Of a stretch of DNA of 64,000 bases, positions 1 through 64,000 are shown in pieces (positions within the stretch are counted from its first letter, which is position 1; each line of letters opens with the position of its first letter). Source of the stretch: Leptospirales bacterium (GTDB lineage: Bacteria > Spirochaetota > Leptospiria > Leptospirales > Leptonemataceae); the NCBI GenBank assembly GCA_019694655.1, contig JAIBBN010000002.1:248001-312000 (forward strand). Reading direction: 5' to 3'. The notes beneath the pieces were generated by a model. It was not told the DNA's origin. It did not search any database and saw nothing but the letters and a program-made list of their open reading frames with translations. The translations under genes were made by a program, and so were the position numbers.

Positions 1-72
1 TCAAAACCACGGCCCTGGCGAGGGCAAAGACCGGTCTGCAGCTCAAAAATAAAGACAGAACAGGGGGAATTC

Positions 73-2640
73 ATGCGCCTGGATCGACTGACTCAGAAAG
101 GCAACGAAGCCATACAGGATGCCCAGAATGCTGCGGAGGCCGCACAAAATCCAGAGGTGACTCCCGAGCACGTCCTGTTAGCTCTTTTTCGCCAGCATGA
201 TGGCATCGGACCAATGATCCTCAACCGGCTCGAACTGAATGTGGAGCCGTTGGAGAAATTGTTGGACGACGTGATCCAGCGCCAACCGCGCGCCCAGGGC
301 GGCGAAACTCGACCCTCCCAGGCTTTTGTGCGCATGCTGCAAGCTGCAGAGAAAATTGCCCGCAAGCGCGGGGATGCCTATCTCTCGACAGAGCATTTGC
401 TTCTGGCCTACCTGAATGACCGCCAGCAACGCCTCGCTGCTGATTTTGCGCGGCTTGGCCTGAGCCCCGATGCCGTCGAGCGCGCTGTCGGCGATTTGCG
501 CGGCGGTCAAACAGTCAGCAGTGAAAATCCCGAAGCGACCATGCAGGCCCTGGAGAAATACGCCCGCAATCTGAATGCCGCTGCGCGCAAAGGCGGTCTG
601 GATCCCGTTATCGGCCGCGACGAGGAGATTCGTCGCATCATGCAGGTGCTGTCCCGGCGCACCAAGAACAATCCGATCCTGATCGGGGAACCGGGCGTGG
701 GCAAGACAGCAATTGTGGAAGGTCTGGCGGGCAAGATCGTTGCCGGCGAGACGCCTGAAGGCTTGCGCGACAAAGAGATCTATACCCTGGACCTGGGCGC
801 GATGATCGCCGGCGCCAAATACCGCGGCGAATTTGAGGACCGTTTCAAGGCTGTACTGACCGAGGTGCAGAAGTCAGATGGTCGCGTCGTATTGTTTGTC
901 GATGAGTTGCATACCCTTGTGGGCGCGGGGGCCGCGGAAGGTTCGCTGGATGCTTCCAATATGATCAAGCCGGCCCTCGCACGCGGCGAGCTGCGTTGCA
1001 TTGGCGCGACCACGCTGAAAGAATATCAGAAATACATTGAAAAAGACCAGGCGCTGGAGAGGCGCTTTCAACCCGTCTTTGTCAAAGAACCGACGGTAGA
1101 TGAAACCATCATGATTCTGCGCGGCTTAAAGGATCGCTACGAGTTGCACCACGGAATTCATATTACCGATGGCGCCATCATTGGCGCCTCTAAACTTTCG
1201 GACCGCTACATTACGGACCGCTTCCTGCCGGACAAGGCCGTCGACCTGATCGATGAAGCTTGCTCGAAATTGCGCATTGAACTGGATTCGCTTCCCGAGG
1301 AACTGGATACGGTTCAAAAGCAAATCCAGCATCTGAAAATTCAGCGCGAGGCGCTGAAAATGGAGAAGGACAAGGCTTCTCAAGAGCGCCTGCAATTGGT
1401 GGAGAAGACGCTTGCAGATCTGGAAGAGGATTTCACCCGAAAGAAAGGGATATGGGAGGCGGAACACCGCGAGGTGGAACGCTTGAAACAACTGCGCGAA
1501 GAGATCGATCGACTGCGCATTGAAGAGAAGGATTTCGAGCGTCGCGGAGACTTCAACCGGGTCGCGGAAATTCGCTACGGCAAGCTCGCGGCCCTTGAAA
1601 ACGAGATGAAGTCGCTGGAGCAAACCATTCAGCAGAAGCAAAAGCAGTATCTGAAAGAAGAAGTCGCTTATGAAGACATCGCCAGCATCGTTGCCCGCTG
1701 GACTGGCATTCCCGTATCGCGCATGATGCAAGGAGAAAAGGATCGATTGCTGAACATGTTCGATGAATTGCGTCAGAAGGTAGTGGGACAGGACGATGCG
1801 TTGCATTCCATTACCGACGCGATCCAGCGCTCGCGGTCCGGGCTTTCTGATCCCAATCGTCCCGTCGGCGTATTCCTGTTCCTGGGGCCTACCGGCGTTG
1901 GCAAGACCGAAACCGCGCGCGCCCTTTCGCGATTTCTTTTCGACGACGAGAACGCGATGCTGCGCATCGATATGTCCGAATACATGGAGAAACACTCAGT
2001 TGCGCGATTGATTGGCGCGCCTCCGGGCTATGTCGGCCATGATGAAGGCGGACAGCTAACGGAAGCAGTGCGGCGACGTCCCTACCAGGTGATCCTTTTC
2101 GATGAAGTCGAAAAGGCCCATCCCGATGTATTCAATATCTTTTTGCAGATCTTTGATGATGGCCGGCTAACGGATAGCAAAGGACGCATGGTGGACTTCA
2201 AAAATGTCATCATTATCATGACATCCAACATTGGAAGCCAGCATCTGATGCAGGATGGATTGGGCGAAGAGCAAAAACAAGGACTGGTACGCGAAGAGCT
2301 GCGCTCCCGTTTCAAACCAGAATTTTTGAACCGGCTTGATGAAATCATATTTTACCAGCCGGTCTCGATGGAGTCGCTTTTGACGATCGTCCAATTGCAA
2401 CTCGAATTACTATTTCAGCGAGCAAAGGAGCAAGGATTGCATGTCCGCGCAGAAAGGGCAGTCATGGAATGGCTGGCCCGCCGCGGCTATGATCCGCAGT
2501 TTGGCGCCCGGCCGCTGAAGCGATTGATCCAGCAGCAAGCCGGCAACTTGATGAGCCGGATTATTCTGAAAGGCGAGTTTGATTCGGAGAAGACTTACGA
2601 ATTGGTAGCCGATGGTGAACGCCTGAAACTGAAAGGATAA
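73..2640 (+). CDS. clpB: ATP-dependent disaggregase ClpB
   Basis: Hsp100 chaperone that extracts polypeptides from aggregates together with DnaK/DnaJ/GrpE in the cytoplasm. The 855 residues show the full class-1 layout: a Clp N-domain (about 1-145), AAA-1 with Walker A GEPGVGKT near 205, a long coiled-coil middle domain rich in E/K/R (about 400-520), AAA-2 with Walker A GPTGVGKT near 605, and the C-terminal domain with FGARPLKR. The start at MRLDRLTQ matches the family N-terminus and has a GGGGGA ribosome site 5-6 bases upstream. The frame is open to the left edge of the window, but the extra codons do not resemble ClpB. Its DnaK partners are encoded at 29.8-34.8 kb. No CIRCE-like site is visible in the 72 bases upstream. 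Confidence 0.97.
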
Positions 2641-2649
2641 CTGAAGATT

Positions 2650-2680
2650 GTTGCAGCGGCGCTAAGGTCGCCGCTGCAAC
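2650..2680. terminator. Strong hairpin between convergent clpB and lipoprotein gene
   Basis: GTTGCAGCGGCG (2650-2661) and its exact reverse complement (2669-2680) form a perfect 12-bp stem with a 7-base loop. It starts 10 bases after the clpB stop. The loop begins with the stop codon of the leftward lipoprotein gene, so the hairpin sits where transcripts from both sides would end. No clear T-run follows on either strand, so it is either a non-classical bidirectional terminator or an mRNA 3'-end stabiliser. Confidence 0.6.
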
Positions 2681-3078
2681 GCCTGCGTCGACTCATCGCG
2701 CAGCCGAACGCAGGCCGGATTGAAGAAGGCCGCCGTTCCAATTTGACTGCAGTCGGACTTCAATATGGCATCGTAGCAGAGGACGCTCCAGGCGCGGATA
2801 CTCTCTGTCTGGTAGCGCATCTTTTGATCGATATTCTCCAGCGCTGCGTCGCGGCATCCTTCTACAGTCATAGCCGTCCGGTAGCGTGCGGGAATTGTAA
2901 ATGTCAGTTTTGCATAGCATTGGAGCATCTTTGCGCAAACCCGTGGCGTGACGGCGCGCAGGTACGCAGGGTAATCGAGCGGCGACGGCAAAGGCGGCGG
3001 CTGGCGGCAACCAGCGCACAGGCCTATGGCCAGGGCGAGTGCGACGACAGGCGGTCTGATCCGGTTCGCAGAGATCAT
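2662..3078 (-). CDS. Small cysteine-rich lipoprotein of unknown function
   Basis: 138 residues if started at the ATG at 3078, which overlaps the TGA of the upstream glycosyltransferase gene (ATGA). The N-terminus is a lipoprotein signal: hydrophobic core VVALALAIG followed by LCAGC, giving a lipidated Cys at about residue 22. The mature part carries six further cysteines, including a CAKMLQC pair, which suggests disulfides in the periplasm or on the outer surface. I do not recognise a domain. The 4-base overlap implies translation coupled to the glycosyltransferase. A start further upstream is possible in the same frame but would destroy the signal sequence. Confidence 0.7.
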   Translation of the reverse strand: MISANRIRPPVVALALAIGLCAGCRQPPPLPSPLDYPAYLRAVTPRVCAKMLQCYAKLTFTIPARYRTAMTVEGCRDAALENIDQKMRYQTESIRAWSVLCYDAILKSDCSQIGTAAFFNPACVRLRDESTQALQRRP

Positions 3079-4865
3079 TGGAAGTACTCCTGCAGCAGCG
3101 CGCCAAGGCCATTGCGCTCTTCGCCGCTGCAACCCAGCGCGGCAAGATCCTGACAACGCTCGCGGCCGCGCAATTGTTGATACATTTGCAGCGTCATCTG
3201 AAGCATTTCTCTGGTGCTGACCAGGGAAATGTCCTCGGTATCGAGTCGAGGATCCCTCAAGTTAGGCATGAGGTCGAGGATCGCTCTACGCTGCATGTAA
3301 TCGACCAGCAGACCCGACCAGTGCCGGCGGTAGCCTTTGCAATACCAAAGCTGCATTCGCAGAACGACGCCTTCCGGCTGGATTGAGATCTCCAGTGGCG
3401 GCAAGTCGCGAACTTCGCGAAACATGTACTTCAATATGGGCGGAAAAAAGGCATGGCTCTTGTAGCGCGGATCTTCATCAATATGAAAGACGATGTAGTT
3501 TTCTCCTGCAACTGGTTGCGTCCAAAAACTGTACTGCGTCTTTTGCAGAATACTAAGCGCCGGCGTAAAGACGCGCTGCCGTCGATACCAGGAGGCAATG
3601 GCGGCATCCTGATAGCGATTGGATGCAATCCTGGCGCCACTGTCCACTGCTTGCGCCCTTTCTTCCAGCGCGGCTATCGCCAGGGGATAGGCCTGCAGCT
3701 GCAGCGCTGGCAAAAGGACAGGCGCTTTGCCGGCGAGACTGCGGATCAGCGGTAGCGATGCCAGAGCAAAAGTATCCAGCAACAGCGCCGGCAGAAGGCC
3801 GCTGACCAATACAATTTTGCTGCTCCGCGCTCCGCTGGCGCCGGTCCGCGGAAGACGAGCCGCAAGCAGGATGCAGAATCCGGGGTAGGCGGCAAATGCC
3901 CAATTGGCCTGGACGCTGCGTGTCAGCGACAGAGCAGCAAAGAAAAGAAAATATCCAGCGGACAGAAATCCGATCCAGCGCAGCGCCGGCGTCGCCTGGA
4001 CATCCGCCGTTTCGAGCTGCGCACTGCCGGCAGACCTTCGGAAGGTCTTCCCTACAAGCTGCCAGAGAGGGCGCAATGCCAGAAATGCTAACAGCAAAAG
4101 CCAGAGCGGCGAAAAGGCTGCCAGCTGTCCCAGCAGAAATTGATCAATGGCGCCGCGCCCGCCGCTTGCGCCGGAGGAACGCAGATTCAAGATCGCCCCG
4201 ACCCCATCCCATTCGTTTAGCGCATTCCAATATAGGATCGGCGAAACAAGTAACAGACAGAGCAAGACCCCCAGCCAGAAATCCCAGCGCGCCAGCAGCC
4301 TCCAGCGGGCGCGCGCAACGAAGATCCACACTGCAAATGCCAGCGCGAACAGTAGCATGGTGTGCTTGGAGAGGGCGCCCAGACCGACAAAGACAAACAT
4401 CGCAATCAGACTCAGGCGCCCGCCCCCGGAAAAAAAGCGCACGCTGAAGTAGCTTGCCGCGCTCCAGGCAAGCAAGTAGGCGGTGTCATGGACAATGAAA
4501 AGCGCGCCGCCAAAAAAGCCTGGCGCCAGTACGATCAATGCAAAGGCCAGTGCAGCGCGCTGCATTGTCAGGCCGGCCGCCACAGCAGTTTCAAAGACCA
4601 GAATGCTGCAGACAATCGCCGCAATCGACGCTGCAAGCTTCAGGGCAAATTGGCTATCGCCAAAGAGTAGCGTAAAAGTTCGGATATAGAATGCAATTCC
4701 GGGCCCCTGATCAAAATAGGATGCAGAAAGATTACGGGACCATTCCCAGTAGTAGGCCTCATCTGGATGTAAGGGAAGGGATAGTGCATACGCCATTCGC
4801 AACGCGCCAAGCGCAATGGCCGCAACCCATACCGTTCCGCGCATGTGCCGCAGAAAAAACATCAT
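3075..4865 (-). CDS. GT39-family (ArnT/PMT-like) membrane glycosyltransferase
   Basis: About 596 residues with many membrane helices. Near the N-terminus, the first periplasmic loop has LHPDEAYYWEWS and YFDQGP, the acidic signature of ArnT/PMT-like GT39 transferases that use polyprenyl-phosphate sugars. Such enzymes glycosylate lipid A, other lipids or proteins on the outer face of the inner membrane; the acceptor here cannot be told. The C-terminal third is soluble. The start is one of two adjacent ATG codons (4865/4862) behind AAGGA, which is better than the longer reading that would run into the divergent cmoB gene. It forms an operon with the Cys-rich lipoprotein through a 4-base overlap. 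Confidence 0.8.
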   Translation of the reverse strand: MMFFLRHMRGTVWVAAIALGALRMAYALSLPLHPDEAYYWEWSRNLSASYFDQGPGIAFYIRTFTLLFGDSQFALKLAASIAAIVCSILVFETAVAAGLTMQRAALAFALIVLAPGFFGGALFIVHDTAYLLAWSAASYFSVRFFSGGGRLSLIAMFVFVGLGALSKHTMLLFALAFAVWIFVARARWRLLARWDFWLGVLLCLLLVSPILYWNALNEWDGVGAILNLRSSGASGGRGAIDQFLLGQLAAFSPLWLLLLAFLALRPLWQLVGKTFRRSAGSAQLETADVQATPALRWIGFLSAGYFLFFAALSLTRSVQANWAFAAYPGFCILLAARLPRTGASGARSSKIVLVSGLLPALLLDTFALASLPLIRSLAGKAPVLLPALQLQAYPLAIAALEERAQAVDSGARIASNRYQDAAIASWYRRQRVFTPALSILQKTQYSFWTQPVAGENYIVFHIDEDPRYKSHAFFPPILKYMFREVRDLPPLEISIQPEGVVLRMQLWYCKGYRRHWSGLLVDYMQRRAILDLMPNLRDPRLDTEDISLVSTREMLQMTLQMYQQLRGRERCQDLAALGCSGEERNGLGALLQEYFQ

Positions 4866-4949
4866 TCCATCCTTTGTGGCATTAGAATTCAAACAATGTT
4901 TTTTCAGGAATTTGGTAAGTTCCATGAAGCTCATGACAGGAGAAAAAAT

Positions 4950-5780
4950 TTGAAAGACGGGCGATTGCAGTCTGATTACTTTAATGTCATAGGGGGAGTT
5001 GTATCTGTCGGTGCAGCCGATGAACTCGACGAGTTGCAGCGCAAATACCTTGGGCAGGCCTTGCAGTCGCTCGGTGCACAGCGCAAGGGACCATTTTCAC
5101 TCTTCGGAGAACGTATTGATGCGGCCTGGCGCTCAGACATCAAGTGGCGCCGGGTTGCAGAACTGATTGGCAGCTTCCATGATCTGGTCGTCTGCGACGT
5201 AGGCGCCAACAATGGCTACTATCTCTACTGCTTGGCGCAGGCCGGCGTAGCGTCGGCGCTTGGCCTGGAGATTGCGGCCCAACCGCTACAATTTTGGAAC
5301 TTCGTTTCGAGCATTCACCAACCTTCCTGCATCTCGATGGAGGAGCAAGGCTACGAGCGCCTGGCGAGCCTGGACTCGACTTTCGACTTAATTCTATTGA
5401 TGGGCATTCTGTATCATCATTCCGATCCAGTTCGCATCCTTCGACTCTGTCGCGACGCATTGCGTCCAGGCGGCCGATTGCTGGTCGAGACGATGAGCCT
5501 GCCCGGCGGCCTGGCAACCGGGCCGCTCCTGCTTTGCCCGCGCGCCCGTTTTGCGGGAATGCGCGGCGTCTGGCAGGTGCCCGCCGTGCAGGCCGTGCTG
5601 AACTGGCTGGAGCGGTGCGGCTTCCGAAAGGTATCGTGGCACGGGGAGTACGAATACATGGAAGAGCATCCCGGAATTGCCGCACTACCCGGACTCAGGC
5701 AGGGATTGAATGACGACTGCACTTTGACCATCGAGGGCTATCCAGCGCCTCGTCGGAGCTACTACACTGCATATCGTTAG
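4950..5780 (+). CDS. cmoB: CmoB-like tRNA U34 carboxymethyltransferase
   Basis: Class I SAM-type methyltransferase closely resembling CmoB, which transfers a carboxymethyl group from carboxy-SAM to 5-hydroxyuridine at the wobble position. The family signature RKGPFSLFG...IDAAWRSD is present near residue 45, the nucleotide loop CDVGANNGYY near 90, GILYHHSD near 160, and the end EGYPAPRRS. Positions reported to hold the carboxylate in E. coli CmoB (Lys91, Tyr200, Arg315) appear conserved as K in RKGPF, Y in ILYHH and R in the last motif. I chose the TTG at 4950 (276 aa) because AGGAGA lies 6 bases upstream; ATG at 4896 is an alternative. The protein is about 45 residues shorter at the N-terminus than E. 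coli CmoB. trhO follows. Confidence 0.82.
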   Translation: MKDGRLQSDYFNVIGGVVSVGAADELDELQRKYLGQALQSLGAQRKGPFSLFGERIDAAWRSDIKWRRVAELIGSFHDLVVCDVGANNGYYLYCLAQAGVASALGLEIAAQPLQFWNFVSSIHQPSCISMEEQGYERLASLDSTFDLILLMGILYHHSDPVRILRLCRDALRPGGRLLVETMSLPGGLATGPLLLCPRARFAGMRGVWQVPAVQAVLNWLERCGFRKVSWHGEYEYMEEHPGIAALPGLRQGLNDDCTLTIEGYPAPRRSYYTAYR

Positions 5781-5844
5781 CCGACTTGACGCTGACAGAC
5801 GAAATCCTGACCTGTCCTTGGATCGTTGCGGCTCCGGAATTGTC

Positions 5845-6636
5845 ATGGAAGTACTGAATTTCTATTCCTTTTATCCCCTCGAAGACCCGGCCGCCAGCGG
5901 CGCCGCCTGGCGAAGCGCGGCCGAAGGCAATGAGCTAACCGGCACTTTGCTCCTGGCTGCAGAGGGCCTCAATGTTTCGCTTTGCGGCTCGCACCAGAAT
6001 CTGCTGCACGTGCTGAGCACAATTCGCGAAACTGCGCCAGTGGCCGATGGCGCGTTGAAGTGGCACCACGTTGAGCAATCGCCGTTTCGCAGACTGACTG
6101 TGAAGATCAAGGCGGAATTGATCAAAACCTCATGGCATGCAAATCCAGCGCTAAACAGCGGCGCCTACTTGCAGCCGATGGAAGTGCGCGCATTGCTGGA
6201 CGACCCGAATACACTCTTTGTCGACATGCGCAATCGATACGAAAGCGCGATCGGCGCCTTTCGTGGCGCGCTGCGCATGCCCCTCGACGAATTTCACGAA
6301 TTGCCACAAAAACTTGCTCTCCTCGATGCGTATCGGGACAAGCGCCTGGTAACCTACTGCACCGGAGGAATTCGCTGCGAGAAATCGACGCCGCTCTTGG
6401 TCGAGTCCGGTTTCAGCAAGGTATATCAAATTGAAGGCGGCATTTTACGCTACCTTGAGGAATGCGGGGGCGAGGGCTGGGAAGGCGAGTGCTTCGTTTT
6501 TGACGATCGCGTTAGCGTTGATGCACAACTGCGGCCTGGGGGCTACCAGTTCTGCTCCGCCTGCGGACAACCGGCCAGGCGCGGTCACTTGATCTGTGAT
6601 AGCTGTTTGAGCCCTGCTACAGGCCCAACCGTTTAG
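5845..6636 (+). CDS. trhO: TrhO (YceA-type) tRNA uridine-34 hydroxylase, rhodanese domain
   Basis: Oxygen-dependent hydroxylase that makes 5-hydroxyuridine at tRNA position 34, the substrate of CmoB. About 263 residues: an N-terminal ferredoxin-like half (VLNFYSFYPLED...GTLLLAAEGLNVSL), then a rhodanese domain with FVDMRNRYES and the active-site loop YCTGGIRCEK, all typical of TrhO. The C-terminal Cys-rich tail is short (CSACGQ...CDSC) compared with the E. coli protein. ATG 5845 is preferred over an in-frame TTG at 5818 because homologous sequence starts there. It lies 64 bases after cmoB on the same strand, so the two probably share a transcript. The stop overlaps that of dapD tail to tail. 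Confidence 0.9.
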   Translation: MEVLNFYSFYPLEDPAASGAAWRSAAEGNELTGTLLLAAEGLNVSLCGSHQNLLHVLSTIRETAPVADGALKWHHVEQSPFRRLTVKIKAELIKTSWHANPALNSGAYLQPMEVRALLDDPNTLFVDMRNRYESAIGAFRGALRMPLDEFHELPQKLALLDAYRDKRLVTYCTGGIRCEKSTPLLVESGFSKVYQIEGGILRYLEECGGEGWEGECFVFDDRVSVDAQLRPGGYQFCSACGQPARRGHLICDSCLSPATGPTV

Positions 6637-7460
6637 ACGCTGACCTCAAATTCGCGCAGGGCGGTCTCCAGACTGGTCTTTTGATCGGTGCTGTCAGAGC
6701 GCTTGCCAATGATCAATGCGCAACTGACGCCGTATTCTCCGGCTGGAAATCGCTTTGCCCTTGTGCCAGGGATGACCACTGAACGCGCGGGAACGCGACC
6801 GCGGTAAATCGTTTCCGTGGTTCCACTGACATCGATAATTTGCGTGGATGCCGTGAGCACTACGCTCGCGCCCAGCACGGCGCCTTCCTCTACCATCACA
6901 CCTTCCACCACGATAGCTCGCGATCCAAGAAAGGCGTTGTCCTCAATAATGACCGGACGCCCCTGCGGCGGTTCCAGCACGCCGCCTATGCCAACGCCGC
7001 CGGATAGGTGCACGTTCTTTCCAATCTGGGCGCAGCTGCCAACCGTTGCCCAGGTATCGACCATGGTCCCGGAGGAAACATAGGCGCCGATGTTTACATA
7101 GCTGGGCATCAAGATGGCGCCCTTCTCAACGTGCGCGCCGTAGCGACAAACGGCCGGCGGCACGACTCGTAAGCCGCGTTCGCTGTGGTCGGCGCGCGGA
7201 TCGATCTTATCATAGAAGCGCAGATCGCCGGCCTGATAGCTGCGCATCTGCTGAATGCCAAAGTAAAGTAAGATCGCCTTCTTGACCCAGGCCTGCACGG
7301 TCCAGTCGCCGGGGCCATTGCGCAGGGCGACGCGGATCCGTCCGTCGTTCAATAGCGAAATAACCTGGCGCACCGTGGCGCGCGCCAGATCGGAATCAAG
7401 CAGAGAGCGATTCTCATAAAAGCGGTCAATGCTTTCTTGAAGTTCAGAGTACTCGCCCAT
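6633..7460 (-). CDS. dapD: Tetrahydrodipicolinate N-succinyltransferase
   Basis: Uses succinyl-CoA to succinylate tetrahydrodipicolinate in the lysine/meso-diaminopimelate pathway, in the cytoplasm. The 275 residues have the usual DapD length and order: a helical N-domain, then a left-handed beta-helix of hexapeptide repeats (GAHVEKGAILMPSYVNIGAYV... VGSCAQIGKNVHLSGGVGIGG) and the C-terminal strand region with GTRAKRFPAGEYGVSCALI. Its presence points to the succinylase branch of DAP synthesis. It is downstream (29 bases) of an M14 peptidase that may act on DAP-containing muropeptides. The last 4 bases overlap trhO convergently. Confidence 0.95.
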   Translation of the reverse strand: MGEYSELQESIDRFYENRSLLDSDLARATVRQVISLLNDGRIRVALRNGPGDWTVQAWVKKAILLYFGIQQMRSYQAGDLRFYDKIDPRADHSERGLRVVPPAVCRYGAHVEKGAILMPSYVNIGAYVSSGTMVDTWATVGSCAQIGKNVHLSGGVGIGGVLEPPQGRPVIIEDNAFLGSRAIVVEGVMVEEGAVLGASVVLTASTQIIDVSGTTETIYRGRVPARSVVIPGTRAKRFPAGEYGVSCALIIGKRSDSTDQKTSLETALREFEVSV

Positions 7461-7489
7461 TGCAGCTCCTTACGCGCCAGCCGGCGTGT

Positions 7490-8176
7490 TCAATGCAGAT
7501 ACTCGACGCCTATCTTCAAGGCCTCCGCGTGCTGGCGCCAGGTTTCCTCCGGCGGCTGCCCGCGTAAAATTTCAAGAGTAATGGTTGGAATCAGCCGTTC
7601 CCAACCGGCATAGGTGCCCAGAGAACCGGGCGTCGGATAGCCAATGTCGCCTTTCGGCGGAAGCCCGTTGCGGGAGGACATCGCTATGGCCATCTCTTCC
7701 GATGGACCATTAAAGTTCACCATCGCATTCTCCCAGCTATGCAGGGATAGTACGCGCGTCGGCCGCAGGTCTGCTAGCAAGCGCACCAGGAGAACATTTT
7801 CCAGCTCGCTGCCGGGGCCCGGGCCAGGATAGTAACGAACATTTGTGAATGCAGCGCTCCAGTCGGCGGTAGGTAAGTTTCGATTCAGATCGACATTGCG
7901 CTCGTTGGTGCGACGATTTGCAGCGCAGCCATCGGGGTTAAGACGTGCAATCACGTACAGGCTGATCGTCGGGTCCAACTGCAGCGAGCCGATATCGAGC
8001 TCTCGAACAAAGCGCTCGGCCAGAAGATATCCTTCGATTTCATCGCCATGCACGCCGCCAATCAAGAGTACGACACGCGTTCCGGCGCCGCGCCGCTGCA
8101 GGAGTATCTGCCGGTCGCCATAACTTCGGCCCAGGGCCGCCTCGGCGCCATTCCCGATTGAGCCGGGCAGGCTCAT
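7490..8176 (-). CDS. M14 zinc carboxypeptidase, MpaA-like murein peptide amidase
   Basis: Compact M14 metallopeptidase (about 228 aa). Visible motifs are HGDE (first two zinc ligands), RLNPDG, the substrate arginine/asparagine motif NERNVDLNRN, SLHSWE (third zinc ligand) and TLEILRG holding the probable catalytic Glu. The small size and motif wording resemble MpaA, which cuts the gamma-D-Glu-DAP bond in recycled murein peptides. No signal peptide is seen, which fits a cytoplasmic recycling role. The ATG at 8176 overlaps the TGA of ugd (ATGA); a GTG one codon earlier is also possible. The neighbour dapD makes this a small diaminopimelate/peptidoglycan group. Exact substrate is inference. Confidence 0.8.
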   Translation of the reverse strand: MSLPGSIGNGAEAALGRSYGDRQILLQRRGAGTRVVLLIGGVHGDEIEGYLLAERFVRELDIGSLQLDPTISLYVIARLNPDGCAANRRTNERNVDLNRNLPTADWSAAFTNVRYYPGPGPGSELENVLLVRLLADLRPTRVLSLHSWENAMVNFNGPSEEMAIAMSSRNGLPPKGDIGYPTPGSLGTYAGWERLIPTITLEILRGQPPEETWRQHAEALKIGVEYLH

Positions 8177-9504
8177 CACTGGCCGGCGCCGCCGCGCGCA
8201 GAATTCAGGCCGATGCCAAAGCGTCTGAAGCCGTACCTTTCCAGAAGCAGAGGATCATACATGTTTCGGCCGTCAAAAAGCACCGGCGTCTTCAGCTCTT
8301 TGAGTATTCGCTCAAAATCCGGCTCTTTGTAGTCCGGCCACTCGGTGAGCAGCAACAGCGCATCGGCGCCGGAGAGGCTTTCGTACATCTCACAGTATTG
8401 AATCGAATCGCCAAAGACGGCGCGTGCAGTGGCCTGAGCCGCCGGATCGTTGGCGCGCACGCGCGCGCCAGCTGCCAGCAAGGATCGAATCACTTGAATC
8501 GATGGGGCGTCGCGCATATCGTCAGTTCCCGGTTTGAAAGCGAGTCCCCAGATGGCGAAGGTTTTTCCAGCCAGACCGGCCTCAGCAAAGTGTGTTTGCA
8601 CCAATTCGAAAATTCGCAGCTTTTGGCGTTCGTTGACGGTCTCAATGCTTTCAATCAAGGGCGAGGCGTAGTTACTGTTACGTGAAAGCTGGACCAGCGC
8701 TCGAACATCCTTGGGAAAGCAGGAGCCGCCGTAGCCGATGCCAGCATAAAGGAACTGCCTTCCAATTCTACTATCCGAACCAAGCACATGGCGGACTTCC
8801 TCGTAGTTGGCCCCCATCAAATCGCTGAGATTCGCCATTTCATTGGCAAAGGATATCTTCAACGCCAGAAATGTATTGCAGGCGTATTTGGCCAGTTCCG
8901 CCGACCGAACGCCAAGTTCCAGAATGGGAGCATCGGTTTCCTTTACGAAGGGCGCGTAGAGCTCGCGCATTCTAGCCGAGGCGCGCGCACTATCCGCGCC
9001 AATCACCACCCGTTCGGGCTTCATAAAATCATCAAGGGCGCGTCCCTCGCGCAAGAACTCGGGATTGGAGACGACGTCAAACTCGCAGCTTGCTCGCCGG
9101 GCTACAGCCTCGCGCACCCGGTCGGCGGCTCCTACCGGCACTGTGCTCTTATTCACTATGATTCTGTAAGAAGGCATGGCAGCGCCGATTGCTTCTGCCA
9201 CCGCCAGAACTCCCTTGAGATCGGGATGCCCATCGCCCCCATCCGGCGTACCCACGGCAATGAAAAGGATTTCACTTTGCTCTACTGCAAGCTGCAGATT
9301 GGTTGTAAATTGCAAACGTCCGGCGCGACTGTTGCGCAGACAAAGCTCTTCGAGGCCCGGCTCGTAGATTGGCATCTCGCCGCGTATTAAGCCATCGATT
9401 TTCGATTGGTCAATATCAACGCACGAGACTTGATTGCCGTATTCGGCGAAGCAGGCGCCCGCAACAAGACCGACATAACCGGTGCCGACCACTCCAATTT
9501 TCAT
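8176..9504 (-). CDS. ugd: UDP-glucose 6-dehydrogenase
   Basis: NAD-dependent oxidation of UDP-glucose to UDP-glucuronate for surface polysaccharide or lipid A/LPS sugars. The 442 residues contain the N-terminal Rossmann motif GVVGTGYVGLVAGACFAE, the central helix region with KYACNTFLALKISFANEM, the catalytic cysteine motif GYGGSCFPKDVRAL near 260, and the C-terminal UDP-binding domain beginning GLAFKPGTDDMRDAPS. Length is normal. It is followed by the M14 gene with a 1-base overlap (or 4 with its GTG start). Nearby glycan genes are few; the GT39 transferase at 3 kb is the only obvious sugar enzyme in the area. Confidence 0.96.
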   Translation of the reverse strand: MKIGVVGTGYVGLVAGACFAEYGNQVSCVDIDQSKIDGLIRGEMPIYEPGLEELCLRNSRAGRLQFTTNLQLAVEQSEILFIAVGTPDGGDGHPDLKGVLAVAEAIGAAMPSYRIIVNKSTVPVGAADRVREAVARRASCEFDVVSNPEFLREGRALDDFMKPERVVIGADSARASARMRELYAPFVKETDAPILELGVRSAELAKYACNTFLALKISFANEMANLSDLMGANYEEVRHVLGSDSRIGRQFLYAGIGYGGSCFPKDVRALVQLSRNSNYASPLIESIETVNERQKLRIFELVQTHFAEAGLAGKTFAIWGLAFKPGTDDMRDAPSIQVIRSLLAAGARVRANDPAAQATARAVFGDSIQYCEMYESLSGADALLLLTEWPDYKEPDFERILKELKTPVLFDGRNMYDPLLLERYGFRRFGIGLNSARGGAGQ

Positions 9505-9575
9505 CGGCGGACAGCTTCCGATTGCCGGCGACTATGTCCAGAGAGAATCGCGCTACAGCGCCAGGCTATTGGAAG

Positions 9576-11969
9576 TCAGGGCGAGGAAAGCGCAGCCCGA
9601 ATGCGAGCGGCATTGGGGTGCTCCGGCCGTCGCTCCAGGCAGCGCGCCAGTAAGCTGCGGCCGTGCTCATGCGTCGCCGCATCTTGTAGTTCCAGATACC
9701 CCAGCTGTTCCATCGCCTCCAGGCTATCAGGACGCTGGGCCAACAGGCGCCGGTAGGTTGTCGCTGCATCGCTCTGCTTTCCCGCGTTTCGATAGGCAAG
9801 GGCCAGATTCAGGTAGGCCTCCTCGCTCCCAGGCTGCAGCTCAATGGCGCGGCGGTAGCAGTCGGCGGCGGCAGCAAGGTCGCCCAAAACGCGAAACAAG
9901 TTGCCGGCATTGAACTGCACCTGGTGATTCCGCGGATTGGCGGCGGCCGCCTGGATCATGATCCGCCTGGCCTCTTCTTTTCGGTCGGATTGCAGAAGCA
10001 ATGGCGTCGCTTCAATGCTGGCTGCCGGGTTGCCAGGCGCCACGCTCAGCGCCTGCAGGAATCGCTGCAGGGCCAGGTCGTTTCTTCTTTGCGCTTTGAA
10101 CGCCATTCCAAGCGCAGTGAGGGCATCGACATCATTGCTGCGTATGCGCAATGATCCCTCAAGCGCCTCGATCGCGGCGCTGGCGCGATTGGCGCGCAGC
10201 AGACTCAGGCCGCGATTGAGCGCCGCCTCGAAATAATCGGGCCGCGCAGCAAGGGCCTGGGCGTAGCTTTCTGCGGCCTCGCTGTAGCGCTTCAGACCCA
10301 TCAGGACTTCGCCGCGCTGAAATTGCAGCTGTGCAACTGCTGGGTTGGCCTGCGTATATTGATTCAGGATATCAAGCGCAGCAGTTGGTCGATTGGTTCG
10401 CTTCAGAAGCAGCGCTAAATTCAATGCCGCCGACCAGCGGCCCGGATTGATTTGCAGCGATCGACGGTAAGCCTCCAGCGCCTGATCATTGCGGTTCAGT
10501 CGATCGAGAGCGATTGCACGGTTGTAGACAGCATGGTCATGCGCAGGATCAGCGCGCAGCGCTTCGTCAAAACTTTCTACGGCGCGCGCATAGCGACTGC
10601 GGTCGAGATGAAGTTCGCCGGCGTGGTAGCTGGCTCTGGGATCGCGGGGATTCAGGCGTACAGAACGGGCATAGCTGGCCAGTGCATCTTCCTCGCGACC
10701 GAGCTTCTGCAAGGCGCGGCCGGCCAGGTAGGGCGCTTCGGAATTTTGTGGCGCCAGCCGTTCGACGCGCTGAAATCGATCCAGAGCTTCGCCGTAGCGC
10801 TGTTGTCGATAAAATTCGCGACCCTGATTGAGCAGGGCAGCGATGTCGGCGCTTTCGCCGGCAATAGCTGCGGTAGAATTTCGATCGGACAGTGCAATCC
10901 TTTGCTCCTGCTCGCGTCCATTTTCGTCGCGCGAACGCACGATGATATCGCTGACCTGCGCCGACTCTTCGGGCGGGCGACCTGCGTCGCTTTGATTCTG
11001 TGCAGAGATCGGCCTTCGCTGATTGATCGAAGTCTGATTCAGGGCAGCAACGCGCTCCGCAAGCTCAGCATTGCGCGGATCATAACGCAAGGCCTGCTGA
11101 TAATGTCTCAGCGCAAGTTCATCTTCGCCGGTCTGCTGCCGGAGCGCGCCGGCCTGAGCAAAGGCATAGGAGTTACGCCGATCCAGCGCGCCAGCCCGCT
11201 CGTAGGCCGCCAATGCGCCAGCGCTGTCGCCGCGCAATCGAAGCAGGTCGCCGCGCAGCGCATGCAAACGACTGTCGCGCGGATTATGACGCAGAGACTG
11301 TTGCACCACGCGCAGAGCGGCCGCGCTATCGCCGGCCGCCGCTTGCGCCCGCGCCAGCTGTTCTGCAGCGCGTGCATCCGAAGGATTGACTCGCAATCCG
11401 CGATCCAGCGCCGCTCGGGCGCCAGGTGCATCGCCGCTGGCAACAAGAGCCGCGGCCTGTCGTTCATAGGATTCGGCATCATGGGGATCAACTTGCTCAG
11501 CGGTTCGAAATTCGCTCAGCGCCGCCCGGTTCTCTCCGCCCCGAAGATGTACATCGCCGCGGCGATTGTAGCCCGGCGCGCGCTCGGGGTGCAAACGGGT
11601 CGCGGCCTCCGCAGCAGCCATTGCTGAATCACGATCCCCGCGCAACAGTTGCGTCCGTGAGAGTTGCACCAGCGCTTGAAAGCGCTGACTGTCGGACAGT
11701 TCTGCGGACCGTAGCGCATCGTTCAATAGAGCAGCGCTCAGATCCCATTGGCTCAGGCGATTGTGAAGTTCCGTCAACAGCATGAGATCGGCGAATCGCC
11801 CCTGCTGTCGCCAGCGCTGCTCCAGGTCGGCAAGCTCCGCTTCGATGCCAGCAGCCGGGTCATCCGCGTTGAACCGATTCTGAAATGAAGACCATAGTGC
11901 AAAAACAAGGATTCCTGCGCCAATGACAATGGCCAGGTCCAGGCCACGGGCAATTGTATTGCGATTCAC
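9576..11969 (-). CDS. Large membrane-anchored TPR protein
   Basis: 797 residues. One N-terminal hydrophobic segment (LAIVIGAGILVFALW, about 13-28) anchors it in the inner membrane, and the rest is at least fifteen tetratricopeptide repeats, many with the W/Y-G-A-Y-A-P pattern, for example LNPRDPRASYHAGELHL and INPGRWSAALNLALLL. A less regular linker with Q/S/N-rich sequence lies around 320-360. TPR arrays bind other proteins; no enzyme domain is present. It follows another TPR protein by 20 bases and a polytopic membrane protein, so these three probably work together at the membrane. The partner and process are unknown. Confidence 0.85.
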   Translation of the reverse strand: MNRNTIARGLDLAIVIGAGILVFALWSSFQNRFNADDPAAGIEAELADLEQRWRQQGRFADLMLLTELHNRLSQWDLSAALLNDALRSAELSDSQRFQALVQLSRTQLLRGDRDSAMAAAEAATRLHPERAPGYNRRGDVHLRGGENRAALSEFRTAEQVDPHDAESYERQAAALVASGDAPGARAALDRGLRVNPSDARAAEQLARAQAAAGDSAAALRVVQQSLRHNPRDSRLHALRGDLLRLRGDSAGALAAYERAGALDRRNSYAFAQAGALRQQTGEDELALRHYQQALRYDPRNAELAERVAALNQTSINQRRPISAQNQSDAGRPPEESAQVSDIIVRSRDENGREQEQRIALSDRNSTAAIAGESADIAALLNQGREFYRQQRYGEALDRFQRVERLAPQNSEAPYLAGRALQKLGREEDALASYARSVRLNPRDPRASYHAGELHLDRSRYARAVESFDEALRADPAHDHAVYNRAIALDRLNRNDQALEAYRRSLQINPGRWSAALNLALLLKRTNRPTAALDILNQYTQANPAVAQLQFQRGEVLMGLKRYSEAAESYAQALAARPDYFEAALNRGLSLLRANRASAAIEALEGSLRIRSNDVDALTALGMAFKAQRRNDLALQRFLQALSVAPGNPAASIEATPLLLQSDRKEEARRIMIQAAAANPRNHQVQFNAGNLFRVLGDLAAAADCYRRAIELQPGSEEAYLNLALAYRNAGKQSDAATTYRRLLAQRPDSLEAMEQLGYLELQDAATHEHGRSLLARCLERRPEHPNAARIRAALSSP

Positions 11970-11988
11970 AAGCTTCTCCCGCTACAAT

Positions 11989-12795
11989 TCATAGTTCATC
12001 AAGCAGCTCTGCGCCGCCGGGCGTATCATCAGGTCGCGCTGCCGGAGGCGAAGCCGGCTGGTAGGGACGTCGCGTCTGTGAACCATCCGGCAATCGAGGC
12101 GTACCATTCTCTTCTGGAATTTCGTAGTCCGCCCGCTTCAGAATTGCAATCGCAGCATCAATGGCCGGTCCTTGCGGATCGTCCGGTCGCAAACGCCGGT
12201 ACTCTTCCCAGGCCGCGATGACTGCGCGCTTGTTGCGAAAGATGCGAAACTGCACGATGCCCTCCAGAAAGAGCGCCTGCATCAACTGCGGATCCGCCTG
12301 TCGCGTTTCCTGTAGCGCAGCCATGGCGCCGGGGCCGTCGGCCTGCAGGTAACGCGATTGCGCAATACGAAACCATTCCTCAGCGGGTCGATCCGAAAGC
12401 TCACGAGCGAGTTGGAAGTATTGCTCCGCTTCCGCGGCCTTGCCAAGCGCCAGCTGAATATCCCCGGCAAATCGATAGGCGGCCGGATTTTCTGGTTCGC
12501 GAGCCATCAACATCCGAAACAGTCGCATGGCGATATTGTATCGTTGCTTAAAAAAATGCTCCTCGGCGCGGGCCAGCAGAGCCAGTGATTCCGCATCTTC
12601 GATCGGCCGTCCGGGACTGCTTGTGGCCGGCGACGGCGCGCCTCCGCCTGGCGTTGATTCGCCGCCGGACTCGCCCGCGCCCGGCGTAACCGTCTGATCC
12701 ATCGAGCTGGCCGGGGCAGGATCAACCGCCGGCTGAGACAAAATCGCTGCCGGAATCAATGAGATGGCAAGGGCCAACGAACAGTATCTGGACAT
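11989..12795 (-). CDS. Secreted TPR protein with proline-rich linkers
   Basis: 268 residues with an N-terminal signal peptide (LALAISLIPAAILSQP), then a low-complexity P/G/S linker (about 25-65), a block of three to four TPR units (about 68-220) and a second disordered P/R-rich tail. It is probably periplasmic. It sits between a polytopic membrane protein and the 797-residue TPR protein, reading in the same direction with a 20-base gap to the latter, so all three are likely cotranscribed. No catalytic motif seen. Confidence 0.82.
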   Translation of the reverse strand: MSRYCSLALAISLIPAAILSQPAVDPAPASSMDQTVTPGAGESGGESTPGGGAPSPATSSPGRPIEDAESLALLARAEEHFFKQRYNIAMRLFRMLMAREPENPAAYRFAGDIQLALGKAAEAEQYFQLARELSDRPAEEWFRIAQSRYLQADGPGAMAALQETRQADPQLMQALFLEGIVQFRIFRNKRAVIAAWEEYRRLRPDDPQGPAIDAAIAILKRADYEIPEENGTPRLPDGSQTRRPYQPASPPAARPDDTPGGAELLDEL

Positions 12796-12871
12796 TGCGA
12801 ACTCTTCTACAATCTATCGGACGGATGCCCGAATGATTGAGCTCCTGGCGGCCGCAGAAAGATGGAAGGAA

Positions 12872-13933
12872 CTAGAGCGCGTCCGGCGGCGGCAGCATGC
12901 CTGCCCCCTGAAGAGCGGCAATATTGTTTAATACCACGCTGACTATGGCCAGAACGCCTACCACTACAACTGCCAGCAGCGAGAACAGGAATAGCGCATT
13001 GGAAAGAAAGCGGTAACCGAGAAAGGCCGCCGGTCCCGACCAGGCAACTGCAGGGCTCTGCGCACGGCCGACCTGCCGGTAAGCGCGAACATAATAATAG
13101 GCCAGAAGGGCAAGGCCGCCAGCCAGCAATCCCGTAAACCAACCAGGCAACTGCACCTGTAGATAGTAAAGCGGGAGCAGGGCCAGATTGGAGACCAGGA
13201 CCGCCGCCAGGAAAATTGCGACCATGTGCAGGATCGTATAGAGCGCCCGTCTGAGCGCTTGTCGCTGGCGGCTATCCGCCGGCCGAATATGCGCCATGAA
13301 GGCGCGGTCCATTGCCTCGTCGCTATGGCGCGCCGGCAACAACCGATCCATGGCCACGGCCACTCCGGCTAGGGCCAGCAGGATTTCACCGAGTCCGGTA
13401 ATCTGGTCGTAGATGGGGATGCTATTGCTGAGAATCTGCAGGGAGCGATCGATCAAGGCGCGGTACAGTATTACCATACCGGAAAAGCCAAGGGCCCCGG
13501 CTGACATTGGCCCATAGAACCAGAGGCGAGCGCGCATTGCCGGGATCAAAAGGGCTAATAGCGTCGTCCAGAATATGGTTGCAAGGAGCGCCAGTACATC
13601 GGCCGCGTATCCCCGTTCCAGGGAACGCTCCAGCTGATCGGGACGGGCGTCGGATTCGAGCAGCGGATCGGCAAAGGGCGCAAGCAGCGAGCGCTGCGCT
13701 ACCAGGCGCTCCACAAGGCCAGGCGACCAGATCCAGTGCGGAGCGGGTTGCTGCGCCAGCGGCTGGTCCGGACCGGTCACCCCGCCTTCCGCTGCCTCTT
13801 GAGCTTGCTGACGAAAACCAATTGGCTCGCGGTCCAGAATCGCCTGAGGCCGCTCCAGAGCAGGTCTGCCCGTCGCCAGAGTCGCGAAGTAAAGCAGATA
13901 TGCGCCAATAACAAATAGATTCCAGCGGGGCAT
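12872..13933 (-). CDS. Polytopic membrane protein of unknown function
   Basis: 353 residues. A first helix at 5-22 is followed by a roughly 90-residue extracytoplasmic stretch and then about six further membrane helices (for example ALLATIFWTTLLALLIPA, HMVAIFLAAVLVSNLALL and LFLFSLLAVVVVGVLAIV). I recognise no family. It is the first gene of a leftward group with the two TPR proteins and faces the divergent Lol-type permease across about 120 bases that hold repeats. Confidence 0.7.
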   Translation of the reverse strand: MPRWNLFVIGAYLLYFATLATGRPALERPQAILDREPIGFRQQAQEAAEGGVTGPDQPLAQQPAPHWIWSPGLVERLVAQRSLLAPFADPLLESDARPDQLERSLERGYAADVLALLATIFWTTLLALLIPAMRARLWFYGPMSAGALGFSGMVILYRALIDRSLQILSNSIPIYDQITGLGEILLALAGVAVAMDRLLPARHSDEAMDRAFMAHIRPADSRQRQALRRALYTILHMVAIFLAAVLVSNLALLPLYYLQVQLPGWFTGLLAGGLALLAYYYVRAYRQVGRAQSPAVAWSGPAAFLGYRFLSNALFLFSLLAVVVVGVLAIVSVVLNNIAALQGAGMLPPPDAL

Positions 13934-13953
13934 GGCTGTGATCCCTGGACAAC

Positions 13954-14022
13954 TGCGCGGTTGCGCAGCACGCGTCCAGTCAAAACCCTGATTGACCTGT
14001 CTGCCTGGAGAACAGACCTGTC
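13954..14022. promoter_or_regulatory. Repeats in divergent control region before lolC-type gene
   Basis: The gap between the leftward membrane protein (start 13933) and the rightward permease (start 14057) holds an inverted repeat CTGCGC-GGTT-GCGCAG (13954-13969) and a direct repeat GACCTGTC at 13994-14001 and 14015-14022, 21 bases apart (two helical turns). Such spacing suits a dimeric regulator, but no convincing -35/-10 pair stands out and no regulator gene is adjacent. Confidence 0.35.
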
Positions 14023-14056
14023 CGGGATCGCCGGTCGCAACCGGCGTCTATTCGGC

Positions 14057-15394
14057 ATGCTCCCACGCAAAAATTTTCTGGAATTGTTTATCGCCTGGCG
14101 CTACCTGCGAGGCCAGGGACGAACCGTCATCTTCAACCTCGGCGCCAGGCTTTCGCTGATCTTCATGGCCTCCATGGTGTTTTTGATGGTCATTGTGCTT
14201 TGCGTCTTCACCGGATTTCAGAAGGAAGTGCAGAACACGCTCTGGAGTTCCGGCTACCACATCATTGTAAGCTCAGAACCGGCCGGCGCGCCGCTGCGCG
14301 ATTACCGCAAGCTGCTTGAGGCGATCCAGAAAGATCCGCTGGCCGCTCCGCGTATTCGTAGTGTCTTCCCAAGCATTCAACTCAACGGACTGCTCGAAGT
14401 ACAGAATCGCTACGAGGGAAAAGCGGTACGCGCAATCCCGGTCGCCGATGCCGATCTGAAACGCGGCGTTCTGCCGGATTTTCCGCGCTTGGTACACAGC
14501 AATCGGCAGCTGCTGGAGCGCTTGAATTCCGGGAACTATGTGATCGTCGGCCGAGAAATGGCGCGCTACTTTGGCTGGAGCCTGGGCAGCCGCATTCGAT
14601 TGCTGGTTCCGCAAGGCGGCGTACTGACCCGCGGCATTCAGGTTCGCGAAGAGGAATTCGTCATCGCTGGTTTGTTCCGCACCGGGTACTATGAGTTCGA
14701 TTTGAATTTGATATTCATGTCGCTGGCAACCGCCCAACGAACGCTGGGCCTGGGCGATGCGTCTACTGAGGTAATCGTCCAGCTGCGCGACCTCTCTCAC
14801 CTGGATCTGGTAGAACAACGCGTTCGCAACAGCCTGCCGGGCTCCGCCTATACGTATTATGCGGTGCGAACATTGCGCCAGGAAAAGGGCAACTTTCTGG
14901 CCGCCTTGCAGCTGGAAAAGACCATGATGCTGGTCATCTTGAGTCTGCTGATTTTTGCAGGCGCTTTTGGCATCTGGGTCACTGTACACATGCTGGTAAA
15001 ATCCAAGGCGCGCAGCATCGGCATGTTGCGCGCTATGGGCATGCCGTCCTCCTCAATCATCGCTATCTTTACCGCCCATTCGATGTGGATCGGATTTCTG
15101 GCGGCGGCCATCGGCGGGTCGCTGGGATTGTTCATGGCCTCCCGTCTGGAGTCGGCATTGCAGCTGATTGAAGATCTCTACAACGCTTCCTGCAGCCGGA
15201 TGTTTGGGTCCTGTGAACCGCTGCAATTGATTCCCAAACATATCTACTATTTTGATCACCTTCCGGTATCAGCCGATGTGACTATCGCCTTTGGCGTCTG
15301 CCTGGCGACTATGATCTTAAGCGGCTTGGCCGGCTATTTCCCATCGCTGGTAGCAGCGCGAATAGATCCGGTGAAAACGATTCGGGCGGAGTAG
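14057..15394 (+). CDS. LolC/E-type lipoprotein-releasing ABC permease
   Basis: Inner-membrane permease of the FtsX/MacB superfamily (about 445 aa). It has an N-terminal helix preceded by the family-like FIAWRYLRGQGR, a large periplasmic domain (about 60-305), three C-terminal helices and a closing SLVAARIDPVKTIRAE, very like the LolC/LolE ending. With the ATPase that follows it would release lipoproteins from the inner membrane to a carrier. I started it at ATG 14057 since that aligns with LolC; an upstream in-frame reading lacks similarity. Only one permease gene is present, so the complex may be a homodimer (LolF-like) or a second permease is elsewhere. Confidence 0.85.
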   Translation: MLPRKNFLELFIAWRYLRGQGRTVIFNLGARLSLIFMASMVFLMVIVLCVFTGFQKEVQNTLWSSGYHIIVSSEPAGAPLRDYRKLLEAIQKDPLAAPRIRSVFPSIQLNGLLEVQNRYEGKAVRAIPVADADLKRGVLPDFPRLVHSNRQLLERLNSGNYVIVGREMARYFGWSLGSRIRLLVPQGGVLTRGIQVREEEFVIAGLFRTGYYEFDLNLIFMSLATAQRTLGLGDASTEVIVQLRDLSHLDLVEQRVRNSLPGSAYTYYAVRTLRQEKGNFLAALQLEKTMMLVILSLLIFAGAFGIWVTVHMLVKSKARSIGMLRAMGMPSSSIIAIFTAHSMWIGFLAAAIGGSLGLFMASRLESALQLIEDLYNASCSRMFGSCEPLQLIPKHIYYFDHLPVSADVTIAFGVCLATMILSGLAGYFPSLVAARIDPVKTIRAE

Positions 15395-15399
15395 GGTTG

Positions 15400-16083
15400 A
15401 TGCAGCACGCCATTGAAATTAAGGGCCTGGTCAAAGAGTACCGCGGTGAAAGCGAAACGATTACCGTGCTGAACGGCCTCGATTTGAGCATTGCCGATCG
15501 TAGCATCGCCTCTGTGGAAGGCGCAAGCGGCGAGGGGAAGAGCACGCTACTCAACATACTTGGCGCCATCGATCACGCCAGCGGCGGTAGCGTTCGTATC
15601 TTTGGCCAGGAGCTGCGCGAGCTTGGCGAGCGAGAAAAGGAGCGCTTTCGCGCCGAAACGGTTGGCCTGATCTTTCAGCACCACTACCTGCTTCCGGACT
15701 TTACGGTACTGGAAAATGCAATGATGCCGCTACTCATCCGTCGCTCTTCGGCGGTCGATGCAAAGCGCGAGGCGCAACGCGCTCTGGAATTGGTCGGACT
15801 TGCTCATCGCTTGAACCATTTTCCAAATCAAATCTCTGGCGGCGAGATGGCCAGGGCCGGCGTAGCGCGCGCACTGGTGGGCGGAAAGAAACTGATCCTG
15901 GCTGATGAGCCAACCGGCAACCTGGATCATGGCAATTCGGCGAAGTTGCAAAATCTGCTCTGGCAACTTCAAGAAGAAATGGGATTCACTTTGTTGATTG
16001 TGACCCATGACCAGGAATTGGCATCCCATGTTCCCCTGCGACACCGACTGGCCGATGGCATGATTCGCCCTTTTGGAAATTGA
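15400..16083 (+). CDS. lolD: LolD-type ABC transporter ATPase
   Basis: About 227 residues: Walker A GASGEGKST near 45, Q-loop FQHHYLLPDFT, signature ISGGEMARAGVARAL (Glu-Met in place of the usual Gln-Gln), Walker B LILADEPTGNLD and H-loop VTHD. The FtsX/LolD subfamily is shown by HYLLPDFTVLEN and DEPTGNLD. It follows the permease by 5 bases (TTG-ATG at 15397-15400) and is followed 6 bases later by the McsA-McsB-like gene, so lipoprotein export and protein quality control seem to share a transcript. Confidence 0.88.
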   Translation: MQHAIEIKGLVKEYRGESETITVLNGLDLSIADRSIASVEGASGEGKSTLLNILGAIDHASGGSVRIFGQELRELGEREKERFRAETVGLIFQHHYLLPDFTVLENAMMPLLIRRSSAVDAKREAQRALELVGLAHRLNHFPNQISGGEMARAGVARALVGGKKLILADEPTGNLDHGNSAKLQNLLWQLQEEMGFTLLIVTHDQELASHVPLRHRLADGMIRPFGN

Positions 16084-16089
16084 GGAGCA

Positions 16090-17160
16090 GTGTACTGCGA
16101 ACGCTGCGGCGCCGAAATTCACGTCCATTTGCTGACGCCCGATGCCAGCGGCTGGAGCGCTGGCGGCTATTGTCCGGACTGCGCCGAACTTCAGGTATCC
16201 TCCGACCGTTGCCGTCATTGTCAGTGGAGCTTTGGCCTCTTTCGTAAGACGGGTCAGCTGGGTTGCGAACACTGTTATCAAAGCTTTGCGGCGCGCCTGT
16301 CCCCGATGTTGGAGGACTATCTGGGTGCGCCGGCAGCTGCCAGAGCAGGAAAAGCGCCGTCGGCGCCGGGCCTGGCCAGAGCGCGCAGCCAGGAGATTCG
16401 TGAAGCCCTGCTGGTGCAAGACAGCGCGCATCTGCCCTGGCGCGCCGATGAGCCCGGCGACAGCGCCGGGTCCTCCCTGACCAAGGACAAAGGGCGACAG
16501 CGACTTGATGAAGAGATCTGCCCGGGCAGCGTTCGGCTGAGAGTTGCGCGAAATCTTCGAGGCGTGCCATACTGGCGCCGATTGAACCCTGCGCAGAGGG
16601 AGACACTGAGCGACATGTTACTTGCGCCTGGGGCTGCCGCCGCCCAATTCATATTCGCGCAATCTCCCCATGCTGCCTGGCGGCGCCAACGACGGAGCTT
16701 CGGCTGCGACCGGGCTGCCCTGATTGCAGGCGATGAGGATCATTTGCGGGCCGTCTGGCAATCCAATGCCGGCCTATCCTGGCTCCAACTGGAAGCGTGG
16801 ATTAGTGCGACTCTGGAGCAATGCTTGGAGCTGGATCGCTTGCTGGAATGGCAGTTCGAGCCGGGTCTTGGATTTCTGTGCGCCTGCCCCGCAAATAGCG
16901 GTTCGGGCATGCGTTGCTCTATTCGTTTGCATATTGCCGGACTGCAGGCCAGCGGCGGCTGGGAGACCTGGCGGGACCAATTGGGCTCGATCGGTTGCGA
17001 ATTACGCTGGTCCGGCGGCGAAGGCTCGCCGCCAGGCGACTGGCTGGACCTGTCCTGGCGACGATGGCCAGGAACCGTTACAATTCAGGCGGCCCTGACG
17101 CAGCTCTTGTATTTGGCGCGCCGTTTGCATGCTGCAGAAATCGCCTGCCAGGCCAGGTAA
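16090..17160 (+). CDS. McsA-McsB fusion: zinc-finger plus protein-arginine kinase-like domain
   Basis: 356 residues joining two parts that are normally separate proteins. Residues 1-79 match McsA: four CxxC pairs (3/6, 28/31, 41/44, 59/62) and TGQLGCEHCYQSF. Residues 147-350 match the McsB phosphagen-kinase fold: SVRLRVARN (147-155), QSPH (191-194), GDEDHLR (214-220), GFLCACPANSGSGMRCS (261-277) and LRWSGGEGS (305-313). By comparison with arginine kinases, the phosphate-binding arginines (149, 151, 220, 275, 306), catalytic Glu216 and the CPxN cysteine (266) are kept. The last 90-100 residues of McsB, which carry its phospho-arginine sensing site, are absent, as is McsA's UVR motif. The GTG start has GAGGAG only 2 bases away; the start is supported by the McsA-like MYCERCG. 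clpC follows. Confidence 0.8.
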   Translation: MYCERCGAEIHVHLLTPDASGWSAGGYCPDCAELQVSSDRCRHCQWSFGLFRKTGQLGCEHCYQSFAARLSPMLEDYLGAPAAARAGKAPSAPGLARARSQEIREALLVQDSAHLPWRADEPGDSAGSSLTKDKGRQRLDEEICPGSVRLRVARNLRGVPYWRRLNPAQRETLSDMLLAPGAAAAQFIFAQSPHAAWRRQRRSFGCDRAALIAGDEDHLRAVWQSNAGLSWLQLEAWISATLEQCLELDRLLEWQFEPGLGFLCACPANSGSGMRCSIRLHIAGLQASGGWETWRDQLGSIGCELRWSGGEGSPPGDWLDLSWRRWPGTVTIQAALTQLLYLARRLHAAEIACQAR

Positions 17161-17270
17161 GTAGCGCTGCACGCCGACACTAGAGATTGGGGCGCAGCAG
17201 CAGGCCAGCTCGGGAAAAGATCGTGACAGCTTTGCCTGCGCTGGTTTTCCTGTGTCGAGTCGCAGTAGGG

Positions 17271-17287
17271 GTCCCGCCAGGCGGGAC
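17271..17287 (+). promoter_or_regulatory. GC hairpin in clpC leader
   Basis: GTCCCGCC and GGCGGGAC are exact reverse complements separated by a single A, giving a stem of about six pairs with a five-base loop. It lies 100 bases before clpC and 110 after the kinase stop; a short T-rich stretch (GGGCTTTTCTTCG) follows within 10 bases. It could attenuate read-through from the upstream operon or be part of a structured leader. Confidence 0.45.
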
Positions 17288-17358
17288 GAAGGGCTTTTCT
17301 TCGTCTGCCGAATCATCGCGGCGTCCAATAGTCATAGCTGGCGCCGGTGCGCAGGAAG

Positions 17359-17374
17359 AGGCCCCGGGGGGCCT
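17359..17374 (+). promoter_or_regulatory. Hairpin abutting the clpC ribosome-binding site
   Basis: AGGCCCC (17359-17365) pairs with GGGGCCT (17368-17374), seven G-C-rich pairs. The Shine-Dalgarno GGAG (17375-17378) starts on the next base and the clpC ATG is at 17387. A stem this close to the ribosome site could affect translation initiation. No CtsR-like heptad operator or CIRCE is visible in the 226-base leader. Confidence 0.45.
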
Positions 17375-17386
17375 GGAGAATTGAGC

Positions 17387-19999
17387 ATGTTTGATTTCAC
17401 CAAGAGAGCGAAGCGGGTGATCAACGAGTACGCCCAGCAAGAAGCCAAGCGCCTTGGCCACGACATGATCGGACCGGAGCATATCCTGCTTGGCCTGTTG
17501 CGTGAGGAGGACTCGGTTGCGATCAAGATTCTGAAAAACCTGAATATCGACCTTGGCGAATTGAAAAAAGAAGTCGAACGTCGATCCAAACAGGGCGGCA
17601 GCACGCTGCTAATCGATATATCACCCAATCCGGACAAGTACCAGAAGATCATTGATTACTCCAAAGAAGAAGCAAAGCGCCTCAAGCATAACTACGTAGG
17701 CACGGAGCACATCCTGCTTGCGTTGTTGCGCGACAACAACAACGTAGCTGGCGCGGCGCTTGCTAACTTCAGCGTTAACTATTCGGTCATCAAAGGCGAA
17801 ATCCTGCGCATACTGGGCGTGGCAACCTCCGGCGCCGCCAGCTCCAGCCGGCAGCAAAGCCAGGAGAAATCGCGCACGCCAACCCTCGACGAATTTGCAC
17901 GAGACCTCACGCAACTGGCTCGCGACAAGAAGCTGGACCCTGTGATCGGACGCGATGCGGAGATCCAGCGGCTGATTCAAGTGCTGTGTCGCAAGACCAA
18001 GAACAATCCCGTCCTGATCGGCGAAGCTGGCGTCGGGAAGACTGCCATTGTAGAAGGCCTGGCCGAGCGGATCGTCAGCCACCAAACGCCGGATATCCTT
18101 TTTGAAAAGCGCGTCATTGCTCTGGATCTTGCCAGCCTGGTGGCCGGCACCAAGTACCGCGGTGAATTTGAAGATCGCCTGAAAAAGATCATGCGAGAGA
18201 TTCAGAATTCCACCAACATCATTGTGTTCATCGATGAATTGCATACCTTGATTGGCGCCGGCGCCGCCGAGGGCGCCATCGATGCGGCCAACATGCTGAA
18301 GCCCGCGCTGGCTCGCGGCGAGATCCAGTGCATTGGCGCCACGACGCTCAATGAATTTCGCAAGTACATTGAAAAAGATTCGGCGCTGGAACGTCGCTTT
18401 CAATCGATCCTTGTAAAAGAGCCGTCAATGGACGATACCATTTTAATATTGAAAGGTTTGAAAAGGGCCTTCGAGACGCACCACAAGGTCAGCTACTCCG
18501 ACGAATCGCTGGAGCTTGCCGTTAAACTTTCAGAACGCTACATCAATGATCGCTACCTGCCGGACAAGGCTATCGATGTGATCGACGAAGCGGGCAGCCG
18601 CGCCCGACTGCAGAATTCTTCACGGCCCGAGGAAATCGTCACTCTGGAGGAGGAAATCAAAGACCTCGTCCAGAAAAAAGATGATATGGTCAAGGCGCAG
18701 GAGTATGAAAAGGCTGCGCAAATCCGCGACGAAATCAACGCGCGCAAAGAAGTACTGGAAGAGAAAATCAGTCAGTGGCAGGAGAAAATCGCCGATTACT
18801 CCGTGGCGATCAGCTCGGAAGACATCTTTGCCGTACTGAGTCTCTGGACTGGAATTCCGCTGGAGAAAATCGAAGAAGGCGAAGCCCAGAAGCTGTTGCG
18901 TATGGAGCAGGAACTCGGGCGCCGAGTCGTCGGCCAGGTGGAAGCCGTTACGCAGGTCAGCCGCGCGGTGCGTCGTTCACGGACTGGCTTCAAGGACCCC
19001 AAGAAGCCTTCGGGCAGCTTTATCTTTCTGGGGCCTACTGGCGTGGGCAAGACTGAGCTGGCTCGCGCCCTGGCGGAATTTCTTTTTGGCGACGAGAAGA
19101 ACCTTTTTCGCCTCGATATGTCCGAGTATATGGAGCCCCATTCGGTGTCCAAGTTGATTGGTTCGCCCCCGGGCTACGTGGGCTACGACGATGCCGGACA
19201 GCTCTCCGAGTTTATTCGCCGCCGCCCTTACTCGGTCGTACTCTTTGATGAAGTAGAGAAGGCCCATCCCGACGTATTCAATCTGCTCTTGCAGATTCTG
19301 GACGAGGGGACGTTGACCGACACCCACGGTCGCAAGGTTGACTTTCGCGAAACAATCGTAATATTGACCTCCAACCTGGGCGCCCGTGAAATGCAGCGCG
19401 GCGGCAAGCTTGGCTTTGCCGAAAGTTCGGACCGCAGAGAGGAATTCAAGAAGGACAAACTGCTTGATGAGCTCAAGAAGCACTTCAATCCGGAATTTCT
19501 GAATCGAATCGACGAGGTGATTACCTTCCACACGCTAACGCGCGAAGACATTCGCAAGATCATCGATATCATGGCGGCGCGTATGAATCGCCACCTCGTC
19601 GAGAAAAAGGTTCAGGTGCTGCTCGACAACGAGGCCAGCGACCTGATCGCCGAAATGGGCTACGACGAGAAGTTTGGCGCCCGGCCCTTGCGTCGCACGC
19701 TGCAACGCGAGCTGGAAGACTATATGGCCAATCGAATGCTGGAGGGCGCCTACAAGGACCCTACCGAGATTCTGGTCGGATGCAATAAGGACGACGCTGG
19801 CAAACGCAGCTTGCGCTATGAAGAGCGTTTCTGGCCCGGTTATGAAACGTTGCGCAAGGAGCGCGAGGCTGAAATCCAGCGCAAACATGAGGAACTGAAT
19901 CGCAAGAATGCGCCTCCGGCTGCCTCTGCGGGCGCCAGCGAGGATAAGGAGACGGATCCCAATCCTTCCAGACCGGCAAACACCGGACAGGTAGGCTGA
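17387..19999 (+). CDS. clpC: ATP-dependent Clp protease ATPase ClpC
   Basis: Hsp100 unfoldase that feeds ClpP. 870 residues: paired Clp N repeats (about 1-145) with [10 protein letters not shown] and [13 protein letters not shown]-1 with GEAGVGKT, a short middle domain containing a UVR-type segment ([15 protein letters not shown]), AAA-2 with GPTGVGKT, and a C-terminal tail disordered after about 810. The short middle domain separates it from ClpB. The two glutamates in the N-repeat motifs correspond to those reported to bind phospho-arginine in Bacillus ClpC, which fits the arginine kinase-like gene directly upstream. Start at MFDFTKRA with GGAG 8 bases upstream; the longer reading through the leader is not ClpC-like. 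No clpP is in the window. Confidence 0.96.
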
Positions 20000-20493
20000 T
20001 GGATCAACCGCTGAGCGTTTGGCTGCCGTACATTGCGGCAATCGCGCCAGCGGCGCTGCTACTGGCTGCCGCGAGCGTCTGGCTACGGCTGTGGCTGCGC
20101 GGGCAGCGCAGCGCGCGCGCCAGCATTGATCAGTTGCGTCCGGCCTTTGCCGGTCCATCGCGGCTACGCACCGACTGGTTGGAACTAGAGTATTCCTTCG
20201 ACTCCGGCCGCGGTTGCAAATTCCGAGGAAGCGCCCTGGCGCCTCTGGAGTATTTTCTCGGTCAATCAGAGCTCAACCTGGCGGTGCTGTGGCTTGACCC
20301 GCGCGTAGATTTGCCCGTACTGGCGCACGGCGACGAACGCTACGTTGGCGAAGAAGCCATTGAGCACTACCTCCTGGGCCGACGCAGCGAAATCGAGATC
20401 CGCTATGTTGCACGCCGACCGGAGCGCAACGCTCCCGCTGGCCTGGAACGGGCTTTCAAAAAAGTGGTCGATAAACGACCGTCCAATCCCTGA
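19999..20493 (+). CDS. Small protein with N-terminal membrane helix
   Basis: 164 residues; ATG shares one base with the clpC stop (TGATG), so it is translationally coupled. One hydrophobic helix (PYIAAIAPAALLLAAASVWLR) anchors a cytoplasmic domain of about 120 residues with no recognisable motif. Position suggests a role linked to ClpC or simply operon hitch-hiking; I cannot assign a function. Confidence 0.7.
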   Translation: MDQPLSVWLPYIAAIAPAALLLAAASVWLRLWLRGQRSARASIDQLRPAFAGPSRLRTDWLELEYSFDSGRGCKFRGSALAPLEYFLGQSELNLAVLWLDPRVDLPVLAHGDERYVGEEAIEHYLLGRRSEIEIRYVARRPERNAPAGLERAFKKVVDKRPSNP

Positions 20494-20539
20494 GTGGACC
20501 GGCGCCGGCGCAATAAGCCTCCCGGCGGCGGAGTCCGCC

Positions 20540-21313
20540 ATGCATCGAAACCTCTTCTTGCTACTGTTCGTGCCAGCCGTATTGGTTAGCGCTTTGATTG
20601 CCCAATCCGCGCCGCGTTACGACGAAGCGCTGAACAATTACCGCGCCGGGAAATACGAAGATGCCCTGGCGGTGATACGCTCGGTCTTTGACAGCAATCG
20701 CAATTCGACGGAACTACGCACTCTGGCTGGCGCCAGTTATCTGGCCCAGGGTCAAACCGACCCGGCGCTGGCTCACGCGCGCTACTGCATTAACGCCAAC
20801 CCTCAAAGCATTTCCTGCCGCATACTCAAGGTTCGAGTCTTGCGGCGCAGCGATCCTGTCGAGGCAGCGCATAGCGCAGAGGGCGCTATCCGTGAAACAG
20901 GAGAAAATGCGGCGCTTCGCCTGGAGGCCGCCGCCGCCTATTTTGTAGCCGGTCGCCTGGATCTTGCCCGCCGGCACCTGGAAAAGGTAATTGCGGCCAA
21001 TCAGAAGAATTTTGCCGCGCTCTATCTCGACGGACTGATCTTCCTGAAACAGATGCGCTACGAAGAGGCTGAATTTCGGCTGCGCAACGCGTTGAATGCC
21101 GCTCCGCCGACCAGGGCCGATGCAGTGCGCACTCTGGTGAATCTTGGCGCCGCAGTTGAGAACCAGGCCATGGCATTGCGGAGCGCGGCTAAGAGCGCGG
21201 AAGCCGCCGGTCGATTTCGCGAGGCCGGCGACCTCTACCGCCGGGCGCTGGAACTCAACGAGCAGCACGCGGCCGCGCGCGCTGGACTGGAACGGGTCCG
21301 CCAGGCACAGTGA
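20540..21313 (+). CDS. Secreted TPR protein
   Basis: About 257 residues from ATG 20540. The signal peptide (NLFLLLFVPAVLVSALIAQS) is followed by some five TPR-like helical hairpins, for example YNRAGKYEDALAVIR-like and AALYLDGLIFLKQMRYEEAEFRLR. Probably periplasmic. It lies 46 bases after the clpC-linked gene, and its stop overlaps the GTG start of mtaB (GTGA), so the clpC transcript may run into mtaB. Confidence 0.8.
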   Translation: MHRNLFLLLFVPAVLVSALIAQSAPRYDEALNNYRAGKYEDALAVIRSVFDSNRNSTELRTLAGASYLAQGQTDPALAHARYCINANPQSISCRILKVRVLRRSDPVEAAHSAEGAIRETGENAALRLEAAAAYFVAGRLDLARRHLEKVIAANQKNFAALYLDGLIFLKQMRYEEAEFRLRNALNAAPPTRADAVRTLVNLGAAVENQAMALRSAAKSAEAAGRFREAGDLYRRALELNEQHAAARAGLERVRQAQ

Positions 21314-22719
21314 ATCCGATAGCAGCTCCTTCCCTGGCTCGCCCGCTGCGGGTGCTCATTGAAACCCTTGGCTGCCGACTCAATCAATTTGAGAGCGATG
21401 GCTTGCTTCGGCGCTTTGCTGCAAGCGGGCGCTATTTGCCGGCGGAGGAAGATGCCAGCGACATCGACCTGGCCATTCTGAATAGCTGTACGGTTACCGA
21501 TCAGGCGGATGCTCGCAATCGCGCCTCGCTGCGTTCGCTCCGTCGCCGCTATCCTGGCGCACGAATTGTGGCAACGGGCTGCTATGCCCAGACCGACAGC
21601 GAAACGGTCGCCGCCCTGCCAGAGGTTGATCTGGTAGTTGGCAATGATCGCAAGTCACAGCTCTTTGAAATTGTAGATCGCTGGCTGCTGGATGGCGCTG
21701 AAGCAGCTGCTACCGACCTCCTCGAAGATCCATCCAGGGACCCAATCAAGCAACGCTCTCAAAATGGTTACGGCCGGCGACCGACCATGATCGCTCCCTT
21801 CGACTATGGCAGCAAACTGCCGCTGACGCACACGCGCGCCTATTTGAAGATTCAAGATGGCTGCGATCGCCGCTGCAGTTATTGCAAAATTCCGCAGGCC
21901 AGAGGCCCAGGCGTATCTCGTCCTGCGCAGGATTGCATCGATCACGCCAGGGCGCTGGAGGATGCCGGAGTTGCGGAGATTGTTCTGACCGGCGTTAACC
22001 TCGGTTGGTACCGCGATCGCTCCGAGAGTTTGCGCTTTGTTAAGCTACTGGAAAGGGTCCTGGATTCCCTGAAAAAGGCCCGCCTCCGACTCTCCAGCAT
22101 CGAACCCTGCGACATAGATGCAGATCTTGCCCGATTGAGCCTGCATCCGCAATTTTGCGATTTTCTGCACGCGCCGCTGCAAAGCGGCAGCGATCGGATT
22201 CTGCGAGCAATGCGACGCAGCTACAGCAGCAAGAGTTTCCGGCTGCGCATTGAAACCTTCTTGAAGATCAATCCGCGTGTATTTCTGGGTTCCGATGTAA
22301 TCGTTGGTTTCCCCGGCGAGACGGCGGAGGATTTTCGGGAAAGCTATGATTTGCTGGAAGAGCTGGGTTTTGCCAATATCCACGCCTTTCGGTTCTCTCC
22401 ACGCAGCGGAGCGCCGGCGGCGGAGCTTGGTCTGCCACGAGTCCCGGACCAGGAGATCCGCCAGCGAATGGGCAAGCTGGCCGCATTGCGCGATAGGAAT
22501 TTTCAGAGCTACTGGGAACAGGAGCGGGGACAGCGTCGCGAAATGATAGTCGAGCAGATTTCGCCGACAGGCGAGTTCTGCCTTGGACTGACTGATAATT
22601 TCCTGCGCGTCATTGCAAGGAAGAGCGGCGCGCGCCGCGGGCAGATACTTCCCGTAGAAATCGGAGACAGATGGATCGAGAACCGCATCGAGTGTCGCCT
22701 GATCGATGAGAGCATCTAG
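21310..22719 (+). CDS. mtaB: MtaB-type tRNA methylthiotransferase (t6A37)
   Basis: Radical SAM methylthiotransferase converting t6A37 to ms2t6A37 in tRNA. 469 residues: N-terminal UPF0004 domain with ETLGCRLNQFESD, NSCTVTDQADA and ATGCYAQT (the three cysteines of the auxiliary cluster), a radical SAM core with CDRRCSYCKIPQARG, and a C-terminal TRAM-like domain. 'NSCTVTDQAD' and 'GCRLNQFES' are the MtaB rather than MiaB wording; a separate miaB is at 35.8 kb. GTG start overlaps the previous stop. The stop overlaps the convergent methyltransferase gene by 4 bases. Confidence 0.93.
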   Translation: MNPIAAPSLARPLRVLIETLGCRLNQFESDGLLRRFAASGRYLPAEEDASDIDLAILNSCTVTDQADARNRASLRSLRRRYPGARIVATGCYAQTDSETVAALPEVDLVVGNDRKSQLFEIVDRWLLDGAEAAATDLLEDPSRDPIKQRSQNGYGRRPTMIAPFDYGSKLPLTHTRAYLKIQDGCDRRCSYCKIPQARGPGVSRPAQDCIDHARALEDAGVAEIVLTGVNLGWYRDRSESLRFVKLLERVLDSLKKARLRLSSIEPCDIDADLARLSLHPQFCDFLHAPLQSGSDRILRAMRRSYSSKSFRLRIETFLKINPRVFLGSDVIVGFPGETAEDFRESYDLLEELGFANIHAFRFSPRSGAPAAELGLPRVPDQEIRQRMGKLAALRDRNFQSYWEQERGQRREMIVEQISPTGEFCLGLTDNFLRVIARKSGARRGQILPVEIGDRWIENRIECRLIDESI

Positions 22720-23360
22720 TTCGGCAACTCGAGGCGCGAATAGCGATCATGCTCCTCGCGCGCTTCATCGCCCTTTTCGATTTCCAGAAGATAGGTATAG
22801 GAGTTGGCCTTTAACGTGCGAACGAGACGATAGCCGGCATCGCGCACAAAAAAAAGCATCCGATCTTTGCTAACCTTTTGGCCGATCTCCGGACCGGAAG
22901 GCGCCTCCACGCGCTCCCAGTCAAGTATGATCATTCGCCCATCGTTCTTGACGCTGCGGCCCACGCCGCGAATTGCCATTGCCGGGTCGGCGAAGGTCGA
23001 GAGGACACAGGCGCAAAAGGCCATGTCAAACTCGGGCAGCCAATCTGGCAGCAGCGGGTGCTCCGTGCGTTCCGTATAAAAGGGCGTAAACCGCTCGATA
23101 CCTTCCTTGACCTTTTGACTGAGACAATAGTCTATCAAATCCTCCTGACACTCAGCGCCCCAAACCGACGCGTTCTCCGGGAGGACCTCCAGCAGGCCGC
23201 GTAAAAAATAACCGTTGCCCGACCCAAAATCGAGCAGGTTCTCCACGCCTTCCCATTTGATCTGCGAGAGCAACGAGCGAACGGGAAAGAGGTCTCTTCT
23301 CTCCCGGGAAAGGAGGTAGTCATGGAACTCTGGTTCCTCGTAATAAGGGCGACCGCGCAT
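22716..23360 (-). CDS. Class I SAM-dependent methyltransferase
   Basis: 214 residues with a standard SAM-binding fold: motif I LLDFGSGNGYFLRGLL (about 42-57), acidic loop VWGAECQEDL, motif DMAFCACVLSTFADP and KNDGRMIILDWERV. This arrangement resembles small-molecule or quinone-type methyltransferases, but the substrate is not evident. It reads against mtaB and diverges from the FN3 protein gene with about 135 bases between starts. Confidence 0.75.
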   Translation of the reverse strand: MRGRPYYEEPEFHDYLLSRERRDLFPVRSLLSQIKWEGVENLLDFGSGNGYFLRGLLEVLPENASVWGAECQEDLIDYCLSQKVKEGIERFTPFYTERTEHPLLPDWLPEFDMAFCACVLSTFADPAMAIRGVGRSVKNDGRMIILDWERVEAPSGPEIGQKVSKDRMLFFVRDAGYRLVRTLKANSYTYLLEIEKGDEAREEHDRYSRLELPN

Positions 23361-23495
23361 CGATGCTACTGCGTCTAAAGAGAACGGGACTGTCTGGTAT
23401 CGGGCTTGAGTTTCCCGGCGCCCGCGCTTCGCTACGACGCCGGCTCCATTTGGCCCACAGCGCAGCCGATAAATACAGCTGAGGTTGGCGGATTT

Positions 23496-25535
23496 ATGTC
23501 AAATCCAATCGTCAGAGCGGCTGTACTCAGCCTGGCGTTGCTCTCGGGGGGTCTTTTAGCCCAGGGAATTCCGGGGATCGATCCAATGCCGCGCGCCGAA
23601 GAGCGACGGCCACAGCCGGCCCAGCCGTCCAGCGAGCAACCGGCCGCAGGCCCGGCTCAACAAGAGCCATCCAATCCGCAGCAGCCTGCGACCGGGCCCG
23701 CTCAGCAGCCGACAGCAAATTCGGAGAAGCCAGCTGAGCAAGCGCCTGCCGGTCGCCTCGACAGCGAGCTGCCGCTGATACGCAACCTGCGCGTGGAACG
23801 AGTCGATGATCCTGGCTATTCCGTGCGCCTGAGCTGGGACGTCAGTCCACACAACGACACGGCGATCTATGTGGTTCGATATATTCGACCAACAGCGACC
23901 CGCGAACTGGTAATGGACGCCGACAGCGTCGCCTATCCGTTGCTAGGACCACAGGAGACGACCTTTTTGGACCGCGGTTTGCCGGACGGAGCCTACTACT
24001 ATGCCGTGGTAACTGTCTACGAAGCGACGCGTTCGCAGGGCATGAATCTAGTAGCAGACGGGAATTATTCCACCAAGCCAATGATTGTCTACCGGAGCGC
24101 CAGTCCGGCGCAGCCGGGTTCAGCCGCCGACCAGAATGCAAGGCTGCAGGTGCGCGCTCTGAGCGCAGTCAATGCTCAGAGTTCTGTCAAACTCAACTGG
24201 TCTGCTCCGGCCAATAGCAATGTGAGCTACAACGTCTACCGCAGCTTTGAGCCGATGGCCAATCCGATGGCGCTGCGCGTTGCCCGACGTATCGGACAAA
24301 CTCAAGCCAATCAACTGCAGTTTGAGGACACGACGCCGCCCCTGGGACGAGTGGTCTACTATGGCGTTACAGTTAACGATCCGCAAACAGGAGAAGAAGG
24401 CCGGGAATTGAGCTTTGGCCAGTCCTATATTCAAAATGTATTCCAGCCGGTTCAGGTAAGCCAGGATCGCAGTCGTCTGCTTCCCGATGCATTGACCGCA
24501 TATCTGGAAAATCGTGACACGGTCAAATTGCTCTGGGCTGATCCCGATGGACCGGTGAGCAGTTTGCGCATCTATCGTTCCACGCGGCCCATCAGCAACG
24601 CTCAGGAGCTGGCCCGCGCCACAGCGCTGGGGGAAGTGGGCCGCGGCGTTAACAGCTACCGCGACCGTTCGCTGGCGCCAGGAGTTTACTACTATGCGCT
24701 GGTGCCTCGCGATAGTTCGGCACAGGATGTGCAGGCCTTTGTCGAGGGTCGCACCTTCACTGGTTTTGGCTCTCGCATTCTTGGCGGTCAATCGCCCGGC
24801 ACAGTTGTTGAAAATCAACAGAAGCCGCAGCAAAACGATGTCCGTCCGGACAGCCAGCATCCAGATCCAGCGACGCAAAACACAACCCGTCCCTACCTGT
24901 CTGAGCTGCGGGCGCGCGTTGATGGCGACAGCGTGCAGTTGAGCTGGAGAGTCGTGGGGCGCGAACGAGCTCGCAATGTGCGCTTGCTGCTGTATCGATC
25001 CGATCGCTCCTTGCGCAGCTGGGGAGATGTTCGCAGCCATGGCGACCTCCTGGCCGAACTGGAGGCCGATACGCAAAGCTATACCGACGCCGGACTCCCA
25101 CACGGCCGTTACTTCTACGTTCTTTCGCTGGAAGCGGATGGCCATGCCGAAGACCGCTTGCTCGCGGGGCGAAACTTCGTCGGCAGCGCATTAGCGGTTG
25201 GCGGAGGCCGCCCCGAATCCGATCAGCAGGAAACTGCCTCTGACCTGGAAGAGGGCAGCTTGGCCCCAGGTATGGTTGGCCTGAGTCGGATTTTGCAGGA
25301 AACATACTACCGCCGTTCGTACGGCGAAGCGGTGCGCCGTATCGCTCCCTATGTGCTCGGGCGGGGCGTTGATGATTCAGTAAAGGCCAGAGCGATGCTT
25401 TTTACGGGCATGTCCTACTTCCACATGGGTCAATTTCGAAGCGCGATGGAGTTCTTCTTGCATGAACGGGTGCGGCGTCAATATCCGGAACGCGCGCGCT
25501 TCTGGTACAATCGCTCCCTGGAGCGAGCGCGCTGA
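23496..25535 (+). CDS. Secreted protein with four FN3-like repeats
   Basis: About 679 residues from ATG 23496, where a signal peptide starts (IVRAAVLSLALLSGGLLAQ). A P/Q/A-rich linker (about 35-90) with repeated GPAQQ units is followed by four fibronectin-III-like modules. Each has an early V-x-L-x-W strand (SVRLSWD, SVKLNWS, TVKLLWA, SVQLSWR) and a late G-x-Y-Y-Y strand (GAYYYAVV, RVVYYGVT, GVYYYALV, GRYFYVLS). The C-terminal 110 residues are helical and TPR-like. Probably periplasmic or surface-exposed scaffold. A TPR membrane protein follows 20 bases later. Confidence 0.8.
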   Translation: MSNPIVRAAVLSLALLSGGLLAQGIPGIDPMPRAEERRPQPAQPSSEQPAAGPAQQEPSNPQQPATGPAQQPTANSEKPAEQAPAGRLDSELPLIRNLRVERVDDPGYSVRLSWDVSPHNDTAIYVVRYIRPTATRELVMDADSVAYPLLGPQETTFLDRGLPDGAYYYAVVTVYEATRSQGMNLVADGNYSTKPMIVYRSASPAQPGSAADQNARLQVRALSAVNAQSSVKLNWSAPANSNVSYNVYRSFEPMANPMALRVARRIGQTQANQLQFEDTTPPLGRVVYYGVTVNDPQTGEEGRELSFGQSYIQNVFQPVQVSQDRSRLLPDALTAYLENRDTVKLLWADPDGPVSSLRIYRSTRPISNAQELARATALGEVGRGVNSYRDRSLAPGVYYYALVPRDSSAQDVQAFVEGRTFTGFGSRILGGQSPGTVVENQQKPQQNDVRPDSQHPDPATQNTTRPYLSELRARVDGDSVQLSWRVVGRERARNVRLLLYRSDRSLRSWGDVRSHGDLLAELEADTQSYTDAGLPHGRYFYVLSLEADGHAEDRLLAGRNFVGSALAVGGGRPESDQQETASDLEEGSLAPGMVGLSRILQETYYRRSYGEAVRRIAPYVLGRGVDDSVKARAMLFTGMSYFHMGQFRSAMEFFLHERVRRQYPERARFWYNRSLERAR

Positions 25536-25554
25536 GTGCAGCAGGTAGCCGGCG

Positions 25555-26781
25555 ATGAGTCTAAAGCAAGGTTTCATATTGATGCTGGGCGTCTCCCTGC
25601 TTACGGGAGGGGTGGCGTTGCTGGCCGGTCGCTCTCTGGATTGGTTTCGGGGCGAGGACGCACATCGTCAGGAGCTGCGCCAAACCGAGGCGCGGCTGCG
25701 CGAGGCCGATGAGTTGCTGCGACAGAACAGCGAGGAGGGGGCCCGGCAGGCGGCTGTCATCTACAACCAGGTTCTGTCACAGAATATCGGCCGGCGTACC
25801 AATCAGTTTGCGCGCTTTGGCCTCGCGGCAGCCCTGGAGCGAACGGACAATCGCCCCACCGCCCTGGATTACTTTCGCGAATTGAAATCCGATCCGCAGC
25901 TGGACCCCGAACTGCGCGACCGCGTTGACTTCTCCGTTGGACGATTGCTGCTTTTCATCAATCATGAAGAGGAGGGCCGTTCCCTGCTTGAGGGGCTGCT
26001 GGCGCGTAATATCGATCAACGTTTGCGCTCGCACGTTCATACGGCTTTTGGCTATTTCTATTTGCGCGCTGGCGAGTTTCGGCGGGCGCGGGATAACTTC
26101 CGCGTCGCCCTGAAATACCATCCGGAGAATCTGGAAGCGGAGCGCGGGCGCGCCCTGGCTGCCAGTCGCGGCGGCCGCGAGTGGGCCGGTTACGCCTACT
26201 ATGATGAGTATCTGACCGGTAACGCCAATCTGCAGCCGCACGAGCGCGCTACCGAGGCTCGCGCTCTAGGCGAGGAAGCGTTTCGCAATGGAATGGCGGC
26301 GGAGCGCCAGGGTCGTCATGACGAGGCAATTCGCCATTTCCGCAGGTCGCTGGAAGGCGCCGACGCTGATTTGAATGAACGCGCCACCTACTGGATGGCC
26401 GAGAGCTATGCCGCCAGTGGCGGCATTCAGGCGGCGCTGGCGCACTACGATCGCGTTCTCCGCAACGGCGATCGCAGCCTGGACCAGCCGGCCCTCATCC
26501 AGCGCGGCATATTGCTATCCAGACTCGGCAAGCTAGATGCCGCGGCGCGCTCCTTCCAGCGTGCAATTGACGATTTCCCCGCCGGCGCCTATACGGAAAA
26601 GGCAATTGAATGGAAACGTGAAATCGACGCTCAAATTCAAGAACGCTTTTACCAGGAAGACCTTGAACGGCGGCCAAATGGACAGACACTTTATCCGGAA
26701 GGCGGCAGGCCGCCGGCCGAGGTCCCGGGCGGCGATAGTGACAGCGACGATTCCGCGGCCAGCTCCGCTGACCGCCGATGA
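25555..26781 (+). CDS. Membrane-anchored TPR protein
   Basis: 408 residues with one N-terminal hydrophobic helix (FILMLGVSLLTGGVALLAG), a charged coiled segment (about 30-60) and a TPR array to about 370 (for example RRARDNFRVALKYHPENLEAERG and HDEAIRHFRRSLEGAD). The tail is acidic and Ser-rich. It probably forms an operon with the FN3 protein. Its last 91 bases overlap the 3' end of the convergent metalloenzyme gene, both encoding low-complexity tails. Confidence 0.82.
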   Translation: MSLKQGFILMLGVSLLTGGVALLAGRSLDWFRGEDAHRQELRQTEARLREADELLRQNSEEGARQAAVIYNQVLSQNIGRRTNQFARFGLAAALERTDNRPTALDYFRELKSDPQLDPELRDRVDFSVGRLLLFINHEEEGRSLLEGLLARNIDQRLRSHVHTAFGYFYLRAGEFRRARDNFRVALKYHPENLEAERGRALAASRGGREWAGYAYYDEYLTGNANLQPHERATEARALGEEAFRNGMAAERQGRHDEAIRHFRRSLEGADADLNERATYWMAESYAASGGIQAALAHYDRVLRNGDRSLDQPALIQRGILLSRLGKLDAAARSFQRAIDDFPAGAYTEKAIEWKREIDAQIQERFYQEDLERRPNGQTLYPEGGRPPAEVPGGDSDSDDSAASSADRR

Positions 26782-27698
26782 GATTCTTCCGGCGAGCCGT
26801 CCGGCAGACCCAGCTGGCTATACAGGAAGGGCGGAATATCAATCAGGCTGCGAATTGACTTTGCGCCTGCTTCGGCCCCATTTCCAAAAAGGAAGGTTGG
26901 CACGGCTCGATGAGTATGCGTCTTTACGCTCAGGTCTTCCGAGTTGCCGTGATCTGAGGCAATTACCAGCAGGTCGCGCTGCGGATCCATGGCCGCGCAC
27001 AATCCATCAAGGAATTCCTCCAGCACCTGGATGCACCAGGCGCACATCTCGAAGCTCTGCTCGTGGCCGGCCTTGTCGGTCAAAAAGAACTCAAACAAGC
27101 ACAGATCGTAGTTTGATGCAATCCTTGCAAAGTCCGCGCCGCGCTGTCGGGCCGATTGCGTGGGAAAGCGCTCGGCGAGATCCGGATAAATCTGGTGCAT
27201 GATTTCATGGGTGATATCCATGTAGAGCGCATCATTTTGCTCCAGATCATCGACAGTCTTCAATCTCTGACCGGAGACGCGCTGGACATGCGTCGAGGCG
27301 CTTGCCAGGCGCGGCCTTTGTTGAATCCGTTCAATATAGGAATGGGTATAGGCGTTCATCAGGGAACAGCGCAAGCCAGCCTCGCAGAGGCGTTTGATGA
27401 TCGAATAGCGCTCGATGACGCGGATCAGAGTTGGGCCGGGAAAGCCCGTCATGTGGCGGCCCATAGCTCGGGCGCCATTCACGCCAGTCCAGAGCGCAGT
27501 TTGACCGGTAGCAGATTGTGGCAGCCCGGGATAGCCCAGACTGGCATCGGTCTCGACAACGGTCCAGTTCCCGGGCGTGTTTCCTGTTTTGCCTCCGGCG
27601 GCCGATAAGAAGCTATGGGCGTAGCGGGAGTAGGGATTGCGATCCGGATCGTTATCGCCCAGACCGACTCCATCGAGGAAAAGGTAGATGATGCTCAA
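26691..27698 (-). CDS. Alkaline phosphatase superfamily metalloenzyme
   Basis: About 335 residues of the alkaline phosphatase / phosphopentomutase-like fold. The metal and nucleophile region IYLFLDGVGLGDND lies at the start, TGQTALWTGVNG follows, and the second metal site is seen in DKAGHEQ, ASDHGNSEDLS and HTHRAVPTFLFG. The exact substrate is unknown. I prefer the TTG at 27698, which gives MSIIYLFLDGVG. The longest reading would begin at 27770, where its ATG would overlap the divergent gene's ATG and cover that gene's promoter. The 3' end overlaps the TPR gene by 91 bases. Confidence 0.75.
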   Translation of the reverse strand: MSIIYLFLDGVGLGDNDPDRNPYSRYAHSFLSAAGGKTGNTPGNWTVVETDASLGYPGLPQSATGQTALWTGVNGARAMGRHMTGFPGPTLIRVIERYSIIKRLCEAGLRCSLMNAYTHSYIERIQQRPRLASASTHVQRVSGQRLKTVDDLEQNDALYMDITHEIMHQIYPDLAERFPTQSARQRGADFARIASNYDLCLFEFFLTDKAGHEQSFEMCAWCIQVLEEFLDGLCAAMDPQRDLLVIASDHGNSEDLSVKTHTHRAVPTFLFGNGAEAGAKSIRSLIDIPPFLYSQLGLPDGSPEESHRRSAELAAESSLSLSPPGTSAGGLPPSG

Positions 27699-27720
27699 TT
27701 TCGTCCGCCAGGGTTCCTTA

Positions 27721-27748
27721 TTGCCGGGGCTGCTACTACAGGTATAGT
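27721..27748 (+). promoter_or_regulatory. Candidate sigma70-type promoter for the GAF-like gene
   Basis: TTGCCG (27721-27726), a 16-base spacer and TATAGT (27743-27748) lie 20 bases before the ATG at 27769. This places the promoter within the 70 bases separating the two divergent starts. A weak AGGGG serves as ribosome site. Confidence 0.5.
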
Positions 27749-27768
27749 GCTTTAGGGGCGAACTGGCC

Positions 27769-29121
27769 ATGAACTCTTTGCATCTGAAATCGCCGCCAGC
27801 GGCGCTATGGCAGGAAATGGAGCGGCTGCGCTGGCCGCTGATAGCGAAGCAACTGGACTTGCTGGCCAGCGCCTGGCAGACGACCGAAGACGCCTTGCAA
27901 TCAAAGCCGTCGCCGGGGCCCGTCCGAACGGTCGCTAAGACTCATCCTGCACCCGCGGCACGCGCTCGCGTCTTTACGCCCGCCCTGAAGGAAGCGACGG
28001 CAGAAGTAGTGGCGCACTCCGCTTTGGCGCCTGACCCGACCGCTGTACCTGCTCGGAGCGCTGACGGCGACAGCCGTACAGAACTCATGGAACTCATTGC
28101 GCGCGATGCGGAACAAGAAATCGCCGCGGATATTGCCAATTCCGCAGACTCGCCCTCGGCGACCGCTGTGGCTCTACGGCAGCCACCGCCGCCAATGCCG
28201 ACTTCGGTCCCTGTCGCCCATGCGCCGGCGCTCAGCTATCGTCTTCTGGCCGACGAGAGTGCGGCATCGCAGCTTGATTCGATTTATTTCGCCGATGCTG
28301 GCGAATCGGGGCTGAAGCAATTGACTGAACAGCTGGCGCGGAAGCTTGGCGCTCAGAGCGCGGCTCTCTTGTTGCATGATCCTCTGTCGCGAGTGTACCG
28401 AATCATTGCAAGCTGGCAGTGGGATGAACTCAGCGAGCGTCGCTTTGTGATCAGTCCGGGTGATGAATATATCAGTCCTGGCGCTACGGAACAATCGCTG
28501 ATGATCGGTGAAGACGGATTGGTGGATCATAACTTTCGCAAGCGCTTTGGCGACGAGTTCTGGCGCCTGCATCGGGAGTTGCGCCTGTTCAATCTCCAGC
28601 AATGCGGCGGAGATGGTTTTATGGCGTTTGCCTACCATCGACGGCCGGCGCTGGCAGCCGGCTGGAGCGACTGTTTACTTCCCGTCGTAAAGGCCGTATT
28701 GCCGGCCGCGGAGCGACTTGCCCGCGCCCGCTGGCGCCGTCCAGAAAGCGCCGTGCAAGATCGAACATCGCTTGAGTTGATTCTCGCACAACTACACCGC
28801 CTGGCGATTATTTCGGGCGGTCGTATGAGCGTAATTCATAGTATTGCCCCGGCGCTTCTGGAGCATTCCGACTGGCGCAGCATCCAGGCTGATATTGTTT
28901 CACGCTGTCTCCAGGCAATGGACCGTGTTGAACGTGCGGCAATTCTGGCGCCGCATCGTTGGCTGCTGGCCGTGCGACCACAGCGCGTGGGTGTTGTCCG
29001 GGACGCGCTGCGATTGGCGCTCGAGGCGCACAACCTTGAAGGCCGGGTGCATGTTCTGCAGTACCCGGATGATGGCCGAAATTTCTATAACTACGTCATG
29101 CCGGAGGAGGCCGTACTCTGA
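27769..29121 (+). CDS. GAF-like protein with possible degenerate GGDEF-type C-terminal fold
   Basis: 450 residues, no signal peptide. Residues 1-150 are low-complexity (A/P-rich linkers). Residues about 165-320 look GAF-like: LARKLGAQSAALLLHDPLSRVYRIIASW, then a core typical of ligand-sensing domains. The C-terminal 110 residues have the strand-helix pattern of nucleotide-cyclase folds (MDRVERAAILAPHRWLLAVRP), without a GGDEF or equivalent catalytic motif. I infer a cytoplasmic sensor, probably not enzymatic. The next gene overlaps its stop. Confidence 0.65.
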   Translation: MNSLHLKSPPAALWQEMERLRWPLIAKQLDLLASAWQTTEDALQSKPSPGPVRTVAKTHPAPAARARVFTPALKEATAEVVAHSALAPDPTAVPARSADGDSRTELMELIARDAEQEIAADIANSADSPSATAVALRQPPPPMPTSVPVAHAPALSYRLLADESAASQLDSIYFADAGESGLKQLTEQLARKLGAQSAALLLHDPLSRVYRIIASWQWDELSERRFVISPGDEYISPGATEQSLMIGEDGLVDHNFRKRFGDEFWRLHRELRLFNLQQCGGDGFMAFAYHRRPALAAGWSDCLLPVVKAVLPAAERLARARWRRPESAVQDRTSLELILAQLHRLAIISGGRMSVIHSIAPALLEHSDWRSIQADIVSRCLQAMDRVERAAILAPHRWLLAVRPQRVGVVRDALRLALEAHNLEGRVHVLQYPDDGRNFYNYVMPEEAVL

Positions 29122-29678
29122 GACGCCTGGCAAGCGCCACGCTATTTCTCTTGCTCCTGGGCGCCGGCCTGGGTGCTGAAAGCGTCAATCAGCGGCGCGA
29201 CCGGATTCGTGCGCTGGAAGCTGAATCAGCTGCGCTTTTGCGCGACGGCAGAATACAGGCTACGATTCCGCTGCTCAGTCGTCTGGTCGAGCTTGAGCCC
29301 TATAACGAGAATGCTCTCTATCGCCTGGCGCTGGCGCTGCTCTACCAGGAGTCGCCGCCCTCAGCTGCGGCCTACAGGGAGAGCCTGCAGCAGGCGCGAC
29401 GCTTGCTCGAACGATGTGCAGTACTTCAAAGCGAGGTTTCCGAGCGTGGCAGCGCACTCGCCTTGCGGCATTTTCATCTGGGGATGCTGCTGTGGATGCA
29501 GGGGGACCGGAACGGGGCGCTTGCTGCCTTTGAACGAAGCTACCTGGCCGACTACCAGCGCCTCGATGCCCTCTACAACCAGTACGCCATCCAGGAAGAG
29601 CTTGGACAGCTGGCTGCCGCTGCAGCAACGCGAAAGCGCTACCTGCGCCTCGTTGCCCGTGGCGATCTGGACGATTGA
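29118..29678 (+). CDS. Secreted TPR protein, probable CTG start
   Basis: The frame shows a secreted TPR protein: AALLRDGRIQATIPLLSRLVELEPYNENALYRLALALL and HFHLGMLLWMQGDRNGALAAFERSY form two to three repeats. No ATG gives a proper N-terminus. CTG at 29118 lies 7 bases after GGAGGAGG and overlaps the previous stop (CTGA). Read as Met, it gives MRRLASATLFLLLLGAGLG, a complete signal peptide. The alternative TTG at 29151 cuts the signal peptide in half and lacks a ribosome site. About 186 residues. It ends 130 bases before hrcA. Confidence 0.7.
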   Translation: MRRLASATLFLLLLGAGLGAESVNQRRDRIRALEAESAALLRDGRIQATIPLLSRLVELEPYNENALYRLALALLYQESPPSAAAYRESLQQARRLLERCAVLQSEVSERGSALALRHFHLGMLLWMQGDRNGALAAFERSYLADYQRLDALYNQYAIQEELGQLAAAAATRKRYLRLVARGDLDD

Positions 29679-29700
29679 CTGCTGCCGGCCGCTTTTATGC

Positions 29701-29730
29701 TTGACGATTCCCTGGCAATCGAGCTACCTT
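29701..29730 (+). promoter_or_regulatory. Candidate heat-shock operon promoter
   Basis: TTGACG (29701-29706) and TACCTT (29725-29730) with an 18-base spacer fit a vegetative promoter. Transcription would begin around 29737, just before the CIRCE-like element, the usual geometry for HrcA repression. Confidence 0.5.
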
Positions 29731-29739
29731 CCTGCTAGA

Positions 29740-29766
29740 TTAGCAATCGTAAGGGTCGACTGCCAA
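29740..29766 (+). promoter_or_regulatory. CIRCE-like HrcA operator
   Basis: TTAGCAATC, nine bases, GACTGCCAA. Compared with the CIRCE consensus TTAGCACTC-N9-GAGTGCTAA, the left arm matches 8 of 9 and the right arm 7 of 9, with the exact 9-base spacing. It lies 45 bases before hrcA and just after the candidate promoter, as expected for autoregulation of hrcA-grpE-dnaK-dnaJ. Confidence 0.75.
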
Positions 29767-29810
29767 AATTGGAAACTGGAGCCGAAAGAAAGACTCGCCG
29801 ACGCAGGGAT

Positions 29811-30866
29811 ATGTCGCCTGGCATGGACCACCAGCAGGAAATCAGCCCCCGTCAGGCTGAGATTTTAAAGCTGGTGGTGGAAGGCTATATCCAGCACTCG
29901 ACGCCTATTTCCAGCCTGTTTCTAACCGAGAACTATCAGATTGGGCTGTCTTCGGCCTCCATTCGCTCGATCTTTGTCGACCTCGAGGGGAAAGGTTACC
30001 TCTACTCACCGCACCGCAGCTCCGGCCGGATCCCCACCGAAAAGGGGTATCGTCACTATGTCGCCCACCTGCCGCCTGCTCGCGTTCTGCTGGAAGAAGA
30101 TCAGCGGGTCATTCAATCGGAATATCTGAAACGTGATTTTCGGATCAATGAGGTCCTGGATGTGAGCAGTCGCATCCTGGCTATGCTGACGAACTATGCG
30201 GCCGTGGTGATCGCCCCGGAGCCGGAGAAGGCTGCCCTCAAGCATATTGAGCTGATTGATATGGGCGGCGATGAGGTGCTGGTCATACTGGTTACGCGCT
30301 CCGGCGCCGTTTTTTCGCGAACGGTCTTTCTGGAATCGCGCATTCCGCCGGATACAATCCGCGCCATTTCACGCAGCCTGAACGAACGGTTCAAGGGGAT
30401 GGATCTGGCAGAGGTGCGATTGCAACTGAAGCACGATGCGCAGCAACCGCCCGCCCCTGGCGTTTTCCTGCCGATGATTGCGCGTACCATTGCCGAGCAT
30501 TTTGATTCCGTCAAAGGCGCCGAAGAAGTCTACACCGCCGGGATTGAAAGTTTATTCAATAGACTGGCGCAAGAAGAGAGCGGCCGAGCCCGGGATCTTG
30601 GCGCCCTCTTTGAATCGCCAGATTTTGTGCGCGGGATTTTCAAACGCACCATTGATCTGGATGATATGGACGTCTTGATTGAGGGCGACCATGATCAGCG
30701 CTTGCAGGGCCTCTCCATAGTATCCGCCAGCTATAAGATGGGCGAGCGACGGATTGGCGCGCTGGGAGTTGTTGGCCCCAATCGCATGGATTACGTTCGC
30801 GTTCTAAGTATTGTTGAGTATTTGCGCAGAATCATGTCGAACATGATTACTCGATTGAGCAATTGA
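29811..30866 (+). CDS. hrcA: Heat-inducible transcription repressor HrcA
   Basis: Repressor of the heat-shock operon that binds CIRCE. About 351 residues from ATG 29811 (a second ATG at 29823 is possible). N-terminal winged helix: ISPRQAEILKLVVEGYIQ and the recognition segment SASIRSIFVDLEGKGYLYSPHRSSGRIPTEKGYRHYV. The C-terminal GAF-like domain ends with GERRIGALGVVGPNRMDYVRVLSIVEYL, typical of HrcA. The CIRCE-like operator 45 bases upstream supports autoregulation. grpE starts 16 bases after the stop. Confidence 0.95.
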   Translation: MSPGMDHQQEISPRQAEILKLVVEGYIQHSTPISSLFLTENYQIGLSSASIRSIFVDLEGKGYLYSPHRSSGRIPTEKGYRHYVAHLPPARVLLEEDQRVIQSEYLKRDFRINEVLDVSSRILAMLTNYAAVVIAPEPEKAALKHIELIDMGGDEVLVILVTRSGAVFSRTVFLESRIPPDTIRAISRSLNERFKGMDLAEVRLQLKHDAQQPPAPGVFLPMIARTIAEHFDSVKGAEEVYTAGIESLFNRLAQEESGRARDLGALFESPDFVRGIFKRTIDLDDMDVLIEGDHDQRLQGLSIVSASYKMGERRIGALGVVGPNRMDYVRVLSIVEYLRRIMSNMITRLSN

Positions 30867-30882
30867 AATGGGAGGAAGGGCA

Positions 30883-31527
30883 GTGGCTGAATCCGAACAA
30901 AGTTCCGACCAGAATGTTCCGCCCGGAGTCGAGGTGGCGGCCGGCGACGGTTTTCCTGAGCAGCGGCAACAGGGCCAGCAAGGCGACGCCGAGCAGGCAA
31001 GCGGCGCTGATGCGGGATTACTGAGTCGCCTGGCGGCGGCAGAGCAGGAAATCCAGGAACTCAAAGAGAACTGGCAGCGAGAGCGAGCTGATTTTTCCAA
31101 TTTTCGAAAGCGCACGATGCAGGAGCGGGCTCGCGTCAGGGCTGAGGCCTCTGCCGCTTTTGCTCAGGATCTCTTCGAGCCTATGGACAATCTGGAGCGC
31201 ACCCTGGCAGCGCCGGCCGAATCAGACGAAACGCGCAGTTTCAAGACTGGCGTGGAGATGATTCGCGTCAGTTTGTTGCAGGCCTTTGACCGTCAGAAGA
31301 TACGGATGCTCCGTCCCGAAGGCCAGGCCTTTGATCCTTTCACAATGGAAGCGATTGCCTCACAGGACAGCGAAGAAGTCAGCGTCGACACGGTGGTGGA
31401 AGTCTACCAGCCTGGATATCAAATTGAGCAGGAAAATGGCGAACGGCAAACGCTGCGACCGGCGCGCGTCCGGGTGGCGCGCGCGCGTAACGCAGCGACC
31501 AATTCTGCTGGCGAAACCGCAAACTGA
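30883..31527 (+). CDS. grpE: Nucleotide exchange factor GrpE
   Basis: Releases ADP from DnaK. About 214 residues from GTG 30883, chosen because GGAGG lies 7 bases upstream; an ATG at 30868 has no ribosome site. An acidic Q-rich disordered start (about 1-45) is followed by the long dimer helix (AEQEIQELKENWQRERADFSNFRKRTMQE) and the beta-domain (GQAFDPFTMEAIASQDSE, VVEVYQPGYQIEQ, RPARVRVA). Second gene of the hrcA operon. Confidence 0.95.
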   Translation: MAESEQSSDQNVPPGVEVAAGDGFPEQRQQGQQGDAEQASGADAGLLSRLAAAEQEIQELKENWQRERADFSNFRKRTMQERARVRAEASAAFAQDLFEPMDNLERTLAAPAESDETRSFKTGVEMIRVSLLQAFDRQKIRMLRPEGQAFDPFTMEAIASQDSEEVSVDTVVEVYQPGYQIEQENGERQTLRPARVRVARARNAATNSAGETAN

Positions 31528-31659
31528 GGGTCGATAGGTGCAGACGAAACTATATTGGACTAAAGAAAGTGGAGCGCCGCCACGGCGGCCGAATACGGAA
31601 AAATTGGCATAGGAATTTCAAACAGCACAGGCATTGCGAGTAACAGCGGGGATAGTAAA
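31528..31659 (+). other. Leader between grpE and dnaK with a GC hairpin
   Basis: 132 bases without coding signal. GCCGCC (31576-31581) and GGCGGC (31584-31589) form a hairpin, and GGGGA 7 bases before the dnaK ATG is the ribosome site. A clear second promoter or CIRCE is not seen. The hairpin could be an mRNA processing or stabilising element that raises dnaK over grpE. Confidence 0.4.
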
Positions 31660-33600
31660 ATGGCAAAAGAGAAAATCATAGGAATTGATCTTGGAACTAC
31701 CAACTCCTGCGTCGCCGTCATGGAAGGCGGGGAACCGGTGGTCATCCAGAATGCCGAGGGCGCGAGAACTACGCCGTCAATCGTTGGATTCGCGGCGGAG
31801 GATTCCAAGCTTGTGGGCCAGATTGCCAAAAACCAGGCAATCACCAACCCGGGCAACACGGTGAGGTCGATCAAGCGCTTCATGGGCAGACGCTTTTCCG
31901 AGGTGCAGGAGGAGCTGAAGCGCTCGTCCTACAAGATTGTGCGTTCCGGTCAGGACGGCATCAAGGTAGAAAGCGACTTCGGCGCTTACACTGCCCAAGA
32001 GGTCTCGGCGATCATTTTGCAAAAGATGAAGCAAACGGCTGAGGACTACCTGGGCCACAAGGTGACCCGGGCAGTGATTACAGTACCGGCCTACTTCAAC
32101 GACGAACAGCGCCAGGCAACCAAAGACGCCGGGCGCATCGCCGGGCTGGAAGTCGAGCGAATCATCAACGAGCCTACGGCTGCAGCGCTGGCTTACGGAC
32201 TGGACCGCAAGAACAAGAACATGAAGATTGCTGTCTACGACCTCGGCGGCGGCACTTTTGATGTAAGCATTCTGGAGCTGGGCGACGGCGTATTCGAGGT
32301 CAAGTCTACCAATGGCGATACGCATCTTGGCGGCGATGACTTTGACGAGGCAATCATTGATTGGATGACCGCGGAATTTAAGCGCGAGTCCGGCATCGAT
32401 ATCAGCAAAGATCGCATGGCTTTGCAACGACTCAAGGAGGCGGCAGAAAAGGCGAAGATTGAATTGTCCGGGACGATGCAAGCTCAAATCAATATACCTT
32501 TCATCACTGCCGAGAATGGGGTGCCCAAGCACCTGACCATGACGCTTACGCGATCAAAGTTCGATCAGCTCACCCAATCCCTGGTGGATCGGACGCGCAC
32601 GCCCTGCGAAAATGCGCTGCGCGACGCCAGTCTGAAGCCGGCCGAGATCGACGAGGTTATTCTGGTGGGAGGATCAACGCGCATCCCGGCAGTTCAGGAA
32701 CTGGTTAAGAAGATCTTTGCACGCGAACCGAATCGCTCGGTCAACCCGGATGAAGTCGTTGCAGTGGGTGCAGCAATCCAGGGCGGAGTGCTGGGCGGCG
32801 AGGTAACCGACGTTCTCCTGCTTGATGTGACGCCGCTTTCGCTGGGGATTGAAACCCTTGGCGGGGTCTTTACCAAGCTCATCGAACGTAATACCACGAT
32901 ACCGACGCGCAAGTCGCAGGTGTTTTCCACAGCCGCGGACAATCAAACGGCGGTATCAGTACATGTAATGCAGGGAGAGCGCGAAATGGCGCGCGACAAC
33001 CGCACTCTGGCCCGCTTCGACTTGCTGGGAATCCCGCCGGCGCCGCGCGGCATCCCCCAGATTGAAGTGGCCTTCGATATCGATGCCAACGGCATCGTCC
33101 ATGTTTCGGCAAAGGATCTGGGCACCGGCAAGGAACAGAAGATCCGTATCGAAACAACCAGCGGTCTCTCCGAGGAAGAAATTCAGCGCATGGTGAAGGA
33201 CGCTGAAGCCAACGAATCGCGCGATAAGGAGCTGCGCGAATCCGCGGAAGCGCGTAACGAAGCCGATAGCCTTGCCTATTCGCTGGAAAAGTCGCTGCAC
33301 GAAGCGGGCGATAAAGTCGCCGCGGCCGATCGCCAGAAGGCCGAGGAATTGATCAAGCGCACGCGAGATGCTCTGGATTCCAACGATCCTGCGCAGATCA
33401 AAGCGGCTCGCGATGAGATTCAAAGGGAGGCCATGGAACTTGGCCAGCGCATCTATGCGGCCGCAGCGCAAGGACAGGGAGCCGGGGCCGCCGGTCATGA
33501 CGGAAATGGGCAAGGCGGCGGACCAAACGCAGAGAACGCTGCAGAAGGCGAGAAAGTCGTCGATGCCGATTACACGGTCGTGGACGAGGAAAAGAAGTAA
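31660..33600 (+). CDS. dnaK: Chaperone DnaK (Hsp70)
   Basis: ATP-driven Hsp70. 646 residues, full length: [17 protein letters not shown] at the N-terminus, [35 protein letters not shown] and [11 protein letters not shown] of the ATPase domain, linker [18 protein letters not shown], substrate-binding domain, then a helical lid and a G/Q-rich tail ending in an acidic stretch ([12 protein letters not shown]) of the usual type. In the operon hrcA-grpE-dnaK-dnaJ. Nothing unusual seen. Confidence 0.98.
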
Positions 33601-33659
33601 GTTTGTCTTAAGTGTCCCGTCGGCTTTGGCCGGCGGGGCGCCGGTGGAGCAAGAAATCT

Positions 33660-34790
33660 ATGGCCGAACGCGATTACTATGAGGTGCTTGGTGTGGGCCG
33701 GCAGGCTTCAAAGGAAGAAGTCAAAAAGGCTTACAGACAATTGGCAATCAAGTACCATCCGGACAAGAATCGCGGTAACAAGGAAGCTGAAGAGAAATTC
33801 AAAGAAGCTACGGAAGCTTATGAAGTTCTCTCCGACGACGAAAAGCGCCGGGTCTACGATCAGTACGGCAAGGCGGGTCTGGGCGGCGCAGGCGGACCGG
33901 GCGGATTTGGCTACAAGGCCTATACCGATTTCTCCGATATCTTTGGCGATATTGGCGACATTTTCAGCGAGTTTTTTGGCGGCGGCGGCGGCTTTGCCGG
34001 CGGTCGCCGCGGCGGCGCACGGCGCGGCGCGGACTTGCGCTACAATCTGGAAATCAGCCTGGAAGATGCGGCCATCGGCAAAGAAGCGCGCATCGAGATT
34101 CCGCGGCTGGAAGGCTGCGAGGAGTGCGGCGGCAGCGGCGCGCGCAAGGGAAGTCAGGCGCAATCCTGCACTGTCTGCGGCGGCGCCGGACAGGTGCGGC
34201 GAACCCAGGGATTTTTTTCCGTAACCACCAGCTGCCCGCGCTGTCAGGGCCGCGGCGTCGTCATAGCCGATCCCTGCAGCGCATGTCGGGGGCAGGGCGT
34301 ATCCGAAAAACGACGTACATTGAATATCAAAATCCCTCCCGGCGTGGAATCGGGCAGCCGCTTGAAAGTAAGCGGAGAAGGAGAGGGCGGGCCGGGCGGA
34401 GGTCCGCGGGGCGATCTATATGTAGTCACACATATTCGACCCCATGAAATATTTGAGCGTCAGGGAAATGATCTGATTGTACAGGCAAACATTCCGCTTA
34501 CAGTCGGATTGCTGGGCGGCGAAATCGAAGCGCCAACCATTGAAGGGAAGCGAGTACGGATGAAAATCCCGGCCGGAACTGAAAGCGGACAGATCTTTCG
34601 GCTCAAGGGAAAAGGCATGCCCTACGTCGGCGGCTATGGCAAAGGCGACCAACATGTCGTTATCAGTCTCAAGCTTCCGCGTAACCTGAGTCGCAAAGCG
34701 CGCGATCTGGTGGCAGAATTGCAGAAAGAATTGAAAGAAGATGTTGAGGCGGACGCTGAGTACAGCCGCGTGACCGCCGGATTCAACTGA
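33660..34790 (+). CDS. dnaJ: Chaperone DnaJ (Hsp40)
   Basis: About 376 residues from ATG 33660. J-domain with YHPDKN (HPD motif), G/F-rich linker ([25 protein letters not shown]...), four zinc-binding CxxCxGxG repeats ([32 protein letters not shown]) and the C-terminal beta domains ([22 protein letters not shown]). Type I DnaJ. The upstream start reading adds 16 residues with no family similarity. It ends the heat-shock operon. Confidence 0.97.
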
Positions 34791-34823
34791 TACTCCTGGC
34801 CTGGAATCGGTCTTTACAGCCAG

Positions 34824-34860
34824 GCGCCCCTCAAGTCTGCTACCGGGAAGCAGGGGGCGC
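34824..34860 (+). other. Long inverted repeat between dnaJ and the oxidoreductase gene
   Basis: GCGCCCC (34824-34830) pairs with GGGGCGC (34854-34860), and TGCT pairs with AGCA inside the loop, so a long imperfect stem is possible. It ends 5 bases before the ATG of the following gene. No T-run follows. It may terminate the dnaJ transcript, or lie in the leader of the next gene and hinder its translation. Confidence 0.4.
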
Positions 34861-34865
34861 ATGCT

Positions 34866-35843
34866 ATGAATTCGCGCATCAAGCTTGGTCTGGTAGGTAC
34901 TGGCCACATGGGCCAGTATCATGTCAACGTAGCCGCCGGTATTGCTGAATATGAAGTTCGCGGAATCTACGATGCCAGTCCCGATCGTCGCACTGAAGTT
35001 GCCGAGCGCTTTGGCGTCAGTCCGGCGGAGTCGCTCGACGACCTGATCGACGAAGTCGATGCCCTGGTGGTCGCTGTCCCCACCGTTTATCACTACGAAG
35101 TCGCCCTTGGCGCGCTAAAGCGCGGAAAGCATGTGCTGGTAGAGAAGCCGATGTGCGCCACCCCTGAACAGGCTCGCGAGCTTGTGGCAACGGCGGAAGC
35201 GAACAATCTGATCATTCAGGTTGGGCACGTAGAGCGTTTCAACGGCGCTGTGCTGGAATTGAATAAAATCGTTGATCGTCCGTTGCTCATTGAATCACGG
35301 CGATTGTCTCCCTTCAATCCGCGTATTGGCGACGTTGGCGTTGTACTCGATTTGATGATCCACGATATCGACATTATTCTGAACATGGTAAATGATCAAG
35401 TGACCAGCGTGCATGCTCGAGGAATGCGTGCGCTTACCGATCATGAAGACGTCGCTGTTGCTACGCTGCAATTTGAGAACGGTTGCGTGGCAAATCTGGT
35501 TGCCAGCCGTATGACGCAGGCCAAGATCCGTCGACTGAATATCACCCAGGAGAACGCCTACATTGTTCTGGATTTTGCCACACAGGATATCGACATCCAC
35601 CGGCGAGCAACCAGCGCTTACTTGATGACTCGCGAGGAGCTCAAGTACAAGCAAGAGGCCTTTGTAGAAAAGATCGCCGTCCATCGCGACAATCCACTGC
35701 GGCAGGAGCATCTGCATTTTCTCAACTGTGTCCGGGGAGTGCAAGAACCGCTGGTCAGTCCCCAGGAGGAATTGCGCACGCTGCAGATTGCCTCAACGAT
35801 CCTTGATCAGATTCGCGATTCTATGGGAGCGACGGCGCGGTGA
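34866..35843 (+). CDS. Gfo/Idh/MocA-family oxidoreductase
   Basis: NAD(P)-dependent oxidoreductase of the Gfo/Idh/MocA family. 325 residues: N-terminal Rossmann motif LGLVGTGHMGQYHV, catalytic Lys region VLVEKPMCATPEQA, QVGHVERFNGAV, and DLMIHDIDIIL with the active-site Asp/His. The substrate is often a sugar or a UDP-sugar in this family; the wording HVERFNGAV and LSPFNPRIGDVGVVLDLMIHD resembles members found near lipid A genes, but I cannot decide. The stop overlaps the GTG start of miaB (GTGA), so it is coupled to it. Confidence 0.88.
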   Translation: MNSRIKLGLVGTGHMGQYHVNVAAGIAEYEVRGIYDASPDRRTEVAERFGVSPAESLDDLIDEVDALVVAVPTVYHYEVALGALKRGKHVLVEKPMCATPEQARELVATAEANNLIIQVGHVERFNGAVLELNKIVDRPLLIESRRLSPFNPRIGDVGVVLDLMIHDIDIILNMVNDQVTSVHARGMRALTDHEDVAVATLQFENGCVANLVASRMTQAKIRRLNITQENAYIVLDFATQDIDIHRRATSAYLMTREELKYKQEAFVEKIAVHRDNPLRQEHLHFLNCVRGVQEPLVSPQEELRTLQIASTILDQIRDSMGATAR

Positions 35844-37234
35844 ACGCCAAAGGAAGCGCTCTGGCGACTCTTACCGTCCCGTCGATGCCAACGGTCGGCG
35901 AAGTTTACCTGGAGACTTACGGCTGCCAGATGAACGAATACGACTCGGGAGTCGTTCGCGCCATCCTTGGCGACGCCGGATTTGTGCGCGGGATCGAACC
36001 GCGCGAGGGCGGCGTGATTTTGCTGAACACCTGCGCCATCCGCGAGAATGCCCACCAAAAAGTGTACCGCCGCCTCGAGGCGCTGGCCTACCTGAAGCGG
36101 CGCAATCCGCGAACCGTCATTGGCATTCTCGGCTGCATGGCGCAGAACCTCGGGGATGATTTGTTCGCCCAGGGCCTGGCCGTGGATTTTGTGGCCGGTC
36201 CCGACAACTATCGATCGCTTCCGGAAATCATTGCGCGAGTTCGCAGCGGCGAGGAAGCTCATATCAGCATTACGCAGCTCTCGCGCAGCGAAACTTACGA
36301 TGACATCGCTCCGGTCGTGCGCGCCGGCTGCCTGGCGTTCGTGACCATCATGCGCGGCTGCGACAACTTCTGTAGTTTTTGCGTGGTGCCGTTCACTCGC
36401 GGCCGGGAGCGCAGTCGCGACCCGTCCTCCATCGTGGCGGAAGTCCGCGCCTTGCAGGCGGCCGGCGTGCGCGAAGTCACGCTCCTCGGTCAAAATGTAA
36501 ATTCCTACCGTCAGGGCGATGTCGATTTTACCGGACTGGTCCGTCAACTCCTCGACCAGACAGACATAGCGCGCATCCGCTTTACCTCGCCTCATCCCCG
36601 TGACTTCCCCGATTCGCTGATCGATCTGATGGCCAGCGAAGATCGCTTTGCATCATCCATTCATCTGCCGCTGCAATCAGGCAGCAGCGCGGTACTGCAA
36701 CGGATGCGACGAGACTATTCGCGCGACGAGTTTCTCAACCTGGTGCGCCGCCTGCGCCAGCGCATTCCCGACCTGGGCCTGACGACGGATGTCATTGTTG
36801 GATTTTGCGGCGAAACCGATGAAGAGTTTGGCGAAACGCTGTCCCTGATGAGCGAGATTCGTTTTGATATGGCCTATATGTTTCGCTATTCGCAGCGCGA
36901 ATTGACATCGGCCAACAAGCACATGCCGGATGATGTCAGCGAAGAAACCAAGCTGGTGCGGCTGAATGCCCTGATCGAGCTGCAGACATCGATCTCCCGA
37001 TCGCGCGGGGAGGAGATGGTTGGCCGAATATTCGAGACGTTGGTCGAAGGTCGCAGCAAGCGATCGGCCGACGAATGGATGGCCCGCACAGCATCCGGCC
37101 GAGTTTGCGTTTTCCCCGCGCCGCCAGGCGTCACGCTACAGGACGCCCTCGGAAAACTGATAGAGGTTCAAGTAGAATCCGCCAGCAGCGCAACGCTGCG
37201 CGGCAAATGGGTTGGCTCGCAAGTTCTCCAATGA
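35840..37234 (+). CDS. miaB: tRNA-2-methylthio-N6-dimethylallyladenosine synthase MiaB
   Basis: Radical SAM methylthiotransferase acting on i6A37 of tRNA. 464 residues: ETYGCQMNEYDS, LLNTCAIRENA, GILGCMAQ for the auxiliary cluster; radical SAM core CDNFCSFCVVPFTRGRE; C-terminal TRAM domain. This wording is that of MiaB (compare the MtaB at 21.3 kb). The GTG start overlaps the upstream stop. The downstream lipoprotein begins 13 bases after the stop. Confidence 0.96.
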   Translation: MNAKGSALATLTVPSMPTVGEVYLETYGCQMNEYDSGVVRAILGDAGFVRGIEPREGGVILLNTCAIRENAHQKVYRRLEALAYLKRRNPRTVIGILGCMAQNLGDDLFAQGLAVDFVAGPDNYRSLPEIIARVRSGEEAHISITQLSRSETYDDIAPVVRAGCLAFVTIMRGCDNFCSFCVVPFTRGRERSRDPSSIVAEVRALQAAGVREVTLLGQNVNSYRQGDVDFTGLVRQLLDQTDIARIRFTSPHPRDFPDSLIDLMASEDRFASSIHLPLQSGSSAVLQRMRRDYSRDEFLNLVRRLRQRIPDLGLTTDVIVGFCGETDEEFGETLSLMSEIRFDMAYMFRYSQRELTSANKHMPDDVSEETKLVRLNALIELQTSISRSRGEEMVGRIFETLVEGRSKRSADEWMARTASGRVCVFPAPPGVTLQDALGKLIEVQVESASSATLRGKWVGSQVLQ

Positions 37235-37247
37235 GCGAGCGCATTGC

Positions 37248-38393
37248 GTGAAGGTCTGCGCCTTCTGGATGGCGCTGCTTCTCTCTGGCTGCGCTGCACT
37301 GCGAGCGGAAAGCGCCAGGTACTTTGCTGTGCAATGTCCGGGTCAATCGGCTGGATGTCCCTGCAAGTCCGATAATGGCGATGAACTCTCACTCTACCAT
37401 ATGGAGTCCGTAGTCGCTCTACAAACGTCAAGGGATGGGGCGCGCTCCAGGATTCAGGTTCGGGGGCGGGACTGCTGGATGGCAAGCAGCAGCCTACAGG
37501 CAAAGCCTTACTACGATAGCGGGCCATCTCCGCTAACCGAATCCATAGACCACAGCCCGCCGCCGCTTCAGGCGCTGCTTGCCGAAAGCGATCGTAACTT
37601 GAATCTTGAGCAACTGCGCTCGCGTCCCATTGGACGCTACTATCCAACCTACTATAATCTGGCCGATGAGAACTACTTTCCGCCTGGAAATACCGTCGCC
37701 CTGGACCTGCAGGGTCGAGCGCTGCTTCGGACCTCGCCGGAGTTCTTGCGCGAAGTGAACCGTCAGGGAAGCGGAATCACTCGCGATGGCTTGCGTTTGC
37801 GGTATGCCGGTCGTTCGATGCGTTTTGCCTTTTATCCGCGCAATATATGGGGATATGGCGCCGGAGGCGGCTACCAGGTATTCCCCTATCGCACCATTGC
37901 AATCGACTTTGGTTTTGTCTGTCGCGCTGCTGGGATGGCCGCTGGCTGTCGCAGCGCCAGTATCATCGGCGCACTTGTGCGCATCGCAGAAATCTCCGAA
38001 CGGCGTCCGGCGATGCCCGGCGGAACAAGACACGACGGCTACTTTTGCGCCGCCGACACCGGCGCGCCGGCTTCAATCCGCAATGATCGTATTGATATTT
38101 TCGTGGGTCTGCATGGCGGGGGCAATCCGTATTTGCCTGAATACAGGCGCGGCAATGCCTTGTTGGCGGGCGGCTTCGAAAACCTGAACCCCTGGGACTG
38201 GCGATTGTGGCGCACGCCGACGGAGCGCGTCTGGTGTCCGCTGCATCATTTGCCGCGGGACCCGGAGCATCCGCGCGCCGGGGAATGCAGCCATGACTAC
38301 CACACGCAAGCGCGGCACAAGGCGCTGAACCTGCGCGTTTTCTTTCGTCCGGACGGTAGCCTGCTGCGTTGCAGGGCAAGCGGTCGACAGTAA
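37248..38393 (+). CDS. Lipoprotein with 3D (double-psi barrel) domain
   Basis: 381 residues from GTG 37248, just after miaB. The signal AFWMALLLSGCAAL has a clear lipobox (LSGC). The C-terminal half carries a 3D-type signature: YFCAADTGAPASIRNDRIDIFVG, with the three aspartates and spacing seen in MltA and other double-psi barrel murein-active proteins. The N-terminal 200 residues are not recognisable. I infer a periplasm-facing lipoprotein acting on or binding peptidoglycan; lytic transglycosylase activity is possible but unproven. Confidence 0.72.
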   Translation: MKVCAFWMALLLSGCAALRAESARYFAVQCPGQSAGCPCKSDNGDELSLYHMESVVALQTSRDGARSRIQVRGRDCWMASSSLQAKPYYDSGPSPLTESIDHSPPPLQALLAESDRNLNLEQLRSRPIGRYYPTYYNLADENYFPPGNTVALDLQGRALLRTSPEFLREVNRQGSGITRDGLRLRYAGRSMRFAFYPRNIWGYGAGGGYQVFPYRTIAIDFGFVCRAAGMAAGCRSASIIGALVRIAEISERRPAMPGGTRHDGYFCAADTGAPASIRNDRIDIFVGLHGGGNPYLPEYRRGNALLAGGFENLNPWDWRLWRTPTERVWCPLHHLPRDPEHPRAGECSHDYHTQARHKALNLRVFFRPDGSLLRCRASGRQ

Positions 38394-38401
38394 ATAAATC
38401 C

Positions 38402-40819
38402 TTAGAATTCTGGCGTAGCCGGCGCCATCTCCGCATAGTATCGCAACATTTGCGGATGTGTTACAACGATTGCACCCGATCGCTCCTTGATTACGCCGCG
38501 CTTTTTCAGCATCGCCAGCCCTTGCCGGGCGGTAGACGATGCATCGCGGTTCAGGTAGTTGGCCGGCCGACTCTGTAGGAAATCGGCGCATAAATCTCTT
38601 AGACGGGAGACAGCGACTTCTCCTTCTGATTCGCAAATCACGCGAGCAACGACCTGATTCGGCAAACGCTTGAGCCGACGAGCCCAGGAAGATTGAATCT
38701 CCCCGGCAATAGCCTGCGCCGGGTCCTCGCGATCGATGAAATGCGATACGCGAATGGGAGCGCATACTTCCATATAGCAGCGCGTCCGGCCGCGCACGAA
38801 ATCGCGCATCTCACTCTTTTCCGAGACGCCGGCAAATTCGCGGTCTTCCGGTACGTTCTCGTAAGAAAGGGCCAGCGGCACGATCAGGATTTCAGCTCCG
38901 GAGCTGCGGTAGGCATCGATGGCCGTGCTCAAAAGTCCGGTCTTGATAGCGCAAATTCCGCCGCTTCGACTGCGCGTACCCTCTGGATAGACCAGCGAGG
39001 GAATGCCTGCTTCCAGCATCATCTGCGAATAGCCAGTAAGACACTCCAGATAGAGGAAGTTGCGAATTCGTTCGCGATCCACCGCGTATGCGCCCATGGC
39101 CTTGAGAATACCGGCCCAGAAAGGCTGCGTCATCAAATTGATCCCGGCAGCATAGCGCGGCACAGGCAGGCCATTCCAGCTCAGACCCAGAGCAATCTCC
39201 ACCGAGTCCAGATGCGAGCGATGCGTTGGAGCGTAGAGGATGTTGTAGCGTGCGCCCATCGACTTGAGGCTTTCCACTTCGCCCTCGACATAAGGAATAG
39301 CCGCCCCGCCGTGCATTCCGCCAGCCATGAAACGAATGGGAGCAATGGTTCGGATCAGCGCCGCGCGCACCGCCGGTCGAAAATTGTCAGCGATTTCATC
39401 GGCATAATATTCAATTAACTCCTCCATTGCGTCACGAATTGTATCGGGGCCGGCCTTTTCAATGCGCCGCCAGAGTTCAAGTTCGCGCGGTATTGCCTCT
39501 ATCTCACGGCGCAATTTTTTACGCCGCGCTCGCTCCAACCTGCGTTCCAGGCTTTTCAGAATATTCGGCGCCTGGCGGTGAATACGCTCGCTCATGCCGC
39601 GTTGCCCCGACACACTGTGGTAGATACGCTTACGCAAGAGAGCGACAAAGCTGGCGCCTGCGGCCTGCGAGAGCGATTGATTGTGGAGCTGCATGGCGCG
39701 CCCGGTATCCAGCGACATGGGACGTGTTACAAAAAGACCGGCCAGCGCCTCTGGCGGTTTGCGCCTGGAGAGGATATCAAATATCGTCTGATAGAGACGC
39801 ATGCGAATCTTATGTTCGGCGGCGAGTTCCAGCACTGGCTCCAGGCTGAAGGCGCCTTCCACCAGCTCGGTACTGGCCAGCACTTCGCGCTCAATCACCG
39901 CGGTAGGACGGACCAGCGCCTCAATGCGCTCCATAAGCCCCGGCTCTTCCTCGCTCATCATGCGTCGTACAAACTGCATGCCAAAGGAGCGATTTCGACT
40001 GTTGGGACTGGCGGCGGTAGCAATGAGATCCGCGAGGCCCGACATCCCCATCAAAGTACTCGGGTCAGCTCCCATCGCTCGACCGAAACGAAACATCTCG
40101 CGGAAACCCTGGCTGAGGATCATGCCCTGTAAATTGGCGCCGCTGGCCGGCAGCAGCTCGGCCATGCCGCAGGCAATTGCAATAGGATTCTTCAGCAACC
40201 CGCCGACTTCAACGCCCACGCAGTCTCGCGTATCTGCAGTATGAATGGTCTCGCTATGCAATAGCGTCCGAAATACGTCGGCGGTCATTTGATCGTGCGC
40301 GCCAACATTGAAAAAACTATAGTGCTGAGCGTAGATTTCTGCCAGCAGACTCGGCCCAGTTATCACAGCGCTATGGATATCAGCGCGCTCCTTCTCTTTC
40401 AAGAGGGCATCAACGTACTGATGGAATGTCGCCGCACCATATTTGCGCCGCGTACTGCGTGAAGCCAGGCCCTTAGTCATTACCGCCAGATAGTGCGGTC
40501 CCGCCGAGGATAAACGACGAATTGCATCAGCGGCGATTTCCTCAAACGTGCGCGAGGGGCAGGCAATCAGCAGCGCCCACTGGCCCTCTTGCAAGAACTT
40601 CAAATCCAGCGCTATGTCGACATTCTCATGCAGCCGATAGGGATTGCCGCGAACGCGGCCAATGCGCTCCTGCTGCAATCGACGCGCCTCGCGCGGATCG
40701 GGAAGCCACAGCGTAACTCGCTGACTCTTTGGCGCCAGCACGCTGGAGAGTATCAGGCCAAATGGTCCGCCGCCGATGATGGCAAGATTTGCCGGCGTTT
40801 CTACTTCGGTATGATTCAT
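38402..40819 (-). CDS. GpsA-PlsB fusion: glycerol-3-phosphate dehydrogenase and acyltransferase
   Basis: 805 residues joining two consecutive steps of phospholipid synthesis. Residues about 11-345 are GpsA-like: NAD loop IIGGGPFG, TKGLAS, EVGGLLKNPIAIACG (catalytic Lys210), MSGLADLIATA and SRNRSFG. Residues about 355-470 are a charged linker with coiled coil potential. Residues about 495-690 are a glycerol-phosphate acyltransferase: HRSHLD (His533 to Asp538, the HX4D motif) and YPEGTRSRSG. Total layout and the C-terminal length are PlsB-like rather than PlsC-like. It would reduce DHAP and acylate the product. The start has ATG at 40819; sthA lies 17 bases upstream in the same direction. Both active sites look intact. 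Confidence 0.85.
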   Translation of the reverse strand: MNHTEVETPANLAIIGGGPFGLILSSVLAPKSQRVTLWLPDPREARRLQQERIGRVRGNPYRLHENVDIALDLKFLQEGQWALLIACPSRTFEEIAADAIRRLSSAGPHYLAVMTKGLASRSTRRKYGAATFHQYVDALLKEKERADIHSAVITGPSLLAEIYAQHYSFFNVGAHDQMTADVFRTLLHSETIHTADTRDCVGVEVGGLLKNPIAIACGMAELLPASGANLQGMILSQGFREMFRFGRAMGADPSTLMGMSGLADLIATAASPNSRNRSFGMQFVRRMMSEEEPGLMERIEALVRPTAVIEREVLASTELVEGAFSLEPVLELAAEHKIRMRLYQTIFDILSRRKPPEALAGLFVTRPMSLDTGRAMQLHNQSLSQAAGASFVALLRKRIYHSVSGQRGMSERIHRQAPNILKSLERRLERARRKKLRREIEAIPRELELWRRIEKAGPDTIRDAMEELIEYYADEIADNFRPAVRAALIRTIAPIRFMAGGMHGGAAIPYVEGEVESLKSMGARYNILYAPTHRSHLDSVEIALGLSWNGLPVPRYAAGINLMTQPFWAGILKAMGAYAVDRERIRNFLYLECLTGYSQMMLEAGIPSLVYPEGTRSRSGGICAIKTGLLSTAIDAYRSSGAEILIVPLALSYENVPEDREFAGVSEKSEMRDFVRGRTRCYMEVCAPIRVSHFIDREDPAQAIAGEIQSSWARRLKRLPNQVVARVICESEGEVAVSRLRDLCADFLQSRPANYLNRDASSTARQGLAMLKKRGVIKERSGAIVVTHPQMLRYYAEMAPATPEF

Positions 40820-40836
40820 CCTTCTGCTCCGCCGTC

Positions 40837-42240
40837 CTAGAAGAGACGGTTCAAACCATTCAGCGCCGCAACCCGATAGGCTTCGGCCATTGTCGGATAG
40901 TTGAATGTTGTATTAACAAAGTAATGCACGTCATTGACCGGTGCGGCCTGGCTCATGATCGCCTGGCCAATATGAATGATTTCTGCGGCCTGGTAGCCAA
41001 AGCAATGGATACCCAGAATTTCGCCGCTTTCCCGATGAAAAAGCAGCTTCAGCATGCCTGCCGTGGTTCCGGCAATTTGCGCTCTGGCCAGGCTGCGAAA
41101 GAATGCGTGACCCACTTCGTAGGGCGCTCCGGCAAGGGTCAGCTCGCGCTCTGTCTTGCCAATGCAGCTGATTTCAGGATTGGTGTAGATGCCGGCCGGG
41201 GCCTCGTGCAACTTCAGAGCCGCCGCCCTTCCCTGGCAAAGATGTGCAGCGGCATAGCGTCCTTGGTCATAGGATGCGCTGGCCAACGCCGGCGGACCGG
41301 CCACGTCGCCGATTGCGTAGATGTGGCTGCAGCTCGATTGATAAAACTCATTTACGGGAATGTTCCCCCGTCGATCGGGCGCAATGCCAAGCTCCTCCAG
41401 ACCAAGGCCATCGGAGTTTCCGGTTCGTCCGTTGGCCCACAGCAGGTAGTCGGATTTGAGCTTTTTTCCCGATTTCAAATGCAGTATGACGCCGTCGTCA
41501 CGGCCCTCGACGCGCTCGTATTCCTCATTGTGTCGAATCAGCACGCCTTGTTCCCGGAGATGATAGGCGAGGGCGTCTACAATTTCGTCGTCCAGAAAAG
41601 CCAGCAGCTTCTCACGCATATTGATCAAATTCAACTTCACGCCAAGGCCGCGAAATATCGAAGCGTATTCACAGCCAATGACTCCCGCCCCGTAGACTGT
41701 GAGGCTTTGCGGAGTTTCGCTCAAATTGAGAATGGAATCGCTATCGCAAATTCTGGGATGACTGAAATCGATGTCTGCCGGTCGGTACGGCCTCGAACCG
41801 GTCGCAACGAAAAAATTCCGTGCATGAAGCAGCCGTTCGCCCGCGGCTGTGACCACCGACAGGACCCCGGCTTCTGCAAAGCGCGCCTGACCGGCGATAA
41901 TATCCACGTGGTTTCTTTCGTAGAAATCCTGGCGCATACGCACCTGGGATTGAATAACCGCGGCGGCGCTGCGCAGCAACTCGGGCAACGGAGTGTGCAA
42001 ATTATCCAGAGCGCTGCGAAACAGCGGATTCCGTTTGAAGCTGATCAAATCCTGCACGGACTGACGCAGGGCTTTGCTGGGTATCGTCCCGCTGTGAGTG
42101 CAGGCCCCCCCGACCTGGGGCAATCGCTCCACCATCGCCGTTCTTCGTCCGGCCTTGGCGCACTGCATGGCAGCGCCTTCGCCCGCTGGCCCGCTGCCTA
42201 TGACTACCACATCGTACTCTGTCGCCGCCGAGCCTTCCAT
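40837..42240 (-). CDS. sthA: Soluble pyridine nucleotide transhydrogenase
   Basis: FAD enzyme exchanging hydride between NADPH and NAD. 467 residues: FAD-binding [29 protein letters not shown] (only one Cys, so no redox disulfide, as in SthA), NAD-binding [28 protein letters not shown], and the C-terminal [22 protein letters not shown], which is nearly identical to E. coli SthA. It lies upstream of the GpsA-PlsB fusion on the same strand by 17 bases, which suggests a link between cofactor balance and glycerolipid synthesis. Confidence 0.95.
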
Positions 42241-42344
42241 CCGGCGGCAAGCTCAGGAAGAAACGGGAGCGAACGCCATGCTTTTTTTTATCCGGCGGGA
42301 ATTCGGGCGGCTCTGCGCTGCAATCTGCCGATAACTGAAACGAT

Positions 42345-43400
42345 ATGCTGTCTCCAGCCCTCGTTGCATACGGAAGACGCCTGACGCTCTTGCTGGCGCT
42401 GGCCATTGGCGCGCCCGGCTACGCCCGCAATCTGGATCTTCCAGAGCGCGATGCCCGCGGAGACGAGACCGTGGACTATTGGTCGCGCTACGCGCGGGCC
42501 GAGCTGGCTCTGGAGCGCAGCCTGTTTCGAGGCGGCGACGACATCGCGGTGCGCTTTCGCGTCAGCAACACGGGAGTCCGCGCCCTGCGCATCTATCCCC
42601 AGGATGGACCCAATCGCACCTGGCAGCTGATGGTTACGGACCGCCAGGGACGGGAGCTTCCGCTCGAATTCAATGCCGCCAGCTATGCCAGACGCGAACA
42701 CGGCAATCAACGCATCGAAGACCTTTACGGCTCGCCGGTTCGTGAAGTCATATTGCAGCCAGGCGAAACGCTAGAACGAATGCTCTATCTCAATGATTTC
42801 TTTCGCCTGTCCCCCGGCGGAGAGTATCGCCTGATTGGCTACTTTTACCCCGATGCGCGCAACGAGTTTGTTGTGCGTAGCAGCGTTACCCTCAGTCTCC
42901 GCATTCGATCGGCTCAGAGCGCGGCCCATGGCGCCGCCCCCGGACGCTTTCAGGCGCCGGACGGAAGCGCCCAGCAGATGGGCCTTAGCGCCGAGGAGAC
43001 GGTCTATCTGTTTCTCTCCGCTGAGATGCAGCGCAACTGGGAGAATTACTTGAAATATGTGGAGCTGAGTCGTTACATTACCAGCTATGATCGCTTTTCG
43101 TCGCGCTTCGCTCGCGCCCAGGAAGCGGAACGCCCCAGCATACTTGAGGAATTTGCCGCCTATCTTTGCGGCGATCCAGCGGACCGCTTGCGGCGTTTTC
43201 GAATTCTCTCTGCAGAACCGGAGAGAGATGAAGACGGCGCAACCATGATGGATGGCCGAATGTTTGTTCGCGCCTCCGCTCTCCGCGAGGCGGAAGGCTA
43301 CTCTGCGCAGTATGAATATACCTACACCCTGGAACGGGCGCGCGGCGGCGAGGCTGGATTCTGGAAGATAGTGCAAGTAGAAGCGCGATTGATTCGCTGA
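42345..43400 (+). CDS. Secreted protein of unknown function
   Basis: 351 residues with signal peptide (LTLLLALAIGAPGYA). The first 165 residues have an immunoglobulin-like pattern (AVRFRVSNTGVRALRIYPQDGPNRTWQLMV, LQPGETLERMLYLNDFF), as in BsuPI or other intracellular-like beta sandwich domains; the C-terminal part is mixed helix and strand. Function unknown. It precedes fliM by 26 bases on the same strand, so cotranscription is likely. Confidence 0.72.
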   Translation: MLSPALVAYGRRLTLLLALAIGAPGYARNLDLPERDARGDETVDYWSRYARAELALERSLFRGGDDIAVRFRVSNTGVRALRIYPQDGPNRTWQLMVTDRQGRELPLEFNAASYARREHGNQRIEDLYGSPVREVILQPGETLERMLYLNDFFRLSPGGEYRLIGYFYPDARNEFVVRSSVTLSLRIRSAQSAAHGAAPGRFQAPDGSAQQMGLSAEETVYLFLSAEMQRNWENYLKYVELSRYITSYDRFSSRFARAQEAERPSILEEFAAYLCGDPADRLRRFRILSAEPERDEDGATMMDGRMFVRASALREAEGYSAQYEYTYTLERARGGEAGFWKIVQVEARLIR

Positions 43401-43426
43401 GATCCTGAGTCTGAGGAGACGTTGCA

Positions 43427-44452
43427 ATGACCGAAATTCTATCGCAGGACGAAATCGACGCGCTGCTGACTGCAATTTCGTCGGGCGAGGTCGACCCCGA
43501 AGACTACAGCTCCGTCGGCGAACAGAAAAAGGTCAAGATCTACGATTTCAGGCGTCCGGACAAGTTCTCTAAAGACCAGATTCGTACGCTGCAGATGATG
43601 CATGAAACTTTCGCCCGTTTGACCACAACGGCGCTCTCCGCTCAGCTTCGCGCCCTTGTCAGCGTCCACGTTGGCTCAGTGGACCAGCTGACCTACGAGG
43701 AATTTATTCGCTCCATCCCGAATCCAACAACTCTGGCCGTGATCAACATGGATCCGCTGCGCGGTTCTGCTGTACTGGAAATTGATCCGAGCATTACCTT
43801 TACGATCATCGACCGACTATTTGGCGGTCCCGGCGAACCAACCAAGATCACTCGAGAACTCTCAGATATCGAGATGTCAGTTATGGAAGGCATCATCGTC
43901 CGGATTCTTGGCAACCTCCGGGAAGCATGGTCCACCGTGATCGACCTGCGGCCGCGACTGGGCAACATCGAGACCAATCCACAGTTTGCGCAAATCGTTC
44001 CGCCCAATGACATGGTGGTGTTGATTACCCTGGAAACTAAAGTGGGCGATGTGGAAGGAATGACGAACCTTTGTATTCCCTATATTACAATTGAACCTAT
44101 TATTTCTAAGTTGTCCGCACAGTACTGGTACGCCCAGATTCGGCGCGGCGACGAAGATCAGAACCGCGATATCATTCAGGATCGCCTGGATCAGGTGATG
44201 ATTCCCCTGCGCTGCGAAGTTGGCGACGTGGAGCTTCCTCTGCAGGATATTGTAAGCCTCAATGTCGGCGATGTGGTCAAACTTTCGGCCACCCACATAA
44301 AATCCGATATGGTCGTGAAGGTTGGGGACCGTCGCAAATTCAGCTGTCGTCCTGGCAAGATTGGCAGCCGTCTTTGTATCCAGATCGGCGAGACGCTGGA
44401 AGACATTCCAGACGAGTTGCTGGGATCAACCAAATCGGACGAAGAAGACTGA
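43427..44452 (+). CDS. fliM: Flagellar motor switch protein FliM
   Basis: Part of the C-ring switch complex with FliG and FliN. 341 residues: N-terminal CheY-binding peptide EILSQDEIDALLTAIS, central CheC-like domain (FARLTTTALSAQLRALVSVHVGSVDQLTYEEF, DRLFGGPGEP), and a C-terminal SpoA domain (LPLQDIVSLNVGDVVKLSATH). GAGGAG is 7 bases before the start. No other flagellar gene is next to it. Confidence 0.97.
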   Translation: MTEILSQDEIDALLTAISSGEVDPEDYSSVGEQKKVKIYDFRRPDKFSKDQIRTLQMMHETFARLTTTALSAQLRALVSVHVGSVDQLTYEEFIRSIPNPTTLAVINMDPLRGSAVLEIDPSITFTIIDRLFGGPGEPTKITRELSDIEMSVMEGIIVRILGNLREAWSTVIDLRPRLGNIETNPQFAQIVPPNDMVVLITLETKVGDVEGMTNLCIPYITIEPIISKLSAQYWYAQIRRGDEDQNRDIIQDRLDQVMIPLRCEVGDVELPLQDIVSLNVGDVVKLSATHIKSDMVVKVGDRRKFSCRPGKIGSRLCIQIGETLEDIPDELLGSTKSDEED

Positions 44453-44457
44453 TGCGG

Positions 44458-44475
44458 AGCCCTGCGCCGGGGGCT
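44458..44475. terminator. Possible weak terminator hairpin after fliM
   Basis: AGCCC (44458-44462) pairs with GGGCT (44471-44475) across an 8-base loop, between the stop of fliM and the 3' end of the convergent gene. No T-run on the forward strand. Confidence 0.3.
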
Positions 44476-44479
44476 TCGC

Positions 44480-45016
44480 TCAGCTCTTGCCTGGCGGCGC
44501 GGCCGGCTGCAGAAATTCGGAATCGGCGCGCACTGCCAGCGGCAGCTTGATGGCAGCGCCAGGCGCAACCAGGTAATAGGCGCCGTGCTCATCAAGATAG
44601 AGATTTTCTACAAGCGAGGCCATGGCCATTCCAGAGAGACGCACCGCAAAGCCACGCTGCGGGATCTCAACTACAATACAATCCTCGGCAGTCATCGCCG
44701 CGTTTGCCGCAGGAACCTGAAGTTCCTCGCCGCTATCCAGACGCAGCATAAGCTGCAGTTGGCCGTTTTCGATCAGCGGATGGCAAACGATGGCGTGTAG
44801 CGGATAGGCCTCTACTGCGTCCAGGTCGCCGCGCTCCCTTAGCTCTCCAAATCGATTGTCGATCCAGTAGCCCTGTGCATCGCGCCGTAGTTGCGCCTTG
44901 AAATATCGCAATACCTCTACATTGTCAATTTCGGCGCCCTGAAAACGCCAGCGACCGGCGCGGTCGACCAGGATGCCTGGCCTCGTCCGAAGCTCTCCTG
45001 GCGCAGTCCGTTTCAT
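44480..45016 (-). CDS. Conserved-looking protein, N-terminal DUF1285-like
   Basis: 178 residues with no signal peptide. The beginning, ILVDRAGRWRFQGAEIDNVEVLRYFKAQLRRDAQGYWI, resembles the start of DUF1285 proteins (a domain of unknown function with a beta barrel). The assignment rests on pattern memory. Its ATG overlaps the stop of the upstream lipoprotein gene by 4 bases (ATGA), so the two are translated together. Confidence 0.55.
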   Translation of the reverse strand: MKRTAPGELRTRPGILVDRAGRWRFQGAEIDNVEVLRYFKAQLRRDAQGYWIDNRFGELRERGDLDAVEAYPLHAIVCHPLIENGQLQLMLRLDSGEELQVPAANAAMTAEDCIVVEIPQRGFAVRLSGMAMASLVENLYLDEHGAYYLVAPGAAIKLPLAVRADSEFLQPAAPPGKS

Positions 45017-45462
45017 CGGCTGTTCCCGACCTCGACTTCGCCGGCATAGTTATAGAGCAAGATATTCAGCTGATTGCGCGCCAGCTCCAGTTGCCCGGTC
45101 TCCTCCAGATGCCCATCCCGTTGGCGGGTTCCAGTTCTCATGGACTGTGATCGATCCAGCGCCGTTGACTGGACCCAGATGCCCGCGGCGCCGCGGCTGC
45201 GCGCCTCCGATTGGAGAAAAGCAACAAAGGAAGGGTCCTGTAAATCCGCACTCGCATCCCGTACTACCAGTCGCCCAAGGCTCTGGAAGCTGCGCTCCGG
45301 CCTGCTGCGCCTTATTTCGACTTCGCCGACGTCGCTTCGACGCAGGTTGGGATAGTCTGGCGACGGGAAGAACTCAACCGAGTAGCAGGCCCCGGAGCAA
45401 AAAATAATCCCGGCGGCCAGCGCCCTGACCAGGAATTGTACTTTCTTTGCAAACTCCCGCAT
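45013..45462 (-). CDS. Putative lipoprotein
   Basis: 149 residues. N-terminal hydrophobic stretch VRALAAGIIFCSGAC ends in a relaxed lipobox (CSGAC), followed by a charged, mostly beta mature part (GEVEIRRSRPERSFQSLGRLVV). No domain recognised. It overlaps the next gene (ATGA). Divergent from a small membrane protein 15 bases away. Confidence 0.65.
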   Translation of the reverse strand: MREFAKKVQFLVRALAAGIIFCSGACYSVEFFPSPDYPNLRRSDVGEVEIRRSRPERSFQSLGRLVVRDASADLQDPSFVAFLQSEARSRGAAGIWVQSTALDRSQSMRTGTRQRDGHLEETGQLELARNQLNILLYNYAGEVEVGNSR

Positions 45463-45477
45463 GGATTCTCTGCGTCT

Positions 45478-45735
45478 ATGGCGCGCAAGCAGGGGAACGC
45501 TGCCGATGTGTGGAGCGCACTGGCGCCCTTGATCACCGACCTGGTCCCGACACTTCTGGACCGCTGGGCCGATGCACAGGAGCGTCCGGGCCTCAAAGAG
45601 CTACAGCGCGACCAGGTTCGCATGGAGCGCAGGATTGCGACGCTGGTCAACCACATTCGACGATTGTTGTTTGTTGCGGCGCTACTGGCGCTATGGAATG
45701 CCGTTTTGACAGCGCTCTGGTTCTTGCGCAACTAG
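45478..45735 (+). CDS. Small protein with one C-terminal membrane helix
   Basis: About 85 residues from ATG 45478. Cytoplasmic amphipathic helices ([42 protein letters not shown]) and a C-terminal membrane helix ([21 protein letters not shown]). No family recognised. Resembles small tail-anchored proteins in layout. Confidence 0.55.
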
Positions 45736-45781
45736 CGCGCTGACAGAAGACGAACCAGGACAAAGGGAGATCGTAGTTCGA

Positions 45782-46468
45782 ATGGAGCAGCCGACCAGGG
45801 AGGAACAGCGAAAAGAGAACCCGCTGCGCATCGGCATGTGCACGCTGGACGAGCTGGAAGAAAAGATCAAAGCCTTCCGGATTATGAACCAGTCGGCCCT
45901 GAAAAAACGCTACATCCTCTCCCGCGAGCCCATCACCGTTCCCGGGCAGGGCGTCATCATTCAAAAAAGCGGGGAAATCGATATCAGCAAGGCCAAGCTG
46001 TTACGACGCCATTTTGTGGGCGATCACGTATTCAAGAGTTTCCAGCCCGACGAAGGAATTGTCATCATATCGGACATGTCCAGCCCTGAGGGCATTGCTC
46101 TTTCCATGGACATCGTAACTCAAATCATGAATATCGGCGGCGGCGCCTACGAAGGCTTCATTGACCGCGTGGACTCTTTTAGCGACTTCCTGAATCTACT
46201 AAAAAAGGCGCTGTTTCCCAAACTGTTGATCATTGGCTATATACCGCCGGAGCGGCTGGAGGTTGAGAAGATCAACTTTGTTCGCGCACGCCGCGTTGAC
46301 TACTACATACGGGCCATTGAACTCACGCATAGTACACAGAAGCCACAGGCCTATTTTCCCAAAATCAAACAGGTCCATATTGATATTCGGGAGCCAAAGA
46401 GCTGGGGTCGATTCATCATAGAAATTGTTCGCGAATACACCAAGCCTTACTTTGTCGAAGATTTTTGA
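45782..46468 (+). CDS. Unrecognised cytoplasmic protein
   Basis: 228 residues, no signal peptide or membrane helix. It has a compact alpha/beta look: [28 protein letters not shown], a conserved-looking central block [34 protein letters not shown], and a C-terminal [33 protein letters not shown] cannot assign it to any family. The start at ATG 45782 overlaps weak GGGAG upstream. The gene is between a small membrane protein and a TPR protein on the same strand. Confidence 0.75.
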
Positions 46469-46505
46469 GATCGTCGCCGCAGCGGCCCCGCAATCGCAGC
46501 TTATG

Positions 46506-46522
46506 GACGGCGCTCAGCCGTC
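46506..46522 (+). other. Hairpin in the gap before the TPR gene
   Basis: GACGGC-GCTCA-GCCGTC forms a 6-bp stem just 12 bases before the ATG at 46535. A terminator for the preceding gene is possible, or a structure in the leader. No T-run. Confidence 0.3.
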
Positions 46523-46534
46523 GATAAGTAGAAT

Positions 46535-47365
46535 ATGCCGAAGTTCTCGGATCTGATCTGCTTTCTGCTCTGTCTTTTTTTGTCGCTTCCTTCAGCGTTA
46601 GGCGCCCGCGCCTCAAGCGCACGACAGAATGCGGCGCGATCGGCCGAAGCGCGTCAGCTGCTGGTGCGAGCAGCCGGCGAGGATGACCTGCGCGCCCTGG
46701 CTACCCTGGCCCAGGCGCGCCAGCTGGATTCCTCTAATCCGGAGATTCACTTTCGCATCGGCTATATCTATCAGAAGATGAATCGTCGGCCGGATAGCGC
46801 GGCAAGCTACGAAGCCGCGCTGCGACTCTCGCCCTGCCATGTGTCAGCACTCAACAATCTCGCCAACCTTCGGCGCGATGCAAACCAGGACGCTCGAGCG
46901 CTGCCGTTGTTGCAGAAGGCAATTCGCTGCAACCCGCGGCTGGTTCAACCTTACTACAATCTTGGCAACCTCTACCGCGACAGCGAGCAGCTCGAACTCG
47001 CCGTCGCCAACTACCGGCAGGCTCTCAACCTGGCGCCCCGTCACATACACGCTCGTCACAATCTGGCGGTAGTACAACTCAATCGAGCGGAAAGAATTCA
47101 GCAGCCATCCGATCCGCGGCGGGCAGAACTGTTGCGGGCTGCGCTGCAAGAATTTGAACGCGCTGCAAGACTGGAAGCAACGGACCCCTTGCTGCTGGCA
47201 AACCATGGCCGCGCCCTGGAACTCCTCGGCTTACGGGATGCCGCGCTGCAGAAATACAGACGGGCCCTGGAAATTCTCCCCAGCGGCGGGCGCTGGCGGC
47301 TGGAGCTCGGGCGTCGAATCCAGCGATTGCAGATTCTGGACGGCGGTCAGGCCGGCGACATTTAG
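46535..47365 (+). CDS. Secreted TPR protein
   Basis: 276 residues with signal peptide (LICFLLCLFLSLPSALGA) and four to five TPR units (NPEIHFRIGYIYQKMNRRPDSAASYEAALRL, VQPYYNLGNLYRDSEQLELAVANYRQALNL). Probably periplasmic. It overlaps the 3' end of the large cNMP-binding-type gene by 4 bases, convergently. Confidence 0.85.
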   Translation: MPKFSDLICFLLCLFLSLPSALGARASSARQNAARSAEARQLLVRAAGEDDLRALATLAQARQLDSSNPEIHFRIGYIYQKMNRRPDSAASYEAALRLSPCHVSALNNLANLRRDANQDARALPLLQKAIRCNPRLVQPYYNLGNLYRDSEQLELAVANYRQALNLAPRHIHARHNLAVVQLNRAERIQQPSDPRRAELLRAALQEFERAARLEATDPLLLANHGRALELLGLRDAALQKYRRALEILPSGGRWRLELGRRIQRLQILDGGQAGDI

Positions 47366-49824
47366 ACCTTATAAAAATCGAGATTTTCTTGCAGTTCTTT
47401 GGGCATGGATTCGCCAAACTTCCGGTAGCGGACTTCCAGCTCGCGCAATTTGCGCGTCCGAATATTCTTGAATCGATTGTGGATATCGGAAAAGGCCGGT
47501 TGGTTGGCAACGTTGTCACGAATACTCTTGGCAAAAGGGATGTGCCGGTAGAGGATCGCACGCACCACTTTGTTCAACTTCATAACGCCCTGTGACTCGA
47601 ACTTGATCCAGTTGATATAGTCATTGACAAATCGATCGCGGTCGCTGCGGAAACGTTTGAATTCTACCGCCAGCTTTTCCTTCAATTCCGGGCTCAGCTC
47701 TCTGTTCTTCTTATAGAATTGAACGTAGTCGGTGTAGTCGGCGGTGATGGAAGGCTGAGAAACGTTGTTCCAGTCCGGGCCCATGATGGTCTTGGTTAAT
47801 TCCCAGCGGAAGGCGGCTACCGCCTCCATCAAAAGAGTAAAAAGGTCCGCCGTAGCGAAAACGGGAACGGCAATTCGGCCGGGCGAGCTCTTGCTTCTCC
47901 CGGAAACGTCCTGCCACATCATCACCTTGGTTCCAATGGAAGGAACGATAATGAAATTCGGAATGACCTGAGTCTGGATGAATTCCTTGAGGATATCGCG
48001 AGATTCGTCATTCAGTAGAACTTCTCGGTGGAAAGCCGAAAAGTCCACGGCCAGCAAATTGTCGATTTCCTGACTGAGGCGCTCGTAGGTAACCTGCGCC
48101 TTATCCAGCGCCATCGTGACCTGATAGCGTGTGAGCAAGGGAAAGGCCGTGGTCGGCGAGCCGGTAGTCAGTCGCACGTTGACTTCCAAAAAGCTTTGGA
48201 TTTCGTAGTGTACGCGGCGCTCTGCGGTGTTTACATCCGCAGTCATATCGCTGTCTTTCTTCCAACCGCGATCCTTAAACTCCGTTTTCATCTTTTCAAA
48301 GTAGGTGAGGCCCATCTCGTCGACGGAAGGCGGTTCTTCGGCCCTGGAAACCCGGTCCAGCCAGTCCAGCGAATTGTAAATCCGGTGGCGAGCGGCGCTA
48401 TTGTCTTCGGCGCTGAATATATAGGCGAGGTGATCGTCGTCCAACAGCTCCTCGTCGAAGAAGCCATAGTTCAACATCAGCTTTACGGGCATCGGCACAT
48501 TGCCGTGCGATTCACGAAACTTATAGTATCCGGCCTCGTACACCTTCCAGTAGGACTGACTGATTTGCCGTCGAATCTTACGCGCATCGCCGCCGGAATC
48601 CATGGGGTTTTGCTGCTTCTTGAAAGCCTTTAGCTGAGCGATCAAGTTCTTCTGATCGTCGGCGCCGATCTTCAAGAAACTCATGATCTTACCGACCGAG
48701 CCGGCCAGCTCACTTTTCACGGCCTGCATGTCGACGCCCGCTTTGATTTCGGTAACAGGCTTTTCCTGCGAGGCGGTCAATTCGTCCTGGTGTTGATCGA
48801 GAAATGCGCGCAGCTTTTCCAGCGAGGGCGAAGTCCCTTCAAATACGATTCCAAAGTTTTGCTGATAGCCGCGCAACAGGGTGTCTGCGCTGCTAACCAG
48901 AAATCTACAGATGGCCGTAAATTCCGGCAGTGAAACATTGTTCCATCCGGAATCGAGCAGATCGGACAGCAAGAAGAACTTCTCGACGAAGGCGTAGTCT
49001 CCTTCCAGCAGGCTTTCCAGACCAAGATCTACGGAATCGTGCAGCTGATATAATTCCTGAATGCTGGCCTGCGTCATCGTCGCCAGCTTGCGGCTCAAAC
49101 CTTCAAGGATCTTAATATCAGCCTGAAACATGGCGCCCTGAATGTTTGGCGCGAGCCCCAGTAGTCGCCGGACAAAATTGAATTCGTCCATATCAAATTC
49201 AGAATCAAATTCGTAGCTCTTCTTCAACAGACCGGAGTTGTCGCTCTGCAACCAGATCAGATTGATTGCCTGCGGAAACTGTCCGCCGTTTTGCAGAAAG
49301 TCTGAAACTGTAATTCTGGCTTGCGTAACGGTTGCATCGATGACTTCCCCGCCTTGAGTCTGGCCGGGATCAAAGGGTTGCGGATTGCAGCGGTAGTATG
49401 CCAGGGAAAGGTTGTCTGAAATCTTCAGCAGCTGCGCCAGATACGCGGAAAGACCGCGGACAGCCTGCTGACTCTGCATTGCCTCCTGCAGCAGCGAGCG
49501 CGCGGCCATGACCCCGACGTTGAGCTTGCTGAGAATCAACGACTGGTAGGCGCCGCGCGCCGGAAAAGAACTAACTACACAATCCTTTGAAGCAACATAG
49601 TGACAGGGAAGGGGCTGGCCATTCAGCAATTGTGCAAAGCCAGGGAAGGAATTCGCCCCAAGCGTGTAGAGACGACGTTTCCCGGTCCGATCGAGGCGAT
49701 TGATTGCCGCGACCTCGCCCTGATGCACGAGCACCAGGCTTTGCATCTGGGAACCGGCGCGCAGTACCGGCGAGCCCGCTGGAATTTTCGCCTGTTGTAA
49801 AGGCTTCGTTGGGTCGAGACTCAT
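47362..49824 (-). CDS. Large protein with N-terminal cyclic-nucleotide-binding-type domain
   Basis: 820 residues, cytoplasmic. Residues about 10-120 look like a cNMP-binding beta-barrel (IPAGSPVLRAGSQMQSLVLVHQGEVAAINRLD...RRLYTLGANSFPGFAQLLNGQPLP), though the phosphate-binding cassette arginine is not obvious. The following 700 residues are mostly helical and match no family I know, with an ordered-looking end (FKRFRSDRDRFVNDYINWIKFESQG). Signalling proteins of this size with cNMP domains occur in leptospires. It is transcribed leftward, with yggS upstream but separated by 80 bases. Confidence 0.75.
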   Translation of the reverse strand: MSLDPTKPLQQAKIPAGSPVLRAGSQMQSLVLVHQGEVAAINRLDRTGKRRLYTLGANSFPGFAQLLNGQPLPCHYVASKDCVVSSFPARGAYQSLILSKLNVGVMAARSLLQEAMQSQQAVRGLSAYLAQLLKISDNLSLAYYRCNPQPFDPGQTQGGEVIDATVTQARITVSDFLQNGGQFPQAINLIWLQSDNSGLLKKSYEFDSEFDMDEFNFVRRLLGLAPNIQGAMFQADIKILEGLSRKLATMTQASIQELYQLHDSVDLGLESLLEGDYAFVEKFFLLSDLLDSGWNNVSLPEFTAICRFLVSSADTLLRGYQQNFGIVFEGTSPSLEKLRAFLDQHQDELTASQEKPVTEIKAGVDMQAVKSELAGSVGKIMSFLKIGADDQKNLIAQLKAFKKQQNPMDSGGDARKIRRQISQSYWKVYEAGYYKFRESHGNVPMPVKLMLNYGFFDEELLDDDHLAYIFSAEDNSAARHRIYNSLDWLDRVSRAEEPPSVDEMGLTYFEKMKTEFKDRGWKKDSDMTADVNTAERRVHYEIQSFLEVNVRLTTGSPTTAFPLLTRYQVTMALDKAQVTYERLSQEIDNLLAVDFSAFHREVLLNDESRDILKEFIQTQVIPNFIIVPSIGTKVMMWQDVSGRSKSSPGRIAVPVFATADLFTLLMEAVAAFRWELTKTIMGPDWNNVSQPSITADYTDYVQFYKKNRELSPELKEKLAVEFKRFRSDRDRFVNDYINWIKFESQGVMKLNKVVRAILYRHIPFAKSIRDNVANQPAFSDIHNRFKNIRTRKLRELEVRYRKFGESMPKELQENLDFYKV

Positions 49825-49903
49825 GCCGGCTGAAAAAACGCCCGATCAGAAGGTCATCAAGCGTCGAGCCCGACAAGAAAAATCGGCGCCGTCTGCTGAA
49901 AAA

Positions 49904-50593
49904 TCACGGGGCCTTCCAGGCCCCGCCGGCGCGCACTCCGAACAACAGGCTGCCAACCCGGATCATTGTTGCGCCTTCTTCCACTCCGATTCTCCAATCG
50001 GCGCTCATGCCCATGCTGAGTTCTCCGCCAGGCGCTAGTTCATCGCGTATTTTACGCGCCCTTTGGAAAACTCGGCGCGTTGCCCCGTGATCGCCGCTGG
50101 ATGGGCCCATGGTCATAAATCCGCGAAATCGCAGGCGTTCGCTGTCCGCTTGCGCGCAGAGTTCCCTGGCGCCAGGCTCATCGATTCCTCCGGCTTTGCT
50201 GGTTTCACCGGTAAGGTCCAGTTGAATCAAGAATTGCATCGAGCCGCCTTTGTGAACCAGCGCTTTCTGCAACGACTGTAAGGAGTGCAGGGAGGATACG
50301 CCGTGAGCCCAGTGAAAAAGGCCGGCCACCTGACGCGCTGCGCTGCTTTGTAGAGGACCAATATGATGATAGATCGGCTGGCGATTGGGCGGCAGGTCCG
50401 CGACCTGCACCAGCGGAAATTTGTCCCGCGCCTCATTCTGGCGATTTTCGCCGAAATCGACCAGTCCGCACTCGAGCCAGCCTCGAATTCTCTCCGGACC
50501 GTGCGTCTTGCTGACGCCGATGATTCGCACGTCGCTGCGGCCCATCCGTTCCAGCTCCGCACGCAGCGAATCCAGCAACGCACAATCTTCCAC
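49904..50593 (-). CDS. YggS-family PLP homeostasis protein
   Basis: 229 residues with a PLP-binding alanine racemase-like barrel without racemase activity: GVSKTH (PLP lysine near residue 29), FGENRQNEA, HHIGPLQSSAAR, LIQLDLTGETSKAGG, LRFRGFMTMGPSS, SMGMSADWRIGVEEGATMIRVGSLLFG. It binds PLP and buffers cellular B6. It lies 6 bases downstream of the coiled-coil protein gene, in one operon. Confidence 0.93.
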   Translation of the reverse strand: MEDCALLDSLRAELERMGRSDVRIIGVSKTHGPERIRGWLECGLVDFGENRQNEARDKFPLVQVADLPPNRQPIYHHIGPLQSSAARQVAGLFHWAHGVSSLHSLQSLQKALVHKGGSMQFLIQLDLTGETSKAGGIDEPGARELCAQADSERLRFRGFMTMGPSSGDHGATRRVFQRARKIRDELAPGGELSMGMSADWRIGVEEGATMIRVGSLLFGVRAGGAWKAP

Positions 50594-50599
50594 GTCAGC

Positions 50600-51121
50600 T
50601 CAGGGTCGCGTCAGTCGGGCAACTCGTTCGGGGTCCAATTCTTTCAAGCCGCCGCGATCGACCAGGGCTTGAGCATTGGGACGGCTGCCAGCCACTGGCT
50701 CGCCGAAGTTCAGGGCGTTCAAGTTCTCCATTTCAACCTGGACACTTTTTAGAGCTCGAATCAGGCGCTCCATCGCCCCCTGGACCTCAGGCCTCAAGGT
50801 CTGTGGATCGATGCCTCTGGCCAACTCGGGGAAGAGCGGTTGATCGCCAAAGCGGAGATCGGCGCTGATTTCAGCAGGATTGGAGTTGAGATAGCTGAAG
50901 CGAGCCTGCTCACGCGAATAGTCGCGCTGGATGTCACCGAGACTGGACTGCAAACGCAACAGACGGGACTCAAGGACGCCCTGCTGCAGGGTATCTAGCC
51001 CGCTTTCCCGCGGTCCGGCCGCTTCGATTCCCGAAACGGATGCCTCGGGCCCGCGCTCCTGCTTGCGATCTCGTAGAATACCTTCTGCCGAGCTGAGAAT
51101 GGATCTGCCGTTGATTTGCAT
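50600..51121 (-). CDS. Helical coiled-coil protein of unknown function
   Basis: 173 residues, no signal peptide. A coiled-coil-like stretch (LDTLQQGVLESRLLRLQSSLGDIQRDYSREQARF) is central, with a second helical segment VQGAMERLIRALKSVQVEMENLN. The N-terminus MQINGRSILSS resembles flagellar/secretion partner proteins only loosely; I do not assign it. It precedes yggS by 6 bases. Confidence 0.65.
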   Translation of the reverse strand: MQINGRSILSSAEGILRDRKQERGPEASVSGIEAAGPRESGLDTLQQGVLESRLLRLQSSLGDIQRDYSREQARFSYLNSNPAEISADLRFGDQPLFPELARGIDPQTLRPEVQGAMERLIRALKSVQVEMENLNALNFGEPVAGSRPNAQALVDRGGLKELDPERVARLTRP

Positions 51122-51158
51122 GGGCGTACCCGGTGGTCTTATGTCTCCGCAGGCCGCT

Positions 51159-51189
51159 TTGACAATCCCCGCGGCCTTTCAGGTATATT
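51159..51189 (+). promoter_or_regulatory. Candidate promoter for sppA
   Basis: TTGACA (51159-51164) and TATATT (51184-51189) with a 19-base spacer in the 205-base gap between divergent genes. The spacer is longer than ideal. Transcription would start about 130 bases before the sppA ATG, leaving a long leader. Confidence 0.35.
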
Positions 51190-51326
51190 TTCGGCGGGTT
51201 GAGCACTTTTCTGCATCATTTCGCAAAAAAATGCCCGGGCCATCTTCCTGGTCAAGCGACATAAAACGCTTGCCGGCTTGCTTCACGGCCGACGATCATT
51301 AGAAGCGAGTCCCACTCCGAGGTACC

Positions 51327-52307
51327 ATGGACCGATCCCGATTGCTCACCGCGCTGGCGCTGGCCTTTACGCTGCTGGCAGTGATTCTCAGCCTGCTGAA
51401 TATTAGCCTGGGGCGCGGTTCGCGGACCTTTGTATCGCCGGCGGAGAGCTTCATCAACTCCGGGCGCGCCGGTGTTGCTTTCATTGAAATCAAAGGCGTT
51501 ATCGGCGATGGCGGCGGGCCGGGGGGGGCCGACCAAATCGTGGCCAGCCTGGATGCAGCGGAGAAGGATGCCGCCGTTCGGGCCGTGCTGCTCTCAATCA
51601 ACAGCCCTGGCGGTTCGGTTGGAGCGACGAAAAAGATCTACGACCGTATCATGCGACTGCGTAAATCGCGCCCGGTGGTTGCCATTATCACCGACGTAGC
51701 CGCCAGCGGCGGCTACTACGTGGCAAGCGCAGCTGACAAGGTCTATGCCTATGCCGGTTCCCTGGTCGGCTCGATTGGAGTGATCGCCATCCACCCCAAT
51801 GTCGGCCCCTTCCTGGATCGCTACGGCATTCAGATTGAAACCATCAAGGCCGGTCGTTTCAAGGACTCCAGTTATCCCTTTCGAAATATGACCGAGGAGG
51901 AGCGCGCCATGCACCAGCGCGCGCTTGATCAAGCCTACGATCAATTTATTGTCGATGTGGCTGAAGGGCGTCGCCAATCGCAGGCGACCGTTCGCAGTTG
52001 GGCGGAGGGTCGCATCTTCTCGGGAACGCAAGCCCGCGCCGAGCAAATGATCGATGATCTGGGCGGCGAAGATCGCGCGCTACAGGCGATTCGCGAAGCA
52101 TTGAAAAGCGACGAAGAGCTGCCGGTGCTGCGGCCGCGTCGCGAATTCTGGGACGAATTCTGGAGCTCTTCGCCATGGGGTTCGCGCGTAGACCACGGCT
52201 CAGCGGCCATGCAATCCGCATTGCAATCGCCTATGCTGTATTTGTATCCGGGAGGTTTGGGATTCAGTCTTGAACTCAGCGGCGCCACGCGCGCCCTGGA
52301 GCGCTGA
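51327..52307 (+). CDS. sppA: Signal peptide peptidase SppA
   Basis: Membrane serine protease that digests cleaved signal peptides. 326 residues: N-terminal membrane helix (LTALALAFTLLAVILSLLNI), short-form ClpP/crotonase-like fold with LLSINSPGGSVGATKKIY, VAASGGYYVASAADKVYA (Ser nucleophile) and KAGRFKDSSYPFR (catalytic Lys). This is the short 36K-type form. A Yip1-like membrane protein follows 3 bases after the stop. Confidence 0.93.
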   Translation: MDRSRLLTALALAFTLLAVILSLLNISLGRGSRTFVSPAESFINSGRAGVAFIEIKGVIGDGGGPGGADQIVASLDAAEKDAAVRAVLLSINSPGGSVGATKKIYDRIMRLRKSRPVVAIITDVAASGGYYVASAADKVYAYAGSLVGSIGVIAIHPNVGPFLDRYGIQIETIKAGRFKDSSYPFRNMTEEERAMHQRALDQAYDQFIVDVAEGRRQSQATVRSWAEGRIFSGTQARAEQMIDDLGGEDRALQAIREALKSDEELPVLRPRREFWDEFWSSSPWGSRVDHGSAAMQSALQSPMLYLYPGGLGFSLELSGATRALER

Positions 52308-52310
52308 TTC

Positions 52311-52910
52311 ATGGCGGCCCGATTTCTATACAACCTGGTCAATCTTGCCTATCTGGCCCTGCAGCGACCCAGCGAGCTGCCAATTGCCATCGAACGCGCA
52401 TCGTCGCTTCGCGGCCCGCTGATCGGAATTGTTACTCTCACTGCTCTGGCCCAGGGCGTCGGCGCCTATTTGATGCGCGACTATTACGATAGTAACTTTG
52501 CTCTGGTTATCCTTGTCTTTGCTGCTATCGTCGCGGCTGTTACCGTGCTCTGGGCGATCCTCTTTGCTTCAGTGATCGACGCTTTTGTCCTGCGCCTCAA
52601 ACACGAACGCGCTGGACGGATCTGGTCAATGGCCGCCATTCTGATGTGTTCGGCGCTGCCCAATGCCTTTATAATTGCTGTGGCCATCATTGCGCGCTTT
52701 CTGGCTCAGCCCCTGATTCTGACAATCCCGATGTACCTAGGCGTATTCGTCTGGAGTCTGTTTATTACTTTGCGCGGGCTGCAGTATTTGTATGAGCTTA
52801 ATACACGAGCCGCCATTCGATTGTATTTCCAATCGCTAGCTATTACCCTTGGTTTTCCGGCTGCAGTCGTTGCATTCGTGTCCCTGCGACTTGCTCAGTC
52901 TTTCCTTTGA
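52311..52910 (+). CDS. Yip1-like polytopic membrane protein
   Basis: 199 residues with five predicted membrane helices (for example LIGIVTLTALAQGVGAYL, FALVILVFAAIVAAVTVLWAILFASVIDAF, LITLTIPMYLGVFVW-like). Length and arrangement resemble the YIP1 family domain in bacteria, which has no assigned function. Immediately downstream of sppA and 15 bases before surE, so a single transcript is likely. Confidence 0.6.
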   Translation: MAARFLYNLVNLAYLALQRPSELPIAIERASSLRGPLIGIVTLTALAQGVGAYLMRDYYDSNFALVILVFAAIVAAVTVLWAILFASVIDAFVLRLKHERAGRIWSMAAILMCSALPNAFIIAVAIIARFLAQPLILTIPMYLGVFVWSLFITLRGLQYLYELNTRAAIRLYFQSLAITLGFPAAVVAFVSLRLAQSFL

Positions 52911-52925
52911 GAGCCTCGCAGCGCT

Positions 52926-53660
52926 ATGCGAATCCTGCTTTGCAATGACGATGGTCCAGATGCAGAGGGTGTGCGCTGCCTGCAACAGCGCTTGTCCGCC
53001 CTGGGAGAAACGTGGGCAATCACGCCTGATCGCGAGCGCAGCGCCACATCCCATGCTCTGTCGATTCGTGAAAGCCTGCAATTGAAGGAGGTCGGTCATC
53101 GTCGCTTCACATTGAGCGGCTATCCGGCCGATTGCGCCAATGTTGGCCTGCATTCTGGCCGATTTCCCCGCTTCGATCTGGTCGTTTCGGGAATCAACCA
53201 TGGGCCGAACCTCGGCGACGACGTACACTATAGCGGAACGGTAGCGGCCGCACGACAGGGGGCGGTGCACAGCCTGCACTCCATCGCCATCAGCTTTCCT
53301 GACTACAATCCACAGGCCAGCGCAGAGCGACCGGCGCAATGGTTTGCCGGCTGGCTGCAGCGTAACCTGGACCGGCTGCATGCTGGCATCGTTTACAATA
53401 TCAACTATCCAGATGAGCAAGCTGGCGCCGAAGGCTTTCCGGAAGAGCGCTGGACCTATCAGGGACGTCGCACCTACAGAGATGAATACGAGATCCTGGA
53501 GGAAGGGAATGGCGAAGCGCTACTACGAATGCGCACCACTGAATTCGGCCACGTCCGGGAGGATCGTTCCGATTTTGAGGCCGTAATCGACGGCTGCATA
53601 TCAATCACCCCCCTGTCCACATACACTACCCACATTCGCGAGTTGAAACGATGGTTCTAG
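52926..53660 (+). CDS. surE: 5'/3'-nucleotidase SurE
   Basis: Divalent metal-dependent nucleotidase and exopolyphosphatase, stress survival protein. 244 residues: ILLCNDDGPDAEG (metal ligands), PDRERSATSHALSI, GYPADCANVGL, VVSGINHGPNLGDDVHYSGTVAAARQG. All active-site regions are intact. The stop overlaps the start of a TPR protein by 10 bases. Confidence 0.95.
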   Translation: MRILLCNDDGPDAEGVRCLQQRLSALGETWAITPDRERSATSHALSIRESLQLKEVGHRRFTLSGYPADCANVGLHSGRFPRFDLVVSGINHGPNLGDDVHYSGTVAAARQGAVHSLHSIAISFPDYNPQASAERPAQWFAGWLQRNLDRLHAGIVYNINYPDEQAGAEGFPEERWTYQGRRTYRDEYEILEEGNGEALLRMRTTEFGHVREDRSDFEAVIDGCISITPLSTYTTHIRELKRWF

Positions 53661-54319
53661 ATGAAGCGGAAAGAGAGCGCCAGATTCTTGATCGAATTCT
53701 GGGACTGAAGCAGCGGTTGAAAGACAACCGGGGCGGTCCGGTCGAACTCCATGAACTTGCAATCTGCTACTTTCACCTGAACAACTTTCAGATCGCCGCC
53801 GATCGTCTTGCTGAGTTGTGCGAAAACTTCCCCGACTACGTGGAAATCGCGGCCGCCTATGCCTTGCGCATATTGAGTCTGATCCATGCTGATGAGCCGC
53901 TTGAAGCAGAGCGGCTGCTGCGCCAGCGTATGGAACGCTTTCCCTCCGATCTCAGGCTGTTATCAATGCTTGCTCACGTGGAAATGATGAAACGCAAATA
54001 CGTCCGTTCGATCGAACTGCACCGGCGCATCCTGCAGCTGGATCCGGACAACTTGAACAGTCTGAATTCCCTCGGCTACCTGCTTGCGATCCATGGATCG
54101 CCACAAGAACAGCAAGAGGCTTTTGCCCACCTCAGCAAAGCTGTCGCGCGCAAGCCAGATCATTCCGCCTACCTTGACTCCCTTGGAGTTTACTATACCC
54201 GCAATGGCGACGCCCGCCGGGCGCGCCAGGCGTTGGAGCGAGCGTTACAGAGGTCGCCGGAAAGCGGCGAGATACTCGATCATTACAAGGCCGTGCATTG
54301 CCCGCCGTCAAAAAGCTAA
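53651..54319 (+). CDS. Cytoplasmic TPR protein
   Basis: 222 residues without signal peptide: four to five TPR units (HELAICYFHLNNFQIAADRLAELC, RSIELHRRILQLDPDNLNSLNSLGYLLAIHG, HSAYLDSLGVYYTRNGDARRARQALERAL). Overlaps surE by 10 bases, so it is coupled. The function is unknown. Confidence 0.85.
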   Translation: MVLDEAERERQILDRILGLKQRLKDNRGGPVELHELAICYFHLNNFQIAADRLAELCENFPDYVEIAAAYALRILSLIHADEPLEAERLLRQRMERFPSDLRLLSMLAHVEMMKRKYVRSIELHRRILQLDPDNLNSLNSLGYLLAIHGSPQEQQEAFAHLSKAVARKPDHSAYLDSLGVYYTRNGDARRARQALERALQRSPESGEILDHYKAVHCPPSKS

Positions 54320-54381
54320 TTGCAAATCTGAGCGCACCCTGGGCTTGCTGGAGCGCCCAATCGGGATGAGGAGCGTCAGAG

Positions 54382-54966
54382 ATGAAAATTCGAAAAGTAA
54401 CCGCCGCTCTGCTGGCGGCCGGCATCAGCTTGAGCGCTGGAGGCGCCTGCCACGGAAGCTTTGTTTTGAATCGGGGGTGGGATCGATTTGTTTCTGGAAT
54501 CAACAACAAGTGGGTCAAAGCAATCATATTTATCATTTCGATCCCGATCTACTTCATTGCCTTTGCCCTGGATGCGATCGTTTTTAACCTCGTCGAATTC
54601 TGGAGCGGAAGCAATCCGATTGCCGGCGCGGGAAGCGACGGGCAACAATCGGCTGTCGTCATTGAGAATCAGAATGAAAGGATTGAAATGGTCCGCAGTC
54701 CGGATGGAGAGCGACTGGACATCCAGATCAGTCGCGAGGGCCAGCCTGTATTTGCCTTTGTCGCACTGCGCGCTGCGCCAGGCGCTCTGTTCGTGGAGCA
54801 AGGAGGACGTCTGGAAATTGCAAACGCCAGTATAATGCGCGAGGCTGGCGGCGCCTTGTTGCAACTGAATGCCGGCGGAGAAGACCTGGGCCAGCGTCGT
54901 ATCGACAATTCAACTCTGGAGGCGCTCCAGAATGCGCAGTTCAGACTGGAAGCCGGACTGCGCTGA
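54382..54966 (+). CDS. DUF3332-family lipoprotein
   Basis: 194 residues: signal sequence VTAALLAAGISLSAGGAC with a relaxed lipobox, then GSFVLNRGWDRFVSGINNKWVK and two-part hydrophobic segment AIIFIISIPIYFIAFALDAIVFNLVEFWSGSNPI, the N-terminal signature of DUF3332 proteins (GSFxL...N...VxxxxLxIPxYxxxxxxDxxxxNxxEFWTGxNP). The rest is a beta-rich domain. Function is unknown for the family. Confidence 0.8.
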   Translation: MKIRKVTAALLAAGISLSAGGACHGSFVLNRGWDRFVSGINNKWVKAIIFIISIPIYFIAFALDAIVFNLVEFWSGSNPIAGAGSDGQQSAVVIENQNERIEMVRSPDGERLDIQISREGQPVFAFVALRAAPGALFVEQGGRLEIANASIMREAGGALLQLNAGGEDLGQRRIDNSTLEALQNAQFRLEAGLR

Positions 54967-55016
54967 TCTATCCATTCCGGAAACTGCCCGGACCCCGGTT
55001 GCGCGGCGTCATCGCT

Positions 55017-58000
55017 TCAGGCAATGGGAGCGACGGCGCCATCGCGCAAGGCGTGGATAGACTGCAGTGAATTGACTTCCATTTCAATTCCTCGCGTACT
55101 GCGCAGACCATGGACCAGCGCCCGGACTGCGGCCGTTGTGGTGATGCAAAGCAGTCGCCTGCGTATCGCCTGTTGACGAATAGCAAACGCGTCATCGCGC
55201 GTACGCCGGGAGTCCGGAATATTGATGATCAACTGAATTTCTCCACGTTTGATCAGATCCAGCGCATTGGGGCTCAGATTTTCGCGCATTTTATGCAGAG
55301 CCGTCATTTCCACGCCGTGCCCGCGTAGAAAGTCGGCGGTCCCCCGCGTTCCATATAGCTGATACCCCAGCTTTTGTAATTGAATTGCTTCCTCGACCAG
55401 CTGCGCTTTGACACGGTCGCTTACGCTGAAGAATATGCCGCCGCTCTGCGGTATGCGGTCGCCGGCGCCAGACTGCGCCTTGAGGTAAGCTGCGCCAAGA
55501 TCTCTGGCAATACCCATTACCTCGCCCGTAGATTTCATCTCTGGCCCGAGAATGATGTCCGCACCCGGGAAGCGCATGAACGGCAATACGGCTTCTTTGA
55601 CAGCAACAAAGCCGGTATCGGCGCCATCTTCTGGCAGCTTCAATTGTGCCAGCGACTCGCCCAACATGACTCGAGTGGCAAGGGCCGGCAACGGCAGCCC
55701 AATGGCCTTGCTAACGAATGGGGCGGTCCGACTGGCGCGAGGATTAACTTCGATTACGTAGAGCTGCTCCCTTTGCACCGCAAACTGAATATTTAACAAA
55801 CCTACAACATTGAGCTCCAGCGCAATAGAACGAGTTGCCGACCGAATCTCTTCGATAATAGCTGCGGGCAGCCCGACCGGCGGAAGCACGCAGGCCGAGT
55901 CGCCGGAATGCACGCCTGCTTCCTCAATATGCTGCATTATGCCGGCGACAAAAACATCGTGGCCGTCGCTCAGCGCGTCGACATCGATTTCGATGGCATC
56001 CTCCAGAAAACGGTCAATCAAGACCGGATGCTCCGGCGCAGCCTCTTGCGCCTCGCGAACGAAAGAAAGCAATTGTTCGCGCTCATAGACAATAGCCATC
56101 GCTCTGCCGCCCAGTACGTAGCTGGGTCTCACAAGGCAAGGATAACCTATGCGACGAACAACTTCCTCGGCCTCCTGGGTCGTGGAAGCCATGCCGTTTT
56201 CCGGCTGACGCAAGCGCAACTTTTCCAGCATTGCGCTGAAGCGATCGCGATCCTCAGCGCGATCGATTGCATCCGGCGACGTTCCGAGAATCGGAATACC
56301 AGCGGCTTCCAACCTTCTGGCCAGCTTGAGCGGCGTCTGTCCCCCAAAACTTAGAATAACACCGTGCGGCTGCTCTTTGCGGCAAATGTTCAGAACATCT
56401 TCGAAGGAAAGCGGCTCGAAGTAAAGTTTGTCCGATGTATCATAGTCGGTTGAAACTGTTTCGGGATTGGAGTTTACCATGATCGACTGCACGCCCATCT
56501 TTTGCAGCGCAAAGGACGCATGGCAGCAGCAGTAATCAAATTCAATGCCCTGGCCAATTCGGTTTGGGCCGCCGCCCAGAATCACAACCTTCTTTACCGA
56601 TCGCACTCGCGATTCATCTTCGTCTTCGTACGTGGAATAAAGGTAGGGGGTGATTGCCTCAAATTCTCCGGCGCAAGTATCAACAGACTTATATACGGGC
56701 GCCAACGCAAGGGCGCTTCGGGCGGAGGCAACGGCCGCTTCGCCCGAGGACAGCAGCTCCAGCGATCGCGAGCGACGCTCGTGTTCCGGATAGGCGGCAT
56801 TGCCAAGTACTCCGCGCAGCGCTGATCTATTCCTTAAAAAGCCAATCTGGCGATCGGAATAGCCGTTTCGCTTCAGCGCCTCCAACCATTCCCGATCCAG
56901 CGGGGCGCCGGCCGCTGCGTATTCCATTTCCAGACGCAACAGATCGAGAATTTGATTCAAAAACCATGGATCAATACCGCTCAGCTCATAAACTCGCGCG
57001 ACATCAAATCCGCTTTCCGGCTTTTCCAGGCCGAGTTCCAGGGCGCGACGCACGCTATAAATCCGCTCCGGAGTCGGCCGCGCCAGGCTTGCTTCCAGAT
57101 ACTCGATTTCTTCACGTTCTCCCTGTAGTTCAAAGTCTAACAAACGCAACATTTCGCTCAGGCTGCCATCGGCGCCAAAACCGTAGCGCCCCGTTTCCAG
57201 CGAACGAAATGCTTTTTGAAAGGATTCCTTGAAGGTCCGGCCGATACTCATCGCCTCGCCAACCGACTTCATCATCGAACCCAGAGTATCACTGGCCCCT
57301 GGAAACTTCTCAAAGGTAAAACGGGGCGCTTTCACCACCACATAGTCAATCGTTGGTTCAAAACTGGCTGGCGTCACGCGTGTGATGTCATTCTGAACTT
57401 CGTCCAGCGTGTAACCGACGGCCAGCAAAGCTGCGATTTTGGCGATGGGAAAGCCGGTGGCCTTGCTGGCGAGAGCGGAAGAACGCGAAACCCGAGGGTT
57501 CATTTCGATCACGACCATTTCACCGTTCTTCGGGTTTACGCCGAACTGAATATTCGAGCCGCCGGTATCGACGCCTATCTCTCGAATGATTTTGATCGCA
57601 GCATCGCGCATTTCCTGGTACTGGCGATCGGAAAGCGTTTGTTGCGGCGCCACCGTAATGGAATCGCCGGTGTGCACGCCCATTGGATCAATATTTTCGA
57701 TCGAACAAATGATAACTACATTGTCTGCCAGATCGCGCATGACCTCCAGTTCGAATTCCTTCCAGCCCAGTACGCTTTCCTCAAGCAGGATCTGGTTTGT
57801 CGGCGAGAGATTCAGACCATTCTGGACGATTGTATCAAAATCGTCGTCGGTGAATGCAATGCCGCCGCCGGCGCCGCCGAGCGTGAAGGAGGGTCGAATG
57901 ATCAAGGGTAAGCCGCGACGGCCCTTGAATTGCAGAGCCTCTTCCATACTGCTGCAGAGCGCCGACTGAGGCACGCGCATGCCAATGCGCAGCATTGCCT

Positions 58001-58400
58001 CCTTAAATTCCTCTCTACTTTCCGCCTTCCGTATTGCCGCCACATTGGCGCCGATTAGCTTCACCCCGGACTTTTCCAGGTAGCCCATCTTTTCGAGATC
58101 CATTACCAGGTTGAGCGCAGTTTGTCCGCCAACGGTTGGCAAGATTGCATCTGGCTTTTCCTTTTCGATCACGCGAATTAAGGTTTCGGGCGTGAGCGGC
58201 TCGATGTACGTGGCGTCCGCCATCTCCGGATCGGTCATGATAGTCGCCGGATTGGAATTAAACAAAATGGTACGAAAGCCTTCGCGGCGCAGGGCCTTGC
58301 AGGCCTGAGTTCCGCTATAGTCGAACTCGCAGGCCTGGCCGATTACTATCGGTCCGCTTCCAGGGATCAGTATGCTTTTGATATCGGTACGACGGGGCAT
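55017..58400 (-). CDS. carB: Carbamoyl-phosphate synthase large subunit
   Basis: Makes carbamoyl phosphate from glutamine-derived ammonia, bicarbonate and 2 ATP for pyrimidines and arginine. About 1127 residues from ATG 58400 ([11 protein letters not shown], the canonical start): first ATP-grasp half with [24 protein letters not shown], second half with [17 protein letters not shown], and a C-terminal MGS-like allosteric domain. It is about 50 residues longer than E. coli CarB; part of that is an Ala/Ser/Glu-rich insertion around residue 540-570, before [14 protein letters not shown]. carA is not in the window. No upstream gene on the same strand within 80 bases but the M23 gene. Confidence 0.96.
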
Positions 58401-58486
58401 GGCCAATTTCGCTGAGCAAAGAAATCGGGCCACGTTGACGGTCGCGTCGAAGCCGTCCACACAAATGTCCAGGCGACAACCCGGGT

Positions 58487-59530
58487 CTAGAGGCGTTCTG
58501 CTCGGTGAAACGCGCGACAGCGCTCTGTAGAAAAATCGAGCGAGCAGAGAAATGGTTTGGGGTCGACGCGATCCGACTCGCCAATCCAGATTTCATAGTG
58601 GAGGTGCGGACCTGTAGCGCGACCCGTGCGACCAAGGGCGCCGATCTGCTGACCGCGACTGACCGCTTCGCCTACCTGTACGTAGCTACGCGAAAGGTGC
58701 GCGTACATCGCAAAAAAGCCGGAACCGTGTCGCACGACTATCGCTCGGCCGTAGCCGGGATCGAGAAATACACGATAGACGACGCCGCGCCCCGTTGCGG
58801 CGACCGGGGTTCCTTCGACGCCGGCCATATCGTAGCCGGGATGAAATTCTAGATTGCCGCGCGTAACCGGGTCCTCGCGGAGACCGAAGGGCGATGTATC
58901 ATTGAAGATCTCAAGGTCCCTGAAAGGACGTCCCAGCGGCATCTCAGAGTAGAGACCGATGCCTCCATCTATCGCGTCGCGTACAGAATCCCTTAGCGCT
59001 TGCCGCAATTGAATGCTCCAGCGCAGCTGCTTCAATGCCGCTACTGGCGGCAGATATCCGGCGCGCGGACTGAGATGATCGTCCTGGTTACGATCTCGAT
59101 CCAGTTCGGCTCGCGCCAGCTGATCCGCCTTGCTGTCCTCGGATATTTCATTGATCTCTGAATCCGGAAATCCAATACTCAACGCAGCCTGTTCGAGGTT
59201 AGCGCTCAGCTCCAGATGGAGCTTGCGGTTTTCGACCGCGGTTTCTTTTAGATGCAGGGCTTGACTGAAATTGGCGCCATAGAGCTCCCGCAACCTGAGA
59301 ATCTCGCGCGATTGAGCGGTACGCAGATAAATGCCGTAGAAGGCCAGAGTCACCGCCAGAATGGCAGTGCCGGCAAGAAACAGGATCATGAACCAGTTCA
59401 GCTGCAGACTGAAGATGCGCTCCTGCCCGTGCGGAATGATCATGACCGTAAGGCGTTCCTCGCCCTTGCGACGCAGCGCACGCCGCAGGTCTTGCATCCA
59501 CTCCTGCAGGCTTTCGACCATGGATCTCAT
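58487..59530 (-). CDS. M23-family metallopeptidase, membrane-anchored
   Basis: About 347 residues from ATG 59530 (GTG at 59578 gives 363). One N-terminal membrane helix ([24 protein letters not shown], about 45-65), a helical periplasmic stretch and a C-terminal LytM/M23 domain with FHPGYDMAG (HxxxD zinc ligands), [29 protein letters not shown] and HLHYEIW. Such proteins cut peptidoglycan cross-bridges or activate amidases. The metal ligands are all there. Divergent from lysS. Confidence 0.85.
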
Positions 59531-59651
59531 CTTGCGTGTTGCAGACAGTACGCGCCCTGCGTAGAGGCCGTCAATCACCCTTGCCGGCCTGATCGGGGGG
59601 CGAAAGGCCTTTTTTCATTTACCGCGCGGACCGGCGGCGGCAATCGACCTG

Positions 59652-61178
59652 ATGGCCGAATCCACCGAGCGCGAACCAGTCGCTGATTCCTCTGATCTTT
59701 TCGAGCATCGACTGCACAAACTGCAAAACCTGCAGGCTGCGGGAAATGACCCCTACGCCGCCTACTTCCGCCCCGCGCAGACCGCAGCCGAACTCCTGGC
59801 CCTGGCTGAGAGTGAACACGGCGAGGCCAAACATTTCAGCGTAGCCGGACGCATTCGTTCGCGTCGCTTGATGGGCAAGGCCGGCTTTATGGATCTGGAA
59901 GACGCCAGCGGCAGAATCCAGCTGTACGGGGCGCAGAAGGAGCTGACCGATCGCTACTCGGATTTTTGCGAGCTGGATCTTGGCGATCAGATTGGCGCCG
60001 GCGGCTACCTGTTTCGCACGCGAACGGGACAGACGACCCTGCACTTGACTGAATTTGTTCTGCTGGCCAAGTGCCTGCGACCGCTTCCGGTCGTAAAAGA
60101 AGCGGAAGGACGCGTATTCGACGCCTTTGCGGACAAGGAACAGCGCTACCGGATGCGCTATGTAGACTTGATCGTCAATCCGGAGGTGCGCGAGGCCTTT
60201 GAAAAGCGGTCGCGTATCGTTGCGGAGGTCCGGAATTTTCTGATCGAACGCGGCTTTCTGGAAGTGGAGACGCCGATGATGCATCCCATTCCGGGCGGAG
60301 CAACGGCGCGCCCCTTTGTAACCCATCACAATGCTCTGGATATGGAGCTTTACTTGCGCATCGCTCCGGAACTCTATTTGAAGCGACTGATCGTCGGCGG
60401 CTTTCCGCGCGTATTCGAAATCAATCGTAATTTTCGCAACGAGGGCATCAGCTACAAGCACAACCCGGAATTCACGATGCTGGAGCTCTATGAAGCCTAC
60501 GGCAACATGGATACCATGCTTGAGTTGTGCGAATCTTTGATCTCGACAGTGGCGCAGAAAACGATTGGCGCTCTGCAAGTTGAATACGGCGAGCAGCGAT
60601 TGGACTTCAGCCCCCCCTGGAAGCGAGTGGGCTATCTGCAGGCGATTGCCGAACACTCCGGGGTTGCGTTGCATCTCGATATGGCGCCCGCCGAGGCCCT
60701 TGAAATGGCGCAAAAGGCTGGCATACGCCCGGAGCAGTTGGCCGGCTGTGACACGGTCTGGAAGGTAGCGGAAGTCCTATTTGATGAACGAACAGAAAAA
60801 GAACTGATTCAGCCGACCTTTATCATCGACTATCCCACGGCGATCTCGCCGCTGGCCAAAGCCTGGCCCGAACGACCGCAATTTGTGCAGAGATTCGAAC
60901 CTTATATTGCCGGCCGCGAAATCGGCAATGCCTTCAGTGAGCTCAATGATCCCATCGAGCAACGCCGTCGCTTCAGCGAGCAGGTGGCAGAACGCGAAAA
61001 GGGCGGAGAGGGCGGGTACATGGACCTCGACTACGTTCGCGCCCTGGAGTACGGCATGCCGCCAACGGGGGGAATGGGCATCGGGATCGATCGGTTGGCA
61101 ATGCTGCTGACCAATGCCGCCTCAATCCGCGATACAATCTTATTTCCTCTGATGCGACCGGAACGATTCGAAGAGTAA
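59652..61178 (+). CDS. lysS: Lysine-tRNA ligase, class II
   Basis: 508 residues: N-terminal anticodon-binding OB domain (SVAGRIRSRRLMGKAGFMDLEDASGRIQLY), catalytic motifs 1-3 of class II synthetases: motif 1 around VEVETPMMHPIPGGATARPF, motif 2 FRNEGISYKHNPEFTMLE, motif 3 GMGIGIDRLAMLLT. Standard length. Followed by a hairpin and the convergent nrdJ. Confidence 0.97.
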   Translation: MAESTEREPVADSSDLFEHRLHKLQNLQAAGNDPYAAYFRPAQTAAELLALAESEHGEAKHFSVAGRIRSRRLMGKAGFMDLEDASGRIQLYGAQKELTDRYSDFCELDLGDQIGAGGYLFRTRTGQTTLHLTEFVLLAKCLRPLPVVKEAEGRVFDAFADKEQRYRMRYVDLIVNPEVREAFEKRSRIVAEVRNFLIERGFLEVETPMMHPIPGGATARPFVTHHNALDMELYLRIAPELYLKRLIVGGFPRVFEINRNFRNEGISYKHNPEFTMLELYEAYGNMDTMLELCESLISTVAQKTIGALQVEYGEQRLDFSPPWKRVGYLQAIAEHSGVALHLDMAPAEALEMAQKAGIRPEQLAGCDTVWKVAEVLFDERTEKELIQPTFIIDYPTAISPLAKAWPERPQFVQRFEPYIAGREIGNAFSELNDPIEQRRRFSEQVAEREKGGEGGYMDLDYVRALEYGMPPTGGMGIGIDRLAMLLTNAASIRDTILFPLMRPERFEE

Positions 61179-61207
61179 GAGCCGTCGATTTTCAAGAGCG
61201 GTGCAAC

Positions 61208-61241
61208 GGCGAGGAATCGTCCATGACAACGATTCCCCGCC
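61208..61241. terminator. Bidirectional hairpin between lysS and nrdJ
   Basis: GGCG-A-GGAATCGT (61208-61220) pairs with ACGATTCC-C-CGCC (61229-61241): 12 pairs with one A-C mismatch and an 8-base loop. It fills the 68-base gap between the two convergent genes. No clear T-run on either side, as with the clpB hairpin. Confidence 0.6.
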
Positions 61242-61246
61242 TGTTA

Positions 61247-64000
61247 TCAACTGCAGCCAGTAGTTGCGCCGCAGGAATTGCACTTCAAGCAGCTCCCATT
61301 GCGAACCAGCGTCAGCTGGCCGCATTCCGGACAGGGATCGCCTTCATAGCCTTTCATCCGTGCAATTGCTACGCTCTCCGAACGATGTAGCGTTGCCTGC
61401 GCAGCGCCAGCGCTGCTCCGAGCGGGCGCCAGCGGCTCAAAATTCAGCTCTGGCATCCAGGACAACTTGCTTCCAGCGTCCAGGTCGGGCTCTGAACGCG
61501 ACACAGAGGATGAATCCGCTGACCCGGCCTGGGAAGCGAAACCGGCCTCCTCTTCCGTTTCGTCCACAGTGCTTACAATGTGACGCCCGCCCTGACGAAC
61601 CTGCAAGGATGGAGAACGGATTGAATCCCCGCGCAGGTCTTCTGGCTGCACCTGGGCCAGATCGTGTCGGCTCAGATAAGTTACGGCAAGTTCGCGGAAC
61701 ACATAGTCAATGATCGAGGTTGACATTTTGATGTGTGGATTGCCCGTCACCATGCCATTGGGTTCAAAGCGCGTGAAAACGAATGCTTCCACAAACTCTT
61801 CCAGGGGCACGCCGTACTGCAAGCCAATGGAAACGGCTATGGCAAAGGAATTCATTAAGGCCTTGAAAGCCGCGCCTTCCTTGTGCATGTCGAGAAAGAG
61901 CTCGCCCAGACGTCCGTCTTCATACTCGCCCGTGCGAACATAGATTTTGTGCCCGCCAACAACAGCCTTCTGGGTGTAACCCGCACGCCGATCGGGAAGG
62001 CGGCGGCGTTTTGCAATGTAGCGATAGACAATCTTCTCTACCGCCTTTTCGATTTGTTCCGTCCGTGAAACCGCCGGCGCCGCTTCTTCGGCCTCGGCTG
62101 CCTCTTCATCGTCGGTTTGAATATTCAAGGGCTGCGAGAGCTTTGAACCGTCGCGGTACAAAGCGACAGCTTTGATCATAAGTTGCCAGGAAAGCCAGTA
62201 GGCGTTCTTCACATCCTCGACCGACGCCTCCATCGGCAAGTTGATCGTTTTAGATATGGCGCCCGAGAGAAAGGGCTGTGCGGCCGCCATCATTCGCACA
62301 TGCGCCTCCCATTTCAGAAAGCGTTTGCCATAGCGACCACAGCGGTTGGCGCAATCGAAGACCGGATAGTGTTCTTCGCGCAGGTAGGGAGCTCCCTCAA
62401 TAGTCATGGTTCCGCAAACAAAGTCATTGGCTTTGCGAATTTCTTCTCGGCTGAATCCCAGGCGCTCCAGCAGGTTGAAGTCAGCCTGGTCCGCTTCGGC
62501 GCCAAAACCAAGCTTCCCCTTGACGAAATCTTCGCCGAGCACGAAGCGATTGAAGACAAAGCTGATATCAAAGGCCGTTCCCAGCGCCGCCTCAATGGCA
62601 TCCAGCGATGCATCGGTAAAACCCTTTGCACGCAATGTTTCGTGATTGATGCCAGGTGCGTTACGCAGCGTACCGTGACCGACGCAATACTTTACAATCT
62701 CCTCCGCTTGCATCGCGTCGTAGCCAAGACGAAGGAGCGCCGGCGGAATCGAGCCATTGATGATCTTGAAATAGCCGCCGCCCGCCAGCTTCTTGTATTT
62801 TACCAGGGCAAAATCCGGCTCAATGCCGGTGGTATCGCAGTCCATTACCAGGCCAATGGTGCCAGTAGGCGCCAGCACTGTTACCTGAGCATTGCGATAG
62901 CCGTGTTGCTCGCCCATGTGCAAGGCGCGGTCCGATTCCTCTCGCGCCGCTTTCAGCAAATACTCCGGGCAGTACTGAGGATTGATTGCCACCGGCGCAA
63001 CGCTCAACCCTTCGTAGTCCGCCGTTGGCGCGCCATAAGCAGCGCGGCGGTGGTTGCGTATTACACGCAGCATACTCTCGCGATTGCGGGTGAAGCCGGG
63101 AAAAGAACCCAGCTTTCGGGCCATCTCGGCGCTGGTGGCAAAGGCGTTCATATGCATGATCGCCGTAAGGGCGCCGGACCAGGCGCGCGCCTCTTCCGAA
63201 TCATAGGCGATGCCAAGTACCATCAGCAGGGATCCAAGGTTAGCATAACCCAGACCCAGCGTGCGAAAAACATAAGAAAGCTCCGCAATGCGCGCCGAGG
63301 GATACTGCGCCATTGTCACCGATACTTCCAGTGTAATAGTCAGAATGCGCGTTGTATGACGGTAGCCCAGATCATCGAATTGACTGCTTTCCTGATTCAG
63401 GAATTTCAACAGGTTCATAGAGGCCAGGTTACAGGCCGTATCATCCAGAAACATGTACTCCGAACAAGGATTGGAAGCATTGATGCGTCCATCTGCGGGG
63501 CAGGTATGCCACTCATTGATGGTTGAATCATACTGTACGCCGGGATCTGCCGATTGCCATGCGGCGTAGGAAATATCTTCCCATAGTTCGCGAGCCTTGA
63601 GGGTCCGGTGCGGACGCGGCAGCCGGTTTTCTGCGAGACTGCGCTCCCGCTCAGTCCGCCAGTAAAGCGACCAATCGGCATCGCTTTCCACGGCGCGCAT
63701 GAAGTCGTTTGTAATGCGTACGGAGTTATTCGAATTCTGTCCGGATACTGTGGAATAGGCGCGCGACTGCCAGTCCGTAGTAAGCTCTTCAAAAAGAATG
63801 GAAGTATATCCCTGACGCGCCAGATCGATGACGCGACGAATGTAGTTGTCCGGAATCTCGACCCGGCGCGCTTCCTTGATTGCTTTCTTAAGTTCGCTAT
63901 TGTGCGCCGGATCAAATCTCTTTTCCGGATCTTCGCCCTGCTGGGCAGCGTGCATGACGGCATTCAAACAGCGATTGGCCAGGCGCGAACCGGCAACCAT
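61247..64000 (-). CDS. nrdJ: Adenosylcobalamin-dependent ribonucleotide reductase, 3' part
   Basis: Reduces ribonucleoside diphosphates using an adenosylcobalamin radical (class II). The visible 917 residues lack the N-terminus, which lies beyond the right edge; an ATG coincides with the edge, but full NrdJ proteins are usually about 1,200 aa, so the start is upstream. Seen: [18 protein letters not shown] in the barrel, [34 protein letters not shown], and a C-terminal Cys-rich tail CPECG...[11 protein letters not shown]. The C-terminal cysteines are the usual redox shuttle. No class I or III reductase is in the window. Confidence 0.96.

Follow-up and report, generated by a model that had tools for sequence, protein, structure and literature searches.

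Can the arginine-tagging kinase McsA–McsB be reduced to one polypeptide that has shed its sensor? In Gram-positive bacteria, McsA–McsB marks proteins for ClpC, with an activity believed to be controlled by dimerisation and phospho-arginine (pArg) sensing. The question is raised by one gene in the 64,000-nucleotide stretch of Leptospirales DNA analysed here (the window), in which a sequence-only reading had recognised a fused McsA–McsB. The gene occupies 16090–17160 (+ strand, as for its parts and its neighbouring genes below, in window coordinates) as a single open frame of 356 amino acids with a GTG start, stop codon included, and is defined by the open-reading-frame list, Pfam and NCBIfam matches and 20 aligned orthologs. 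It begins 7 bp past the lolD stop codon and ends 226 bp before the clpC start (17387). We propose that it probably encodes a single-chain protein arginine kinase, built from an McsA-type activator, a flexible linker and an McsB phosphotransferase domain, with the sensor lost.

Profile comparisons agreed on the identity of both halves. NCBIfam models for McsB (4.1e-13) and McsA (4.1e-10, residues 36–92) matched the same protein, and McsB models were its sole NCBIfam kinase matches. The scores fell far under the equivalog cut-offs (for the McsB models, 49.2 bits against 385 and 38.5 against 500), which sets the protein apart from standard McsA and McsB. With hhalign, the N-terminal part aligned to columns 20–132 of the 197-column McsA profile (E = 1.1e-14) and the C-terminal part to columns 13–248 of the 358-column spirochaete McsB profile (E = 4e-25). 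The phosphagen kinase catalytic domain PF00217 was matched at residues 211–314 (1.8e-10; 41 bits against a curated cut-off of 22.4) and in 20 of 20 orthologs, and an hmmsearch of the PDB with the fused-family profile found 8wtc_A (5.6e-27, covering 7–238 of 243).

The four CxxC pairs of the earlier reading (3/6, 28/31, 41/44 and 59/62) were confirmed at their positions in the chain. They form a McsA-like zinc finger 1 (C3, C6, C28 and C31; 16096–16182), which lies inside the hhalign match to McsA, and a zinc finger 2 (C41, C44, C59 and C62, spaced C-x2-C-x14-C-x2-C; 16210–16275), the putative activator module, which the NCBIfam McsA match covers. A variable, probably flexible linker without a UVR motif (residues 80–140; 16327–16509) then leads into an McsB-type phosphagen kinase domain (residues 141–356; 16510–17157) without a dimerisation/pArg-sensor domain. 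Taken together, the profile matches support an arrangement in which McsA zinc fingers and an McsB kinase domain are joined in one chain. They also bear on a reading in which the enzyme acts on free arginine, as a phosphagen kinase, or on another small guanidino compound instead of proteins: the catalytic domain matches metazoan arginine kinases as well as McsB. Such a substrate is scarcely credible, however, for a protein that carries McsA zinc fingers in place of the N-terminal substrate-specificity domain, finds its best NCBIfam matches in McsB and is encoded in a clpC operon.

The claim that the C-terminal part of McsB is missing, together with its pArg-sensing pocket, was borne out by two measures. 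The hhalign match stops at column 248, so that the last 110 McsB profile columns are absent, and the tail after R306 is 36–76 residues long in fused proteins (50 in the window protein), against 136–162 in stand-alone spirochaete McsB, ranges that leave out one contig-cut copy. In Staphylococcus aureus McsB, the phosphotransferase domain comprises residues 1–251 and the dimerisation domain residues 252–336 (PMC12467219); the pArg receptor site of Bacillus subtilis McsB, R337/D338, sits in the dimerisation domain (PMC8370763). On the question of whether a C-terminal domain is encoded elsewhere, the search covered the catalytic-domain model PF00217, which had one match in the genome. The absence of the McsA UVR motif likewise held, with no Pfam UVR match in 20 of 20 fused proteins from a library that did find UVR in the adjoining ClpC. 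A second McsA in the same genome was considered and rejected; the other matches to the McsA model NF053706 (ClpC and one protein of about 200 amino acids) cover the UVR part only and were therefore not counted as McsA. The truncation is thus genuine and common to the fused family. Separately, conserved proteins of about 200 amino acids with a C-terminal UVR motif matching the McsA profile were seen at four loci (L167:5221–5811, L171:6743–7354, L172:5591–6160 and L173:5634–6212); their start, MDLIEVxISDI, may relate them to bifunctional-nuclease (DUF151) proteins.

Does the remaining kinase domain look like a working enzyme? The five ATP-binding arginines, the glutamate pair E216/E311 and the reactive cysteine C266 are all present in the window protein, the residues named in the earlier reading at the positions it gave. 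R149 and R151, predicted ATP phosphate contacts in a VRLRVARN motif (16534–16542), do not vary among the 20 fused proteins, and neither do E216, D217, H218 and R220 in the DEDHLR motif (16732–16749), which supplies the putative catalytic glutamate and a further ATP contact. R275 and R306 (ATP contacts) and E311 (the second catalytic glutamate, in the lid loop) follow at 16912–17022. Among 17 orthologs from the gene's own family (f1), R149, R151, E216, R220 and R306 were kept in 17, R275 and E311 in 16 and C266 in 14, the other three copies carrying Ser or His at the last position. When the 211 kinase columns are ranked by conservation in these orthologs, the top 19 include seven of the eight key kinase residues (hypergeometric P about 1e-7). 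All 20 fused proteins (17 from f1 and 3 from the sister family, f2) keep zinc finger 2 without exception. Given that overall identity within f1 is only about 30%, the constancy of the catalytic residues and of finger 2 argues for a working enzyme in this family. The segment between R151 and E216 varies in length: relative to McsB, the window copy has about 25 residues fewer there, and in other lineages the segment is longer than in this copy.

The sister family looks different. Finger 1, kept in 15 of 17 f1 copies, is absent from all three aligned f2 proteins (L090, L095 and L096), in which R275 is replaced by Lys and E311 is lost (3 of 3); R306 is missing from two or three of them, depending on how the third is aligned. 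The expectation that all five arginines would survive alignment therefore stood in the gene's own family, where they are invariant or kept in 16 of 17, and failed for R275 and mostly for R306 in f2. These losses imply that activity may be gone in f2, so that some members of the fused family may not be active kinases. The f2 copies (L090, L095, L096 and L163) are short and degenerate, with finger 2 kept and finger 1 lost, and perhaps represent a non-catalytic adaptor.

A rival reading takes the fused protein in general for an adaptor or pseudokinase, which would use its McsA part and kinase fold to bind substrates and ClpC, with arginine phosphorylation lost or secondary. Besides the f2 losses and the C266 replacements in f1, this would fit the lack of a detectable YwlE-type P-loop, the fast evolution of the fused protein and the loss of the catalytic glutamate in many stand-alone spirochaete McsB sequences. 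In the single genome pair close enough to be measured, dN/dS was 0.08 for the fused gene and 0.01 for lolD and clpC, which indicates purifying selection, yet also an evolution much faster than that of the neighbouring genes. A pseudokinase would not, however, be expected to retain precisely those residues that f1 keeps far above chance, and we regard this explanation as unlikely, though not negligible, for the window protein.

The stand-alone McsB sequences form a comparison set of 50 rows, in which the catalytic glutamate is absent from 19, with the C-terminal domain kept, whereas fused proteins keep the glutamate in 20 of 20; the set is an automatic alignment of a non-random sample in which three genomes are counted twice and one of the 19 is contig-cut. 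Many of the stand-alone proteins (L100–L105, L107, L108, L110–L113 and L115–L118) lack the catalytic glutamate and several ATP-binding arginines, and most of the glutamate-less genes adjoin mcsA and clpC. These sequences raise the possibility that McsB pseudokinases are widespread in other Spirochaetota.

To place the fusion in its lineage, we followed the suggestion that it be sought in the rest of the order. It is present as one frame in 18 of 22 genomes of f1 and 4 of 8 genomes of f2, usually at the same place: of the 21 fused loci read, 19 have lolD as the gene just upstream and 17 have clpC as the gene just downstream. A sequencing error or an artificial joining of two genes, raised earlier as an alternative, was rejected, the same frame and the same C-terminal end being found in independent genomes; chance was dismissed likewise. 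When 393 Spirochaetota genomes were searched with the fused-family profile, none of the matches listed outside the order had one frame spanning fingers and kinase; the matches running across both were two genes split by a stop codon. A scan with a relative's protein found four named loci, in marine or uncultured metagenome-assembled genomes labelled Leptospiraceae or Spirochaetaceae, and the window protein itself, used as query against named genomes, matched nothing. In a kinase-domain tree, 20 of 20 aligned fused proteins fell on one side of a branch (support 92/86), and a single change suffices in 91% of the bootstrap trees, so that one fusion event is the simplest reading. The fusion has been lost again in genus g7, in which the gene is cleanly gone, clpC follows lolD at once and ClpC is retained (L165:2490–2669). 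In one further genome (L087:6555–7424) the fused gene still follows lolD, away from clpC, and the next gene encodes an FGGY carbohydrate kinase. No description of an McsA–McsB fusion was found in the literature searched, which has most subscription journals outside its coverage. We conclude that the fusion is an order-wide feature and represents a new, lineage-specific form of the McsA–McsB arginine kinase.

How such a protein might work is suggested by known structures. Two structures, as described in reviews, have the second zinc finger of McsA bound to the McsB kinase domain (PMC12467219, PMC12387690); in S. aureus, finger 2 contacts the McsB loop Y147–Y153, orients the catalytic Cys157 and raises activity, and McsA also blocks McsB self-oligomerisation. 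In PDB 8wtc, a chymotrypsin-trimmed B. subtilis McsB kinase domain (a 243-residue chain) was crystallised with McsA. B. subtilis McsA activates McsB by way of finger 2, and for this the kinase domain is enough. Because 8wtc comprises a kinase domain and McsA finger 2, the fused gene resembles a natural single-chain version of this minimal complex. The finger 2 cysteines are spaced exactly like Cys87/90/105/108 of S. aureus and Cys81/84/99/102 of B. subtilis, and alignment to 8gqd places loop 254–262 and C266 of the window protein (16849–16887) as the counterpart of the S. aureus loop and Cys157. The loop reads WQFEPGLGF, against a family consensus of WQxHPxFGF.

Given that finger 2 is invariant and that this loop and C266 match the known contact, we read the finger as a tethered activator in an enzyme from which dimerisation and pArg regulation have been removed. 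Finger 2 would be the essential one of the two McsA-type fingers, packing on the loop before C266 and holding the active site active, either in cis or by swapping between two paired chains. The fused kinase would then phosphorylate arginines of damaged proteins, and the pArg mark would be read by the N-domain of ClpC, encoded by the next gene, leading to ClpC(P) degradation. We infer protein-arginine phosphorylation, the substrate, the oligomeric state, constitutive activity, activation in cis and the lack of pArg feedback; the kinase activity and its release from feedback are hypotheses that we consider well founded. AlphaFold models built from five input sequences were of low confidence (mean pLDDT 54 and 58; below 50 at residues 70–136). 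In structure searches with these models by Foldseek and VIA, arginine kinases and McsB came out on top; with Z near 9 and TM under 0.5, the ranking is consistent with the sequence result, adds little to it and is no proof.

The genomic neighbourhood supplies further constraints. Upstream lie a LolC/E-like permease (13961–15394; FtsX, PF02687), in the same gene order in relatives, and a conserved LolD-like ABC ATPase (15397–16083; PF00005). Downstream, ClpC (17387–19999) has Clp_N, AAA, UVR and ClpB_D2 domains; we place its start at the ATG at 17387, the listed start at 17252 being mechanical. This ClpC keeps both pArg-pocket glutamates (equivalents of E32 and E106). The same glutamates occur in the ClpC of genus g7, which has no fused gene, and they are therefore not diagnostic and no proof of pArg reading. 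Free pArg activates ClpC by filling its N-domain pockets (PMC12583610), and this, with the conserved clpC linkage, would suit a kinase directed at ClpC itself or at a few regulators and not at damaged proteins generally. We consider so narrow a role very unlikely; PF05848 found no CtsR target in the genome, which is about 96% complete.

Likewise, no YwlE-type arginine phosphatase (with Thr in a CxGNTCR loop) was found in the genome. The low-molecular-weight phosphatase loops read in the order are CxGNICRS, with CIENSNRS in a second copy in the same genome, and an eraser of another type may be conceivable. No CIRCE heat-shock element was found at the fused-gene operon, and a promoter scan gave nothing near the gene. 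Elsewhere in the window, a CIRCE-like inverted repeat was observed at 29740–29766 (3 mismatches; 0.01 expected); the open reading frames that it shortly precedes (29769–34790) fit hrcA-grpE-dnaK-dnaJ in size and order, an assignment whose family check is the similarity of two of them to a relative.

A stricter version of the arginine-kinase reading is a minimal kinase switched on by its own finger, which would operate without dimerisation, an octamer cage, pArg feedback or a YwlE-type eraser. We put this forward tentatively, leaning slightly against it. More broadly, the points that speak against an arginine kinase are the missing dimerisation domain, given that full McsB activity in Firmicutes is reported to need a dimer or tetramer (PMC8370763, PMC12467219), the replaced C266, the f2 losses, the lack of a YwlE-type signature, the fast evolution, the poor AF2 models and the g7 clpC without a fused gene. 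If the stricter version is true, controls considered essential in Firmicutes are dispensable for the tagging pathway. A natural single chain reduced to the activating finger and the catalytic domain points to these two as the minimal working parts of McsA–McsB, and offers a compact enzyme on which any need for oligomerisation and feedback can be probed. It also extends candidate arginine phosphorylation to Gram-negative, Leptospirales-type bacteria, and could find use in pArg labelling as a tool encoded by a single gene.

Set beside known systems, the fused protein shares with the McsA–McsB of B. subtilis and S. aureus the finger 2 cysteine spacing, the catalytic residues and the clpC operon; it differs from that two-protein system in being one chain, in lacking the dimerisation/pArg-sensor domain, UVR and ctsR, and in its shorter R151–E216 segment. 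Like PDB 8wtc/8wtb, it combines a kinase domain without the dimerisation domain with McsA finger 2, although those are two-chain laboratory constructs and the fused protein is natural and covalent. The stand-alone mcsA-mcsB-clpC loci of other Spirochaetota (for example, L099 and L114) hold the same three functions in the same order beside clpC, but there two genes are involved and McsB keeps its C-terminal domain, while many copies lack catalytic residues, a pattern opposite to that of the fused form. With metazoan arginine kinase it shares the catalytic domain and five phosphate-binding arginines; where that enzyme has an N-terminal guanidino-substrate domain, the fused protein has zinc fingers instead.
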